A DNA stretch of 53,603 nucleotides from Streptomyces hygroscopicus subsp. hygroscopicus (GTDB taxonomy: Bacteria; Actinomycetota; Actinomycetes; Streptomycetales; Streptomycetaceae): contig NZ_BBOX01000033.1 of assembly GCF_001553455.1 (NCBI RefSeq), positions 1-53,603 of the forward strand. Reading direction: 5' to 3'. A model generated the notes under the pieces. That model ran no database searches and was not told the origin of the DNA. It saw only the letters and a program-made list of their open reading frames with translations. Position 1 is the stretch's first letter; the number at the start of each line of letters is the position of its first letter. The translations under genes were made by a program, and so were the position numbers. Positions 1-53,603 of the stretch are shown piece after piece.

Positions 1-162
1 CCCCCGCCGTTCCCCCGCCCTGGGGTGGCTGAGCTGACCGTCACCGCCCCGCGCGCCGTCCGTGAGATCGGCGTCGCCTGGCTGGACGGTCCCCCCGACA
101 CACCTCCGGTGGCGGCCTTCAAGAAGTTCCTGCTCAGCCGGCGGGGGCAGTTGCTGGCCTAG
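1..162 (+). CDS. C-terminal end of a probable LysR-type regulator (partial)
   Basis: The frame enters from the left edge and stops at TAG 160-162, leaving about 53 residues that end FKKFLLSRRGQLLA. The stretch AVREIGVAWLDGPPDTPPVAAFKKFLL looks like the last strand and helix of a LysR effector-binding domain, where a hydrophobic strand is followed by a helix carrying the final residues. The DNA-binding half lies outside the window, so the family is inferred from this tail only. The gene is separated from the leftward beta-lactamase by about 250 bp of GC-rich repeats. LysR genes often sit beside class A beta-lactamase genes in actinobacteria, but this partial gene is convergent with the lactamase rather than divergent, so direct control is not indicated by the layout. 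Confidence 0.5.
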   Translation, partial: PPPFPRPGVAELTVTAPRAVREIGVAWLDGPPDTPPVAAFKKFLLSRRGQLLA

Positions 163-208
163 GGTGCGGGGGCGCTCCCGGGCGCGCCTGCTGTCCGTGG
201 TGGGAGCC

Positions 209-262
209 GGGGGCGGGGCCTCCGGCGCGTCGCCCGGGGGCGGGGCCTCCGGGGCGTCGCCC
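209..262. repeat. 27-bp tandem repeat, two copies
   Basis: Two nearly identical 27-bp units (209-235 and 236-262) differ by one base. A partial third GGGGGCGGGGCC follows at 291-302. The surrounding 163-413 interval holds nothing else that I can support as a gene; open frames there are by-products of GC content. Confidence 0.8.
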
Positions 263-413
263 GGGGCCGGGCGCACGGCGCCGGTTGACCGGGGGCGGGG
301 CCGCGGGGACGGGCACCGGTGCCACGCCGATGCGTAACCGTCCAGGACCCCGCCCCTCCGCCCCGCCCTCGCCCGTCTCCTCGGCGGCTCGCGCCGGTGG
401 GGCCGGTCCCGGG

Positions 414-1307
414 TCAGCCGAGGGCCGTGACCGCCAGGGCCGTGGCTTCGGCGATCAGGCCGTCGACGGCCTTCGCGTCCTGCTCCTGCCTCGTGGAGAG
501 GAAGGCCAGCGCGATCGGTGCCCGGTCCTGGGGCCAGGCGATGCCCACGTCGTTGGTGGTGCCGTAGCGGCCGGTCCCGGTCTTGTCGCCCACGGTCCAG
601 CCGGCCGGGACACCGGCCCGGATGCGGGCGTCGCCGGTGGTGTTGGCCACCAGCCAGCCCGCCAGCCGCTTGCGGTCCCCGGCGTCGAGGGCACGGCCCA
701 CGGCCAGCCGGGCGTAGGTCTGCCCGATGGCCCGCGGGCTGGTGGTGTCGGTCACCCGTCCGGGCTCGGCCGAGTTCAGGTCGGGCTCCCAGCGGTCGAG
801 CCGGGTCGTGGGGTCCCCGAGGGAACGGCAGAAGCGGGTGACCGCGGCGGGGCCGCCGAGCCCGCGCATCAGGAGGTTCATCGCGCCGTTGTCGCTGCAC
901 GAGACGGCCGCGGCGCACAGCTCCTCGACGGTCAGCCCGTTCGCGATGTTCTCGGGCGCACCCGTGACCGGGATGTGACCGGCCGTCTTGACGTCGTCCT
1001 CGGTGTAGCGGACGCGCCGGGCGAGGTACTCCCCGTCCCGGTCCAGGTCCCGGAGGACGGCCCCGACCGCGAGGGTCTTGGAGACCGAGCAGACCGGGAA
1101 CAGCTCATCGGCGCGGTGGGCCACGGTCCTCCCGGTGCCGGTGTCGAGAGCGAAGACCCCGAGCCGGGCGTCGTACTCCCGCTCGAGTTCGCGCATCCGG
1201 GCCGGTACGCCCCGCGCCGAGGCGTACGCCACGGTCGGCAGTACGGCGGTGAGCGCCGCACCGGCGCCGAAGGAGAGCAGGGCGCGGCGGGATGTGCGGG
1301 TGCCCAT
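414..1307 (-). CDS. class A beta-lactamase with Tat signal
   Basis: Serine beta-lactamase that hydrolyses penicillin-type antibiotics outside the membrane. From the start chosen at 1307 the protein has 297 residues, normal for class A. Active-site elements are all present: S74-V-S-K77 (SxxK), S138-D-N140, E174 in RWEPDLN (general base) and K242-T-G. The N-terminus TRTSRRALLSFGAGAAL carries the twin-arginine motif and a short hydrophobic core ending AYASA, as in secreted Streptomyces lactamases. The open frame continues upstream to 1361, but the start at 1307 places the twin arginines at residues 7-8. The gene is monocistronic. Confidence in family is high; substrate range cannot be read from sequence. 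Confidence 0.93.
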   Translation of the reverse strand: MGTRTSRRALLSFGAGAALTAVLPTVAYASARGVPARMRELEREYDARLGVFALDTGTGRTVAHRADELFPVCSVSKTLAVGAVLRDLDRDGEYLARRVRYTEDDVKTAGHIPVTGAPENIANGLTVEELCAAAVSCSDNGAMNLLMRGLGGPAAVTRFCRSLGDPTTRLDRWEPDLNSAEPGRVTDTTSPRAIGQTYARLAVGRALDAGDRKRLAGWLVANTTGDARIRAGVPAGWTVGDKTGTGRYGTTNDVGIAWPQDRAPIALAFLSTRQEQDAKAVDGLIAEATALAVTALG

Positions 1308-1397
1308 GGTTTTCACAGAGGTTGTCCTGTTCGTAGGGGGCGCGGCGCGAAGGGGCGCCACACCGCCTCAGGACGACCGAGTCAGGCGCCGCGTTCC

Positions 1398-1919
1398 CTA
1401 GATCTCCTTCTGCTTGACGCCCGGGGGCAGCAGGCACGGGGTGCTGACCTCGTACAGGATGCTGTTCTGCTCTCCGTACGCCTCCACGGAGATGGAGAAG
1501 TCATCCTTCGGGCTGCTAGCTCTGAGAACGACCTGGGCGGCGTCCTTCATCTCCTGGTAGGTGTCGATGGCATAGCCCCGCTTCTCCAACTCCTCACGGA
1601 TGCGCTTGACCGCCCCTGCGTGTTCCGCTTCGGGAAGCGGCGAACGAGCCGAATAGTCGAGGATGAACCGTCCGTCGTCCACCACCTCGTCATGTTTCCC
1701 CACACAATTGGTGAAGTCCGGCCGCACGGATTTCTCACTGATCGGCGCCCGTGCCGTCCGGGCCATCGAACCGGTGAAGTGCCGGGCCCATTTTTGGGCA
1801 TCCTCCCTGCTCATACGGGGTAGCGGAGCGTTGGGGTCATCGCCTTTGTCGGACATGCAGCCTCCGAGGAACAGCGCGGCCGTCGCGACCGCCGTCATCC
1901 GGGTCAGAATTCGTTTCAC
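1398..1919 (-). CDS. small secreted lipoprotein, function unknown
   Basis: A 173-residue protein with a lipoprotein signal: basic start (MKRILTRM), hydrophobic run and lipobox LGGC at residues 18-21, so mature Cys21 would be lipidated and the protein anchored on the outer face of the membrane. Two later cysteines (FTNCVGK, STPCLLPP) could form a disulfide. No enzyme motif is visible. Its ATG overlaps the stop of the upstream DUF1023 hydrolase by four bases (ATGA), so the two are translationally coupled. By analogy with polymorphic exported enzymes the lipoprotein could protect against, or tether, the hydrolase; that is inference from position only. Confidence 0.85.
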   Translation of the reverse strand: MKRILTRMTAVATAALFLGGCMSDKGDDPNAPLPRMSREDAQKWARHFTGSMARTARAPISEKSVRPDFTNCVGKHDEVVDDGRFILDYSARSPLPEAEHAGAVKRIREELEKRGYAIDTYQEMKDAAQVVLRASSPKDDFSISVEAYGEQNSILYEVSTPCLLPPGVKQKEI

Positions 1920-3559
1920 AGGCCGGGCACCACTTCCATGATGGGGTCGTACTCCGGTCCCCAGGGCTCCGCGGATGTGGGCTGCTGCCCGACGATGATG
2001 CGCGCCTGGTTGTACAGCCCCGGAGTTTTGTCGTGGAAGTAACTGCTGTGACCGCCGTCACCCACCTCGATGACATTGGCCCCGTACACATGCTCTGCGG
2101 GATTGGTTCCGAGCGTCAGTCCGGACGCCCAGTTGACGATGGGGTCGTTGTGTGAGGCGCCCGCCCATACGTGCGAGCGGTCCATGTTCAGGTCACCGGC
2201 GTTGGCGACGGTGGTGCCGGGGCTTCCGACGAAGATGACGTCATCGGCTCCGATGCCCTTCCCACCGGCCGCCGCGGCTCCCACCGTCGTCGATCCGTAA
2301 CTGTGGCCGATGACGGTCAGGTGGCTGCGGTTGTCCCCCTGGGCGGCCCGGACTCCTCCGGTGAACTGACGAAGGTCGTCGGCGGCATCCTGGGCCCGGT
2401 CGTCGGAGGCGACGCTCAGATTCTTCTCCGGTGCGTCGTAGTCCAGCCAGAAGATGGTCGACACGGACTCTCCGTTCGACCTCTTCAACGCTTCGTTCTG
2501 CAGCCGGGAGATGCGCTCGACCTGCCCCGGCACGCTGTCCATGGTGGTGTCCGTGCCCGGTACCAGGACCGCCGTATGGGAGGCGGTGTCGGGGTTCCCC
2601 ATCGCGATGACGGCCTTGCCGTCGCCGAACCCGTCGAACTTGAGGAGGTACAGCTCCTTGCCGCTGGGCGCGCCGTCGCTCTGGTCCAGGCGGTCCTTGA
2701 GCTTCTGCAAGTTGTTCAGGGCCTGGTTGTAGTCGTCCGTGGAATGGCTTTTGTCGACTGTGTTGTCGTTCTGCGCGATATCGAGCTGCTGGTCGAGGGA
2801 GAGGTGGTTGGCCTCGTTGCGGACGGAGGCGGGCAGTCCGTCGGTGCGGCCGATGATGTCGGGGTACAGCGCGATCATTTCCTCGCGTTCCTCACGCGAC
2901 AGCGCGTCCCACCACTCCTTGGCCTCCTTGGGGTCGTCCGGCACCTGCGGATCCTGAATCCCGAGGTCGCCCATCGATGCCCTGATGTCCCTGACGGTCT
3001 CGGCCATGGCCGCCGGATTGGTGTCCCGCAGGATGTCGCCGAGCAGTCTGGAAAGGGCTCGTTTCCCCTCGTCACTGGCCGTCCGGGCGTCGTCCAGGGC
3101 CTGCTGTATCCATTGCCGGTATTCGCCGAGCATGCTGGATTCCACGTTCAGCGTGGCCTGCCCGTCCGGATCGTTCGTCGGGATCGAGTCCGTGCTCGCC
3201 GGAGCGCTCACCCAGCCGTCGTCGTCAACGCGGTAGTGGTTGTCCTCGGCGGTCTTCACCGCGTTGCGCAGCTTCGTCTGGGCCTGTTCCATGCGGAACT
3301 TGGTGGTGTCGAGCACCCTGGCGATCGCCTGCGCCTCTATCTGGACGATGGAGAGCCTCAGTTCGATGTTCTCCATGAAGTAGAACCCGCTGTCCGCGGC
3401 TTCGCCCTTCCAGCCCTGCTTGTGCAGCGGCCCCGTGACCTGCTTACGGTGCTGGCTGAGCCCGTCCCTGGCCTTCTCCGACAGCCGCTGCCACGCCTTG
3501 GCGGCCTTTTCGATATCGGTGAAGCTCTGCTTGTACAGTCTCCTGAACCCCGCGGGCAT
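1916..3559 (-). CDS. WXG-like domain fused to DUF1023 alpha/beta hydrolase
   Basis: A 547-residue protein. Residues 1-120 are helical and include W50-K-G52 (QGWKGEAAD), the turn typical of WXG100/LXG-type secretion substrates. A charged middle leads to a DUF1023-type alpha/beta hydrolase whose nucleophile elbow G-H-S-Y-G-S has Ser420. Downstream D and H (NDPIVNW, GDGGHSSYFHD) fit the remaining triad. No Sec signal is seen, consistent with export through a type VII-like system if it is exported at all. It follows the small WXG-like gene by 28 bp and overlaps the lipoprotein gene by four bases, so the three form one operon. The substrate is unknown; DUF1023 proteins are widespread in Streptomyces without an assigned reaction. 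Confidence 0.88.
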   Translation of the reverse strand: MPAGFRRLYKQSFTDIEKAAKAWQRLSEKARDGLSQHRKQVTGPLHKQGWKGEAADSGFYFMENIELRLSIVQIEAQAIARVLDTTKFRMEQAQTKLRNAVKTAEDNHYRVDDDGWVSAPASTDSIPTNDPDGQATLNVESSMLGEYRQWIQQALDDARTASDEGKRALSRLLGDILRDTNPAAMAETVRDIRASMGDLGIQDPQVPDDPKEAKEWWDALSREEREEMIALYPDIIGRTDGLPASVRNEANHLSLDQQLDIAQNDNTVDKSHSTDDYNQALNNLQKLKDRLDQSDGAPSGKELYLLKFDGFGDGKAVIAMGNPDTASHTAVLVPGTDTTMDSVPGQVERISRLQNEALKRSNGESVSTIFWLDYDAPEKNLSVASDDRAQDAADDLRQFTGGVRAAQGDNRSHLTVIGHSYGSTTVGAAAAGGKGIGADDVIFVGSPGTTVANAGDLNMDRSHVWAGASHNDPIVNWASGLTLGTNPAEHVYGANVIEVGDGGHSSYFHDKTPGLYNQARIIVGQQPTSAEPWGPEYDPIMEVVPGL

Positions 3560-3587
3560 CGTCCCTCCCCTGGCTCGTCGATCCCTG

Positions 3588-3908
3588 TCAGACGAAGTCG
3601 TTGAACCCGGTGATGCCCTCGAAGTCCCGGCCGGTCAGGACATCGTTCCACTCGTGGTTCGTCGCACAGCCGCGCAGTGCGGCAGCCTCCGCGTCAAGGC
3701 GCTTGCGCAGGCCGTTGAGTGCCTTTTCCCAGGTGTCGGCCACGTTCGCCAGCTCCTGGGACACCGACCAGCCCGTCAGCTCGTCCGCCGCGTCCGAGGT
3801 CTTGGAGACGGCGGCGGTCATCTTCTCGTGCAGGTCGTCGGAATTGACGCGATCGGCCATGTGCCCGGACGCCCGGAGCTCATGCCCGTCCACATTGAGG
3901 TCTGACAC
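3588..3908 (-). CDS. small helical WXG100/EspC-like protein
   Basis: A 106-residue acidic, all-helical protein beginning with GTG at 3908, preceded at a good distance by GGGGGAA. Only two helices are apparent, with GWSVSQELANVADTWEKALNGLRKRL in the middle and no signal peptide. Size and composition match the ESX/EspC-like partners that pair with larger WXG-containing substrates. It is the first gene of the unit with the DUF1023 hydrolase and the lipoprotein. A longer open frame reaches upstream to 4214 but runs through deoA and has no coding character. Role as secretion partner or chaperone is inferred. Confidence 0.75.
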   Translation of the reverse strand: MSDLNVDGHELRASGHMADRVNSDDLHEKMTAAVSKTSDAADELTGWSVSQELANVADTWEKALNGLRKRLDAEAAALRGCATNHEWNDVLTGRDFEGITGFNDFV

Positions 3909-3951
3909 ACGTTCCCCCGTTGAACGACGCGGCCCAGTACAGCTGAGCAGT

Positions 3952-5235
3952 TTACGCCCGGGCGATGCGGTCCAGGACGATCGGAGCCGGGGTGAACTCG
4001 GTGGTCCGGGGGGCGTAGGCGACCGCGTCGTCCAGGGCCTCCAGGGCGTAGGCGAAGGCCGACGGGGTGTCGGTGTGGAGGGTGAGGAGGGGCTGGCCCG
4101 CCGTGACGTGGTCGCCGGGTTTGGCGTGGAGCTCCACGCCCGCGCCCGCCTGCACCGGGTCCTCCTTGCGGGCGCGGCCCGCGCCCAGGCGCCAGGCGGC
4201 GAGGCCGACCGCATAGGCGTCGAGGCGGGTGAGGACGCCGTCGGCGGTGGCCGTGACGACGTGGTGTTCGCGGGCGGTGGGGAGCGGGGCGTCCGGGTCG
4301 CCGCCCTGGGCGGCGATCATGCGGCGCCAGTGGTCCATCGCCGTGCCGTCGGCCAGGGCCTTGGCGGGGTCGGCGTCCGGCAGCCCGGCGGCGTCGAGCA
4401 TCTCGCGGGCCAGGGCGAGGGTGAGCTCGACGACATCGGCCGGGCCGCCGCCCGCCAGGACCTCCACGGACTCGCGGACCTCGAGGGCGTTGCCCGCGGT
4501 CAGACCGAGCGGGGTGGACATGTCGGTGAGCAAGGCGGTCGTACGGACGCCGTGGTCGGTGCCGAGGCCGACCATCGTGGCGGCCAGCTCGCGGGCGGAG
4601 TCGAGGTCCTTCATGAAGGCGCCGGAGCCCACCTTGACGTCCAGGACCAGGGAGCCGGTGCCCTCGGCGATCTTCTTGGACATGATCGAGGAGGCGATGA
4701 GCGGGATCGACTCGACCGTCCCGGTGACATCCCGCAGCGCGTACAGCTTCTTGTCGGCCGGGGCCAGCCCCTCGCCCGCCGCGCAGATGACCGAGCCCAC
4801 GTCGCCGAGGACGGCCAGCATGTCCTCGTTGGACAGCCGGGCACGCCAGCCGGGGATGGCCTCCAGCTTGTCGAGGGTGCCGCCGGTGTGGCCGAGGCCC
4901 CGGCCGGAGAGCTGCGGTACGGCGGCGCCGCAGGCGGCCACGAGGGGGGCGAGCGGCAGGGTGATCTTGTCGCCGACGCCGCCGGTGGAGTGCTTGTCGG
5001 CGGTCGGACGCGGCAGGGAGGAGAAGTCCATCCGCTCACCGGACGCGATCATCGCGGCGGTCCAGCGGGCGATCTCGGCCCGGTCCATGCCGTTGAGGAA
5101 GATCGCCATCGCGAGCGCGGACATCTGCTCGTCCGCCACCTCGCCACGCGTGTAGGCGTCGATGATCCAGTCGATCTGGGCGTCGGTCAGGCGGCTGCCG
5201 TCGCGCTTGGCGCGGATGACGGAGATGGCGTCCAT
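3952..5235 (-). CDS. deoA: thymidine (pyrimidine-nucleoside) phosphorylase
   Basis: A cytosolic enzyme that splits thymidine and deoxyuridine with phosphate into base and deoxyribose-1-phosphate. At 427 residues it has normal family length. The phosphate/nucleoside signature KHSTGGVGDK is at residues 81-90, and the conserved SGRGLGHTGGTLDKLEAIPG follows. ATG 5235 starts MDAISVIRAKRDG, the usual beginning; the frame runs further upstream without homologous sequence. It is last in the operon after BMP, ABC transporter and cdd, with about 240 bp between cdd and its start. Neighbours make it the catabolic end of nucleoside uptake. Confidence 0.95.
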   Translation of the reverse strand: MDAISVIRAKRDGSRLTDAQIDWIIDAYTRGEVADEQMSALAMAIFLNGMDRAEIARWTAAMIASGERMDFSSLPRPTADKHSTGGVGDKITLPLAPLVAACGAAVPQLSGRGLGHTGGTLDKLEAIPGWRARLSNEDMLAVLGDVGSVICAAGEGLAPADKKLYALRDVTGTVESIPLIASSIMSKKIAEGTGSLVLDVKVGSGAFMKDLDSARELAATMVGLGTDHGVRTTALLTDMSTPLGLTAGNALEVRESVEVLAGGGPADVVELTLALAREMLDAAGLPDADPAKALADGTAMDHWRRMIAAQGGDPDAPLPTAREHHVVTATADGVLTRLDAYAVGLAAWRLGAGRARKEDPVQAGAGVELHAKPGDHVTAGQPLLTLHTDTPSAFAYALEALDDAVAYAPRTTEFTPAPIVLDRIARA

Positions 5236-5478
5236 GGCGGCTGTACGGGGCCTTTCGTGTGGTGGGGCAGGGGCCCCGGAGGGGGCCCGGTGTCGATCCT
5301 GCCCGGAGTGGGGCGGGGGCCGGTCCGGCACGGCCTGGCGCCGGCCGGGCCGGGGGCGGGGCGGTGGGGCCCGGTGCTCCCGGAGCGGCCCGGACCCACC
5401 GGGACCGGTCCGGGCGGACCCACCGGGGCCGGGCCGGGAGCGGTGCGCCCGCCCGGACCGGCCGGGCGGGCGCACCGG

Positions 5479-5901
5479 TCAGCCGTGGCGGGCGGCGCGG
5501 CGCAGATCGGCGGGGCCGAAGGCGTCCGGGAGGAGTTCGGCCAGCGGGCGGATGCCCGTGGTGGTGTCCATCTGGAGCTCCGGGCCGCCGTGCTCCCACA
5601 GCAGCTGACGGCAGCGGCCGCAGGGCATCAGCACGGCGCCCTCGCGGTCGCAGCAGGTGAAGGCGGTGAGGCGGCCGCCACCGGAGGCGATGAGGGAGGA
5701 GACCAGACCGCATTCGGCGCACAGCGCGACACCGTACGCGGCGTTCTCCACGTTGCAGCCGCTGACCGTGCGGCCGTCGTCGACGAGCGCGGCGGCGCCC
5801 ACCGGGAAGCCGGAGTAGGGGGCGTAGGCCCGGGACATGGCGTCCCTGGCCTGTGCGCGCAAGGCCCCCCAGTCGGGGGCCGCCGCGACGGAAGTGCTCA
5901 T
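5479..5901 (-). CDS. cdd: cytidine deaminase
   Basis: Zinc enzyme converting cytidine and deoxycytidine to uridine forms. It has 140 residues, typical of the small tetrameric class. C61-A-E63 supplies a zinc ligand and the proton-shuttling glutamate, and P93-C94-G-R-C97 gives the other two cysteine ligands. The substrate loop GCNVENAAYG is intact. Its ATG overlaps the stop of the upstream permease (ATGA), so it is translationally coupled to the transporter, a strong sign that the transporter carries nucleosides. Confidence 0.95.
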   Translation of the reverse strand: MSTSVAAAPDWGALRAQARDAMSRAYAPYSGFPVGAAALVDDGRTVSGCNVENAAYGVALCAECGLVSSLIASGGGRLTAFTCCDREGAVLMPCGRCRQLLWEHGGPELQMDTTTGIRPLAELLPDAFGPADLRRAARHG

Positions 5902-7193
5902 GTGCCCTGTCCCTTCCGGTAGGGCTTGTTGTTCGCCTTGGGCATCCGCAGCCGCTGTGAGGCGAGCCCCATGACCAGCAGGGTCACGATGTACGGCGTG
6001 GCGCTGACCAGGTCGTTCGGCACGGTGTCGGTCAGGGCGTACCACAGCAGCAGCGCGACGGCCGCGGCGCCGGAGACCGCGCCCGCGAGATAACTCTTGC
6101 GGACAATCCGCCAGCCCGCCAGCACGGCGAGGCCGAGGGCGACCAGGAGCAGCAGGGCGTGGACGGTCGCGCCGCCGTTGCGCAGCTGGAGGGCGTCGGA
6201 GTAGCCGAACAGCCCGGCGCCCATCGCGAGCCCGCCCGGCCGCCAGTTGCCGAAGAGCATGGCGGCCAGGCCGATGTAGCCGCGGCCGCCGGTCTGGCCC
6301 TCGTTGTAGATGTGCGAGCGGACCAGGGCCAGGAAGACCCCGCCGAGCCCGGCCAGCGCGCCGGAGATCACCACGGCCGCGTACTTGTAGAGGTAGACGT
6401 TGACGCCGAGGGACTCGGCCGCCGTCGGGTTCTCGCCGCAGGACCGCAGCCGCAGTCCGAACGAGGTCCGCCACAGGGCGAAGAAGCTGCCCACGACGAG
6501 GAGGACGGAGACGATGGTCAGCGCCGAGATGTCGGTGACCAGACCGCCGATGACGCCCGCGATGTCCGAGACCAGGAACCAGTGGTGGTTCTCCAGGTCC
6601 GCGAGCCAGTCGGAGAGCCCGGGGACGGTGAACGTCTGGATGGGGTCGACCTGCGGGGAGTTCTTCGGGGAGCCGCCGATGTCGCCCAGCGGTTCGAACC
6701 ACCGCTTGGCCAGGTAGGTGGTGGCGCCGAGGGCGAGGATGTTGATCGCCACACCGGAGATGATGTGGTCCACGCCGAAGGTGACGGTGGCGACCGCGTG
6801 CACCAGACCGCCGGCCGCGCCGCCGAGGACGCCCGCGAGCACCCCCACCCAGGGGTTGGTCTGGTAGCCCGCCCAGGCGCCGAAGAAGGTGCCGAGGATC
6901 ATCATGCCCTCGAGGCCGATGTTGACCACACCGGCCCGTTCGGCCCACAGCCCGCCGAGGCCCGCGAGCCCGATCGGCACGGCCATGGAGAGCGCGGCGC
7001 CGATCTGCCCGGAGGAGGTGACCCGGTCGAAGTCCGCCTGCTGGGCGGCGTCGACGAGGGCGCGCAGCACCGACAGCGCGATCAGCGCCCCGGCGACGAT
7101 CAGCAGCACCTTGCCCAGGGACATCCGGGAGGCGGGCCCGTTCCCCTTGCCCGGCGTGCTCGTGCTCGTGGTGGTGGTCACCGTGGCACTCAT
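5898..7193 (-). CDS. nucleoside ABC transporter permease (second of pair)
   Basis: A 431-residue inner-membrane permease of the branched-chain-amino-acid/ribose superfamily, subfamily that pairs with BMP proteins (YufQ-like). About eight to ten hydrophobic segments are visible, beginning around residue 28 (VLLIVAGALIALSVLRAL). The loop SCGENPTAAESLGVNVYLYK is the conserved cytoplasmic coupling region for the ATPase. The gene overlaps both neighbours by four bases (stop/start ATGA on each side), placing it inside the BMP-ATPase-permease-permease-cdd operon. The C-terminus YRKGQGT is hydrophilic. Confidence 0.92.
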   Translation of the reverse strand: MSATVTTTTSTSTPGKGNGPASRMSLGKVLLIVAGALIALSVLRALVDAAQQADFDRVTSSGQIGAALSMAVPIGLAGLGGLWAERAGVVNIGLEGMMILGTFFGAWAGYQTNPWVGVLAGVLGGAAGGLVHAVATVTFGVDHIISGVAINILALGATTYLAKRWFEPLGDIGGSPKNSPQVDPIQTFTVPGLSDWLADLENHHWFLVSDIAGVIGGLVTDISALTIVSVLLVVGSFFALWRTSFGLRLRSCGENPTAAESLGVNVYLYKYAAVVISGALAGLGGVFLALVRSHIYNEGQTGGRGYIGLAAMLFGNWRPGGLAMGAGLFGYSDALQLRNGGATVHALLLLVALGLAVLAGWRIVRKSYLAGAVSGAAAVALLLWYALTDTVPNDLVSATPYIVTLLVMGLASQRLRMPKANNKPYRKGQGT

Positions 7194-8317
7194 GCCGGCA
7201 CCTCCGTCTTGTCCGTGCCCTTACTGGCGCTGGCCTGGGCGGCGAGCTCCGCGCCGACCCTCTGCTGCTGGCGCTTGAGCCCGTAGCGGCGCACCAGTTC
7301 GTACGCGATGACGACGCACAGGACGATCACGCCCTGCATCACGCCGACGATCTCCTTGTCGTAGCCCTCGAACTCCAGGCGGTTGGCGCCGCGCTCCAGG
7401 AAGCCCCACAGCACGGCGGCCAGCGCGATGCCGACCGGGTTGTTGCGGCCCAGCAGCGCGATGGCGATACCGGTGAAGCCGATGCCGGTGGGGAAGTCGG
7501 AGGTGAACTGGTGGGTGTCGTTGAGCAGGGTCGGCATGCCGACCAGACCGGCCATCGCGCCCGAGAGCACCATGCTGGTGAGCACCATGCGCCGGACGTT
7601 GACGCCGCTGGCCTGGGCGGCGGATTCGGAGCGGCCCACCGCGCGCAGGTCGAAGCCGAACCGGGTGCGCCCGAGCAGGAACCAGAAGCCCGCGCCCGCG
7701 AGCGCCGCGACGACGATGAAGCCCCAGATGGGGTCGAGGCCCGCGCCCGCCGGGATGGTGAAGAAGTGGCTGGAGGACGGCAGCGGGTCGGTGGCCACGA
7801 TGTTGGTCTGCTTGTCGAGGTCGGCCAGCCGGCCGTCCACCAGCAGATAGCTGATGAGGATGCCCGCGAGGGAGTTCAGCATGATGGTGCTGATCACCTC
7901 GCTGACGCCCCGGTAGACCTTCAGCAGACCGGCGATGGACGCCCACATCGCGCCGACGAGCATGCCGACCAGGATGATCAGCGGGATCTGCACCAGGCCC
8001 GGCAGCTTCAGCGCCCCGCCGACGACGGCGGCGAAGAAGGCGGCGAGCCGGTACTGGCCGTCGACGCCGATGTTGAAGAGGTTCATCCGGAAGCCGACGG
8101 CCACCGCGAGCCCCGCCAGGTAGTACGTCGTCGCCTTGTTGAGGATGTAGACCTGGCTGTCGGACTTCATGCCGTAGTCGAACATGATGCCGAAGGCGTT
8201 GAACGGCTCCTTGCCGGTCGCCAGCAGCACCAGCGCGGTCACCACGAACGCGGCGGCGAGCGCCAGCACCGGGGCCGCGACCGCGAGCAGCACCCGCTCC
8301 TTGTCCAGCTTCTTCAT
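7190..8317 (-). CDS. nucleoside ABC transporter permease (first of pair)
   Basis: A 375-residue permease of the same superfamily (YufP-like). The start at 8317 (MKKLDKERVLLAVAAPVLAL) overlaps the ATPase stop by four bases. The open frame continues upstream, but only through ATPase sequence. Hydrophobic segments fill most of the protein, and VGRSESAAQASGVNVRRMV is the cytoplasmic loop that contacts the ATPase. With the second permease it forms the membrane channel of a BMP-dependent nucleoside importer. Confidence 0.92.
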   Translation of the reverse strand: MKKLDKERVLLAVAAPVLALAAAFVVTALVLLATGKEPFNAFGIMFDYGMKSDSQVYILNKATTYYLAGLAVAVGFRMNLFNIGVDGQYRLAAFFAAVVGGALKLPGLVQIPLIILVGMLVGAMWASIAGLLKVYRGVSEVISTIMLNSLAGILISYLLVDGRLADLDKQTNIVATDPLPSSSHFFTIPAGAGLDPIWGFIVVAALAGAGFWFLLGRTRFGFDLRAVGRSESAAQASGVNVRRMVLTSMVLSGAMAGLVGMPTLLNDTHQFTSDFPTGIGFTGIAIALLGRNNPVGIALAAVLWGFLERGANRLEFEGYDKEIVGVMQGVIVLCVVIAYELVRRYGLKRQQQRVGAELAAQASASKGTDKTEVPA

Positions 8318-9948
8318 CGGTCCTCTCCCCCGGTCGCGGCCCCTGCCCCGGTCGCGGCCTCGCTCCCGGCCTCCGCCGGGTGCTCCAGATGGCCGGAGGC
8401 CGCGCCGGTCATCGCCGAGCCCAGCTCCTCCGGGGTGATGGTGGCGGGGTCGGCGTCGGCGACCAGCCGGCCGCGGTACATCACCCGCAGGGTGTCGGAC
8501 AGGCCGATCAGCTCGTCCAGGTCGGCCGAGATCAGCAGCACGGCCAGGCCCTCCCGGCGCGCGGCGCGGATCTGGTCCCAGATCTGCGCCTGTGCGCCCA
8601 CGTCCACACCGCGGGTGGGGTGTGCGGCGATCAGCAGCTTGGGGTGGTGGCTCATCTCCCGGCCGACGATCAGCTTCTGCTGGTTGCCGCCGGACAGCGA
8701 GGCCGCGGTGACCTCGATCCCGGGGGTGCGGACGTCGTACTCGGTGACGATCCGCTCGGTGTCCCGCCGGGCGGCGGCCGGGTTGAGCAGTCCGCTCCTG
8801 CTGTTGGGCTCCTCGGTGACGTGGCCGAGGATGCGGTTCTCCCACAGCGGCGCCTCCAGCAGCAGTCCGTGCCGGTGGCGGTCCTCGGGGATGTAGCCGA
8901 TGCCGTCCTCGCGCCGCGTGCGGGTGGGCGCGTGGGAGATGTCGGCGCCGTCGAGGGTGATGGTGCCGGCGTCCGGGTCGCGCATGCCCATGATGGCCTC
9001 GACCAGTTCGGCCTGGCCGTTGCCCTCCACCCCGGCGATGCCGAGAACTTCGCCCTTGCGGATGGTGAGGCCGATGTCGTCGAGCACGGCCCGCTCCACC
9101 CCGTCCACATCCGTGGCGGTCAGCCGCAGCGCGTCGACGACGAGCATCTCGGTGTCGGTGACGGTGGATTCGCGGGTCTCCGGCGAGGGCAGCTCGCTGC
9201 CGACCATCAGCTCGGCCAGCTGCCGGGGGCTGGTCTCGGACGGCACGACGGAGGCGACCGTGGTGCCGCGGCGGATGACGGTGATGTCATCGGCCACCGA
9301 CAGCACCTCGCCCAGCTTGTGCGAGATGAACAGCACCGTCAGGCCCTCGGCCTTGAGCTCGCGGAGGTTGTCGAAGAGCGCGTCGACCTCCTGCGGGACG
9401 AGGACGGCGGTCGGCTCGTCGAGGATGAGCGTACGGGCGCCGCGGTAGAGCACCTTGAGGATCTCCACGCGCTGGCGGTCGGCCACGCCCAGGTCCTCGA
9501 CGAGGACGTCGGGGCGGACGCCCAGCCCGTAGGCGTCGGAGATCTCCTTGATCCGGGCGCGTGCCCGGCCGCTGATGCCGTGCAGCTTCTCCGCGCCGAG
9601 AACCACGTTCTCCAGCACGGTGAAGTTGTCGGCGAGCATGAAGTGCTGGTGCACCATGCCCACGCCACGGGATATGGCGTCCGCCGGGGAGTGCAGTTCC
9701 ACCGACTCGCCGTCGAGCGCGATGGTGCCCTCGTCCGGGCGCTGCATCCCGTAGAGGATCTTCATCAGGGTCGACTTGCCCGCGCCGTTCTCGCCCACGA
9801 GGGCGTGCACGGTGCCGCGGCGCACGGTGATGTCGATGTCGTGGTTGGCGACGACTCCGGGGAACCGCTTGGTGATTCCGCGGAGTTCTACGGCGACGTC
9901 GGTGACGGCACCGGCGGGAGCGCCCTTGGGGGGGCTGGCGGCTTTGAT
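8314..9948 (-). CDS. nucleoside ABC transporter ATPase, double NBD; apparent ATC start
   Basis: A two-domain ATPase of the sugar/nucleoside class. NBD1 has Walker A GENGAGKST and Walker B LILDEPTA with a degenerate signature. NBD2 has a degenerate Walker A (GVEGNGQAEL) but a good signature SLSGGNQQK, the usual asymmetry of this family. No ATG, GTG or TTG lies in frame between the end of the BMP gene and the first beta strand. The codon at the right place is ATC (9948-9946), six bases after AGGAG, and would give a 544-residue protein starting (M)KAASPPKGAP. The GTG at 9955 is out of frame. The boundary is therefore unusual, while the function is secure. Confidence 0.9.
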   Translation of the reverse strand: MKAASPPKGAPAGAVTDVAVELRGITKRFPGVVANHDIDITVRRGTVHALVGENGAGKSTLMKILYGMQRPDEGTIALDGESVELHSPADAISRGVGMVHQHFMLADNFTVLENVVLGAEKLHGISGRARARIKEISDAYGLGVRPDVLVEDLGVADRQRVEILKVLYRGARTLILDEPTAVLVPQEVDALFDNLRELKAEGLTVLFISHKLGEVLSVADDITVIRRGTTVASVVPSETSPRQLAELMVGSELPSPETRESTVTDTEMLVVDALRLTATDVDGVERAVLDDIGLTIRKGEVLGIAGVEGNGQAELVEAIMGMRDPDAGTITLDGADISHAPTRTRREDGIGYIPEDRHRHGLLLEAPLWENRILGHVTEEPNSRSGLLNPAAARRDTERIVTEYDVRTPGIEVTAASLSGGNQQKLIVGREMSHHPKLLIAAHPTRGVDVGAQAQIWDQIRAARREGLAVLLISADLDELIGLSDTLRVMYRGRLVADADPATITPEELGSAMTGAASGHLEHPAEAGSEAATGAGAATGGEDR

Positions 9949-10060
9949 GGCGCACTCCTGAGGGGCGACGGGGGTGGGGCGGGCCGGGGCCGGACCGGCC
10001 GGGGTGCGGCCACGGACCCGGGGGACGCCCGGGGCGCCGTGCGGGTCCGTGGCGCGCGGG

Positions 10061-11095
10061 TCAGTCCTTGTAGGTGTCGTTGACCTTGATCTGGCCGTCG
10101 ATGATCTTCTTCTTGGCCGCCTCGATCTTCGGCTTGATGTCGTCGATGAACCCGCCGGAGTACGAGAGGGAGACACCGCCGCGCTTGAGGTCGTAGGACT
10201 GGACGCCGCTCTCGGCCTTCTTGTCCTTGACGACGCTCTTGATGAAGTCGTAGACCGAGCCGTCCACGTTCTTGACCATGGAGGTCAGGATCGAGTTCTT
10301 GTACTGGGACAGGCCCTTGTCGTAGTACTGGTCGCCGTCCACGCCGATCGACCAGGTGCCCTTCTTCCCGGCGGTCGCCTCGATGGCGCCCGCGCCGGAG
10401 CCGCCGGCCGCGGAGAAGATCACATCGACCTTGTTGGACAGCATGCCCTCGGCGATGTCCTTGCCGCGGTCGGGCATGCCGAAGCCCTTGGCCGAACCGA
10501 CCTGCACCCACTGGACGTCGAGGGACGCCTTGGGATTGGTGTCCTTCAGACCCTGCTGGAAGCCGCCCGCGAACTTCTTGATCAGCGCGCTGTCGGTGCC
10601 GCCGATGAAGCCGACCTTGTCCGACTTGGTCTTCAGCCCCGCGGCCACCCCGGCGAGGTAGGAGCCCTCGTGCTCGGCGGAGACCAGGCTGGCCACGTTC
10701 TTGGCGTCGACGACCGAGTCGATGATGGCGAAGTCGGTGTCCTTGTACTTCTTGGCGGCCTTGGTGAGCGAGGGGGTCCACGCGTAGCCGACGCCGATGA
10801 CGGGGTTGTAGCCCGCCTCGGCCAGGCTGGCCAGCTTGTCGTAGCGGTCGGCGTCGGTGTCGCCGTCCTTCGCCGTCAGCTCCTTGCCCTTGACGTCGAA
10901 GTCCTTCAGGGCCTTGTCGTAGCCCTTGGCGGCGGAGTCGTTGAAGGAGTGGTCGCCACGGCCGCCGACGTCATAGGCCAGACCGACGCCGGCGTCCTTG
11001 CTTCCCTCTTCGGAACTGCTGCCACACGCGGTGACGGAGAATGCGAGAGCCGCGGTGGCAATGCCCGCGACAGCTATCGTGGATACCCGGCGCAC
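10061..11095 (-). CDS. BMP-family nucleoside-binding lipoprotein
   Basis: Substrate-binding protein of the importer: 344 residues, signal MRRVSTIAVAGIATAALAFSVTAC with lipobox ending at Cys24, then a Ser/Glu-rich linker. The BMP fold is seen in VGLAYDVGGRGDHSFNDSAAKGY and IGVGYAWTPSLTKAAKKYKDTDFAIIDSVV. The start is GTG 11095 with GAGGGGA upstream. It is the first gene of the operon, 112 bp before the ATPase. Family knowledge (BMP proteins with cdd/deoA neighbours bind purine or pyrimidine nucleosides) supports nucleoside specificity. Confidence 0.93.
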   Translation of the reverse strand: MRRVSTIAVAGIATAALAFSVTACGSSSEEGSKDAGVGLAYDVGGRGDHSFNDSAAKGYDKALKDFDVKGKELTAKDGDTDADRYDKLASLAEAGYNPVIGVGYAWTPSLTKAAKKYKDTDFAIIDSVVDAKNVASLVSAEHEGSYLAGVAAGLKTKSDKVGFIGGTDSALIKKFAGGFQQGLKDTNPKASLDVQWVQVGSAKGFGMPDRGKDIAEGMLSNKVDVIFSAAGGSGAGAIEATAGKKGTWSIGVDGDQYYDKGLSQYKNSILTSMVKNVDGSVYDFIKSVVKDKKAESGVQSYDLKRGGVSLSYSGGFIDDIKPKIEAAKKKIIDGQIKVNDTYKD

Positions 11096-11214
11096 GAGGG
11101 TCCCCTCTGAATGTTCTCGGAGCGCCCTTTGCGGCGCTGGCTCCGCCGCATCGTAACGCGCGTAGATGTCAGATAAAGGGCCCCTCGGAAGCCGTTATCG
11201 GATCGTCGCGAACC

Positions 11215-12801
11215 TCACGTGTCCGCCAGGTCTCCACAATGTTTCGGGTAGGCGAAACGGCCGCGATTGCGTCCGGTACGTCCCTGTATGGGCCCCGTGG
11301 GGTCAGGTTCCGGTGGCGGGTTCCGGTGACGGGTTCCGGTGACGGGTTCCGGTGACGGGTTCCGGTGACGGGTTCCGGTGACGGGTTCCGGTGACGGGTT
11401 CCGGTGACGGGTTCCGGTGACGGGTTCCGGTGACGGGTTCCGGTGACGGGTTCCGGTGACGGGTTCCGGTGACGGGTTCCGGTGACGGGTTCCGGTGACG
11501 GGTTCCGGTGACGGGTTCCGGTGACGGGTTCCGGTGGCGGGTTCCGGTGGCGGGTTCCGGTGGCGGGTTCCGGTGGCGGGTTCCGGTGGCGGGGAGGAGT
11601 GCCGGGCGGCCCGGCACTCCTCCCCTGCCACCGGACGTACGGCCCCGCCCGTGCGCCATGGCGGTGGCGCGCAGGCGGGGCCGGGACGACACCGGACCGG
11701 GGGCTTCGTCCGCCAGCCGAGGGGGGTGTCAGGCGAGCGGAGCCAGAGCCGCTGTCCGCCGGGGAACACGGTCAACCCGAAATCGCCGGGGTCCGGACTG
11801 CCGTCCTGCACATACGCGCCGTGCACGGCAGTGACCTCCTCCCACAACTGGCGTGGGCCGTAACTCCACACCTCGTCCTGGGTGACCGTGGCCGCCGACC
11901 CCTTTCGGTCGTGAAGCCAGAGCCGGTACCCGCCGTCCGGCGTTCCGTCGGCCATGACCACGCCCGGCAGTTTCGCGCCCGCGTAGAGGGCGAAGCCGAG
12001 CCCGGCCATGGTGCCGACGGCAAGCGCGCCGGGGCTGCCGCGCCGCCCGGTCCCGCTGTCCACCGGGGCGTCCGGACCAGGGCGCTCCGAGCGCATCGGC
12101 ATGAACCGGGCACCGCCGACGAACCGGCCGGAGGCCACCCCGTCGCCGCCCACGTCGAGCCGTACCAGCGCCCCGGACCAGAAGTCCCCCGCCAGCGGGG
12201 CGACAATGCGCCCGCCCGGCCTGGTCTGCCGTACCCATGCGTAGGGGATGCGGCGCACCGAACAGGTCGCGATGACCCGGTCGTACGGCGCCCCGGACGC
12301 CCATCCCCGAGCGCCGTCGCCCCATACGACGTCGGGGCTGTATCCGGCCTCCTTGATGACCTTCGCGGCCCTTTCCGCCAGGACCGGATCGATCTCAACG
12401 GTGGTGACGTTGCCGCTCCCCAGGCGCGCGGCGAGCAGCGCCGCGTTCCAGCCGCTGCCGGTGCCGATCTCCAGCACGCGCTGCCCGTCGGCGACGTCGA
12501 GCGCGGTGAGCATGCGCGCCACCATCGTGGGCATGGAGTTGGACGAGGTCGCGATTCCCGGGCCGTCGCTCCGCCCGTCGTCCACCTGCGTCACGATCGG
12601 CACGTCCCGGTGGACAAGGTCCCACCAGGCCGCGTCCGTCGTGACGGGAACGCAGGTGGCCCGCTGCTCCCAGATGTCGCCGGGGATGAAGTGGTGGCGT
12701 GGGACGGCGTCGAAGGCCGGGCGCCATGCGTCGGGGAGTTCGCCGGACGCGGCGAGGGCATCCAGCAGCGCGGCGTAACGTGGCCGCCAGTCCTCGGTCA
12801 T
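11215..12801 (-). CDS. PIMT-like O-methyltransferase with minisatellite-encoded C-terminal tail
   Basis: SAM-dependent methyltransferase of the protein-L-isoaspartate methyltransferase (PIMT) superfamily. PRHHFIP at 34-40, SSNSMP at 86-91 and the SAM loop VLEIGTGSGWNAALLA at 109-124 are present. The second domain (about 200-365) follows the pattern of PIMT relatives that act on ribosomal peptides. Recognisable sequence ends near GWRTKPP (about residue 365). After that the frame runs on with no stop through the 13-bp repeat array, adding Pro/Thr/Arg-rich TGTRHRNPSPEPV units at about residues 403-498 and a unique 30-residue end. It begins six bases after the stop of the 34-residue proline-rich peptide gene. 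A RiPP-modifying role is inferred from that pairing; generic protein repair is the alternative. Confidence 0.85.
   Translation of the reverse strand: MTEDWRPRYAALLDALAASGELPDAWRPAFDAVPRHHFIPGDIWEQRATCVPVTTDAAWWDLVHRDVPIVTQVDDGRSDGPGIATSSNSMPTMVARMLTALDVADGQRVLEIGTGSGWNAALLAARLGSGNVTTVEIDPVLAERAAKVIKEAGYSPDVVWGDGARGWASGAPYDRVIATCSVRRIPYAWVRQTRPGGRIVAPLAGDFWSGALVRLDVGGDGVASGRFVGGARFMPMRSERPGPDAPVDSGTGRRGSPGALAVGTMAGLGFALYAGAKLPGVVMADGTPDGGYRLWLHDRKGSAATVTQDEVWSYGPRQLWEEVTAVHGAYVQDGSPDPGDFGLTVFPGGQRLWLRSPDTPLGWRTKPPVRCRPGPACAPPPWRTGGAVRPVAGEECRAARHSSPPPEPATGTRHRNPPPEPATGTRHRNPSPEPVTGTRHRNPSPEPVTGTRHRNPSPEPVTGTRHRNPSPEPVTGTRHRNPSPEPVTGTRHRNPPPEPDPTGPIQGRTGRNRGRFAYPKHCGDLADT
11308..11593. repeat. 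13-bp minisatellite, 22 copies
   Basis: Twenty-two head-to-tail copies of TTCCGGTGACGGG (top strand). Unit 1 and units 18-22 read GGTGGC instead of GGTGAC; units 2-17 are identical. Thirteen is not a multiple of three, so the array passes through every frame, and none of the three minus-strand frames meets a stop. The array is coding for the methyltransferase tail. Confidence 0.97.
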
Positions 12802-12807
12802 GGGGCC

Positions 12808-12912
12808 TCACTTCTGCCTCGGGGGCGGTGTGCCGTCCGGCGGGGGCGGCGGCGGGGGCGTCCACGGCTTGATCGGGGCGGGATCGCCCTTGTGCTTGCT
12901 CTCGACAGTCAT
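12808..12912 (-). CDS. 34-residue proline-rich peptide, candidate RiPP precursor
   Basis: Too short for usual gene calling but well formed: ATG at 12912, AGGTGG upstream, stop TGA, then six bases to the methyltransferase ATG. The sequence is Lys-rich at the start (MTVESKHKGDPAPIKPW) followed by TPPPPPPPDGTPPPRQK. It has no signal peptide, no cysteine, and one Asp-Gly (PPDGT). Asp-Gly is the site most prone to aspartimide/isoaspartate chemistry, which is the target of PIMT-type enzymes. Stand-alone peptide plus PIMT pairs define the aspartimide RiPPs called imiditides. Assignment to that class is inference; it could also be a structural or regulatory micro-protein. Confidence 0.6.
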   Translation of the reverse strand: MTVESKHKGDPAPIKPWTPPPPPPPDGTPPPRQK

Positions 12913-13064
12913 CGTTCCACCTCTTGGGTACGGGCGCCGGAGCGCCGGTGTACAGGCCCGCCCCGGCCGGTCCGTCCTCACCGACAACGGGCGGCGGCCG
13001 GGGCGGGGGCTTCTCGTCGCGGGACTCCGGCCCGCGAGCCCCGTACCGGGGCCGGATCCCCTGT

Positions 13065-13102
13065 CCTGCGGTCGGCGGCCGTGCCTGGCCGCCGACCGCA
13101 GG
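13065..13102. terminator. strong hairpin between operons
   Basis: Perfect 16-bp inverted repeat (13065-13080 with 13087-13102) around a six-base loop GTGCCT, without a T-tract, typical of high-GC terminators. It lies 285 bp after the 68-residue gene and 153 bp before the proline-rich peptide, so it probably separates these leftward units. The rest of 12913-13387 shows no gene. Confidence 0.7.
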
Positions 13103-13387
13103 AGAGGGTGCGGGGAGGGTCAGGGTGCGGGGAGGGTCAAGGCGCGGCGGGCCAGGGTGCAGGGAGTTGTGCCGCTGGGGCCGTCGTCCGGTACGGGGCC
13201 CGGGACTCCGACGACCCACCCCGGCCCATGGGTCCGGGGTTGCCTGCGACGCGGAGGCGGTCCACGAGGACCGGGAGCCCGGGGACCGGGACCGCGAGGA
13301 CCGCGGTGAGCGGCAGGCCCGTGCGGGCGGCCGGGCAGGGAGCGGCCCGACGCGGGCGGCGGGCGGCGGGCGACTGCCGAGGGTGCC

Positions 13388-13594
13388 TCATTCCGTGTCA
13401 TCCCCCGGCCTGGCCTGGCGCGTGGCCTCCTCATAGGCGCGGAGCAGCCGCTCCCCCGTCTCGCACCCGGCGCCGGGCGTCCGGCAGCCCAGGCAGCCTG
13501 CGGCATGCTCGATGGCCGCACGCCACGCCTCGTCGGCGAACGGGTCCACGGCCTGCTCGGCAGTCTGCTCAGCGATCTGCTCGGGGGCCGTCAT
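13388..13594 (-). CDS. small Cys-containing protein, unknown
   Basis: A 68-residue acidic protein starting [14 protein letters not shown], with three cysteines in [11 protein letters not shown] that could bind a metal. Its start overlaps the stop of the preceding 198-residue gene by four bases, so the two are cotranslated. I do not recognise a function. Pairs like this commonly sit opposite XRE/TPR regulators in Streptomyces accessory regions, and here the regulator at 14339 is transcribed away from it. Confidence 0.65.
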
Positions 13595-14187
13595 CGGATC
13601 CTGCCCCGGCCGAGCGCGCGGCGCATGGCGCCGGCCTCGGCGACGGCGTCGCGCGGGTAGGTCCGGGCATGCGAGGGGCAGGCGTAGATGGTCGCGCCGG
13701 CGACGCTGCCGCTGTGTTCGATGGCGACGACGACCGGTTCGTCGGTGGGCAGTTGGCAGCGATAGCAGAGCTGACGGCCGTCCGGCGGCGGCCCGAGGAC
13801 CTCGGCGACAGCCTGACGCAAGGCGCGAGCCAGGTGATGGGTATCGGTCAGATACCGGCCCCGTCCCAGGGGAATCCGCCAGCGCGTCCGGTGCTCAGCT
13901 CCCCAGGAGGCGGGCGGTACGCCGAGGAGGGTGCCTTCGTCGGTGAGCGCGGTGAGGACGCGGACCTGGCGCAGGCACCAGCTGCGGGCGGTGTCGATGC
14001 CGATCAGCCAGTAGCACTTGCCGTATGTGTCGTCCTGGATGACAGCGCCGGACCGGTCGCCGAGCAGTTCCAGGGCGCGGTCCGCGACGGGGACGGGCGC
14101 GGACACGGCGTCCCACCATTCGCCCACCGGTAACGCCTCGATGTCCTCGGTGTTCGGCGGTGTCCACAGCGGGGCTTCGGAACTCAT
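13591..14187 (-). CDS. conserved hypothetical protein with possible zinc ribbon
   Basis: A 198-residue soluble protein starting [20 protein letters not shown]. Near the C-terminus CYRC (about residues 149-152) and a later ACPSHAR give a CxxC...CxxH set that may bind zinc. The N-terminal part has [18 protein letters not shown] and no enzymatic signature that I recognise. It is divergent from the XRE regulator at 14339 with about 150 bp between starts, so a shared control region is plausible. Function unknown. Confidence 0.7.
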
Positions 14188-14338
14188 ACATCCCCTTCCC
14201 GATTACGGTTGGTGAGGAGACGAAACCGTGCGTCATGCTGTATCGACCAGTGCTGACCCGCCAGGCGCATACGCGTATGCAGCCAGCGCATACCCGTGGC
14301 CAGTAGCCGGAGAGACCCAGGTATCAAGGGGAGTAGGA

Positions 14339-15595
14339 ATGAACTGGTCTTCACAAGCGATTCGGGACGCCGCCCGCCAAGGTGACTACGGGCGGGTCGT
14401 CAGCCTGGTCCGCCGCGACGCCGGTGTCTCCCAGAGCCAACTCGGCGACGCCTGTGGGATCAGCCAGTCCGCTGTCTCTCGTCTCGAGGGACGCGGCGCA
14501 GCCTCATACGACATGGCCATTCTGGCGAGAGCCGCCACGCACTTGCACATTCCCCCGCGTCTGGTTGGCCTCGCCGACCACACAGCGGCGCATGGCGCCG
14601 AGAATGGACAGCACGACGTGCACCGGCGCAACTTCCTGGCAGGCACCGCGGCGGCGATCGCCACGCCGACCCTGGCAGCTCGTCATCCCAAACCTGCGGA
14701 CCCTGGCCAGGCCGCGACGCTCCGCGTGGCCACCACAGCCTTCCGCCGACTGGACGGAACCACCCCCTCCCGGCAGCTCTCCGAGCCGGTCCTGGCCCAC
14801 CTGCGGCTCATCCAGACCGTCACCGGCGATGCCGAAGCGCCCGAGCAGCGAGCCCGCTTGGCCGCAGCGGGCAGTGAAGCAGCATCCCTAGCCGGTTGGC
14901 TGGCCTGGGACATGAACGACATCGGATCTGCCCGTACCTGGTACGGCGCGGCCATCAAGGCCGCGCGTACCTCCGGTGACCGACTGCTCACCGCCTACCA
15001 ACTCGGCAGCCTGGCCGGCTTCGAGACAGACGCCGGGAACACCGCCCAGGGGCTTGCCCTCGTCCGCAAAGCTCATCGTCAGCTCGGTGACGCAGGACCG
15101 GCCATCGCCACCGCATGGCTTGGCACGATCGAGGCGCTCGCGCACGCGGCCGCAGGGGATCGTCCCGCTGCGGAAGCCGCGCTCGACCAGGCCACCCGCA
15201 GCGCTGATGCCCTCCAGGAGGAGCAGCCGCCACCGTGGCCATGGGTCTTCACCTTCACCCATGCCAAGGTCGCGGCAACCCGGCTCACCTGCGGCGCACG
15301 GCTCGGCCTCGTTCCATGGGTGACCGCCTCGCAGGACGCAGCGGCGGCGGCCCTCACGTCGAGCCACGAAAAGCAGCGTGCGCTGCTCATGCTGGACTTG
15401 GCCACCGCGCAACTGGCGACCGGTCGGCTGGATGGGGCGTTCGCCCTCGCTGGGCGGGCACTTGAGACGGGCGCACGATATCGGTCAGGTCGGATCATCG
15501 AACGTGCCCGAGGACTCCGGCGGTCCTACACTTCGACGACTCCCCCCAGAGCTGTCCGCGAGTTCGACGACCGCCTCCATGGCATCTATCTGTGA
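14339..15595 (+). CDS. XRE-family regulator with TPR-like C-terminal domain
   Basis: A 418-residue protein. An N-terminal helix-turn-helix lies at about residues 16-70 (VVSLVRRDAGVSQSQLGDACGISQSAVSRLEGR). After a linker (MDVHRRNFLAGTAAAIATP-like) comes an alanine-rich helical repeat region of about 270 residues resembling TPR regulators common in Streptomyces. The start at 14339 is supported by AGGGGAGTAGG; the frame extends to 14228 without a better start. It is followed at 19 bp by the first SLOG gene, so it heads the SLOG-RibD-SLOG cassette and may sense its ligand. Target DNA is unknown. Confidence 0.85.
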   Translation: MNWSSQAIRDAARQGDYGRVVSLVRRDAGVSQSQLGDACGISQSAVSRLEGRGAASYDMAILARAATHLHIPPRLVGLADHTAAHGAENGQHDVHRRNFLAGTAAAIATPTLAARHPKPADPGQAATLRVATTAFRRLDGTTPSRQLSEPVLAHLRLIQTVTGDAEAPEQRARLAAAGSEAASLAGWLAWDMNDIGSARTWYGAAIKAARTSGDRLLTAYQLGSLAGFETDAGNTAQGLALVRKAHRQLGDAGPAIATAWLGTIEALAHAAAGDRPAAEAALDQATRSADALQEEQPPPWPWVFTFTHAKVAATRLTCGARLGLVPWVTASQDAAAAALTSSHEKQRALLMLDLATAQLATGRLDGAFALAGRALETGARYRSGRIIERARGLRRSYTSTTPPRAVREFDDRLHGIYL

Positions 15596-15614
15596 TCACG
15601 AGAAGGAGCGGCCC

Positions 15615-16088
15615 ATGCGCCTCGGCATCACCGGCCACCGCGGTCTTCCCCCGAAAACGGAGCGGTTGGTCCGCCGAGCCCTTCAAGAGGAAGTCGCGCG
15701 CCACGGACCCGATCTGGTCGGGGTCTCGTGCATTGCCGACGGCCCGGACGCCTGGTTCGCTGAGCTGGTGCTGGAGGCCGGTGGTCGCCTTGAGGTGGTG
15801 GTCCCTGCGGAGAACTACCGCGACGGCCTGCCCGAGGAGCACCACCAGAGCTATGACCGTCTCATCCAGCAGGCCGCCGACGTCCACCGCACGGGCATGG
15901 TGGAGTCGGACTCCCAGGCGCACATGGCCGGAAGCGAGATTCTGGTGGGGCTGGTGGATGAGCTGGTCGCCGTCTGGGACGGGCAGCCGGCTCGCGGGTA
16001 CGGCGGGACGGCCGATGTCGTGGCCTACGCGGAGCGTACGGGAGTCCGCTTTCGGGTGATCTGGCCGGAGGGCTCTACCCGCGACTGA
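15615..16088 (+). CDS. SLOG-like nucleotide-binding protein A
   Basis: A 157-residue Rossmann-like protein. It begins MRLGITGHRGLPP, a glycine-rich first loop, has VGVSCIADGPDAWFAELVL in the middle, and ends with LVAVWDGQPARGYGGTADVVAYAERTGV, the GGT/A loop typical of SLOG-superfamily proteins that bind nucleotides or nucleotide-derived ligands. No attached effector domain is present. It closely parallels the protein at 17154-17642 along its whole length, so the two are paralogues. It sits 19 bp behind the XRE regulator. A ligand-sensing or base/nucleotide-modifying role is possible; nothing in the sequence decides which. Confidence 0.75.
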   Translation: MRLGITGHRGLPPKTERLVRRALQEEVARHGPDLVGVSCIADGPDAWFAELVLEAGGRLEVVVPAENYRDGLPEEHHQSYDRLIQQAADVHRTGMVESDSQAHMAGSEILVGLVDELVAVWDGQPARGYGGTADVVAYAERTGVRFRVIWPEGSTRD

Positions 16089-16229
16089 CCACGCGATGGC
16101 CCCTCCGCCGGGAGCGAGTCATCACCGGCTTGGCACCGTGGCGACGTACAGCGATGGTGCGAGAACTGACGGAAGCGGTCGCTGTCATGTGACTACGCTG
16201 CCCGGAATCAAGGTCCGTTTGGAGGAGCC

Positions 16230-16946
16230 ATGCACGTCAGCGAGCTGATAGGCACGGACGAGTGGCACACGATCGATGGGCGGCCGTTCGTCGTCTACAA
16301 GTACGCGGCCACGCTGGACGGCCGGATCGCCGCGGCGGACAGCACCAGCCAGTGGATCACCAGCGCCGAGTCCCGCGCCGAAGTGCACGCGCTACGGGCA
16401 GCCTGCCAGGCAACTGTCGTCGGTTCCGGCACCCAGCGGGCCGATAACCCGCACCTTGCCGTGCGCTCGGTGAAGGACGACCCCAAGCTGAAGGTGGCCG
16501 TGCCGGTTGATGAGCAGCCGTGGCGCGTGATCGTCGACACCAACGCCCGGACCCCGGCTGATGCCCGTGTGCTCGATGATGCCGCACCCACCATGATCGC
16601 TGTCGCCGACGACGCCGACGCGTCCCACCTGGAGGGCGTGGCCACCGTCGTACGGCTGCCCCGTGCGAAGGTCGGCCTGGACGTGGAGGCTCTCCTTCGC
16701 GAGCTGCACCTGCGCGGCGTGCGGGGGATGTTCCTCGAGGGCGGCCCCACTCTCGCCGCGTCGTTCGTGTCGGCCGGGCTGGTGGACCGCATCATCGCCT
16801 ACATCGCGCCCGCGCTCCTCGGCCGCGGAAAGAGCGGATTGGAGGGCGGCAGCATCGGAACGATCGACGACATCCTCCGATGCGAGCTGGTGGACGTGGC
16901 ACGTTCCGGCCCAGACGTCAGGCTGATCGCACGCCCGCAGCGCTGA
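16230..16946 (+). CDS. RibD C-terminal-type reductase (dihydrofolate reductase fold)
   Basis: A 238-residue stand-alone NADPH reductase domain of the RibD/DHFR-like fold. KYAATLDGRIA, WITSAESRAEVHALRAACQATVVGSGT and EGGPTLAASFVSAGLVDRIIAYIAPALLG are the characteristic motifs of the riboflavin-pathway pyrimidine reductase. The deaminase half of RibD is absent. GGAGG precedes ATG 16230. In canonical riboflavin clusters it would neighbour ribA/ribE; here it lies between two SLOG genes, so an alternative substrate in a nucleotide-derived pathway is likely (inference). Confidence 0.88.
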   Translation: MHVSELIGTDEWHTIDGRPFVVYKYAATLDGRIAAADSTSQWITSAESRAEVHALRAACQATVVGSGTQRADNPHLAVRSVKDDPKLKVAVPVDEQPWRVIVDTNARTPADARVLDDAAPTMIAVADDADASHLEGVATVVRLPRAKVGLDVEALLRELHLRGVRGMFLEGGPTLAASFVSAGLVDRIIAYIAPALLGRGKSGLEGGSIGTIDDILRCELVDVARSGPDVRLIARPQR

Positions 16947-17153
16947 GCGGTACCCACACAGGGCCCTGACGAAAGCCCCTTGCCCAGGCCCAAGGCCCAC
17001 CTGTCGACGTCGCGTCCCGCCTTCGCTCCGGTCGCGTGCGGGTACAGCTGGCACAGCTGTACCCCTACACAGTGGGAGACGGCGTACCCCGGGCCGTGGC
17101 CGACGTGCGCGGTAGCATCCGGAGCCTGCTGACCGCATGACGGGGAAGGCGCG

Positions 17154-17642
17154 ATGACGACGATCGCTGTGACCGGGCACATGGACATCACCAACGCATC
17201 GGTGCCGCTGGTACGAGAAGAGCTGGACAAGATCGTTGCCGCCTACGAGCCCTCCAGCCTGGTCGGGGTGTCGTGCATCGCGAAAGGCAGCGACAGCCTC
17301 TTCGCTGACGCGGTCCTCGCCGCGGGCGGGCGCCTGGCCGTAGTGATCCCTTCGGAGGACTACCGGCAGGCGAAGGTGAAGCCAGAGCATGCCGAAACCT
17401 TCGACCGGCTCGTGGCGGCAGCGGACGAGGTGCTGGTGATGCCGCACGCCACGGCGAACCGTCAAGCGTACGAGGCGGCGAACACCGTGCTGCTGGAGCG
17501 TGCCGATCGGCTGGTGGCCGTGTGGGACGGCCGGCCGCCCACGGGCAAGGGCGGCGGGACGGCGGACGTGGTACACCAGGCGCGCGAGGCAGGCATCCCC
17601 GTGGATGTCGTCTGGCCGGACGGGGCATCCCGCCGGGCGTGA
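17154..17642 (+). CDS. SLOG-like nucleotide-binding protein B
   Basis: A 162-residue paralogue of the 15615 protein. It begins MTTIAVTGHMDITN, then has VGVSCIAKGSDSLFADAVLAAGGRLAVVIPSEDY (nearly the same block as in protein A), and ends RLVAVWDGRPPTGKGGGTADVVHQAREAGIPVDVVWPDG. Both proteins keep the N-terminal glycine loop and the C-terminal GGTADVV loop, so both should bind ligand. It is separated from the RibD-like gene by about 207 bp containing a GACGAAAGCCCC element that recurs directly after this gene. Confidence 0.75.
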   Translation: MTTIAVTGHMDITNASVPLVREELDKIVAAYEPSSLVGVSCIAKGSDSLFADAVLAAGGRLAVVIPSEDYRQAKVKPEHAETFDRLVAAADEVLVMPHATANRQAYEAANTVLLERADRLVAVWDGRPPTGKGGGTADVVHQAREAGIPVDVVWPDGASRRA

Positions 17643-17664
17643 CGAAAGCCCCTCGCCCGGCCCG

Positions 17665-17785
17665 GGAGCGGCTCGCGGATACGGCGGCACGGCCGACGTC
17701 GTGGCCTACACCGAGCGCACGGGAGTCCCCTCTCGGGTGATCTGACCGGAGAGATCTTGCCCTCGGGTGATCTGGCCGGAGATAT
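17665..17785 (+). pseudogene. remnant of a third SLOG copy (3' end only)
   Basis: Positions 17670-17750 repeat, with a few changes, the 3' end of SLOG gene A (from about 15987), encoding RGYGGTADVVAYTERTGVPSRVI before a stop. The last 21 bases (17732-17752) are duplicated again at 17762-17782. No upstream part of the gene survives. This shows past duplication or recombination of the cassette. Confidence 0.8.
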
Positions 17786-17828
17786 CTGCCCGGGGCTGAC
17801 CATGCGAAAGAGCCCACCGCGCCCGGAG

Positions 17829-18680
17829 TCAGTGCAGGGCCTCGATGGCCTTCAGGATCAACGCCCGCGCCTCCGCCCCGTACACGGCCATGCCGCGCAA
17901 TTGCTCGAACGCCTTCAGGTACATAGCGATCTCCGAAGGCTGGGTGACGTTCACCTCGGCGGAGAGCAACTCCACGGACACCAGCGTGTCGTCGTGCACG
18001 TCGAATGTCTCCTGCGGCCACAGAACCCGCTCGCGCGTCCCAGCCGGGATGATGCCGAACGACACCTGCGGCAGGGCCCCCGCGGTCAGCAAGTAGCCCA
18101 GTTGGGCAGCCATCGCTTCCGCGTTGCCGAGCTGGTAATAGAGCACGGCCTCCTCGATGAGGAACACGTAACGGTGTCCCGGCTCGTGGATGACCTGCGA
18201 ACGCTCCAGGCGGGCCGCCGCAGCCTCCGCACCGTCGTCGGGGACCTCAAGGAACCGGGCGTTCATCGACAGCAGCGCTCTCGCGTAGCCCTCCGTCTGC
18301 AACAGGCCGGGGACCAGGACCGGCGAGTAGACGCGCAGCAGTTCCGTGGACCGGTACAGCTGAATGTAGCTGTCCTGGAGCTTGGCCAGACCGGTGCGCA
18401 CGCGGCGCCGCCATTCCCGGTACAGGGACTGGGCGTGCTGCGAGGCCGCGATCAGGTACGGAGCCTGGTCGAGAGCGTCGGCTGCGCGGCACCACAGGCG
18501 GATGTCCGTTGGTGAGGGCGGGGTGCGGGCGTTCTCGATCCGGGATGTCTTGGAATGGTGCCAGCCGCACCGGGAGGCCAGCTCAGTGACCGTCAGTCCG
18601 GCATTCCTCCTCAGTTCGCACAGCTGGCGCGCCACGTTCTCGCGGGCGGCTTGGGCTGAGGACGACGGTGAGATGGTCAT
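17829..18680 (-). CDS. XRE regulator with DUF5753 (Scr1-type)
   Basis: A 283-residue regulator. The helix-turn-helix is at about 14-70 (LCELRRNAGLTVTELASRCGWHHSKTSRIENARTPP). DUF5753 follows, with VYSPVLVPGLLQTEGYARALL and FLIEEAVLYYQLG as family landmarks. Such proteins act as the antitoxin-like/activator half of Scr1-Scr2 type pairs, whose partner is usually a small DUF397 protein. Here no DUF397 gene follows; instead a DUF6879 gene and an 85-residue protein lie just upstream in the same direction (22 bp to the DUF6879 stop). Genes of this kind are numerous in Streptomyces and often tied to development or defence. Confidence 0.9.
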   Translation of the reverse strand: MTISPSSSAQAARENVARQLCELRRNAGLTVTELASRCGWHHSKTSRIENARTPPSPTDIRLWCRAADALDQAPYLIAASQHAQSLYREWRRRVRTGLAKLQDSYIQLYRSTELLRVYSPVLVPGLLQTEGYARALLSMNARFLEVPDDGAEAAAARLERSQVIHEPGHRYVFLIEEAVLYYQLGNAEAMAAQLGYLLTAGALPQVSFGIIPAGTRERVLWPQETFDVHDDTLVSVELLSAEVNVTQPSEIAMYLKAFEQLRGMAVYGAEARALILKAIEALH

Positions 18681-18702
18681 GAGCTGGCCGTGGCACTTCC
18701 TC

Positions 18703-19236
18703 TCAGTGGATCTCGTACTGGTCGTGAGGGATCGCGCGGTCCCACACCGCGTCGAACGCCTCCGAGCACTGTTTGACGATGACCGGCTCGGTCCGCAACT
18801 CCATGTCCGGGTCGGCCCAGTTGCCGTCTCCGGTGAAGTGGTTGAACAGCACCTGCGTTCCGTCGAAGAGCCACAGGTCCGCGCCCGGAAGCATCAGATC
18901 GACGGCCCGGCGACGGGGAAGCCACCGCACCTGCTCGCCTGCGGCGACGTTCACAACGGTCCCGGCATGCTCGTAGCGGATGTAGTCGGTGACCGGCTCG
19001 GACACGATGCGTGCTCGGCGCACCACGACGCCGCGAGCGACCGCGCGGGAGATCATGTCGGTCCACGGCGCCCAGTACTCGGAGGCAGGGTCGACGTCCC
19101 GACGCCCGGTGGCCAGCCAGGTGTTGAAGTCGTCGGCTTCATCACCGACGGCGTACTGGTCGCGCATCTCAAGGTGCACTGCTGAATGCCGTGCGGCCTG
19201 GAACAGTTCGTCAAAGCTGAGCGCGTTCTGCGACAT
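18703..19236 (-). CDS. DUF6879-family protein
   Basis: A 177-residue soluble protein that matches the DUF6879 pattern: FDELFQAARHSAVHLEMRDQYAV near the start, then RARIVSEPVTDYIRYEH and a C-terminal LWLFDGTQVLFNHFTGDG. No reaction is known. Its start lies inside the 3' end of the preceding small gene (26-bp overlap) and it ends 22 bp before the DUF5753 regulator, so the three are one operon. The family's regular association with DUF5753 regulators suggests a two- or three-part regulatory module (established as neighbourhood, not as mechanism). Confidence 0.85.
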   Translation of the reverse strand: MSQNALSFDELFQAARHSAVHLEMRDQYAVGDEADDFNTWLATGRRDVDPASEYWAPWTDMISRAVARGVVVRRARIVSEPVTDYIRYEHAGTVVNVAAGEQVRWLPRRRAVDLMLPGADLWLFDGTQVLFNHFTGDGNWADPDMELRTEPVIVKQCSEAFDAVWDRAIPHDQYEIH

Positions 19237-19468
19237 CGCATGCCTCCCTCAGAACCGGGATCAGGCGAGCCGGGATACGGATGACCGTTTCGTGCTCGGG
19301 AATACCAGGCGCGTGCCCCGGCGCCGGCGTCTGGACGCACTGGGTGCGGGTGGCGTCGTCGGCGGTATAGCTCTGGATCACGATGTCCGCGCTCTCCGGG
19401 TCCACCCAGGCCGTGGGTGATCCGTTCTTGCCGGTATCGGGGTCGATCCCGATGAACTGTAAGGGCAT
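19211..19468 (-). CDS. small acidic protein in the DUF6879 operon
   Basis: An 85-residue protein starting MPLQFIGIDPDTGKNG with GGGAGA upstream. It has TAWVDPESADIVIQSYTADD and a C-terminal helix HETVIRIPARLIPVLREACDVAERAQL. Composition and size resemble small proteins that replace DUF397 in these operons. Its 3' end overlaps the DUF6879 start by 26 bp. A longer frame upstream to 19738 lacks coding character. Function unknown. Confidence 0.7.
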   Translation of the reverse strand: MPLQFIGIDPDTGKNGSPTAWVDPESADIVIQSYTADDATRTQCVQTPAPGHAPGIPEHETVIRIPARLIPVLREACDVAERAQL

Positions 19469-19925
19469 GTTCGTCTCCCGTGCCGTCGTCGTGCGCCGAT
19501 GTGCACCAAAGTCGCCCGGCGGTGCGGTCTCGTCAAGGTTGCGAATAAGCCTTACTCCACGATGAAAGCCTGCGTGCACATTCATGCACATTGCTGGCTG
19601 TGCCGCACATCTCACTCTTAGTATCGACGCGGGCACAACGAAAGCCCGGCGAGGACCGGGTGGGCTGCTGGTGCTCCGGGCCCGGACGGGACGACGGCGC
19701 CGGCGGCCCGCCCTCCCCGACACCCTGCCGGTCGGCACAGCCAGGCACGGCTACCGACAAGGCCGACAAGGCAGGGATGAAGGGACTCCGCACCGGACTG
19801 CGCCGCCGGGCCGGAGTCCCGTCCAGCACAGCTCGCCCCGATCTCCCGCTTGCAGGCCAGTGACCGGGACGAGCACCGCGCAACCGCGCGAGGACACCCC
19901 TGCGCGAGTGAACTCAGGAGGCCCC
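19469..19925. other. intergenic region without a recognised gene
   Basis: This 457-bp interval lies between the leftward small gene and the rightward 42-residue gene and should hold both promoters. A hairpin at 19643-19666 (AGCCCGG ... CCGGGTGGGCT) is visible. I see no convincing gene. Confidence 0.5.
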
Positions 19926-20054
19926 ATGCGATTACAGCATGTCGTCGTCCGCCAGGACCCGGACGACGGCGACACCATGCCGGACACGGACGCCCCGTCA
20001 CCGAGTGGTGGGACGCCCGGCGACTCCGACGACGGGCGCCAGTACGCCACGTAG
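19926..20054 (+). CDS. 42-residue acidic peptide with strong ribosome binding site
   Basis: ATG 19926 follows a perfect AGGAGG at five bases. The peptide MRLQHVVVRQDPDDGDTMPD continues Asp/Ser/Gly-rich and ends DSDDGRQYAT. It lacks a signal peptide and cysteines. It is followed 78 bp later by the 170-residue gene, also with AGGAGG. A short acidic gene with such a good start is likely translated; it could be a regulatory micro-protein or a leader-like peptide. No family is recognised. Confidence 0.5.
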   Translation: MRLQHVVVRQDPDDGDTMPDTDAPSPSGGTPGDSDDGRQYAT

Positions 20055-20132
20055 CCGACGTCAAGCGCCCCGGGTAAACGGCGGCCCGCGCCCGGAAGCG
20101 CGGGCCGCCCCCGCCACCAGGAGGTACCGCCG

Positions 20133-20645
20133 ATGATCGCTCCGCCCCCGCCCATGCCGGCTCACTGGCACTGCTACCGCTGGACCGGAGAGCGCCGCAC
20201 CTACGACGACGAGTCCGCCCGGCGGCCACCGCACCTCGTCGTACAGGACATCCCGCCCCAGGAGTGGCAGCGGATCGCGGCGGCCGGCCCCGCCTTCATG
20301 GCGAGCGACGTACCCCCGCTGGAAGTGCCGCACTGGCTGCTCCGCCCCGCCAGAATGATCAAAGCCACCTTCGAGGCGCCGGACAAAGCCTCCGCCTGGT
20401 ACCGAGACCAGATCAGCGACCTGAGCCCGTCATTCCTGAGCGACCACGACAAGGACACAGTCCGGCAGACCGAGCGGCTCACGGCAGCGGACGACCGGCT
20501 CAGCTGGGGCGGCGATGTCGTAGGCGGCTGGTACCTGCGTGGCACCGGATTCGCCTCGCTTCAGGTCGTCGCATGCAGCACGAACCGCATCCGCCCGACG
20601 ATCCCGTGCCCGTTGGGCCACCGGGCCGGTTCGGCGGCAGGCTGA
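20133..20645 (+). CDS. hypothetical protein with N-terminal WHCYRWTGERR
   Basis: A 170-residue protein beginning MIAPPPPMPAHWHCYRWTGERRTYDDE, preceded by AGGAGG at seven bases. Downstream text includes PPLEVPHWLLRPARMIKATFEAPDKASAWYRDQI and GGWYLRGTGFASLQVVACS. No catalytic pattern is recognised. It is convergent with the M20 amidohydrolase (70 bp between stops) and probably cotranscribed with the 42-residue gene. Streptomyces accessory regions carry many single-copy proteins of this kind. Confidence 0.6.
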   Translation: MIAPPPPMPAHWHCYRWTGERRTYDDESARRPPHLVVQDIPPQEWQRIAAAGPAFMASDVPPLEVPHWLLRPARMIKATFEAPDKASAWYRDQISDLSPSFLSDHDKDTVRQTERLTAADDRLSWGGDVVGGWYLRGTGFASLQVVACSTNRIRPTIPCPLGHRAGSAAG

Positions 20646-20715
20646 GGCTCGGCGTTCCCGGCGATCCCCGGCGATGCCGGGGCCGGGCGGCGGGCGGGCC
20701 ACCCGGCCGCCGGGG

Positions 20716-21936
20716 TCACGCGTTCCGGTCCAGCAGCACGGCGGCCGTGAACAGCTCCACACCCACCGCGATCGCGCCCTCGTCCACGTCGAAATCGCCC
20801 GCGTGCAGGTCGCGGCGGGTGGTGTCGCCGACCTTGCGGACCCCCAGCCGGGCCATCGCACCGGGCACCCGCTCCAGGTACCAGGAGAAGTCCTCGCCGC
20901 CCAGGGACTGTTCGGTGTCCTCCACGGCCTGGGCACCACGGCGGGCGATCATCGCGTCCCGCAACAGCTCGGCGGAGCTCGCCTCGTTGACCACCGGCGG
21001 GACCCCGCGGATGTAGTTGATCTCCGACTTGGCGCGGTGCAGGGTGGCGATCTCGTCGACCGCCGCGTGGACCAGGTCCGGGGCCTCCCGCCAGGCGGGC
21101 AGGTCCAGGCAGCGGACCGTGGCGGACAGCTCGGCGTGCTGCGGGATCACGTTGCAGGCGTGGCCCGACTCAACCCGGCCCCAGGTGACGGCCAGGCCCG
21201 AGCGGGCATCGACCCGGCGGGCCAGCAGCGCGGGCACCTCGGTGATCACCTTGGCGGCGGCGGTGACCAGGTCGGTGGTCAGATGGGGGCGCGCGGTGTG
21301 GCCGCCCGGCCCGTCCAGGGAGATCTCCAGCCGGTCGCAGGCCGAGGTGATCGGCCCGGTGCGCAGCCCGATCCGGCCGACCTCGACCTTGGGGTCGCAG
21401 TGCAGCGCCAGGATCCGGCCGACGCCGTCCAGCACCCCCGCCTCGACCGCGTCGGTGGCGCCGCCGGGCAGCACCTCCTCGGCGGGCTGGAACAGCAGCC
21501 GCACCGGACGCGCCAGCCGCCCCTCGCGGGCCAGCTCGGCCAGGACCAGACCGGCGCCGAGCACCACCGTGGTGTGCACGTCATGGCCGCAGGCGTGGGC
21601 GCGGTCGGCGACGGTCGAGCGGTAGTCCACCGTCTTGGTGTCGGGAATGGGCAGCCCGTCGATGTCCGCGCGCAGCGCCAGCAGGGGCGCTACGCCATCG
21701 CGCGGGCCGATGTCACAGATGAGGCCGGTGCCGGTGGGCAGCACCCGGGGCTCGAGGCCCGCCTGCTCCAGCCGCGCCTTGATCGCGGCGGTGGTCCGGA
21801 ACTCGCAGTTGCCCAGCTCGGGGTGCATGTGCAAGTCGCGCCGGAAGGCGATGAGTTCGGCACGCAGCTCGTCGGGGAGCGTACCGGGCAGAGCCGGCGC
21901 GGTGGCGGGTGTGACATCGGTCGCATCGAGGGACAT
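20716..21936 (-). CDS. M20-family amidohydrolase (amidase/peptidase)
   Basis: A 406-residue metal-dependent hydrolase of the M20D/HipO group, which cleaves N-acyl or amide bonds. Metal ligands appear in ACGHDVHTT, PAEEVLPGG and HTARPH, and the C-terminal LGGEDFSWYLE supplies the last ligand. Start at 21936 (MSLDATDV) is preferred over GTG 21948 because AGGTGA precedes it by eight bases. It has no signal peptide, so it is cytosolic. It precedes the nonulosonate polymer locus but runs separately; similar enzymes deacylate amino acids or amino sugars, so a role in amino-sugar turnover is possible but unproven. Confidence 0.9.
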   Translation of the reverse strand: MSLDATDVTPATAPALPGTLPDELRAELIAFRRDLHMHPELGNCEFRTTAAIKARLEQAGLEPRVLPTGTGLICDIGPRDGVAPLLALRADIDGLPIPDTKTVDYRSTVADRAHACGHDVHTTVVLGAGLVLAELAREGRLARPVRLLFQPAEEVLPGGATDAVEAGVLDGVGRILALHCDPKVEVGRIGLRTGPITSACDRLEISLDGPGGHTARPHLTTDLVTAAAKVITEVPALLARRVDARSGLAVTWGRVESGHACNVIPQHAELSATVRCLDLPAWREAPDLVHAAVDEIATLHRAKSEINYIRGVPPVVNEASSAELLRDAMIARRGAQAVEDTEQSLGGEDFSWYLERVPGAMARLGVRKVGDTTRRDLHAGDFDVDEGAIAVGVELFTAAVLLDRNA

Positions 21937-22045
21937 CAATTGCTTCACCTAAAGAAGCGTAGAACGCCAGGTGGGCCCGCCGAATGTCGATCAACAAAAA
22001 TTCCATCGGTTCGGGGACGCGAAAGTACCCCGCCCGGTGCATGAT

Positions 22046-22061
22046 CCCCCTAGTCAGGGGG
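22046..22061. promoter_or_regulatory. palindrome CCCCCT-AGTC-AGGGGG upstream of the M20 gene
   Basis: Six-base arms (22046-22051, 22056-22061) around AGTC, 110 bp upstream of the amidohydrolase start and followed on the top strand by GTATAAC. It looks like a regulator binding site; the regulator is not identifiable from the window. Confidence 0.45.
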
Positions 22062-22136
22062 TATAACAGGGTGCTTCTCGGACGAATGCGGTGAGAAGCG
22101 CCACACGGCCGTCCGGGCGACGGTCTCAGGACGCGG

Positions 22137-22235
22137 CGTACGCGACGAACCGACGTACGCGGGTGCTACGCGACGTACGCGGGTATCACGCGGCGTACGC
22201 GCCGCCACCGCGACGGGTTCCCCGTGGCGTACGCA
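22137..22235. repeat. periodic CGTACGCG array
   Basis: The palindrome-like octamer CGTACGCG occurs at 22137, 22154, 22174 and 22194, with a variant at 22228. Spacing is 17, 20, 20 and 34 bp, close to two helical turns for the central copies. It lies between the polysialyltransferase stop and the M20 promoter. Confidence 0.75.
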
Positions 22236-22262
22236 CCGTCTCACCGCGTCCCCGCGACGGGC

Positions 22263-23882
22263 TCAGGACGCCGCGACCGGTGCCGCGGGCGGGCCCGGGC
22301 TCGTCGGCGGGGCGGCGTCCCTCGGTGCCTCCGGGGCCCTCGACGGCGCCGGGCCCAGCCGTCGCACATCGCGGGCCGTCCCGGTGACCCCGGACAGAAA
22401 ACCCTGGGCCCTCGGAGATGCGTCGCTGGTCAGCCACGCGGGGTCCACATCGCAGACCGCGACCTGGACGCCGGTGCCCACGAGCGCGAGCGGCAGGGTG
22501 TGGACGACGGTCGAGGGGAAGCTCACGATCGTGTGGCCGATGGGGCCGCGGCGGGCTATCAGCTCCAGCGGCAGATCGGGCCGTACGATCTCCAGCCCCA
22601 CCTCGCCCGCGACCCGGCTGAGCTTCTCCGCGCTCTCCCGGCGATGGGCGAAGTAGCGGGTGGCGCCATGGGCGCGGGCCAGCGAGCCGACCGCCTCCAG
22701 ATAGCGCTCCAGGTCCACCACACCGGTCTCGACCAGCGAGGTTCCCACCAGATCGGTGCCACCGGTGAGCCGGGGCGGACCGAACCGGGCCCGGGTCCAG
22801 GCGAAGTCGTTGGCGGTGATGGTGACCCCGGGAGGCGGCTCGACCGGCATCGAGCTGAACACCTCGACCCGGCGGCCGTCGTCCGGGGTGAGCCGACGGC
22901 GCGCGGTGGCCGAGACCGGAGCGAACACCATGTCGCGCGCCCCTCGGCTGCCCCGCCGGTGCCAGCGCACCAGGGGCTCCCCCTTGGCCAGCTGGGAGAT
23001 GAACTCCATGGTGGCCGTGCCGTCGTCCACCACGATCAGGTCCCGGGCGCGGGTGAGGGTCAGCAGCAGCTGGACGTAGCGGGAGAACGGATCGCCTATC
23101 ACGATCCGCTCGGCCCGGCGCAGCGGCCCGCGCAGCCCGCCAATGGTCTTGATCGGCGCTCCGGCCCCGCCGCGCGCCTCCTCCCAGCGCACGCTGAAGC
23201 CCTCGTCCCGCGCCAGCTCGGCCATCCGGCGCAGCTGGCCGCGGGTCATCGGATCGTGCGGGGAGAGCACCACCACGGTGAGGTCCGGGAGCGCCGCGGG
23301 CTCCGGGCCGTCGGCACGCGGGTCATCGACGTGCGCCGCGTCGGCACGCGAGCCATCGGGACGCTGTACCTCGGCACGCCCCGCGTCGGCACGCGAGCCA
23401 TCGGCGTGCCGGGCGTCGGCACGCCCGGCGTCGGGACGCTGCCCGTCGGGGCACTGGCCGTCGGCGCGCCCCGCGTCGGCACGCGGGCCATCGACGTGGC
23501 GGGTGTCGGCACCCCCGGCGTCGGCACGCTGTACCTCGGTGCGCTGAACCTCGGCACGCCCGGCGTCGGCACGCTGAACCTCTGCGCACTGCGCCTCGGC
23601 GCGCCGGGCGTCGGCGTACGCCCACTCCAGTACGTTCAGCAGCTGGACCGGGCTCTCGACGAAGGCGAGCGTCGCGGACGAGGACGCTGAAGACGCGGAA
23701 CAGGTCGCGGAAGAAGTCTCGGAAGAAGCCACGGAACAGATCGCGGAAGAGACCGCGGCAGAGTCAGCGGGGACCATCGCACCGTCCAAGGGCAGGGCCC
23801 GGAAGCGGCGGGCGGCCCCCGAGGGGCCAGGGGTGCCCGCCGCTTCCGGGCGAGGGCCGGGCTCACCGGCCGGTGGATTCAC
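22263..23882 (-). CDS. polysialyltransferase-family protein with pentapeptide-repeat insert
   Basis: A glycosyltransferase of the bacterial polysialyltransferase type, predicted to extend a nonulosonate (sialic acid or Kdn) chain. The fold starts with LAFVESPVQLLNVLEWAYA (73-91). Conserved elements follow: VVDDGTAT (acid-acid-Gly motif), YFAHRRESAEK (His motif) and VSFPSTVVHTLPLAL (Ser/Thr motif). Residues 90-194 are 21 pentads of the A-D-x-x-R kind, inserted between the first helix and the next strand LTVVVLSPHD. The first 70 residues are Ser/Ala-rich and poorly conserved in appearance. GTG 23882 lies 11 bp after neuB; ATG 23777 is an alternative start. It belongs to the leftward arm of the wall-polymer locus. 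Confidence 0.8.
   Translation of the reverse strand: MNPPAGEPGPRPEAAGTPGPSGAARRFRALPLDGAMVPADSAAVSSAICSVASSETSSATCSASSASSSATLAFVESPVQLLNVLEWAYADARRAEAQCAEVQRADAGRAEVQRTEVQRADAGGADTRHVDGPRADAGRADGQCPDGQRPDAGRADARHADGSRADAGRAEVQRPDGSRADAAHVDDPRADGPEPAALPDLTVVVLSPHDPMTRGQLRRMAELARDEGFSVRWEEARGGAGAPIKTIGGLRGPLRRAERIVIGDPFSRYVQLLLTLTRARDLIVVDDGTATMEFISQLAKGEPLVRWHRRGSRGARDMVFAPVSATARRRLTPDDGRRVEVFSSMPVEPPPGVTITANDFAWTRARFGPPRLTGGTDLVGTSLVETGVVDLERYLEAVGSLARAHGATRYFAHRRESAEKLSRVAGEVGLEIVRPDLPLELIARRGPIGHTIVSFPSTVVHTLPLALVGTGVQVAVCDVDPAWLTSDASPRAQGFLSGVTGTARDVRRLGPAPSRAPEAPRDAAPPTSPGPPAAPVAAS
23301..23615. repeat. 15-bp coding minisatellite (21 pentads)
   Basis: Degenerate 15-bp units, in frame, encoding ADARR, AEVQR, ADAGR, ADGSR, PDGQR and similar. 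They are inside the polysialyltransferase gene and keep its frame. They do not match the A(D/N)LxF pentapeptide-repeat fold. Confidence 0.9.
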
Positions 23883-23893
23883 GGCAGAGTGCC

Positions 23894-24838
23894 TCAGACC
23901 GCGACCGGCTCGCGGTCGGCGGCCCCGGCCTCGGCCTCGGCCTCGGCGACCACGCCGGCGACCCGGCGCAGCTTCTTCATGGGGCCCAGCTCGCTCTCGT
24001 AGACCTTCTTGACGCCGTCACCGAGCGACTCCTCGATGATGCGGATGTCGCGCACCAGCCGCTGGAGGCCCTGCGGCTCGACGGAGGCGGCCTGGTCCGA
24101 GCCCCACATGGCGCGGTCCAGGGTGATGTGGCGCTCGACGAACGCGGCACCCAGCGCGACGGCGGCCAGGGTGGTCTGCAGACCGGTCTCGTGGCCGGAG
24201 TAGCCGATCGGCACGTTGGGGTACTCGGCCTGCAGCGTGTTGATCACGCGCAGGTTGAGCTCCTCGGCCTTGGCCGGGTACGTCGAGGTGGCGTGGCACA
24301 GCAGGATGTTGTCGCTGCCCAGCACCTCCACCGCGTGGCGGATCTGCCTGGGGGTGGACATGCCGGTCGACAGGATGATCGTGCGGCCGGTCGCCCGCAG
24401 GGCGCGCAGCAGCTCGTCGTCGGTCAGCGAGGCGGAGGCCACCTTGTGGGCCGGGACGTCGAACTTCTCCAGGAAGGCGACGGCCTCGGTGTCCCACGGG
24501 GAGGCGAACCAGTCGATACCGCGCTTTTGGCAGTGCTCGGAGATGGCGCGGTACTCGTCCTCGCCGAACTCCACGCGGTGGCGGTAGTCGATGTAGGTCA
24601 TCCGGCCCCAGGGGGTGTCGCGCTCGATGTCCCACTGGTCGCGGGGGGTGCAGATCTCCGGGGTTCGCTTCTGGAACTTGACCGCGTCACAGCCGGCCTC
24701 GGCGGCGACGTCGATCAGCCGAAACGCGTTCTCCAGGTCGCCGTTGTGGTTGATGCCGATCTCACCGGTGATGTAGACCGGGTGGCCGGGCCCGGCGATC
24801 TTGTCACCGAGGGTGCGGAGGCGAGAGGTGGAGCTCAC
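23894..24838 (-). CDS. neuB: N-acetylneuraminate/Kdn synthase without SAF domain
   Basis: Condenses phosphoenolpyruvate with a C6 sugar (ManNAc or mannose type) to a nine-carbon nonulosonate. The TIM-barrel motifs are clear: ITGEIGINHNGDLENAFRLI, AVKFQKRTPE, DWFASPWDTEAV, VASASLTDDELL, ILSTGMST and IGYSGHETG. At 314 residues the protein ends soon after the barrel in a charged Ala/Glu tail; the C-terminal SAF (antifreeze-like) domain present in most bacterial NeuB proteins is missing. GTG 24838 starts immediately after the neuA stop with no gap. Whether the product is Neu5Ac, Kdn or another nonulosonate cannot be told; Streptomyces walls are known to carry Kdn polymers (teichulosonic acids). 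Confidence 0.9.
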   Translation of the reverse strand: MSSTSRLRTLGDKIAGPGHPVYITGEIGINHNGDLENAFRLIDVAAEAGCDAVKFQKRTPEICTPRDQWDIERDTPWGRMTYIDYRHRVEFGEDEYRAISEHCQKRGIDWFASPWDTEAVAFLEKFDVPAHKVASASLTDDELLRALRATGRTIILSTGMSTPRQIRHAVEVLGSDNILLCHATSTYPAKAEELNLRVINTLQAEYPNVPIGYSGHETGLQTTLAAVALGAAFVERHITLDRAMWGSDQAASVEPQGLQRLVRDIRIIEESLGDGVKKVYESELGPMKKLRRVAGVVAEAEAEAGAADREPVAV

Positions 24839-26062
24839 TTAAGACAGTTCCTTTCCGAGAATCCACGAGGCGATCTCGCGGATCGCGCCGTCGCCTCCGG
24901 GGGTGGAGGTGACCGCACGTGCGGCGCCGCGCACGACGTCGTGCGCACCCGCGACCGCCACGGGCCAGCCGACGAGGCCGAAGCACGGGAGGTCGTTGAC
25001 GTCGTTGCCGACGTAGAGCACGCGCTCCGGCGCGATGCCCTGCTCCTCGCACCACTGCTTCAGTGCGAGATCTTTTCGGTCGATGCCGTGGAGCACGGGG
25101 ACCTGGAGCTTGCGGGCCCGTGCGGCGACGACCGGGTTCTTTTCCGTGGACAGGATCAGCAGCGCCAGCTCCGCGCGGCGCAGGGCGGCGATCCCGAGCC
25201 CGTCGCCGCGGTGCACGGCCACGAGTTCGCGTCCTTCGGAGTCGATCAGCACCCTGTCGTCGGTCTGGGTGCCGTCGAAGTCCAGGACCACCGCGTCGAT
25301 GTCGTCGCGGGTGGGGAGGCGGCCGGGAGTGAAGGGGACGAGGGCGCCCGGCCGCTCGGCGTCCAGCAGCGGGGCGAGCGCGCGGGCGCGGGCCAGATCG
25401 TGCGGATCGTCGATCTCCAGCACCCGGGCCGGGTCGGTGCGCACCAGGTCGGTGCGGCCGAAGAAGCGGTGCCCGGCCTCGCGGAAACCACGGGCGTCCA
25501 TCGCGTAGGCGGCGCCGGTCTCCAGGTAGTCCTGGGGGCGGTCCTGGCGGCGCGGACGGCAGGACTTGTCGTGGTTGACCCCGTCGCCGCCGTCCGCCCC
25601 GGGCCGCTCGCCCTCGCGCCAGACGAAGCCGTGGAAGGGGGCCACGGTCAGGGCGGTGTCGGCGCCCCGCTCGGCGACCGCCGCGGCCACCCCGTCGATG
25701 TCCTCGCGGATGATGAAGGGGCTGGTGCACTGCACCAGGAGCACCACGTCCACGGTGACGCCCTGCGAGGTCTCGTACGCGTCCATGGCGTGGATCACCG
25801 CGGCCTCGCTGGTGGCGGTGTCACCCGCGATGTCGGTGGGCCGCTGGACGACCACGGCGCCCGCACCGCGTGCGGCGGCGGCGATACCGGGGTCGTCGGT
25901 GGAGACGACCACGTCGGTCACCAGCCGGCTCGCCCGGCACTCCGTGACGGCGCGGGCGACCAGCGGCACGCCCCCGACCGGGGCGAGGTTCTTGGCGGGG
26001 ACGCCCTTGGACCCGCCGCGGGCGGGGATCACGGCGAGCACGCACGGGGTCGGGGCGGGCAT
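24839..26062 (-). CDS. neuA: CMP-nonulosonate synthetase fused to HAD phosphatase
   Basis: A bifunctional 407-residue protein. Residues 1-235 are acylneuraminate cytidylyltransferase (VIPARGGSKGVPAKNLAPVGG, DVVLLVQCTSPF), which activates the nonulosonate with CTP. Residues 255-405 form a KdsC-like HAD domain (VVLDFDGTQTDD, ILSTEKNPVV, KDLALKQW, YVGNDVNDLPCF), likely the nonulosonate-9-phosphate phosphatase. The arrangement is that of fused CMAS-HAD enzymes. ATG 26062 has AAGGAG at six bases. An insertion DGGDGVNHDKSCRPRRQDRP in the first domain is usual for the substrate lid. Its stop abuts the neuB start. Confidence 0.92.
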   Translation of the reverse strand: MPAPTPCVLAVIPARGGSKGVPAKNLAPVGGVPLVARAVTECRASRLVTDVVVSTDDPGIAAAARGAGAVVVQRPTDIAGDTATSEAAVIHAMDAYETSQGVTVDVVLLVQCTSPFIIREDIDGVAAAVAERGADTALTVAPFHGFVWREGERPGADGGDGVNHDKSCRPRRQDRPQDYLETGAAYAMDARGFREAGHRFFGRTDLVRTDPARVLEIDDPHDLARARALAPLLDAERPGALVPFTPGRLPTRDDIDAVVLDFDGTQTDDRVLIDSEGRELVAVHRGDGLGIAALRRAELALLILSTEKNPVVAARARKLQVPVLHGIDRKDLALKQWCEEQGIAPERVLYVGNDVNDLPCFGLVGWPVAVAGAHDVVRGAARAVTSTPGGDGAIREIASWILGKELS

Positions 26063-26097
26063 GGCGGCTCCTTCGGGGGTTTCGGACGTCTGACTGC

Positions 26098-27459
26098 TCA
26101 CAGCTCCCCCATCCGCCGGATGACCGGGGCCACGCGCTGGACGCCGTGGCGGTAGGCGCCGCGGGCCGCTTCCCGCATCGTGTGGCGCACCACCCGGCGC
26201 AACGTCCCGGCCCGCGCCTGGTCCTCGGCGGCGGCTCCGGGGCGGGGCGAGCCGTCCGGTGCGAAGCCGTACCGGGCGAGCCGGCCGGGCAGATAGCCGG
26301 GCGCGGTGGCCGGGGTGTAGAAGGGGGCGAGCGGCGGCAGGGCGGGCGCGGCGACCAGCTCGGCGACCCGCTCCCGCGCGGCGTCGAACCAGGTCTCGTA
26401 CGGCCCGTCGGCGGCGACGCCCTGGCGGGCGAGCCATTCGGCGTTCGGCTCGGGCAGATGTCCGGCGTCCAGCTGGTCCCAGGAGGCCAGGCAGCCGGAG
26501 CCGAGGAAGTGGTGGTTGCCGAGCGCCTCCCGCACCCCCAGGTCGGTGAGGACGGCGGTCGGTATGGAGCGGTGCAGCGACTCCAGGGCGGCCGTGGAGC
26601 TGACCGTGACCAGCAGATCCGCGGTGTCCAGGACCTCGCCCATGTTCCCGTAGGCGAGCCGGACGTTGGCGGGCACCTCGTCGCCGAACCGGGCGATCAG
26701 CTTCTGGTAGGGAAGCTCCTCGATGTGCGTGGTGTGCTCGCCCGGCTTGGAGCGCAGCTTGACCACGACCTCGCGGTCCGGGTGGCGGCGGGCGTGGTCC
26801 ACGGCCCGGCGCAGCAGATAGGTGCGGTCGGCGCGGTTGTCCGGGACGGACGGCTGGACGGCGAAGACGACCGTGCCGCCGGGGTGCTTCCGGCCCAGCC
26901 GGGCCTTCTCGTCGTAGCGGGCGCCGCCGAGGAAGGGCAGCGCGCATTCGACGACGCTGTCCGCGTCGGCGCCGACGCCTGTGTAGACGTCGCGGAAGCG
27001 CTCGGCGTCGTGGCGGGAGTTGGCCAGCACCACATCGGCGCCGTGGCGCAGCAGCAGACCGTCGGCCAGCTTCTCGTAGACGACACCGACGTAGCCGGTG
27101 ACGACCACGGGCCGGCGGGCGGCGCCCCGCCAGGCGTGGCGCAGTCCGTGCAGCATCGCCTGGACGGCGCCGCCGACCAGGGAGAGCACGATCACGTCGT
27201 AGCGCTCACGGTCCACGGCCCGTACGAATTCGACGCCGGTGACCTCGCGCAGCGCGTCGGCGCGCACCCCGACCTCGGTGAGCTGCCGGGCGGTCGGAGT
27301 GGCGCGACCGCGCAGCAGGAAGCCGTCCAGACGACGGCCCGAGGCGGAACCCGACCGGTCCGGTACGAGGCGATGCGCGGTGAGCGCGCCCCATTTCCAC
27401 CGGGTGTCGGAGTCGGCGAGCACGGCGACTCGCACAGGGGGATGGGTAGGTGAGGACAC
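26098..27459 (-). CDS. DUF6716-type putative glycosyltransferase
   Basis: A 453-residue soluble glycosyltransferase-like protein starting VSSPTHPPVRVAVLADSDTRWKWGALTA, with a Rossmann-type first strand. VVVTGYVGVVYEKLADGLLLRHGADVVLANS and the C-terminal nucleotide-sugar domain (VVFAVQPSVPDNRADRTYLLRRAV, LVTVSSTAALESLHRSIPTAVL) suggest a GT-B fold. The start at GTG 27459 sits seven bases after a TAGCGT -10 box, indicating a leaderless transcript. It is first in the leftward operon (DUF6716-neuA-neuB-polysialyltransferase). The donor sugar is unknown. Confidence 0.82.
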   Translation of the reverse strand: MSSPTHPPVRVAVLADSDTRWKWGALTAHRLVPDRSGSASGRRLDGFLLRGRATPTARQLTEVGVRADALREVTGVEFVRAVDRERYDVIVLSLVGGAVQAMLHGLRHAWRGAARRPVVVTGYVGVVYEKLADGLLLRHGADVVLANSRHDAERFRDVYTGVGADADSVVECALPFLGGARYDEKARLGRKHPGGTVVFAVQPSVPDNRADRTYLLRRAVDHARRHPDREVVVKLRSKPGEHTTHIEELPYQKLIARFGDEVPANVRLAYGNMGEVLDTADLLVTVSSTAALESLHRSIPTAVLTDLGVREALGNHHFLGSGCLASWDQLDAGHLPEPNAEWLARQGVAADGPYETWFDAARERVAELVAAPALPPLAPFYTPATAPGYLPGRLARYGFAPDGSPRPGAAAEDQARAGTLRRVVRHTMREAARGAYRHGVQRVAPVIRRMGEL

Positions 27460-27646
27460 GTCGCAGACGCTAGGAAGCGTCTGCGATTCACGGCCCAACG
27501 CCGGTGCAACAAAGGGTTAACAGCACGTCGACGGTTGGCGAATCGGCCGGCCGGGGCGGCGGGTTAACCGTTCCGACGTTCTTCGTTCACCTTTATGTAC
27601 GCCCCAGGTCAAGACGAATGCCAACCGGACACCTAGCGTCACCCGC
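27460..27646. promoter_or_regulatory. divergent promoter region with matched leaderless -10 boxes
   Basis: The leftward gene (GTG 27459) and rightward gene (GTG 27647) each have TAGCGT followed by exactly seven bases and then the start codon (27472-27467 on minus; 27634-27639 on plus). A 10-bp inverted repeat (27462-27471 with 27476-27485) overlaps the leftward -10 box and could be an operator. No Shine-Dalgarno sequence is seen for either gene, consistent with leaderless mRNAs. Confidence 0.7.
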
Positions 27647-28624
27647 GTGGTTAAGCTCTCCGTCATCGTGCCGTTCTACAACGTGCAGACCTATGCCCCC
27701 GACACGCTCAGAAGTCTGCGCGCGAACGCGCGTGAGGACTTCGAATTCATTCTCGTCGACGACTGCGCCACCGACGGGACGCCGGAGATCCTGGAGCGGG
27801 CCGAACGCGATCTTCCGGGGGCCGTCCGGGTACGGCACGAGAAGAACGGCGGGCTGGCCACCGCCCGGAACACCGGGCTGGACAGGGCCACCGGGGAGTA
27901 CCTCACCTTCCTCGACGGCGACGACTGGCTCGCGCCCGGCTACTACGAGCAACTGCTCGCCGCCATCGAGGACTTGGGGTGCGACTTCGTCCGCGTCGAC
28001 CACGTCCAGTGCACCGCCCGCGCCCGCTCGATCCACCGGGTGCCGCACGGCCGGCGCGACGTCGTCATGAACCCGCGGGACGCGATCCTCCCGGCCGACC
28101 GCTCCACCTCCGTGGACTACGCCTTCGCGTGGGCGGGCATGTACCACCGCCGGCTGCTCGACGACGGTCTGCTGCACTTCACCGACGGGCTGCGCACCGC
28201 CGAGGACCGGCCCTGGATCTGGCGGCTGCACCGCGAGGCGCGCACTTTCGCCGTGCTCGGCATGCACGGGGTGTTCTACCGGCGCGGGGTCGCCTCCTCG
28301 CTCACCCAGATCGGCGATGTCCGACAGCTGGACTTCATTCGCGCATTCGACCAGGTCATCGAGGAAACCGCGCGGGACCGCGACGCCGACGCGCTGCTGC
28401 CGAAGGCCGTCCGTACGTATTGCGCGATCATTTCCCACCACCTGGGCAATATCGAGAGATTCGAACCACAAGTGGCCCGCAAACTCCGTTCCATGTCGGC
28501 GGCGGCGATGAAACGCATGCCCCAAGACGTATTGAAGGACGCACTGGATTCCATGGACTACGAGCGCGCCGCACGGCTGCGGCGAGTCAAGCGCCGGCCC
28601 GCCGGGGCGGAGGTGGCGGCCTGA
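27647..28624 (+). CDS. family 2 glycosyltransferase
   Basis: A 325-residue GT-A enzyme: KLSVIVPFYNVQTYAPDTLRSL at the start, EFILVDDCATDGT, then ATARNTGLDRATGEYLTFLDGDDW with the metal-binding D-G-D-D. The C-terminal half is helical and basic (RAARLRRVKRRPAG). GTG 27647 is seven bases after TAGCGT. The last codon shares one base with the ATG of the next gene, so translation is coupled. It opens the rightward arm of the wall-polymer locus and probably builds the linkage unit or side chain; this is inferred from context. Confidence 0.9.
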   Translation: MVKLSVIVPFYNVQTYAPDTLRSLRANAREDFEFILVDDCATDGTPEILERAERDLPGAVRVRHEKNGGLATARNTGLDRATGEYLTFLDGDDWLAPGYYEQLLAAIEDLGCDFVRVDHVQCTARARSIHRVPHGRRDVVMNPRDAILPADRSTSVDYAFAWAGMYHRRLLDDGLLHFTDGLRTAEDRPWIWRLHREARTFAVLGMHGVFYRRGVASSLTQIGDVRQLDFIRAFDQVIEETARDRDADALLPKAVRTYCAIISHHLGNIERFEPQVARKLRSMSAAAMKRMPQDVLKDALDSMDYERAARLRRVKRRPAGAEVAA

Positions 28625-30033
28625 TGTCCGCCTACAAGCCCCTGGCGGAGCGGGGGCGCACCCAGATCTTCCTCTCCTCGACCCTCTACGGGGCGGCGAC
28701 CCTCGCGGCCGCCATCGACGCGGGCAGCGTCGGCCCGGCCGACCGCCGGCTGCTGCTGATCAGCAACAACGCCGCGACGCCGGAGACCACCCCGCCGGTG
28801 GACGAGATGCCCGGCTTCGAGCGGCTGCGCACCCGCTTCGACCGGGTGCTGTCCTGGAACGAGACGATCTCGCCGTTCCACCCCGGCGGCTGGGCGCCGC
28901 GCCCGGACGACGCCCCGCTGTGGGAGCGCCACCTCAGGCTGCTGTGGAACCTGGGCGACGACCATGTCGAACTGGTCCTGGAGTCCATCCAGGTCAACCC
29001 GGCGCTGGCGGTCGCGGGCGTCTTCCAGGGCGCGCCCATCGACGTCTACGCGGACGGGCTGATGAGCTACGGCCCGACGCGCAACAAGCTGGACCCGCTG
29101 ATCGGCACCCGGATCCGCCGGCTGCTCCACCTCGACCTGGTGCCCGGACTGCGGCCGCTGCTGCTCACCGAGTTCGGCGTGGCCCCGGAGATCCTGCCGA
29201 CCGAGGTGTTCACCAAGGTGCTCGCCGAGGTCGCCGACGCCGCCCCGCGCGCCGTCGCCTCCGCCGGCGAGCGGATCGCCGTCGGGGGCGGTCCGGCGCT
29301 GATGCTGGGGCAGTACCTGTCCGCGCTGGACATCCTCACTCCGCAGGAGGAGGAAGAGCTGCACGTGCGGATGTTGCGCGGCGCCGTGGCGCTGGGCCAC
29401 CGCACCGTCGTGTTCAAACCGCACCCCACCGCCCCGGCCCGCTGGTCGCGGATGCTGGAGAAGAAGGCCGCGGAGCTGGGCGCGGAGCTGACCGTCATGG
29501 ACACCCCGGTCCTCGCCGAGGTGCTGTACCAGCGGATGCGTCCGGCCCTGGTCATCGGCTGCTTCTCCACCGCGCTGCTCACCGCGAACGTCTTCTACGG
29601 GCTGCCGGTGGCCCGGATCGGCACCGACGTGCTGCTGGAGCGGCTCACCCCGTACCAGAACAGCAACCGCGTCCCGGTGACGGTGGTGGACGCGCTCCTG
29701 CCCGACCTGGAGGACCACAAGGCGGTGGCCGCCGCCCAGCCGGTCGACGAGCGGGCGGGCCAGCGGCTCGGCGGGCTGGTCACCGCGGTCGGCTTCTGCA
29801 TGCAGGCGAAGATCTACCCGGATCTGCGGCCCGCCGCCGAACGCTATCTGGCCGCCCACCTGGACACCCGGACCTGGCGCTACTTCAAGAAGCGCCGGCT
29901 GACCGCGCTCGCCCTGCCCGGCGCGGTGCCGTCGCAACTGGCCTTCATCCCGCGCAACGAGACGGTGCGCCGGGTGGCCCGCCGGGCCCGCGCCCTGAAG
30001 CGGGCCGCGCTGAAACGGACGGTCACCGGATGA
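28624..30033 (+). CDS. polysialyltransferase-family glycosyltransferase
   Basis: A 469-residue enzyme beginning TQIFLSSTLYGAATLAAAIDAG, the first strand and helix of the bacterial polysialyltransferase fold. DVYADGLMSYG provides the acidic/Gly motif, FKPHPTAP has H267-P268 (the HP motif), and IGCFSTALLTANVFYGLPVARIG contains the Ser/Thr motif. These three are the catalytic signature of the capsular polysialyltransferases, which use CMP-nonulosonate donors, matching NeuA/NeuB in the opposite operon. It overlaps the acyltransferase start by four bases. Likely chain polymerase of a wall nonulosonate polymer. Confidence 0.88.
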   Translation: MSAYKPLAERGRTQIFLSSTLYGAATLAAAIDAGSVGPADRRLLLISNNAATPETTPPVDEMPGFERLRTRFDRVLSWNETISPFHPGGWAPRPDDAPLWERHLRLLWNLGDDHVELVLESIQVNPALAVAGVFQGAPIDVYADGLMSYGPTRNKLDPLIGTRIRRLLHLDLVPGLRPLLLTEFGVAPEILPTEVFTKVLAEVADAAPRAVASAGERIAVGGGPALMLGQYLSALDILTPQEEEELHVRMLRGAVALGHRTVVFKPHPTAPARWSRMLEKKAAELGAELTVMDTPVLAEVLYQRMRPALVIGCFSTALLTANVFYGLPVARIGTDVLLERLTPYQNSNRVPVTVVDALLPDLEDHKAVAAAQPVDERAGQRLGGLVTAVGFCMQAKIYPDLRPAAERYLAAHLDTRTWRYFKKRRLTALALPGAVPSQLAFIPRNETVRRVARRARALKRAALKRTVTG

Positions 30034-31442
30034 GCGCGCCGCCCGCCCCCGAGGCGGGGCCGATACCGTCCGCGGCGGGGCCGATGCCGGCGGGGGTGGG
30101 GCCGATGCCCGCGGGGGTGGGGCCGATGCCACCCGCGGCGGGGTCGATGCCAGCCGAGGCGGGGCCGATATCTCCCGCGGCGGGGTCGATGCCCACCGAG
30201 GCGGGACCGATACATCCCGCGGCGGGGCCGATAGCCCCCGAGGGGGGACCGATACCCGCCGAGGCGGGGCCGATGCCCGCCGCAGCGGCGTCGGCTCCCG
30301 CGCCCGCGCCGCCGCGCGCTCCGGACGACGCCCTGGAGAAGTCCGCCGAGCGGACGGCGAAGGCGGCCGCACGCGGCGGCGGCCATCCGGTGCGGCTGCG
30401 GGCGCTGGACGGGCTGCGTCTGCTCGCCGCGCTGATGGTGGCCGCGTACCACTACGGCGGCCGCGACGGTGAGATCAGCCAGGCGTGGGGCTCCTCGCCG
30501 CGCGAGCAGTTCCCCACCCTCTCCGGCTACTTCGCGTACGGCTGTCTCGGCGTCCAGATCTTCTTCGTCATCAGCGGCTTCGTCATCTGCATGAGTGGGT
30601 GGGGACGGCCGCTGCGCGCCTTCTTCGCCTCCCGGATCTCCCGCCTCTACCCCGCCTACTGGGTCGCGATCGTCCTGGTCACCGCCGTCTTCGCGCTCCC
30701 CTGGGTCGCCTACAAGGCGGTCTCGCCCAGCGACGCGCTGGTCAACCTGACCATGCTCCAGCAGCCGCTCGGCGCGCACCGGGTGCTGGGCGTGTGCTGG
30801 ACCCTGTGGGCGGAGTTGCGCTTCTACGCCCTCTTCGCGCTGTTCGTGGTGCTCCCGGGCGCCAGTCGGCACCGGGTGGTGCTGTTCTGCGCCGTCTGGA
30901 CGCTGGGCGCGGCGTTCGCCGAGGCGGCGAACCTGCCGCTGCTGGACGTCGTCCTGATGCCGGAGTACGCCTCGTACTTCATCGGCGGCATGGGCATCTA
31001 CCTGCTCCACCGCTTCGGCCACGACGCCCTGGCCTGGGGCATCGTCGGGATCAGCTTCCTGATCGGCCAGCACTACGCGATCGGCGAGCTGTGGCACCCG
31101 GCGAACATCAACGCCTTCTCCTACCGCTCGGCCACCGCCATCATCGCCATCGTCGCCTTCGGCTACGTGGCGGTCACGCTGATCGCGCTCGGCAAGCTCA
31201 ACTGGGCGAACTGGCGCTGGCTGACCCTGGCGGGCGCGCTGACCTACCCGTTCTACCTGGTCCATGAGCATCTGGGCTGGGTGGTCGTGGGGGTGCTCCA
31301 CCGGAAGCTGGGCATCCCCTCCTACGGGACATTCGCCCTGACCGTGCTGCTGATGCTGGGCCTCGCCTGGGTGCTCTACCGCTTCGTCGAACAGCGGCTC
31401 ACCCCGGTGATCAAGCGCTCGCTGACCACGGTCCGGCGGTAA
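30030..31442 (+). CDS. acyltransferase-3 with heptapeptide-repeat leader
   Basis: A 470-residue integral membrane O-acyltransferase. The core starts at about residue 120: VRLRALDGLRLLAALMVAAYHYGG, with the catalytic-type His in AYHYGG, then GVQIFFVISGFVI and FFASRISRLYPAYWVAI, the classic Acyltransferase_3 motifs, and around ten membrane segments. Residues 10-86 are eleven seven-residue units (GPMPAGV and variants) with no counterpart in the family, followed by a Pro/Ala linker, so a long extramembrane arm precedes the first helix. It probably adds O-acyl groups to the nonulosonate polymer. It is the last gene of the rightward operon. Confidence 0.88.
   Translation: MSAPPAPEAGPIPSAAGPMPAGVGPMPAGVGPMPPAAGSMPAEAGPISPAAGSMPTEAGPIHPAAGPIAPEGGPIPAEAGPMPAAAASAPAPAPPRAPDDALEKSAERTAKAAARGGGHPVRLRALDGLRLLAALMVAAYHYGGRDGEISQAWGSSPREQFPTLSGYFAYGCLGVQIFFVISGFVICMSGWGRPLRAFFASRISRLYPAYWVAIVLVTAVFALPWVAYKAVSPSDALVNLTMLQQPLGAHRVLGVCWTLWAELRFYALFALFVVLPGASRHRVVLFCAVWTLGAAFAEAANLPLLDVVLMPEYASYFIGGMGIYLLHRFGHDALAWGIVGISFLIGQHYAIGELWHPANINAFSYRSATAIIAIVAFGYVAVTLIALGKLNWANWRWLTLAGALTYPFYLVHEHLGWVVVGVLHRKLGIPSYGTFALTVLLMLGLAWVLYRFVEQRLTPVIKRSLTTVRR
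30057..30287. repeat. 21-bp coding minisatellite (11 heptads)
   Basis: Eleven in-frame 21-bp units encoding GPIPSAA, GPMPAGV, GPMPAGV, GPMPPAA, GSMPAEA and so on at the N-terminus of the acyltransferase gene. Confidence 0.92.
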
Positions 31443-31465
31443 GGGCGCCACTCGCGGCGTCCGGC

Positions 31466-31650
31466 TCGGGGAATCCCGCTCGCCCGTCCGTCCGGCTCGA
31501 GGAATCCTGCTTGTCCGGCTCGCAGAGTCCCGGCCGCCCGACCGGCCGACTCCGAGAGTCCCGCCCGCCCGACCGTCCGACTCCGAGAGTCCCGCCCGCC
31601 CGACCGTCCGGCTCGGGGAATCCTGCTCGTCCGGCTCCGAGAGTCCCGGT
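31466..31650. repeat. 31/23-bp tandem repeat after the acyltransferase gene
   Basis: The core TCCGAGAGTC or TCGGGGAATC recurs at 31466, 31497, 31520, 31551, 31582, 31613 and 31636, giving spacings of 31, 23, 31, 31, 31 and 23 bp. It fills the gap before the terminator and makes spurious open frames on both strands. Confidence 0.88.
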
Positions 31651-31660
31651 CGCCCATCCA

Positions 31661-31689
31661 CGGGCTCCCCGCACGACGCGGGGAGCCCG
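31661..31689. terminator. bidirectional terminator between convergent genes
   Basis: Perfect 12-bp stem CGGGCTCCCCGC / GCGGGGAGCCCG with a five-base loop ACGAC, between the convergent acyltransferase and CoA-transferase genes. Confidence 0.88.
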
Positions 31690-31742
31690 GCCCGTCACAC
31701 CAGCTGGGTGTTCAGGGGTCTCTCGGAGGGCCGGGGCCGGGG

Positions 31743-33236
31743 TCAGAGCCAGCGCGGCTCGTCGGCGCCCAAGCGGCCCGGGGGCCGGGACCAGACCGGC
31801 GGACCGTCCGGGGAGCCGACAGGGAAGCCGACCGGAGAGCGGGCATAGCGCAGCTTTCCCAGGTCGGAGGCGGTCTCGGCCAGCCAGGGCGCCGGGTCGT
31901 GGGCAGGGCCGTCCGCGCGGCGCCCCAACGGGGCCGGGGCGATGCCCCGCATGAGCCAGGACGCGGTGCCCGCGAGGGAGAACCGCAGATGGCGCCCGCC
32001 GCCGGTCTCCTGGCGTTCGGTCAGCGCCCGCAGCACCGCCGCCGCCAGCAGATAGCCGGTGCCGTGGTCGAGCGCCTGGGCGGGCAGCACACCGGGGCGG
32101 CCACCGGCGTCGGGATCGGCGTCCGCCTCGATCGCCGCGATCCCGGTCGCCGCCTGGACCAGGCTGTCGAACCCGCGCCGCCCGGCCCACGGCCCGGACC
32201 AGCCCCAGGCGCACAGCTGCGCGACGATCAGCCCGGGGTGGCGCTCCAGCAGGGCATCCGGGGCGAGGCCGAAGCGGTCCAGCGCACCGGGGCGGTAGCC
32301 GGTGATGACCACATCCGCGTCGGCGAGCAGCGCCTCGACGGTACGGCGGCCCTCGGGGGCGGCGAGGTCGAGGGCGGTGGAACGCTTGCCGAACCCGGTG
32401 TCCGCGTGCGCGTCGGGGTCCTCCGGCAGCCGTGGGGAGTCCACGCGCAGGACGTCCGCGCCCAGCAGGGCCAGGGTGCGGGTGGCCACCGGTCCGGCGA
32501 TGACCCGGGTCAGGTCGAGGACCCGCACCCCGCTCGCGGGCAGCACGCCGCTCGCGGGCAGCACGCCGCTCGTGGGCAGCACGCCGCTCGTGGGCCCGCT
32601 CATGGGCCCATGAGCGGGCAGTGGCGTCTCCGGGAGCGGGCGCGCGGCGCCCTCGCCGATCCGCCGGGACTCGATCAACGGCAGCCCGGCCAGCGGGATC
32701 TCGCTCTCGCCGGGCCGCGCCACGGCCACGGCCAGTCCGCCCGCCGCGTAGACGGTCTCCTGGACCGCGCGGGCAGGGCGACCCGCGAGCGCCGCCGCGA
32801 GGTCGTCCGGCCCGCTGTGGGCGGGCAGGCCGAGGGCGGTGAGCAGCCGGGCGCGGTGGTGCGGGTAGTTGGCGTGGGTGCGGATCCAGCCGTCGGCCGC
32901 GCGCCAGAAGCCGGACAGCGGGGCGAAGTTGGTGGGCTTGCGGCCGTCGATCCGCAGATGCCGTTCGCTGACGAACGCCGTGGCGACGGCGCCCTCGTCG
33001 ACCCGTACCGCCGGAACCGCCCCGCCGGAGCGCCGCGCGCCCAGTTCGGCGGCGGCCAGCGAGCACACGCCCACGGTGGCGCGGGCCAGCTCCGCCACCG
33101 GCAGCCGGGCGGGCAGCCCGCCGCTCACCGGGCGGTACGCCACCCTCTCCAGCAGCGCCGGATCACCGCCGAGGGCGGTCCAGGCGTGGGTGGTGGCCGC
33201 GTCCGGTGGTGCGTCGCTCGTGTCGTTCCTCGTCAT
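31743..33236 (-). CDS. CaiB/BaiF-family CoA-transferase
   Basis: A 497-residue class III CoA-transferase; members move CoA between carboxylic acids through an aspartyl-CoA intermediate. RVLDLTRVIAGPVATRTLALLGADVLRVDSP is the hallmark CaiB motif, followed by KRSTALDLAAPEGRRTVEALLADADVVITGYRPGALDRFG. The motif sits about midway (near residue 236), preceded by an N-terminal domain that also looks CaiB-like, an arrangement seen in actinobacterial members. Just before the motif, four 18-bp repeats encode SGVLPA/T. The start is ATG 33236. Substrate not predictable; the gene stands alone, convergent with the wall-polymer operon. Confidence 0.85.
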   Translation of the reverse strand: MTRNDTSDAPPDAATTHAWTALGGDPALLERVAYRPVSGGLPARLPVAELARATVGVCSLAAAELGARRSGGAVPAVRVDEGAVATAFVSERHLRIDGRKPTNFAPLSGFWRAADGWIRTHANYPHHRARLLTALGLPAHSGPDDLAAALAGRPARAVQETVYAAGGLAVAVARPGESEIPLAGLPLIESRRIGEGAARPLPETPLPAHGPMSGPTSGVLPTSGVLPASGVLPASGVRVLDLTRVIAGPVATRTLALLGADVLRVDSPRLPEDPDAHADTGFGKRSTALDLAAPEGRRTVEALLADADVVITGYRPGALDRFGLAPDALLERHPGLIVAQLCAWGWSGPWAGRRGFDSLVQAATGIAAIEADADPDAGGRPGVLPAQALDHGTGYLLAAAVLRALTERQETGGGRHLRFSLAGTASWLMRGIAPAPLGRRADGPAHDPAPWLAETASDLGKLRYARSPVGFPVGSPDGPPVWSRPPGRLGADEPRWL

Positions 33237-33278
33237 CCGCTCATTGTGCGCCGCGGCGCACTGACGCGGCGGCGAGGG

Positions 33279-33316
33279 CCCGCCCCCTCCTCCTGGCCGG
33301 GGACGGAGGGGGCGGG
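33279..33316. terminator. hairpin downstream of the MarR gene
   Basis: Perfect 12-bp arms CCCGCCCCCTCC (33279-33290) and GGAGGGGGCGGG (33305-33316) around 14 bases. It lies between the MarR stop and the CoA-transferase start and would separate the two leftward transcripts. Confidence 0.65.
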
Positions 33317-33491
33317 GCCGGTGCCGAACCCCTTCTTGGCCGTCGCTGCGTGTGACGGGCGCCAAGACCAGGGCGAGCGCGGCCAGCAGCGCTCGTTGCG
33401 GCTGCCGGTACAGCCGCTGCCGGCCCAGACGGGGGCGAGGCGGTGGTGGTCGTCGGTCGCCTGCGCGGCGGAGCGGTCGACTTTTCTGGGA

Positions 33492-33953
33492 CTACCGGCC
33501 GGTTGGGAGTGCGGCCGTGCCAGGGAACCGGCGCGGTGGATGGTCCATGACGAGGAGTTGATGGAGGCGGGCGAGTGCGGAGAGGAGGGTGTCTCGTTCC
33601 TTGTCGTCCACCTCGGCCAGGGCGTTGGTCAGGGCGTTGTCGGCGTGTGCGGCGCGGCGCTGTTCGCTGGCGGTGCGGATGGCCTCGGTGAGGTCGACCA
33701 GGGTTTTACGGCCGTCGGCGGGGTCGGCGGCGGTGGTGACCCAGTTCCGGCCGGCCAGGGACCGCACGCTGGTGGAGACGCGGCTTTGAGCGAGGCCGGT
33801 GCGCTTGGCGATGTCGCCTACGGCACTGCGAGGGTGCAGGAAGAGGTCCTGGAGGACCAGGAACTCGCCGGGGGCGATGTTGAGTTCGTGCGCGCCCATG
33901 CCTTCGAGGGCGATCTCTGCCAGGCGGCGGCCGAGTTGGTACAGCTCACTCAT
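33492..33953 (-). CDS. MarR-family regulator
   Basis: A 153-residue winged-helix repressor. The start at 33953 (MSELYQLGRRLAEIAL) has GGAGAG six bases upstream; ATG 33959 and the longer frame are less likely. ELNIAPGEFLVLQDLFLHPRSAVGDIAKRTGLAQSRVSTSVRSLAGRNWVTTAADPADGRKTLVDLT contains the recognition helix and the wing (ADPADGRKT). It is divergent from the membrane gene at 34081, with four AGATnnATCTT elements between them that are probable operators, so autoregulation and control of the membrane gene are likely. Confidence 0.92.
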   Translation of the reverse strand: MSELYQLGRRLAEIALEGMGAHELNIAPGEFLVLQDLFLHPRSAVGDIAKRTGLAQSRVSTSVRSLAGRNWVTTAADPADGRKTLVDLTEAIRTASEQRRAAHADNALTNALAEVDDKERDTLLSALARLHQLLVMDHPPRRFPGTAALPTGR

Positions 33954-33965
33954 CTCCATCTCTCC

Positions 33966-34045
33966 AAGATACATCTTCCAGTATCCATCTGAGCAGATAC
34001 ATCTTGACAGATCTATCTTTCCGAAGCATCTTGAGAGATGTAGAT
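33966..34045. promoter_or_regulatory. operator array for the MarR regulator
   Basis: Inverted-repeat elements: AAGATACATCTT (33966-33977), CAGATACATCTTG (33994-34006), AGATCTATCTT (34009-34019), and a looser AAGCATCTTGAGAGATG (about 34024-34040). The region is AT-rich compared with its surroundings and sits between the two divergent starts. Confidence 0.7.
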
Positions 34046-34080
34046 GGGCGGCAAGCCCGGACCCCACGAGAGAAGACACC

Positions 34081-34620
34081 ATGAGCCTCAGCGACTACCT
34101 GCTCTACACCGGCGTGTTCATCGCGATTCTCGCCACGCAACTCGGCACCCGGCGCCCGGACGCCAGGCGGCTGCTGCTGCCCGTCGCGATCGTCGCGGGT
34201 GTCGGCTTCAAGTACCTCAAGGACATACCGTCCGGAAACACGGCCCATCTGATCGAGACGTCCGGACTCGTGCTCGGCCTGCTCTTCGGTCTCGCCTCGA
34301 TCGCCCTGATCGAGGTCCGCCGCGACCCGACCGACTCCCGCCTGGTCACCGTCGCGGGCTGGCCCTACGCCGCGCTGTGGACGGCCGCGATGGCACTACG
34401 CATGGGCTTCGCCTACGGCTCTACCCACTGGTTCACCCACGCCCTGGGCTCGTTCTCCATGCAGCATCACGTCCCGGCCGCCACCTACGGCACCGCGTTC
34501 GTCCTCATGGTCCTGGCGATGATCACCGTCCGCACCGTCGGCGTCCTCATCCGCGCCCGCCTCGCGGGCGCCACCATCGACTTCGGCGCCCTGGGCATCG
34601 CCCGCCGGCTCGCACGCTGA
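34081..34620 (+). CDS. small integral membrane protein, unknown
   Basis: A 179-residue protein with about five membrane helices: YLLYTGVFIAILATQLG, LLLPVAIVAGVGF, SGLVLGLLFGLASIALIEV, AGWPYAALWTAAMALRMGFAYG and ATYGTAFVLMVLAMITVRTVGVLI. There is no transport or enzyme signature. It is divergent from MarR with shared operators, so it is the probable regulated target. MarR-controlled membrane proteins often deal with toxic small molecules; that is a family-level expectation, not visible here. Confidence 0.82.
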   Translation: MSLSDYLLYTGVFIAILATQLGTRRPDARRLLLPVAIVAGVGFKYLKDIPSGNTAHLIETSGLVLGLLFGLASIALIEVRRDPTDSRLVTVAGWPYAALWTAAMALRMGFAYGSTHWFTHALGSFSMQHHVPAATYGTAFVLMVLAMITVRTVGVLIRARLAGATIDFGALGIARRLAR

Positions 34621-34981
34621 GCGTCCCATGGGGTGACCGCCTTCGCGGCATGAGCAGGAGCAGGAACAGGAGTAGCGCAGATGGAATGCGGCCGAATGCC
34701 CCGCACTGCGCGACATCGCCGAGATCAGCGACTCAGCGCTGTCGGCCCAACCGCGTGTTGCGAAGATGCCGAGGACCTCGATGCCCGCAGCGGCGCGGCC
34801 AGCCGCCCGCCGCACACCCGACCCTCACGCCCCTGCACGCCTTCGACGCTCCCCCCAGGCGCGGGTCTTGCACGACGGACGCCAGTAGACGCGGCGCCGC
34901 CCGGAGGCTGACGCATCGGACCGCCGCACCATCCACACGGAGCGAACCGGCCTTCGAGGTCTTCCGGAGTGCGGTGGGACT
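34621..34981. other. gap without recognised gene
   Basis: A 360-bp interval after the membrane gene and before the PIN-domain gene. The open frames have no typical start, ribosome site or codon bias, and I recognise no family. It may be decayed accessory DNA marking the left edge of the island. Confidence 0.4.
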
Positions 34982-35425
34982 TCAGAGGGGTAGATCGTCA
35001 GGCAGGACGCGAAACGCCTTGTGATGGCCGAGGGGACGTACAGCACGGAAGTCCCGGCGGTCCAGGGTGAGGATCGCGTCGGTGTCGTAGTCGGCCGCCA
35101 GGGCGACGTTCACCGCGTCGGTGAGATCAAGGTCGAGCGCCAGGTAGCGGGAGCGGACGGTCTGAGCGATGCCGAGGTGTCCTTCGGTGATTTCGGGTAC
35201 GGAGACCCGGCCGCGGCGCATCCAGCCCCGGATGTCGTCGATCGCGCTCACCGCGGCCTCGCGGCCCAGTTCGCGGGTGGCCACGTGGTCGAGTTCAGCG
35301 AGCAGCAAGGGCGACATGACGAGCAGACCGGCAGCCATGATCGCTTCTTGCGCCGCTTGGTGCTCCGGATGCGCGGAATCGAGCGCTGCCAGCAGGCCGG
35401 AGGTGTCAGCGATGACGACGATCAC
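34982..35425 (-). CDS. vapC: PIN-domain toxin (VapC-like) of TA pair 1
   Basis: A 147-residue PIN-domain ribonuclease. Acidic residues come in the right order: IADTSGLLAALD (Asp), LLLAELDHV (Glu), DLTDAVNVALA (Asp) and LTLDRRDFRAV (Asp). It overlaps the upstream antitoxin by four bases (ATGA), the usual VapBC arrangement. VapC toxins cleave tRNA or rRNA when the antitoxin is lost. Pair 1 reads leftward, back to back with pair 2 at 36037-36655. Confidence 0.9.
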   Translation of the reverse strand: MIVVIADTSGLLAALDSAHPEHQAAQEAIMAAGLLVMSPLLLAELDHVATRELGREAAVSAIDDIRGWMRRGRVSVPEITEGHLGIAQTVRSRYLALDLDLTDAVNVALAADYDTDAILTLDRRDFRAVRPLGHHKAFRVLPDDLPL

Positions 35426-35682
35426 GCAGCAGTTCCTGAACCGGTTTCGCGCTGGGCAGCATCAGCGACGACATCACGCACCTCACCCTTGGCAAGAGTG
35501 CGCCCAGGGCCGGCGAAAGTGCGAGAGAACAACGGCTCATCCCATACGCGATTGGCCATGGCGGCAAGATGGATGCCCTGCCGGATGATCTCGGCCTCAC
35601 TGATGCCGCGACGCCTGGCCGCCTCCTTGATGATGGCGAGGTCTTCCGGGTCGGCGTAGACATTGGTGCGCTTCATGGACAT
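35422..35682 (-). CDS. vapB: ribbon-helix-helix antitoxin (VapB-like) of TA pair 1
   Basis: An 86-residue protein starting MSMKRTNVYADPEDLAIIKEAARRRGISEAEIIRQGIHLAAM, a ribbon-helix-helix DNA-binding domain. The C-terminal part (FSRTFAGPGRTLAKGEVRDVV) would wrap the toxin. ATG 35682 is chosen because AGGT lies just upstream; ATG 35676 is an alternative. Two ACATGTACC repeats at its promoter fit autoregulation. Confidence 0.87.
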   Translation of the reverse strand: MSMKRTNVYADPEDLAIIKEAARRRGISEAEIIRQGIHLAAMANRVWDEPLFSRTFAGPGRTLAKGEVRDVVADAAQRETGSGTAA

Positions 35683-35705
35683 GTACCTAGAGTAACACAT
35701 GTACC
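35679..35705. promoter_or_regulatory. probable VapB operator
   Basis: Direct repeat ACATGTACC at 35679-35687 and 35697-35705, an 18-bp period. Each contains the palindrome ACATGT or GTAC. It overlaps the antitoxin start. Confidence 0.6.
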
Positions 35706-35770
35706 ATCATGGTGTATGTGAGCCGCTTCTTTCCCCCTCGGCGTGAAAGCCCGGCTTCCCGTGTCGACCG

Positions 35771-35930
35771 TGCCCGATGGAGCGGTGAACAGCGGTCAAT
35801 GTCGGGTGCTGTGGGCGGCACTCCAGATTGCCGCCAGCGCTTGTTTGCGCTGGTCAGCGCCCCACTCAGTCCTGATCACCACGTGATTCCCAAGCTCGCA
35901 GCGCGGGTTCGGGGCTTGTTTGTTGTCTGG
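35771..35930 (+). mobile_element. integration scar 1: truncated tRNA-Gly(CCC) 3' half
   Basis: ATTCCCAAGCTC...GCGGGTTC at 35886-35910 matches the anticodon-to-T-loop part of tRNA-Gly(CCC) and then breaks off. The next 19 bases resemble the sequence after scar 3 (GGGCCTTGTTCGTTGTC). A motif beginning TGCCCGAT at 35771 lies 115 bp before it, as in the other scars. No 5' tRNA half is present, so this is an attachment-site relic, not a functional tRNA. Confidence 0.7.
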
Positions 35931-36036
35931 CCCTCTCCAGGCCTCGGTGCCCGTCGTGTGCCCTGTGCGAAGCTTCAGCGGACGGCGTGGTCGAGGGCTA
36001 TCGTGACAGCAGAGACGGCCGAGAGGGAGAGCCGCG

Positions 36037-36258
36037 ATGACCGCAGCCCATGACTACAGCGATCTGTACGACATCATCGAGCGACTTGAGCCCGAGCAGG
36101 TCGAAGAGCTGCGTCGACACGCCCTTCGCCTTGTGAAGACACCCCCACCGAGCCGTTTCCGTGTCCTACGAAGCTTCGACGGGCCGTCGGACGACCTTGG
36201 AGCCCGTGCCAAGGACATTACTCGCGAGGAACTCGGCGAGGCCGATGCTGATCGTTGA
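36037..36258 (+). CDS. putative antitoxin of TA pair 2
   Basis: A 73-residue acidic protein starting MTAAHDYSDLYDIIERLEPEQVEELRRHALRLVK, a helical N-terminus followed by a flexible tail RFRVLRSFDGPSDDLGARAKDITREELGEADADR of the sort that binds toxins. GAGAGGGAGA precedes ATG 36037. It overlaps the PIN toxin by 14 bases. It is not a ribbon-helix-helix protein, so it may not bind DNA itself. Assigned by position and composition. Confidence 0.7.
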   Translation: MTAAHDYSDLYDIIERLEPEQVEELRRHALRLVKTPPPSRFRVLRSFDGPSDDLGARAKDITREELGEADADR

Positions 36259-36655
36259 CACTGGCCCGATCGTCGCCCTACTGAACCGGAACGACCCGGA
36301 CCACAAGAGTTGTGCCGAGTTACTGGAGTCCCACGACGGCGAATTGCTGATCACGCCGTATGTGCTCACAGAAGCCTGCTACCTGCTAGCCAAGTACGTG
36401 AGCCCCGATGCGGAGATCAATCTCATCGAAGCCGTGGCCGCGGAGGACCTCATCCAGGTACCCACGGAGAGGGCAGATCTCTCCCGCATGGCAGAACTCA
36501 TGCAGCAGTACCGCGGATTTCCTCTGGGTGTCGCCGACGCATCGGTGATCGCGCTGGCCGAGCGCCTCAAGGCATCCAGTGTCGCCACACTGGATCACCG
36601 ACACTTCCGCGCCGTCAAACCCCTCCATGTACCGGCGCTCACGCTCCTGCCGTGA
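36245..36655 (+). CDS. PIN-domain toxin (VapC-like) of TA pair 2
   Basis: A 136-residue PIN nuclease: LIVDTGPIVALLNRNDPDH, VLTEACYLLAK, LGVADASVIALAERL and VATLDHRHFRAVK place the conserved acids. The start ATG 36245 lies inside the antitoxin gene. It is not closely similar to the pair-1 toxin, so the two pairs were acquired independently. It sits between integration scars 1 and 2. Confidence 0.9.
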   Translation: MLIVDTGPIVALLNRNDPDHKSCAELLESHDGELLITPYVLTEACYLLAKYVSPDAEINLIEAVAAEDLIQVPTERADLSRMAELMQQYRGFPLGVADASVIALAERLKASSVATLDHRHFRAVKPLHVPALTLLP

Positions 36656-36746
36656 CAGCCGGCATGAGCACTCGCCACAGGACCGGTGGTTCTCAAACCG
36701 AGAATGTCGGGCCTACACCGGCACAGCGACTTCAGCACGTCAGTAG

Positions 36747-36944
36747 GGTGCCGCCACGCAGAAGCTTCCGGACCACCCGGCGCACCGAGTTGACAGCAGA
36801 GAAGCCCTGGTGAGCCATATACGCAGCCTGCGCGACGATCTCCTCACAAGAGGCGATCAATGGGAGAACCCCAAGGAGATGTCGGCGGACGGTGACTGGA
36901 AACTCTTCGCCCGTGCGCTGAGTGCGGCAGTCGTTTACGAGTGA
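36747..36944 (+). pseudogene. fragment of a small conserved protein (possible DUF7660-type)
   Basis: After an in-frame TAG at 36744-36746 the frame encodes RVDSREALVSHIRSLRDDLLTRGDQWENPKEMSADGDWKLFARALSAAVVYE. It resembles the small Streptomyces proteins with a GDxWEN box and a final Leu/Ala-rich helix. No proper start precedes VDSRE; GTG 36810 would give only 44 residues. It is probably a truncated relic within the island. Confidence 0.45.
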
Positions 36945-36969
36945 CGGAGCTACCGGCGTGCCGGATCCG

Positions 36970-37127
36970 TGCCGGAACGAGCGGTGCACCACGGTCAACA
37001 CGGGCGACCATCCGTCGCCCCCACGATCGCCCCTGCGGCCGCTTCCGCATTTCAGCGCAATGATCTGACCCGCCGCCCCGCGATTCCCAAGCTCAGAGGG
37101 CGGGTTCGATTCCCGTCACCCGCTCCA
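36970..37127 (+). mobile_element. integration scar 2: complete tRNA-Gly(CCC) 3' half
   Basis: Positions 37083-37127 are the 3' half of tRNA-Gly(CCC) from the anticodon loop through the T-arm (GGGTTCGATTCCC) to the encoded CCA end (CCCGCTCCA). The motif starting TGCCGGAACGAGCGG at 36970 precedes it by 113 bp. The 5' half is absent, so it is an att site left by integration into the tRNA gene. Confidence 0.82.
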
Positions 37128-37136
37128 CGCTTACTC

Positions 37137-37688
37137 TCAAAGCTCCGGCCCTCGCTCATCGCAGCTTCGATTCAGCAGTTCCAGCGCCTGTTCCCAGCGG
37201 AAGGTATCGCGGCCGCCACCGGACTTTGGCTGGTGCGGCTCGTAATCGGCGACCAGCACGCCCATGCCCCGAAGGCGCTCCAGGCTCTGCTGGTAAGCGG
37301 GATGGGCGGCCTGGGCGGCGTTCAGATAAGGCAGGGCGACGGTGGGGACGCCGAGGCCGTACGCCTCGCACAGGATGCCCACGGCCAGAGTGTCCGAGAT
37401 CCCGGCGGCCCACTTGTTGATTGTGTTGAAGGTCGCCGGGGCGACGGCGATGGCGTCCGGCGGCGGGAGGGGACGCGGATCGCCCGGCGAGCGCCAGGCG
37501 GAGCGGATCGGATAGCCGGTCTGGGCCTCGACAGCTTGGGCATCGATGAAGCCCAGACCCTGCGGGGTGGCGACGACGCCGACGTCCCAGTCCCGCTCCT
37601 GCGCCGCGGTGATCAGCTTGCCGACGTCGTCGGCGATCCCGGCCGCACAGACGACCACGTACAGGAACGGCTTGCTCCGCTCGCTCAT
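37137..37688 (-). CDS. HFCD-family flavoprotein
   Basis: A 183-residue flavoprotein of the CoaC/EpiD (homo-oligomeric flavin-containing Cys decarboxylase) family. LYVVVCAAGIADDVGKLITAAQ is the flavin-binding first loop and IAVAPATFNTINKWAAGISDTLA corresponds to the second flavin loop. The canonical catalytic PxMNxxMW of CoaC is replaced, so it is not the CoA-biosynthesis enzyme. Its start overlaps the XRE regulator stop by four bases. Pairs of this flavoprotein with an XRE regulator recur in Streptomyces; their reaction is not known to me. Confidence 0.82.
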   Translation of the reverse strand: MSERSKPFLYVVVCAAGIADDVGKLITAAQERDWDVGVVATPQGLGFIDAQAVEAQTGYPIRSAWRSPGDPRPLPPPDAIAVAPATFNTINKWAAGISDTLAVGILCEAYGLGVPTVALPYLNAAQAAHPAYQQSLERLRGMGVLVADYEPHQPKSGGGRDTFRWEQALELLNRSCDERGPEL

Positions 37689-38959
37689 TCGGGCACTCCC
37701 AGTTGTCGGCCGAAGTGATGCAGCTCGGGTACGGCTCGGCGGTGGTCACGGGCCGCCATGTCAGCCACCAGTTCGCGTACGGCCGGCCGTCGGATGTCCT
37801 GGGCCGCGCAGCCTTCGGCCACGCGCAGAGCCCGGTACCCGTCAGCGAGCCTGCCTTGTTGACTGTACGCACGAGCGGCGTCGACCCACAGGGCAGCGCG
37901 CCGTTCGGGGACGGGGATCGGCCGGCGCATGAGCGGTCGGGCCGTTTCCAGGGCCACGCCCGCGTCGCCGAGGGAGACGGCGGCGCTGACGGCGTGCAGC
38001 TCGACGTTGGTGGAACTGAAGTTGGCCCACGTGTCGGGACGATCGAGGGACACGTAGCGGGCGATGCTCTTCGCCTCGGTGAGGAAGTCCTGCGTGGCCG
38101 CGCGGTCCCCGGCGGTACTCGCCGCCGTGACGCCGCGCAGCAGCATCAGCCCCAGGGCCGCAAGGTATCTCGGCCGGCGACGATCGTAGGAACCCATGAG
38201 CTGCTCCGCGGTGTGGCGAACCAGCGTCACGGCTTGAGTGGTGTGCTTCTCGCGGGCGAGGACGTGCGCGTGAACGCGGACGCTGGACGCCAGGACGACC
38301 GGGTCACCGCATCGTTCCCCTTCTGCCATGGCGCGGCCGACGGCCATCCACGCATGGCCGATATCGCCGAGCTTGAGCAGCAGGCTCACCGAGGTTTGGT
38401 AGGCCGTGGCCAGCAGACCGGTGATGGTCTGGGCATCGGGGGAATCCTCCGCTGCCCGCCTCAGGGCGGCGAGCAGCGGAGGCAGCGTCCGTCCCAATTC
38501 TGCGTACTCGCATGTGTAGAACAGCCGGCGGATGTCGGCTACCCGTCCGCCCAGTTCCGCGATACTCGCCTCGTCCGGCGTGGCGGCGGCCGGCGGACCG
38601 GGCAGCAGGGCACGGACAAGGTCCTGGTAAGCGACTGAGGTGGTCGTCGGCGGGGTCGCGAGGGAGGCGATGCTCGTGACGAGAAAGGTTCGGCGGTGCA
38701 TGTCCTCTGTCTCATAGTCCGGGGCATGAGGAGCCGGGACGGCGGCAAGCCCGAGCTCATGCGGTGGAATGTCCAATGCCCTGGCCACCTCCCGTAACAC
38801 ACGGGTGTCCTCGGTGCCCCTCCCGTTCTCCAGCCGGCTCACCTTCGACTGGTGATAACCGAGGACCGCGGCAACCTGTGCCTGTGAGCGCTTCTGCGAC
38901 AGCCGAGCTTGACGGATGATCCGCCCAACTCGTCTCGCCTGCCCCTGTGCATCGGCCAT
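37685..38959 (-). CDS. XRE-family regulator with TPR-like domain
   Basis: A 424-residue regulator. The helix-turn-helix is IIRQARLSQKRSQAQVAAVLGYHQSKVSRLENGRGTEDTRVLREVARALDI, followed by MHRRTFLVTSIASLATPP-like linker and a long helical repeat region. ATG 38959 is chosen; a TTG at 39004 would add 15 residues. It is divergent from the RsbW-like gene at 39136 and cotranslated with the flavoprotein. A dyad TGCATaagccATGCA at 39045-39059 lies in the divergent region and may be its binding site. Confidence 0.87.
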   Translation of the reverse strand: MADAQGQARRVGRIIRQARLSQKRSQAQVAAVLGYHQSKVSRLENGRGTEDTRVLREVARALDIPPHELGLAAVPAPHAPDYETEDMHRRTFLVTSIASLATPPTTTSVAYQDLVRALLPGPPAAATPDEASIAELGGRVADIRRLFYTCEYAELGRTLPPLLAALRRAAEDSPDAQTITGLLATAYQTSVSLLLKLGDIGHAWMAVGRAMAEGERCGDPVVLASSVRVHAHVLAREKHTTQAVTLVRHTAEQLMGSYDRRRPRYLAALGLMLLRGVTAASTAGDRAATQDFLTEAKSIARYVSLDRPDTWANFSSTNVELHAVSAAVSLGDAGVALETARPLMRRPIPVPERRAALWVDAARAYSQQGRLADGYRALRVAEGCAAQDIRRPAVRELVADMAARDHRRAVPELHHFGRQLGVPE

Positions 38960-39135
38960 CTCCGCTACGGCCCCCTCCTGCCGCTCCCGATAGTGCCCGT
39001 TCAACCGAGCTTAGGTGAGCGGAGATTCGCCTTCATGCGGGTTCTGCATAAGCCATGCACCAACGGCAGGAGTGTGGACCGCTGACAGTCCCGGAGCGGT
39101 TACGTGGAATGGCCCCACTCGCTCCGGAGGCGCTC

Positions 39136-39639
39136 ATGGAAACCCACCAGTTCAGCTTCATGATTCCCAGCACGGCCGACGCCGTCTCAGACGCGCGGAA
39201 GCGTATCTCCGAGAAGTTACGGCGCTGGGGACTACCGCCCGAAAGCGACGAACTCGGCTCAATCGAACTGGCAACCAGCGAGCTGATCACCAATGCCGTG
39301 AAGCACACGGGGCAGGAGCCCGTCTTAGTGGACGTCCACCTGAGCGACGGCCTCGTACGGATCGACGTATGCGACGCCAGCCGCGAGCTCCCGCAGCTGA
39401 GCCTTCCTGACGCGGTCGACGAGAACGGCCGAGGACTCCTCATTGTGACCGCTCTCGCCGCTCGGTACGGCGTGGAGCTCACGCCCACAGGCAAGCGGTG
39501 CTGGGCCGAGTTCGAAGTGGCTCCGGAAGCACTTATGACACGGATGCAGCCTCTTGTGCCCCTCCCAGCCGAGAATCACCGGCAGTCAACAGAGCTGCAA
39601 CGTGACCGCCGAACCTCGTCACCGCGAGGCCCCCGATGA
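39136..39639 (+). CDS. RsbW-like ATP-binding protein (anti-sigma type)
   Basis: A 167-residue HATPase_c protein of the anti-sigma/serine-kinase type: SIELATSELITNAVKHTGQEP (N box), IDVCDASRELPQ (G1 box) and DENGRGLLIVTALAARYGVELTPTGKRCWAEF (G2 box). GGAGG five bases before ATG 39136 (METHQFSFMIP) fixes the start. Streptomyces has dozens of such proteins, many associated with conservon-like or XRE contexts. Its stop overlaps the next gene (ATGA). Confidence 0.9.
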   Translation: METHQFSFMIPSTADAVSDARKRISEKLRRWGLPPESDELGSIELATSELITNAVKHTGQEPVLVDVHLSDGLVRIDVCDASRELPQLSLPDAVDENGRGLLIVTALAARYGVELTPTGKRCWAEFEVAPEALMTRMQPLVPLPAENHRQSTELQRDRRTSSPRGPR

Positions 39640-39923
39640 CGCCGCGGCCCGAGCACAACAGCAGTTGGGAACTCGATCAACTACACCGCGACGAGATCAC
39701 CGTGGCGATGAACTGGGTCATCCGCATCTGCCAGGAGATCATCCGCGACTACAGCCACAAGACCTTTTGGGTCCCCACTGGCAGCCCGACCAGCACGCCT
39801 CCGACCATGGACCACCTGATCGAGTCGGCCACCGGCGTGCTTAACAAGCTCCAACGCCAGCTCAACTGCGCCGAGACCATCGTCAGCAGCGCCGAGCAGG
39901 AACGCGCCAAGCGCCAACGGTGA
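39636..39923 (+). CDS. hypothetical helical protein coupled to the RsbW-like gene
   Basis: A 95-residue protein starting MTPRPEHNSSWELDQLHRDEITVAMNWVIRICQEIIRDY, with a C-terminal helix LIESATGVLNKLQRQLNCAETIVSSAEQERAKRQR that could form a coiled coil. It is translationally coupled to the RsbW-like gene and may be its partner. No family is recognised. Confidence 0.68.
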   Translation: MTPRPEHNSSWELDQLHRDEITVAMNWVIRICQEIIRDYSHKTFWVPTGSPTSTPPTMDHLIESATGVLNKLQRQLNCAETIVSSAEQERAKRQR

Positions 39924-39998
39924 GTGACAACTTTCTCTACGGGTTCAAGTCGGCTCGCTCCGCTCGCCGTTGCTCCCGGCCTCCTGAACTGCAAGCAG

Positions 39999-40299
39999 TC
40001 CGATCATGATCGGAGGTGCCGCGCACAGCGCGGCGGCGCCCCTCCTTGCCTTCGTCACCGGGGCCGCGCGCCGTCGCCCGTCCGCGCCCACAAGGGGGCG
40101 AAGACCAGGCCAGGGTAAGGGTGAGACGGCCCAGCCGAGGTCAGAACACGTCGTGGCTAAGGCGACCGGCTCCACGACTTTAGCCAGCCACTTTGGCGCG
40201 ATCCTCGCAGATCATGGCCCCAACGTCGTGCTTTACCGGGCAGGTCAACAGACTGCCCGACGCGCCGAAGCTTACGGGGCCATGATCACTCGCGCCAAA
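39999..40299. other. multi-stem palindromic region upstream of the nuclease gene
   Basis: Between the 95-residue gene and the nuclease gene there is a perfect 16-bp palindrome TCCGATCATGATCGGA (39999-40014). Further on, GTCGTGG/CCACGAC arms lie at 40150-40156 and 40172-40178. A long imperfect hairpin pairs TTTGGCGCGA (40192) and GATCATGGCCCC (40210) with GGGGCCATGATC (40276) and TCGCGCCAAA (40290), and encloses CGGGCAG/CTGCCCG (40237-40259). No convincing protein is encoded. Structured RNA, transfer origin or replication site are possibilities. Confidence 0.6.
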
Positions 40300-40392
40300 G
40301 CAGCTCCTGGCCAAAGTCGCTCCGCCGGCCTGTGGGCGCAGCTAAGCTTTCCGGTTGGTGACTGACGTGTCTTTGGGAGGTTCCGAGCCAGG

Positions 40393-42000
40393 ATGATGCA
40401 GGAAAGTCCGTACGAGCGGATCCGGGAAATCGCGAATTCAGCTCCGGCAAATCTAGCGATTTGGAAATATGGAAAATCGGCTCTCCCTGTCGCCTTGTTC
40501 GAGGTCTCTAGAAGGCGAGTCACTGATAAGTTCGAGCGGATCAAATCCGGCGGCCCTGCAGGTGAGGATGGCGAGATCGGAGGCAAGTGGGCCTCAGTAG
40601 CAGCCCGCTTGGTGGAGTGGGCTTTTCGTTACGGCAATCAGAGCGAGGAAGGACGGGAGCCAGCTGAGCAAGACGCGGTCGCTGCTGTCGATCTAGCTGA
40701 AAAATGGAAGGCGCTTGACATCGCCTTCAATGCAGGGAGGGCAGGTCGTGCCAAGATCTCGCAGACGAAGCGAGGGCTTTGGATCGATCCCCTTAGTGAT
40801 CCGCGGATGGAAGTCCTAGACATCTTCCTGGAAGAGGTCGACACTAACGCGGAGCCGACTCCCGAGGTGGGCCCTGATCTCAGTCCGGCAATTACCTATC
40901 TTAATTCCATGCGCGCTTCGATGTCTGGGGGTTCGGCAGCAGTCCCCAGAGGGGTCGTGGGCCTATTTGTGCAACACGCGAAGAACAATCTGCGGGCTCA
41001 AAATTGGGAGGTGCCGAGATCTACCAATATCGGCGGCATGACCCTAGATGAGGTGATCCCCCTGCTCGGAACCTTGTGGGGAATCGCACACGTCGGCTGG
41101 GAAGTGTTCGCTCGGTATCCAAGTCTTACCATGGCGAATCCGGCTTTCAAACCAAGCGATCTTGCGCAGATGATCGCTCGCTACAACCCGGATAGTGATA
41201 AGATCGACCTTTTCTTAGACTTGCTTACCTATCGAGGCCAGAGCGGCAGGTCCCCACTTTCTGCGCCACTCATTCAGTGGAGCGACACGCTGATCGTAAC
41301 TCGGCACTTGCTGCATGACACTTTGACGGAACGAATGGTTCTGCGAGCAGCGTCAGCGGATCCTGCCAGCTCCGGAAAACTGGGCACCGCCCTTGGTGAT
41401 CTGTGTAGCCGATGGGCGACACGCTTGCGAGATATACCAGGTGTCGAGGTTGCTGAAGAGGTGAAGATCTTCGATTCCGGAAATAAGAAGTTGGGCGATC
41501 TCGACATCGTTGTGCTCGACAGAGGTCAAATGCAAGGACTGATTGTCGAGGCTAAATGGCCTGTTGACGCCAGGACCCTCAGTGATGCCCGGAAGCAAGA
41601 AGATGCCATAGACAAGGGCCGGGCGCAAATCGAGAGACTTCGAACGCGAATTGGAAACGACGTCAAAGTCAAATTTCCCCCTGGGTGGCCTAAATTTCAA
41701 GATGTTAAGTGGAAATGGCTTGTTGGGACAGCGCGATTTTTGGATTCGCGGCGAACGGAATCGACTATCCCGTCCACTAGCCTGCGTTTTGTCGAAGGCC
41801 TCTTACCTGTAAGCTCATTGCGAGATCTTGTGGACGCACTGGAGAATCTTCCTCTACCTCGGGAAGGTGAGGATTTTCGGCTGGGCTGGGAAAAGGTAAG
41901 GATTGGTCGGCATCTCATTCATGTGCGGACAATCCAAATGCTGCGGACTCGCCCAACAAGCCCTCCGCTTGGCCGACGACGTGCCGACGGATGGACATGA
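40393..42000 (+). CDS. solitary PD-(D/E)XK-like nuclease, lower GC
   Basis: A 535-residue protein of unknown family. The C-terminal third has a PD-(D/E)XK-like core: GTALGDLCSRWATRL (helix), KLGDLDIVVLD with D371, then GLIVEAKW with E386 and K388, and a following helix KQEDAIDKGRAQIERLR. The N-terminal two thirds are mixed helical with no motif recognised. Base composition and codon choice are visibly less GC-biased than all neighbours (many A/T third positions), so it is recently acquired. It stands alone between integration scars 2 and 3, without methylase or specificity subunit, so ordinary restriction-modification is unlikely; anti-phage defence is the natural inference. Confidence 0.75.
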   Translation: MMQESPYERIREIANSAPANLAIWKYGKSALPVALFEVSRRRVTDKFERIKSGGPAGEDGEIGGKWASVAARLVEWAFRYGNQSEEGREPAEQDAVAAVDLAEKWKALDIAFNAGRAGRAKISQTKRGLWIDPLSDPRMEVLDIFLEEVDTNAEPTPEVGPDLSPAITYLNSMRASMSGGSAAVPRGVVGLFVQHAKNNLRAQNWEVPRSTNIGGMTLDEVIPLLGTLWGIAHVGWEVFARYPSLTMANPAFKPSDLAQMIARYNPDSDKIDLFLDLLTYRGQSGRSPLSAPLIQWSDTLIVTRHLLHDTLTERMVLRAASADPASSGKLGTALGDLCSRWATRLRDIPGVEVAEEVKIFDSGNKKLGDLDIVVLDRGQMQGLIVEAKWPVDARTLSDARKQEDAIDKGRAQIERLRTRIGNDVKVKFPPGWPKFQDVKWKWLVGTARFLDSRRTESTIPSTSLRFVEGLLPVSSLRDLVDALENLPLPREGEDFRLGWEKVRIGRHLIHVRTIQMLRTRPTSPPLGRRRADGWT

Positions 42001-42244
42001 GCCCGGATCTCCGTCTGCGTAAACGGCGTGTCGGAACGCTGGGCCGTCCCTGGGCTGTCCGAGGCTGCTCAGTGCCGACCGTTGACGCCCAGTAACGACA
42101 GTCGTAGCCAGCCACAGCCCCAGGTCACCCAAGTGGATCTGCGACACTGGTAGCACCATGCCAATCCCGGAAAACTCAGCTACCAAGGTCGTTGATCGAA
42201 CTTGCAGGGCACTGATCTCTGGACGAGGAGCCGTGCCCGATGCG

Positions 42245-42405
42245 TGCCCGATCGGGCGGTGAATCACGGTCAACCAGGGGCGTTCGGGAACTCCGGCCTG
42301 CCACGGCAGGTAGCCCGTTTCAGCAGGTCGGAGCAGGTTTGGTGCCCGCCAGGCCCGGTGATTCCCAAGCTCAGAGCGCGGGTTCGATTCCCGTCATTCG
42401 CTCCA
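42245..42405 (+). mobile_element. integration scar 3: tRNA-Gly(CCC) 3' half
   Basis: Positions 42361-42405 repeat the tRNA-Gly(CCC) 3' half with CCA end (ATTCGCTCCA instead of ACCCGCTCCA). The motif TGCCCGATCGGGCGGTGAAT at 42245 lies 116 bp before it. The rest of 42001-42546 shows no gene. Confidence 0.82.
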
Positions 42406-42410
42406 CGACG

Positions 42411-42437
42411 AAGGCCCAGGTCAGCGACCTGGGCCTT
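42411..42437 (+). terminator. tRNA-type terminator after scar 3
   Basis: Perfect 12-bp stem AAGGCCCAGGTC / GACCTGGGCCTT with loop AGC, followed by GTTCGTT. It lies six bases after the tRNA CCA end, as expected for the original tRNA-Gly transcript. Confidence 0.88.
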
Positions 42438-42546
42438 GTTCGTTGTCAGACCTTCCCCCTCTGCCTACATGCCACTGGGCACCCCGGCCGACGCCTCCTT
42501 CTCTCTGGCATGCCCCCGCGACCCTTCCTTGCGGAATAATCAAGTC

Positions 42547-42888
42547 ATGGCACCAACGCCCAGCGTCTCCCGCCGCACCAAGTTCGCGCGGCGGCTACCG
42601 GCCGAGCTCTCGGAGCTTGGTGGCCCAGCCCAAGGCACTGTCAGCCTGCCGCTGCACATGGCATGGTCCGGGCTCACTCAGTTCGACCTCGACCAGCCCC
42701 GCCTCAGGATGAGCTTCTACCGGATTGTCCTGGCCGAGGGCATGCGCGACGACCTGGTGCAGTACCTCAACCATGACCTACTGATCAGCATGTGGCCCAT
42801 CCTCCGCACCTTGATCAGCCGCGACATCCGCGACACCTGGGAAAGCGCCTTCACCGAGCTGGCTCCCCACACGACGTCTGTCGCGTGA
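42547..42888 (+). CDS. conserved hypothetical, partner of AbiEii-like gene
   Basis: A 113-residue protein starting MAPTPSVSRRTKFARRLPAELSELGGPAQGTVSLPLHMAWSGLTQFDLDQP and containing MSFYRIVLAEGMRDDLVQYLNHDLLISMWPILRTLISRDIRDTWESAF. From memory, Streptomyces genes of this kind precede an AbiEii-type nucleotidyltransferase, which fits the fragment that follows immediately. Function unknown; antitoxin or partner role is inferred from position. Confidence 0.7.
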   Translation: MAPTPSVSRRTKFARRLPAELSELGGPAQGTVSLPLHMAWSGLTQFDLDQPRLRMSFYRIVLAEGMRDDLVQYLNHDLLISMWPILRTLISRDIRDTWESAFTELAPHTTSVA

Positions 42889-43166
42889 ACCTCACTGGTC
42901 GGCACCAAGGTGCGCGCGCCGACCGACCGCGGGCTCGCACGCGATCTGATCGATGTCCGGGCTGCGGCTGAACGATGGAGCCAGGCCGAACTGGAAACAC
43001 TCGGCCGCCGCCATGCCCGCGACACCTTCGACCTCGATGACCTCCAGGCCCGGCTCACCGGCATCGGCTGGATCGACGACGCCGAATTCGCCGCCTACGG
43101 CCTGGACGCACAGTCAACCGCCGAGTTGCGCAGGTGGGCGCAGTCGTGGGCCGACGAGCGGGCGGT
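42889..43166 (+). pseudogene. C-terminal fragment of an AbiEii-like nucleotidyltransferase
   Basis: After the previous stop the frame encodes LVGTKVRAPTDRGLARDLIDVRAAAERWSQAELETLGRRHARDTFDLDDLQARL...[15 protein letters not shown]. This looks like the C-terminal part of AbiEii/AbiGii-type nucleotidyltransferases (K-x-R-A-L-x-D-R-G...RDxIDV). The catalytic N-terminal GS...D-x-D domain is missing, and the 3' end runs into the transposase remnant. It is therefore inactive. Confidence 0.6.
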
Positions 43167-43485
43167 TGCCTGGTGCTGTCTGCGCCAGGCCGACCAGTTC
43201 AGTGCGTGGGTGCCAGGATCACGGCCGGCTCGCGGGTGGGGCAGGAAAGCGTCCAAAAGTCTGCGGATCTCTGCCACCGTGAACCGGATGGTGCTGGTGG
43301 TGTCGTGTCCGCGTCCCGCGACGACAGCCAGGGACGCGTGAGCGAGCATCACCAAGGTGATGTGCCGGTACCAGCCCGGATAACGGCGGACCTCGTACTG
43401 ATCGAGACCGCACTCGTTCTTGGCCGCCGGGAAGGCCCTCCTCGATCGCCCAGCGTGATGTCTGACTGGAGTACCAGGGATCCCC
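43160..43485 (-). pseudogene. IS701-type transposase remnant, frameshifted
   Basis: Reading leftward from 43485: [13 protein letters not shown], then a one-base shift (extra G near GAGGAGGGCC), then [38 protein letters not shown]...[13 protein letters not shown]...[19 protein letters not shown]. The blocks RWxxEE, GLDxYEVRRYxxWYRHITLxMLAHAxLAV and WSxWRRxHQAxA are characteristic of the C-terminal part of IS701-family transposases. Both ends are missing; its 3' end joins the AbiEii-like fragment. Confidence 0.8.
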
Positions 43486-44142
43486 CTACCGCACGGCCTT
43501 TGGGGCCAAGGTCGCCTCGATGCCCGCCACGACGGCGCGCAGGCCCTCCTCGAAGCGCTCCTCGTAGCCCTGGAACAGGTCCGCGCTCACCGCCGCCGCC
43601 AGCGCATACCCCTCGGCGGCCATGCGTGCCTCACGCTCGGCGACCTCGTAACCGGACGTCCGTTCGCCCGGCCTGGGCTCGACCGACTGCTCCTCGATCA
43701 CGAAGCCGAGCGTGAAGCTGAACGCGATGAACGTGGCGCGGGCGGCGGCGCTCGGGGTGAAGCCCGCCGCGACGAAGGCGCGCAAGTGGCCCTCCTGCGA
43801 CCTGGCGTGGTCGGTGCCGGTGAACCGGCTGCCGCTGAAGACCTTCGCGCCGTCGCGGTAGCCGAGCAGCGTCCGGCGCAGACCGCGCTGGACCTCGATG
43901 AGCCGCTCCTGCCAGGTCAGGGCGTCGAGATCGGCATGCGACGCGACCATGCGCCGGAACATGGCGGTGCTCATCTCGTCGAGCAGCGCCTGCTTGTTCT
44001 TGAAGTGCCAGTACAGGGCGGGGGCCTGGACGTTCAGCTCCTTGGCGATGCGGCGCAGGGTGAGCCCTTCGAGACCCACGTCGTTCAGCAGCCGCAGGGC
44101 GGTGTCCACCACGAGGGTCCGGTCGAGTCGTGTCGTCGCCAT
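43486..44142 (-). CDS. TetR-family repressor
   Basis: A 218-residue regulator. The DNA-binding domain [45 protein letters not shown] is classic TetR with the TetR_C-like ligand domain behind it. It is divergent from the FAD monooxygenase, and two CTTAACnnnGTTAAG-type operators lie in and after the monooxygenase promoter. The pair looks like a ligand-inducible detoxification or antibiotic-modification unit, where the drug releases the repressor. Confidence 0.92.
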
Positions 44143-44173
44143 CCGGCCATTCTCCCTGCTCGGGTAAGCCTCC

Positions 44174-44230
44174 TTGACAATTTAACGCCGTTAAGCGCAT
44201 CCTCTCGCCATGGAACTTAACAACGTTAAG
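44174..44230 (+). promoter_or_regulatory. monooxygenase promoter with two TetR operators
   Basis: TTGACA (44174-44179) and CATCCT (44198-44203) form a promoter with 18-bp spacing, six bases from ATG 44210, suggesting a leaderless mRNA. Operator 1, TTTAACGCCGTTAAG (44181-44195), fills the spacer. Operator 2, CTTAACAACGTTAAG (44216-44230), lies within the first codons. Confidence 0.8.
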
Positions 44231-45790
44231 GACGCCTCGGGCACACCTGCGCCGGTGGCGGACGTACTGATCGTCGGAGCCGGTCCGGCCGGACTCACCC
44301 TCGCCGTCGACCTGGCCCGGCGCGGGGTGCGGGCCCGGGTCGTCGAGCGCGGCGAGGGCCTGCTCCCGGGGGCGCGCGGCAAGGGCATCCAGCCCCGTAG
44401 CCGGGAGGTCTTCGACGACCTCGGCGTCGGCGAGGCGATACGGGACGCGGGCGGGCCGTACCCGCCGATGATGAAGTGGGAGGACGAGCGGCGGCTCGGC
44501 GCCTTCGAGATGATGGAGCGGATCGAGCCGGCGCCGGACCGGCCGTACCACGAGGGGTGGATGCTGCCGCAGTGGCGGACCGCGGAGATCCTGCACGCGC
44601 GGCTGACGGAGCTGGGCGGCCACGTCGAATTCGGCACCGCGCTCACCGGCCTGGAGCAGGACGGGGACGGTGTCACGGCGCACCTCGCCCACGCCGACGG
44701 CTCGGCCGGAACCGCGCGCTCCGCCTACCTCGTGGCGGCCGACGGCGGCCGCAGCACCGTCCGGAAGGCGCTCGGCATCGGCATGACCGGCGAAACGGTC
44801 GACCCGGCGCCAACGGTGGTCGCGGACGTGGTGATCGACGGCGCGGAGCGGGGCCTGGACCGCGACCACTGGCACGTGTGGTGGCAGGCGCCGGGCGGCG
44901 GCATCGCGCTGTGCCCGCTCGCCGGGACCGACCAGTTCCAGGTCCTCGCGCAGTACGACGACCCGGACGCCGTTCCCGACGCCTCCCCCGAGGGGGTGCG
45001 GCAGCTGATCGCCGACCGCACCCCGCTCGCCGCCGCCGATGTGCGCGAGGTGCGGTGGGCCTCGGTGTTCACCCCGCGCGCCGCGATGGCGGACCACTTC
45101 CGCGCGGGCCGGGTGTTCCTGGTCGGCGACGCCGCGCACATCCATTCCCCGGCGGGCGGCCAGGGCCTGAACACCAGCGTGCAGGACGCGTACAACCTCG
45201 GCTGGAAGCTCGGGCAGGTGCTGCGGCACGGCGCGGACCCGGCGCTGCTCGACAGCTACGAGGCCGAGCGGCTGCCGGTCGCGGCGGGGGTACTCGGCAT
45301 CAGCACCCGCATCCACCAGGCGCACCGGGCGGGCGATGTCAAGGGGGGACGGCGCGCGGAGGAGGTCCACCAGCTGGAACTCTCCTACCGGGACGGGCCG
45401 CTCGCCGTGGACGACCGCGGCCGGCCGGGCCCGGTGGGAGCCGGCGACCGGGCCCCGGACGCACCGTGCGCCCTGCCCGACGGGACGCCCGTCCGGCTCT
45501 TCGACGTCCTGCGCGGGCCGCAGTTCACCCTGCTGGTGATCGGTGACGCGGAACCGCCCACGCCGGACGCCGACTTCGGCGGCCTCGCCACGGCGCTGGG
45601 CACGGCCGGATGCCTGCGCACCGTCAGGGTCGGCGGCCCGGACCCCGACCTCCTCGACCCGGACGGCCACGTGGCCACCGGCTACGGCCCCGGCCCCGCG
45701 CTCTTCCTGATCCGCCCGGACGGCCACGTCTGCTGGGCGGCGGACGCGGACACCGCACGGACGCGGACGCCCTCCGCGCTCGCCCACTGA
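44210..45790 (+). CDS. FAD-dependent aromatic monooxygenase (PheA/TfdB, Rox-like)
   Basis: A 526-residue class A flavoprotein hydroxylase. DVLIVGAGPAGLTLAVDLARRG is the FAD GxGxxG motif, LVAADGGRSTVRKALGI the DG motif, and GRVFLVGDAAHIHSPAGGQGLNTSVQDAYNLGWKLG the GD motif. A C-terminal thioredoxin-like domain follows (LFDVLRGPQFTLLVIG...GPALFLIRPDGHVCWAA). This domain layout is shared by phenol-type hydroxylases and the antibiotic-inactivating Rox/TetX relatives. Under TetR control it most likely hydroxylates an aromatic compound, perhaps an antibiotic; substrate not readable. Confidence 0.92.
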   Translation: MELNNVKDASGTPAPVADVLIVGAGPAGLTLAVDLARRGVRARVVERGEGLLPGARGKGIQPRSREVFDDLGVGEAIRDAGGPYPPMMKWEDERRLGAFEMMERIEPAPDRPYHEGWMLPQWRTAEILHARLTELGGHVEFGTALTGLEQDGDGVTAHLAHADGSAGTARSAYLVAADGGRSTVRKALGIGMTGETVDPAPTVVADVVIDGAERGLDRDHWHVWWQAPGGGIALCPLAGTDQFQVLAQYDDPDAVPDASPEGVRQLIADRTPLAAADVREVRWASVFTPRAAMADHFRAGRVFLVGDAAHIHSPAGGQGLNTSVQDAYNLGWKLGQVLRHGADPALLDSYEAERLPVAAGVLGISTRIHQAHRAGDVKGGRRAEEVHQLELSYRDGPLAVDDRGRPGPVGAGDRAPDAPCALPDGTPVRLFDVLRGPQFTLLVIGDAEPPTPDADFGGLATALGTAGCLRTVRVGGPDPDLLDPDGHVATGYGPGPALFLIRPDGHVCWAADADTARTRTPSALAH

Positions 45791-45879
45791 GCGCTGTCCG
45801 TCTCCGGCCGCCCGGCCACCACGGTCCGCCGTGTGCCGGGCACATCGCGGGGGCGCCGGGTCCCGCCCGTCTCCGCCGA

Positions 45880-46310
45880 GGCGCGCCCCGGATGCGGGCG
45901 GGGCGGGTTGGCGCGGCTGAGCGGCGTCCGCCGTGGACCAGGCCCGGCGCACCTTGACCCGGGCGCGCCCTGACCCGGGCCCGGCGCGCCCTGGTCCGGC
46001 TCCGATGCACCTCGTACACACCGCGACGACGCGCACGCCCCGCCCGCCGGTTCGTCCAGACTGAAGGGCACCCCGGGCGCAGGCGGGGCGGGACGACCCG
46101 GCTGAGCGACGTCCGCCCCAGCCCCGGGGGCACAGCCCAGCGACACCCGCCACGACGCGGACCCGGCGCGCCCCGCCCCGGACCCGATGCACCCCGTACA
46201 CACCGCGACGACGCGCACGCCCCGCCCGGCCCGGCGCCCAGCCCCAGAAGCGCCCCGAGCGCGGGCGGGGCGGGACGGCACCGCTGAGCGGCGTCCGGCG
46301 GAACGTCAGG
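45880..46310. repeat. long tandem repeats of about 183 bp
   Basis: Three imperfect copies. The block CTGAGCGGCGTCCG occurs at 45917, 46102 (as CTGAGCGACGTCCG) and 46284, giving spacings of 185 and 182. GATGCAC-like blocks occur at 46004 and 46186 (182). Short GACGTCAGGCGGA repeats follow to about 46400. The whole 45791-46414 gap between the convergent monooxygenase and idnD genes is taken up by these; no gene is supported. Confidence 0.85.
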
Positions 46311-46414
46311 CGACGCCCGGCGAGACGTCAGGCGGAATCCGCCAGGACCGTGAGCGGAACCCGGCGGGACGTCAGGCGGAACCCGGCAGCACCGTGCGCA
46401 CAGTCCGGCGGGGC

Positions 46415-47443
46415 CTACGCGAAGTCCAGCAGGACCTTGCACGACTGGCTGCGGTCGGCGGCCTGGCCGAACGCCTCCGCCGCCTCCCGCACCGGCCGTA
46501 CCGCGCTGATCAGCGCGTCGAACGACGGCTCGGCCGCCAGCAGCCGCAGCGCGTCGTCGAACTCCGCGTGGAAGCGGAACGCGCCGCGCAGGTCGATCTC
46601 CCGGGCGACCAGCAGGTTTCCGGCGAACGGGCTCTGCCCCGGCGGCAACATGCCAAGCTGGACGACCGCCCCGCCGCGCCGCACCCGGCGCAGACAGGTG
46701 TCGAGCCCGGCGGCCACACCCGACGCCTCGATCGCGACGTCCACCTCGTCCGAGGGCCAGTTCGGGTCGTCCGGGTCGTCGGCCCGTACGCACGCCGTCG
46801 CACCGGCCGCCGCCGCGAACTCCAGGGCCCGGGGCAGCAGATCGGTGACCGTGATGGACGCGGCGCCCGCCGCGCGGGCCGCCGCGACGGTCAGGCAGCC
46901 GATCGGGCCGGCGCCGGTGACCAGCACGTCACGGCCCGCCAGATCGCCCGCCCGGCGCACCGCGTGCAGCGCCACGGACAGCGGTTCGGCGAGCGCCGCC
47001 CGGCGCGGCTCCAGCCCCTCGGGCAGGGCCCGCAGCTGCACCGCCGGGACGGCGATACGGGAGGCGAACCCGCCCTGCACATGCGGGAAGCGTGCGGCGC
47101 TGCCCAGGTAGCGGGTGTCCCGGCAGACGTTGGCGCGGCCGTCGGCGCATTCGGGGCACACCCCGCACGGGGTGGCCGGGTGGACGGCGACCGGGGTGCC
47201 AAGCGCGGGCCCGGTCGCGCCGTCGCCGTAGGCCACGACCGTGCCGACGACCTCATGGCCCAGCAGCATGGGCTCCCGCAGCCGGAAGTCACCCACCCCG
47301 CCGTGGCGGTGGTAGTGGAGGTCCGAGCCGCAGATCCCGCCGTAGCGGACCGCGACCACGGCCCGGCCCGGTCCCGGCTCGGGCTCGGGGAGTTCCTCGA
47401 CCCGCAGGTCGCCCTGCCCGTGGATCACACAACCCAGCACCAT
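46415..47443 (-). CDS. idnD: L-idonate 5-dehydrogenase (zinc alcohol dehydrogenase family)
   Basis: A 342-residue medium-chain dehydrogenase oxidising L-idonate to 5-keto-gluconate. VVAVRYGGICGSDLHYHRHGGVGDF and MLLGHEVVGTVV carry the catalytic zinc ligands. CGVCPECADGRANVC gives the structural zinc site, and VLVTGAGPIGCLTVAAARAAGA binds NAD(P). ATG 47443 is preceded by GAGGAGG. It heads towards the repeat array and is transcribed in the same direction as idnO, the permease and gntK, though 400 bp of repeats lie between it and idnO. Confidence 0.88.
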   Translation of the reverse strand: MVLGCVIHGQGDLRVEELPEPEPGPGRAVVAVRYGGICGSDLHYHRHGGVGDFRLREPMLLGHEVVGTVVAYGDGATGPALGTPVAVHPATPCGVCPECADGRANVCRDTRYLGSAARFPHVQGGFASRIAVPAVQLRALPEGLEPRRAALAEPLSVALHAVRRAGDLAGRDVLVTGAGPIGCLTVAAARAAGAASITVTDLLPRALEFAAAAGATACVRADDPDDPNWPSDEVDVAIEASGVAAGLDTCLRRVRRGGAVVQLGMLPPGQSPFAGNLLVAREIDLRGAFRFHAEFDDALRLLAAEPSFDALISAVRPVREAAEAFGQAADRSQSCKVLLDFA

Positions 47444-47499
47444 CCGGCCAGCCTCCTCAATCACTTCCACAGATTCCCAACAGGGTTCACAGCGGGGGT

Positions 47500-47843
47500 C
47501 CCGGCAGGGGGCCGCCAGCGGGCGGCCCGGCAAGGACCCCGGTAGGGGGTCAGGGCCCAGCAGAAGGCCGGGGCCAGCAGGGGTGTCCCCGCAGGGAGCC
47601 CGGCAAGGGCCCCGGCAACGGGCCAGGACCCCGCAAGGGCCCCAGCAGGGGGCCGGAACCCAGCAGTGGGCCCAGCAAGGACCCCAGCAGAGGGCCGGAA
47701 CCCGGCAACGGGCCAGGGCCCAGCAGAGAGCCGCGGCCCGGCAGGGGCCAAAGCAGGCAGCCCGGCAGGGGCCAACGCAGAAAGCCCAGCAGGAGCCAAC
47801 GCAGGCGGCCCGGCAGGGGCCAGCGCAGGGAGCCCAGCAAGGC
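47500..47843. repeat. 24-bp tandem repeats between idnO and idnD
   Basis: Units of 24 bp (CCCGGCAGGGGCCAAAGCAG and variants) start at 47737, 47761, 47785 and 47809, preceded by less regular related units back to about 47500. They open long frames on both strands that are not genes. Confidence 0.88.
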
Positions 47844-48623
47844 TCACAGCACGCTCGTCATGCCGCCGTCGACGTACAGCACCTGTCCGCTGACGAAGTC
47901 CGAGGCGGGGGACGCGAGATAGAGCAGCGCGCCGACCAGGTCCTCGGTGCGGCCCCAGCGGCCGGCCGGGGTCCGTCCGCGTACCCAGGCGCTGAACTCC
48001 TCGTCCTCGACCAGCGGCCGGGTCAGCTCGGTCTCGATGTAGCCGGGGCCGAGCCCGTTGACCTGGATGCCGTACCGGCCCCAGTCCGCGCACATGCCCT
48101 TGGTGAGCATCTTCAGCGCGCCCTTGGTCGCCGCGTACGGGGCGATTCCGGGGCGGACCACCTCGCTCTGCAGCGAGCAGATGTTGATGATCTTGCCGTG
48201 GCCGCGGGTGGTCATCCGCCGGGCGGCCTCCCGGCCCACCAGGAAGGCGCTGGTGAGGTTGGTGTCCACGATCTGCTGCCAGGCGGTGTCGGTGAACTCC
48301 AGCAGCGGCGCCCGGTTCTGCATCCCGGCGTTGTTGACCAGGATGTCGAGCGGCCCCACCCGCTCCTCCACCTCGGCGATCCCGGCGGCCACGGCCGGGC
48401 CGTCGGTGACGTCGAACGCGGCGGTGTGCACCGCCGCTCCGGCGCCGCCGGAGTCGGCGACGGCCTTCGCGGCCTCCTCGAGGGCCCGCGGATCGCGGCC
48501 GTTGAGCACCACCGTGCAGCCGGCCTCCGCCAGCCCGCGGGCGAGGGCGTGGCCGATGCCCCGGCTGGAGCCGGTGACCAGCGCGGTGCGGCCCGCGATG
48601 TCGAAGAGCGGATGTGTGGTCAT
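47844..48623 (-). CDS. idnO: gluconate 5-dehydrogenase (SDR family)
   Basis: A 259-residue short-chain dehydrogenase interconverting 5-keto-gluconate and gluconate. TALVTGSSRGIGHALA binds NADP(H), ILVNNAGMQNR and the YAATKGALK active site (Y-x-x-x-K) follow. INICSLQSEVVRPGIAPYAATKGALKMLTKGMC and QVNGLGPGYIETELT strongly resemble E. coli IdnO. Together with idnD, the permease and gntK it completes idonate-to-6-phosphogluconate conversion. Confidence 0.92.
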   Translation of the reverse strand: MTTHPLFDIAGRTALVTGSSRGIGHALARGLAEAGCTVVLNGRDPRALEEAAKAVADSGGAGAAVHTAAFDVTDGPAVAAGIAEVEERVGPLDILVNNAGMQNRAPLLEFTDTAWQQIVDTNLTSAFLVGREAARRMTTRGHGKIINICSLQSEVVRPGIAPYAATKGALKMLTKGMCADWGRYGIQVNGLGPGYIETELTRPLVEDEEFSAWVRGRTPAGRWGRTEDLVGALLYLASPASDFVSGQVLYVDGGMTSVL

Positions 48624-48677
48624 CGCGTGCGTACCCCTACCTCTTCCACCTCTACTCGCCTCGCATGCGACAAGGTG

Positions 48678-50075
48678 CTAGATCACCAGTGACAGCAGCA
48701 GGACGAAGGCGAGCGCGACGACGGAGATGACCGTCTCCATCACGGACCAGGTCCGCACCGTCTGCCCCACGCTCATCCCGAAGTACTCCTTGACCAGCCA
48801 GAACCCCGCGTCGTTGACATGGCTGAAGAAGAGCGATCCGGCGCCGATGGCCAGCACCAGCAGCGCCACATGCGTGCTGGACATGTCCGCGGCCAGCGGC
48901 GTCATCAGCCCGGCGGCGGAGATGGTGGCCACGGTCGCCGAGCCGGTGGCGAGCCGGATGGCGACCGCGATCAGCCAGGCGAGCAGCAGCGCGGAGACGT
49001 TCCAGCTCTCCGAGATGTCCATGATCATCTTGCCCACGCCGATGTCGATCAGCGTCTGCTTGAACCCGCCGCCCGCGGCGACGATCAGCAGCATCCCGGC
49101 GATCGGCGCGAGCGAGTGCTCGACGGTGGAGGAGATGCGGTCCCGGGTGAAGCCCGCCGCGCGGCCCAGCGTGAACATGCCCACGATCACCGCCGCCAGC
49201 AGCGCGATCAGGGGGGCGCCGATGACGTCGGCGACCCGCTGGACGTGGTTCTCCGGGTCGTCCACCACGATGTCGACGAGCGCCTTGATGAGCATCAGCA
49301 CGACCGGGAGCAGCACGGTGGCCACGGTGACGCCGAATCCGGGGCGCCGTTCCAGCTCCTCCGACGGGCGCGTGGGGACCAGCCCGTCCGGCGGGGTGAC
49401 CCGCACCCAGCGGTCGGCGACGCGGGAGAAGACCGGGCCCGCGATGATGGCGGTGGGCACGGCGATGAGGACGCCGAGCGCCAGGGTGATCCCCAGGTCG
49501 GCGTGGACCGCGTCGATCGCGGCGAGCGGGCCGGGGTGCGGCGGCACCAGTCCGTGCATCACGGACAGGCCCGCGAGTGCCGGGATGCCGATCCGCATCA
49601 GCGAATAGTTGCCGCGCTTGGCGACCAGCAGCACCACCGGGATCATCAGCACCATGCCGACCTCGAAGAAGAGCGGCAGCCCGATGATGCCCGCGATCAG
49701 CACCATCGCCCACGGCATCGTCCGGTCGCTCGCCTTGGCGAGGATCGTGTCGACGATCTGGTCGGCGCCCCCGGAGTCGGCGAGCAGCTTGCCGAGGATC
49801 GCACCGAGGGCGATCAGCACACCGACGCCCGCGACGGTCGACCCCAGCCCGCTGGAGAAGCTGGTGATGACCTTGTCCAGCGGGGCTCCCGCGACGGCGC
49901 CGAGCACCAGTGAGCCGATCGTCAGCGACAGGAACGCGTGCAGCTTGGTCTTGGTGATGAGGAGGACGAGGACGGCTATGCCGACGAGGACGGCTATGCC
50001 CAGCTGTGCGTGACCGGCCGACGTGATCGGGTCGGCGGTGTCCGCTGCCAGCATCTCGACGCTGAGTCTGCTCAC
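48678..50075 (-). CDS. gluconate/idonate permease (GntP family)
   Basis: A 465-residue membrane transporter with about twelve helices. It has GIAVLVLLITKTKLHAFLSLTIGSLVLG at the start, GLPLFFEVGMVLMIPVVLLVAKR and VPPHPGPLAAID, which are GntP hallmarks. GTG 50075 begins VSRLSVEML. The gene follows gntK by 20 bp and precedes idnO by about 54 bp, so the four are one leftward operon. It imports gluconate or idonate by proton symport (family knowledge). Confidence 0.93.
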   Translation of the reverse strand: MSRLSVEMLAADTADPITSAGHAQLGIAVLVGIAVLVLLITKTKLHAFLSLTIGSLVLGAVAGAPLDKVITSFSSGLGSTVAGVGVLIALGAILGKLLADSGGADQIVDTILAKASDRTMPWAMVLIAGIIGLPLFFEVGMVLMIPVVLLVAKRGNYSLMRIGIPALAGLSVMHGLVPPHPGPLAAIDAVHADLGITLALGVLIAVPTAIIAGPVFSRVADRWVRVTPPDGLVPTRPSEELERRPGFGVTVATVLLPVVLMLIKALVDIVVDDPENHVQRVADVIGAPLIALLAAVIVGMFTLGRAAGFTRDRISSTVEHSLAPIAGMLLIVAAGGGFKQTLIDIGVGKMIMDISESWNVSALLLAWLIAVAIRLATGSATVATISAAGLMTPLAADMSSTHVALLVLAIGAGSLFFSHVNDAGFWLVKEYFGMSVGQTVRTWSVMETVISVVALAFVLLLSLVI

Positions 50076-50095
50076 GGGCGGGTTCCTAACGTGCG

Positions 50096-50608
50096 TTACT
50101 GGTGTTCGAGCCGCCGCAGCGCGTGGGCGGCCCGCTCGGTGATGATCTTCGGCTCGGGAGCGACGTCGACGGCCACGCCGCGCTCGTCCTCCTGAAGGGG
50201 TTCGAGCGTGGCGATCTGTGAGTCGAGCAGCTTCTCGGAGAAGAAGTGGCCCTTGCGTTCCCTCATCCGCTCGGCGATCAGCGAGCGGTCACCGGTCAGA
50301 TGGAGGAAGACGATGCCCGGCGCGGCGGACCGCAGCCGGTCGCGGTAGGCCCGCTTGAGCGCGGAGCAGCTCACCACCCCGCCGCCCTCGGCGTGGTGGT
50401 GCGCCCAGGCACCGATGGCGTCCAGCCAGGGGCGCCGGTCGTCGTCGTCCAGCGGGGTCCCGGCCGACATCTTGGCGATGTTGGCCGGCGGGTGGAAGTC
50501 GTCCGCCTCGGCGTACGGAACGCCGAGTTCCGCCGCCAGCAGGGGGCCGACCGTGGTCTTGCCCGTACCGGACACTCCCATGACCACGACAACCTGGGGG
50601 GCGTGCAT
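50096..50608 (-). CDS. gntK: gluconokinase
   Basis: A 170-residue P-loop kinase phosphorylating gluconate to 6-phosphogluconate for entry to the pentose-phosphate route. G11-V-S-G-T-G-K17-T is the Walker A motif, EADDFHPPANIAKMSAGTPLDDDDRRPWL and SCSALKRAYRD are the substrate motifs. The ATG 50608 start has GAGG at eight bases; a longer frame upstream lacks conservation. First gene of the leftward operon, divergent from gntR. Confidence 0.93.
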   Translation of the reverse strand: MHAPQVVVVMGVSGTGKTTVGPLLAAELGVPYAEADDFHPPANIAKMSAGTPLDDDDRRPWLDAIGAWAHHHAEGGGVVSCSALKRAYRDRLRSAAPGIVFLHLTGDRSLIAERMRERKGHFFSEKLLDSQIATLEPLQEDERGVAVDVAPEPKIITERAAHALRRLEHQ

Positions 50609-50664
50609 CGTTGAAACCTCGCTGTCTTCTTCGACCTCGGCGCCGGGCACACTCAACCCCACAG

Positions 50665-50700
50665 ATACGACGTATTCAAGAGCCTGTGACTTAAAAGTCA
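50665..50700. promoter_or_regulatory. candidate GntR operators in the gntK-gntR divergent region
   Basis: Two palindromes, ATACGaCGTAT (50665-50675) and TGACTTaaAAGTCA (50687-50700), lie between the divergent gntK and gntR starts in a locally AT-rich patch. Confidence 0.6.
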
Positions 50701-50739
50701 TACTTATTTGGGAGGTGGGTGGCCACGTAGGCTGAGCGC

Positions 50740-51471
50740 ATGGACGAACAGGGGCCCGAGGGCCGTGGTCAGAGGCCCAGGGGCCGGGGGCTGCACGACC
50801 GCGTCCTGGAATCGCTCGGCCCCGCGATCACCGCGGGCGACTACCCGCCCGGCACGGTGCTCCGCACGGACGAACTGGAGCGGCGCTACGACGTCTCCCG
50901 CACGGTCGTCCGGGAGGCGGTGCGGGTCCTGGAGTCCATGCACCTGGTCGAGTCCCGTCGCCGGGTCGGGGTGACGGTGCGCCCCACCGAGGAGTGGGAC
51001 GTCTTCGACCCCCAGGTCATCCGCTGGCGCCTGGCCGGTCCCGACCGCCCCCGCCAGCTGCGCTCCCTGACCGCCCTGCGCTCCGCCATCGAACCGGCCG
51101 CGGCCGCGCTGGCCGCCGAGCACGCCACCCCCGAGCAGTGCGCCGAACTCACCGAGCACGCGCTCAACATGGTCGCCACCTCACGCGGCCAGCAGCTGCC
51201 CGCGTACCTGGTCCACGACGTGGCCTTCCACCGCGTGATCCTGCGCGCGTCGGGCAACGAGATGTTCGCCCGCCTCGGCGACGTCGTCGCCGAGGTCCTG
51301 ACCGGCCGCACCCAGCACCGCGTCATGTTCAGCGACCCCGACCCGGAGGCGGTCACCCTCCACGTCCGCGTGGCCGAAGCGGTCCGCGCGGGCGACGCGG
51401 AGGCGGCGGAGCGCTACACGCGGGAGATCACCGTGGGGGCCCTGCGGGAGCTGGACATCCTGGCCCCGTGA
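50740..51471 (+). CDS. GntR-family (FadR subfamily) regulator
   Basis: A 243-residue repressor. The winged helix ITAGDYPPGTVLRTDELERRYDVSRTVVREAVRVLESMHLVESRRRVGVTV is followed by an FCD-type all-helical ligand domain (LRSAIEPAAAALAAEHATPEQCAEL, DVAFHRVILRASGNEMFARL). In FCD regulators Asp/His residues of the latter bind a metal that holds the sugar acid. Its position opposite gntK makes gluconate or a phosphorylated product the likely effector and the idn/gnt operon the likely target. Confidence 0.92.
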   Translation: MDEQGPEGRGQRPRGRGLHDRVLESLGPAITAGDYPPGTVLRTDELERRYDVSRTVVREAVRVLESMHLVESRRRVGVTVRPTEEWDVFDPQVIRWRLAGPDRPRQLRSLTALRSAIEPAAAALAAEHATPEQCAELTEHALNMVATSRGQQLPAYLVHDVAFHRVILRASGNEMFARLGDVVAEVLTGRTQHRVMFSDPDPEAVTLHVRVAEAVRAGDAEAAERYTREITVGALRELDILAP

Positions 51472-51646
51472 GGCGGCCCCGGCTGACGGCCCCGAGCCCG
51501 CCGGCCGGCCGCGGCCCGCTCCGGCTGTCGGCCGGGCGCGGGCCGGTCTCGATCCACTTCCAGGCGCTGTTCGGGACGGAAGACGTCCGGGAACAGGGTC
51601 ACCCTGCTCCCTCCGAACGGGATGTCTGAACCGTGTGCGGGCGGGC

Positions 51647-53068
51647 TCACGGTGTGCCGGGGAGGGACACCTGGGGCCAGTGTTCGTACCACCGCTGGTC
51701 GGCCTCGAGCTGGGCCGCCAGCGAGATCAGCACGGGCTCGCTGCCCGCCGGGCCGAGGAGCTGGGCACCCAGCGGCAGGGTGCGCTCGGGATCGGCGAAC
51801 CCGGCGGGCACGCTCATCGCGGGCCAGCCCAGGACGTTCCACGGCCAGGCGTACGGGCAGGCCGCGATCATCGCGCGGTCGGTCTGCCAGCTGGAGAGGT
51901 GGGCCATGGCCCCGATCCGCGGCGGCGGCGTGGCCGTCGTCGGGGAGAGGACCACATCGAACCGCTCGAAGATCGCCCCGACCCGGCGCTGCAGCGCCTC
52001 CTCGTGCGCCCGCGCCCACCGCAGCGCGGCGCCGCACAGCAGGCGGCCGTTGCGGGCGGCCGAACGGGTGCGGACGTCCAGCAGGAGCGGGTCGGGGACC
52101 CGGCCGGACCATTCCATGAGCCCGGCCGTGGCGCGCGGCAGAAAGGAGAGCCCCACCAGCCCATAGCGCGGCTCGGCCGCCACGACCTCATGGCCGAGGG
52201 CCGCCAGCCGCTCGGCGAGCCGGACGACCGAGTCCCGCACGACCGGGTCCAGCCGCTTCGGCGTCCCCGTGAAGGCCGTCTTGAACGAGAGGGCGATCCG
52301 CAGCCGCCCCGGGTCGCGTTCCACGGCGGACAGCACGTCAACCGGCTCCGGGCAGTGCAGGTCCCCCTCGCAGTTGCCGCTCGCGACGTGCAGCAGCAGC
52401 GCCGCGTCGGCGACCGTACGGGCCAGCGGCCCGATGCAGGTGATGCCGTTGAAGGACTCGACGTCCGGCCAGGTGGAGATCCGGCCGCGCTGTGGCTTGA
52501 TGCCGACGAGGTGGGTCCAGGCGGCGGGGATACGGATCGAGCCCGCGCCGTCGGAGCCGAGCGCGGCGGGGACCAGACCGGCGGCGACGGCGGCCGCGGC
52601 GCCGCCGGAGGAGCCGCCGGGAGTGTGCTCCGGGTTCCAGGGGTTACGGGTGTCGCCGAAGGCGGGCCCCTCGGTGAACGGCCACTGGCCGAGTTCGGGG
52701 GTGTTGGTCTTGCCGACGATCACGGCCCCGGCCGCCCTCAGCCGCCGGACCGCCTCGCCGTCCGCCACCTTGACCGGGAAGTCTCCGCAGCAGCCGAAGG
52801 CGGTGGGTTCACCCGCCACGTCCGTGTCGTCCTTGACCGCGATCGGCACCCCGAGCAGCGGCAGCCGCTCCCCCGCCGCCAGCCGCCGGTCGGCCTCGGC
52901 GGCCTCGCGCAGGGCGGCCTCGGCCCGGACCCGGCGGAAGGCGTTCAGGGTGGGCTGGGTCTCGGCGATACGCTCGAGCGCCCGCTCGACCAGCGCACGG
53001 GAGGTCACCTCGCCGCCGGCCAGGGCGCGGGCCCGCTCGCCGAGACCCGTGGGAATGACGCTGGTCAC
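51647..53068 (-). CDS. amidase-signature family hydrolase
   Basis: A 473-residue amidase. The Ser-cisSer-Lys triad is intact: K79 in VPIAVKDDTDV, Ser153/154 in PGGSSGGAAAA, and S177 in SDGAGSIRIPAA. The core is full length, with no signal peptide or membrane segment. GTG 53068 follows GGAGG. Members hydrolyse amides of many kinds (nitrile-derived amides, indole acetamide, acylated amines), and the substrate cannot be told. It is not linked to a nitrile hydratase or glutamyl-tRNA amidotransferase partner here. Confidence 0.9.
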   Translation of the reverse strand: MTSVIPTGLGERARALAGGEVTSRALVERALERIAETQPTLNAFRRVRAEAALREAAEADRRLAAGERLPLLGVPIAVKDDTDVAGEPTAFGCCGDFPVKVADGEAVRRLRAAGAVIVGKTNTPELGQWPFTEGPAFGDTRNPWNPEHTPGGSSGGAAAAVAAGLVPAALGSDGAGSIRIPAAWTHLVGIKPQRGRISTWPDVESFNGITCIGPLARTVADAALLLHVASGNCEGDLHCPEPVDVLSAVERDPGRLRIALSFKTAFTGTPKRLDPVVRDSVVRLAERLAALGHEVVAAEPRYGLVGLSFLPRATAGLMEWSGRVPDPLLLDVRTRSAARNGRLLCGAALRWARAHEEALQRRVGAIFERFDVVLSPTTATPPPRIGAMAHLSSWQTDRAMIAACPYAWPWNVLGWPAMSVPAGFADPERTLPLGAQLLGPAGSEPVLISLAAQLEADQRWYEHWPQVSLPGTP

Positions 53069-53218
53069 CGTGGACCTCCTCGGGTGAGTTCGGCCACTTC
53101 CCCTTTACCCCAGGCGGCTTCTCCTCGCACCCTGGGCAACGGTGATGACCCGTTTCCTCGACTTTCACCATTTTCACCACGTTCATCACGATCATCGCTG
53201 AGCACAGAGGACACCCGC

Positions 53219-53365
53219 ATGACCGACGCCGCGGCGCGCCGCACCCGCCTCCGCTCCCGCACCGGAGGCCCCTCCGACGACTGGGACCGTCTGATGGAGC
53301 ACCTGCTCGGCTGGGCGCTCGTCGTCGTCCTCGCGATGCTCACCACCCGGCTCGGGATCCTCTAG
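53219..53365 (+). CDS. small single-pass membrane protein
   Basis: A 48-residue protein: basic N-terminus MTDAAARRTRLRSRTGG, then PSDDWDRLMEHLL and one membrane helix GWALVVVLAMLTTRLGIL running to the C-terminus. ATG 53219 follows AGAGG at eight bases. It is divergent from the amidase and too small for a recognised function. Confidence 0.65.
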   Translation: MTDAAARRTRLRSRTGGPSDDWDRLMEHLLGWALVVVLAMLTTRLGIL

Positions 53366-53472
53366 CGAGCCTTCGAACCGCTCCCCCGGGCAGCGGCCCG
53401 GCGGCCGTCCAGCGGAACGACAGCCACCCAGCGGACCGGCGACCCGCCCAGCGGAACGACAGCCGTCCGCTG

Positions 53473-53603
53473 CTAGAACAGCGTCTGCTGCCCCGGCGTC
53501 GGCGGCTCCTCCTCCCCGAACAGCTTCGGCGGGGTGGTGAGCAGCGGCGCCATCCGGCGCGAGCCGGGGCAGGAGATCAGCTCATAGCCGGAGCGCCGCC
53601 CCG
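53473..53603 (-). CDS. C-terminal end of an unidentified protein ending QQTLF (partial)
   Basis: The frame enters from the right edge and stops at TAG 53475-53473. The visible 43 residues include RRSGYELISCPGSRRMAPLLTTPPKLFGEEEPPTPGQQTLF. The final QQTLF resembles a DNA-clamp-binding QxxLF tail, which would suggest a DNA-repair or replication enzyme, but the catalytic part lies outside the window. Confidence 0.5.
   Translation of the reverse strand, partial: GRRSGYELISCPGSRRMAPLLTTPPKLFGEEEPPTPGQQTLF

Follow-up and report, generated by a model that had tools for sequence, protein, structure and literature searches.

A proline-rich short peptide gene and its PIMT-like methyltransferase form a predicted imiditide operon in Streptomyces hygroscopicus

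Results

Organization of the locus

The window, i.e., the whole 53,603-nt stretch of Streptomyces hygroscopicus subsp. hygroscopicus DNA that was analyzed, contains an unannotated small gene whose stop codon lies six bases before the ATG of a methyltransferase gene on the same strand. The features of this pair are as follows.

12917..12923, minus strand: Shine-Dalgarno (SD)-like sequence GAGGTGG before the ATG of the precursor gene
12808..12912, minus strand: precursor peptide gene, 34 aa, MTVESKHKGDPAPIKPWTPPPPPPPDGTPPPRQK (ORF translation; conserved in relatives)
12862..12870, minus strand: Lys15-Pro16-Trp17, signature of the precursors of this clade
12838..12858, minus strand: seven consecutive Pro (residues 19-25) between Trp17 and Asp-Gly, a putative rigid spacer
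12832..12837, minus strand: Asp26-Gly27, predicted site of methylation and aspartimide closure
12801..11215, minus strand: methyltransferase ORF, 528 codons
11716..12801, minus strand: PAMT/PIMT-like methyltransferase, 362 codons matching full-length relatives (TIGR04188, PF01135, plus a C-terminal domain)
12451..12477, minus strand: VLEIGTGSG in the methyltransferase
11794..11814, minus strand: YVQDGSP, counterpart of WXXXGXP (motif from PMC13001092) with Trp replaced by Tyr
11215..11715, minus strand: C-terminal extension of the methyltransferase ORF, specific to this strain, with a sense codon at the usual stop
11306..11593, no strand assigned: 13-bp tandem repeat array GGTTCCGGTGACG, 22 copies, inside the extension

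Upon re-reading the sequence, the coordinates of the small gene, the six-base gap and the single Asp-Gly given in the original prediction all proved correct. Its description of the peptide as almost entirely Lys and Pro was overstated, as these account for 17 of the 34 residues (13 Pro, 38.2%; 4 Lys, 11.8%). The remainder includes three Thr, one Ser, one Glu and two Asp, with no Cys; Gly and Asp each make up 5.9% of the peptide, which has a net charge of +2 and a basic C-terminus (RQK). The two Asp residues are Asp26, in the sole Asp-Gly, and Asp10, which is followed by Pro.

The methyltransferase and its strain-specific extension

The best named family of the enzyme was TIGR04188, the methyltransferase of ATP-grasp peptide maturase systems (E 5e-95; 318.8 bits, under the curated cut-off of 380, by profile search). 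It also matched Pfam PCMT (PF01135, E 4e-29), and that match stops at residue 238 of 362, leaving an extra C-terminal domain beyond the canonical PIMT. The segment VLEIGTGSG is presumably the SAM-binding motif I. An AlphaFold model of the enzyme was confident through to its end, and the best Foldseek match was the two-domain Thermotoga maritima PIMT (PDB 1dl5), which shares the two-domain PIMT fold, with 19-20% identity over the Foldseek alignments. This PIMT is of an isoaspartate-repair type that is not known to occur beside a peptide gene.

Because the usual stop is absent, the methyltransferase ORF of the window runs to 528 codons. In 11 of the 12 closest relatives the enzyme ends at residue 361 or 362 with a TGA, and in one (L001) at residue 384, as also in L037. 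Streptomyces rugosispiralis (L002) and S. endocoffeicus (L004) are examples of relatives with the 362-residue form. The extension adds 166 residues and reads through all 22 copies of the repeat; although 13 is not divisible by three, every one of the three minus-strand phases is open, and the array translates to a 13-residue unit (SPEPVTGTRHRNP). No other occurrence of the array was found in the genome assembly, nor any in the 12 loci of relatives L001-L012. This long repeat extension may impair the enzyme in this strain.

The small ORF is conserved upstream of close methyltransferase homologs

A scan of named genomes yielded 12 loci encoding relatives of the enzyme, and the DNA before the enzyme was read in 11 of them (L001-L011). 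The sequence DPAPIKPWTPPPPPPPDG occurred directly upstream of the methyltransferase in all seven named Streptomyces loci. The four Kitasatospora loci (~42% identity) had a different short peptide, with PKPSPDGQGP. The reading frame of the L003 peptide is lost past Asp-Gly, and in L011 the 5′ end of the peptide locus is disturbed. GGAGG was found at the SD place in 15 relatives' copies of the gene.

Among 392 genomes of the same genus, at least 47 matches to the enzyme at E <= 1e-80 were found in 38 genomes, a count that includes the window's own enzyme and is based on five candidates scored per genome. We defined the accompanying peptide as an SD-backed ORF of 25-75 codons, the SD rule being our own, that contains [PN]DG and ends at most 60 bases from the estimated enzyme start. 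By this rule, an SD-backed Pro-Asp-Gly or Asn-Asp-Gly peptide preceded 42 of the 47 methyltransferases. The original prediction was to be abandoned if no small ORF was conserved upstream of close homologs; both the ORF and its Asp-Gly are conserved, in the named Streptomyces loci as in the same-genus set, and the imiditide reading is thereby supported. Five enzymes had no SD-backed peptide by the rule: in L057 and L074 the motif is present with no SD-backed start, L051 retains just the tail PPPPSPDGGGP, and L075 has no upstream peptide. In the fifth, L036 (G096:C6:6158456-6159538), a frame-shifted stretch that later returns to frame swaps the prolines and Asp-Gly for APAAAPAGRHAA, through either natural decay or a sequencing error; the same genome holds a second, intact copy of the pair (L065).

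Thirty-eight of the 42 SD-backed peptides carry [K/R]PW (hereafter KPW peptides), and all 38 continue with xP after the Trp and have PDG ([K/R]PWxP...PDG). The spacing from Trp to Asp was 8 residues in eight, 9 in 16 and 10 in 14 of them. The seven-Pro run is limited to 8 of the 38, other KPW peptides reading, e.g., KPWTPPPTPPSPDGSGP or KPWTPPSEPKPSPDGSRP, and net charge was at or below zero in 28 of the 38. The more distant enzymes L078-L081 are preceded by a different conserved precursor (..GNPQDDSDSGNKHGGGGSDEGGNTNDG..), which has Asn-Asp-Gly and no Trp in its conserved part.

At the Trp position of WXXXGXP the window enzyme has Tyr (Tyr330), and the motif is absent as such. Tyr or Phe occupied this position in 38 of 40 lettered rows of the KPW clade, and Trp was kept in 25 of 26 lettered rows of other groups; four further rows, labelled 'other' at this position, comprised three Tyr and one Trp. 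WXXXGXP has been reported as conserved in imiditide enzymes, as a shared rather than class-defining feature, and replacement of its Trp with Ala abolished activity in TceM and not in LihM (PMC13001092).

The peptide sequence appears to be under selection

Substitutions were counted in codons 9-27 of 12 distinct copies of the small ORF from the closest group; 16 loci had been found, L003 and L036 were dropped for frame disturbance, and the remaining 14 gave the 12 distinct sequences. All nine variable columns were at third codon positions. The pattern used to locate the 16 loci specified the first two bases of most codons from 9 to 18, and no locus failed it. An earlier, narrower pattern, which missed 5 of the 16 loci and gave eight distinct genes, had likewise placed 5 of 5 variable columns of codons 9-27 at third positions. 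The pN/pS ratio was 0.35 in frame, vs. 2.34 and 0.76 when the two alternative frames were used. Together, the third-position variation and low in-frame pN/pS point to selection on the peptide sequence. When the peptide rule was applied to controls, it was satisfied at 0 of 2,975 random window positions and before 3 of 276 non-methyltransferase ORF starts in L001-L012; one of these three was a strict KPW..PDG match and may be an other-frame ORF beside a methyltransferase. The third-position variation, and the 42 of 47 enzymes with a peptide compared with these controls, rule out a chance ORF, and the small ORF is a real gene.

Alternatively, the small ORF could act as a regulatory leader: ribosomes that stall on its proline run would govern how the methyltransferase is translated, and the peptide would have no function of its own. 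Consecutive prolines are a known type of ribosome-stalling sequence, eased by EF-P, and the window's ORF has seven in a row; across the 42 SD-backed cases, moreover, the end of the small ORF falls anywhere from 27 bases ahead of the estimated enzyme start to 3 bases past it. We nevertheless consider this reading very unlikely, as the seven-Pro run occurs in only 8 of the 38 KPW peptides and KPW plus PDG in every one, some peptides lack any PPP (TPPSEPKPSPDG), the constraint on amino acids extends outside the prolines, and L078-L081 retain an Asp-Gly peptide with no proline run.

Neighboring genes

Pfam analysis of 13 neighboring ORFs revealed no modification enzyme of another RiPP class and no protease, and no dedicated gene for release of the core, export or a biological role was found among the neighbors scanned. 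Upstream of the pair lie two minus-strand genes, encoding proteins of 68 residues (13388-13594) and 198 residues (13591-14187). In Streptomyces loci L001-L004 and L010 the 68-residue gene likewise stands before the pair, and it was not seen in the 600 bases read for L005 and L006; a copy also precedes an ATP-grasp gene in genome G055. It may form a regulatory cassette common to peptide clusters of this type. Divergent from this putative cassette, on the plus strand, is an NsdA-family regulator (14228-15595; NF053720, E 6e-66), which is a candidate for control of the pair. A sigma-70 scan of positions 10900 to 14400 gave no promoter-like site, and the same interval contained one terminator-like site, at chance level.

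Relationship to other RiPP enzymes of the genome

Searches of the genome located one TIGR04187 ATP-grasp gene on contig C98 and another on C42, and LanC-like (PF05147) genes on contigs C42 and C26; neither family had a match on the window's contig, which bears out the earlier statement that no ATP-grasp or lanthionine synthetase gene is present. A lanthipeptide was rejected on the lack of a PF05147 match on the contig and of Cys in the peptide. The ATP-grasp gene of C98 directly precedes a methyltransferase of its own. In the 37 other genomes with a close enzyme, TIGR04187 matched in 30 and not in seven, some of these assemblies being in many contigs. G055 was the only one in which a TIGR04187 gene shared a contig with the enzyme and lay less than 100 kb from it (4 kb), a test limited by the short contigs of several assemblies; the G055 ATP-grasp gene comes with a precursor-like ORF and a methyltransferase of its own.

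In a tree of 72 enzymes, the 15 from within ~4 kb of ATP-grasp genes fell on one side of a branch with 99/98 support, and 45 enzymes formed one group at 100/99, comprising 41 that are KPW-paired together with L036, L051, L057 and L075. Each set of identical enzymes was represented by a single entry, sequences were truncated to 400 residues, and the tree left out L003 and L010 as well as L074, which was too short; L001-L006 were labelled as KPW from the earlier upstream reading. Nine of the 23 ATP-grasp loci gave no usable methyltransferase (eight none, one short).

These data bear on whether the peptide is a graspetide remnant or is tailored as in graspimiditides, with an ATP-grasp enzyme encoded elsewhere cyclizing it first and the methyltransferase acting second. 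Such a route would fit the assignment of the enzyme to the ATP-grasp-associated TIGR04188, the two TIGR04187 genes of the genome and the ATP-grasp gene 4 kb from the pair in G055. We regard it as a slim prospect, given that the ATP-grasp enzymes of C98 and G055 each have their own methyltransferase, that seven of the 37 genomes, among assemblies that are in part many-contig, have no TIGR04187 match, that the enzymes separate in the tree from those near ATP-grasp genes, and that three Thr, one Ser, one Glu and two Asp are few for the multi-ester rings of characterized graspimiditides. The C42 ATP-grasp gene, with no methyltransferase in the stretch fetched, may, judging by position alone, have a role in trans on the peptide.

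At least four further pairs of a short peptide and a methyltransferase, judged by eye, were found in the genome, on contigs C130 (..PGQPWTPPQEPPSPDGDTPPGDGTHRK), C1 (MGKHEKPPPDTSQGKPPPGNSDGQVPPPQPGNGKHKK), C22, where the peptide start is ambiguous, and C177, where the peptide has Asp-Val, not Asp-Gly. The strain seems to carry a small set of peptides of this kind. The window enzyme could be a housekeeping isoaspartate-repair enzyme, its substrate unrelated to the adjoining peptide, given its PCMT domain (PF01135) and the alignment of repair PIMTs of known structure across its catalytic domain. This is most improbable in light of the at least four other such enzymes of the genome that adjoin short Pro- or Gly-rich peptides, the conservation of the peptide next to the enzyme and the extra C-terminal domain, which corresponds to that of RiPP-associated homologs (PMC10787088).

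Discussion

Assignment to the imiditides

We conclude that the pair is very probably an imiditide (type I pamtide) operon, in which the precursor is predicted to be methylated at Asp26 and then converted to an aspartimide; membership by product is inferred. Imiditides are a published class (PMC13001092 and PMC10787088), and the pair is likely a new member of it. The assignment draws on the two-gene layout, with six bases between the genes here and 42 of the 47 close enzymes preceded by an SD-backed [PN]DG peptide, on PDG in all 38 KPW peptides, and on the C-terminal domain suggested by the end of the PF01135 match at residue 238 of 362, the confident model and the match to 1dl5. The precursor departs from published averages in being 34 vs. 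~45 residues long, with Gly at 5.9% vs. 17.3% and Asp at 5.9% vs. 10.2%; imiditide precursors are Gly/Pro/Asp-rich with charged ends, and the present peptide is 38% Pro and ends in RQK with a net charge of +2. Against the assignment also stand the Tyr at the Trp position of WXXXGXP, the net charge of zero or less in 28 of 38 KPW precursors, the five of 47 enzymes with no SD-backed peptide by the rule, and the repeat extension carried by this strain's enzyme.

The closest parallel is SpaA/SpaM of Streptomyces sparsogenes DSM 40356, which has the same two-gene layout, a linear precursor, a conserved Asp and the C-terminal domain (PMC10787088). A methyltransferase named as from Streptomyces sparsogenes (P0017) was 71% identical to the window enzyme, SpaM itself being compared by description only; among 100 relatives, P0017 matches were limited to the window and G055. 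NmaA/NmaM of Nonomuraea maritima likewise pairs a stand-alone precursor, a linear peptide, with a PIMT homolog. It differs in that NmaA has Asp-His where the window's peptide has Asp-Gly, and the class is described as having strong positive charges, compared with +2 here (PMC13001092). The graspimiditides (fuscimiditide, amycolimiditide, albusimiditide and SsfA) have a homologous methyltransferase and Asp-Gly in their characterized cores (PMC13001092); unlike the present pair, they depend on ester cross-links and on an ATP-grasp enzyme, and no such enzyme is linked to the window pair, whose methyltransferase branches apart from theirs. Two other aspartimide classes were considered and rejected. 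Cysimiditides (type II pamtides) also have a stand-alone precursor and methyltransferase, and their CXXCXGXG tetracysteine zinc motif is absent from a peptide with no Cys. Lanthimiditides need lanthionine genes and a precursor Cys, and the contig has no PF05147 match and the peptide no Cys.

Proposed mechanism

Asp followed by Pro lacks the backbone NH needed for ring closure; for this reason Asp10 would be spared, leaving one reactive site. If the methyltransferase acts as published for SpaM and NmaM, Asp26 of the precursor would be methylated, the backbone amide of Gly27 would attack the methyl ester with loss of methanol to close the aspartimide, and the aspartimide would be hydrolyzed by water to isoAsp or Asp. 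Methylation, aspartimide closure and opening have been demonstrated for SpaM (PMC10787088, section 2.5).

Judging from the sequence, the enzyme may dock on the conserved K-P-W segment, and the proline stretch, with 8-10 residues between Trp and Asp across the clade, may hold Asp-Gly at the active site, a spacer that would replace the macrocycle or zinc hairpin of other substrates of the enzyme family. When precursor and enzyme were modeled by AlphaFold as one chain, the peptide was not placed (pLDDT <50 for residues 1-25), and so this model says nothing on docking. One could go further and propose that the substrate Trp anchors the peptide while a polyproline ruler of 8-10 residues sets the position of Asp-Gly, as if the Trp of the enzyme's WXXXGXP had moved to the substrate. 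We offer this as a speculative and rather doubtful idea. Ancestry confounds the exchange, with the change mapping to a single clade, and there are counter-examples, namely a QPW peptide with a Trp enzyme (L021) and KPW peptides with Trp enzymes (L073 and L077). If true, a plain linear peptide would achieve what otherwise takes a macrocycle or zinc hairpin.

Implications

Structures are still needed to understand substrate recognition in the class, and linking aspartimide peptides to biological function is the bigger challenge of the field (PMC13001092). The precursor gene described here exemplifies the kind that genome annotation often omits (PMC13001092). Taken as a whole, the KPW peptides would add to the imiditides a well-defined and easily made precursor family, in which one reactive Asp-Gly, one Trp, a proline spacer and a naturally varying distance between Trp and Asp would permit a direct test of how a PIMT homolog chooses its Asp.
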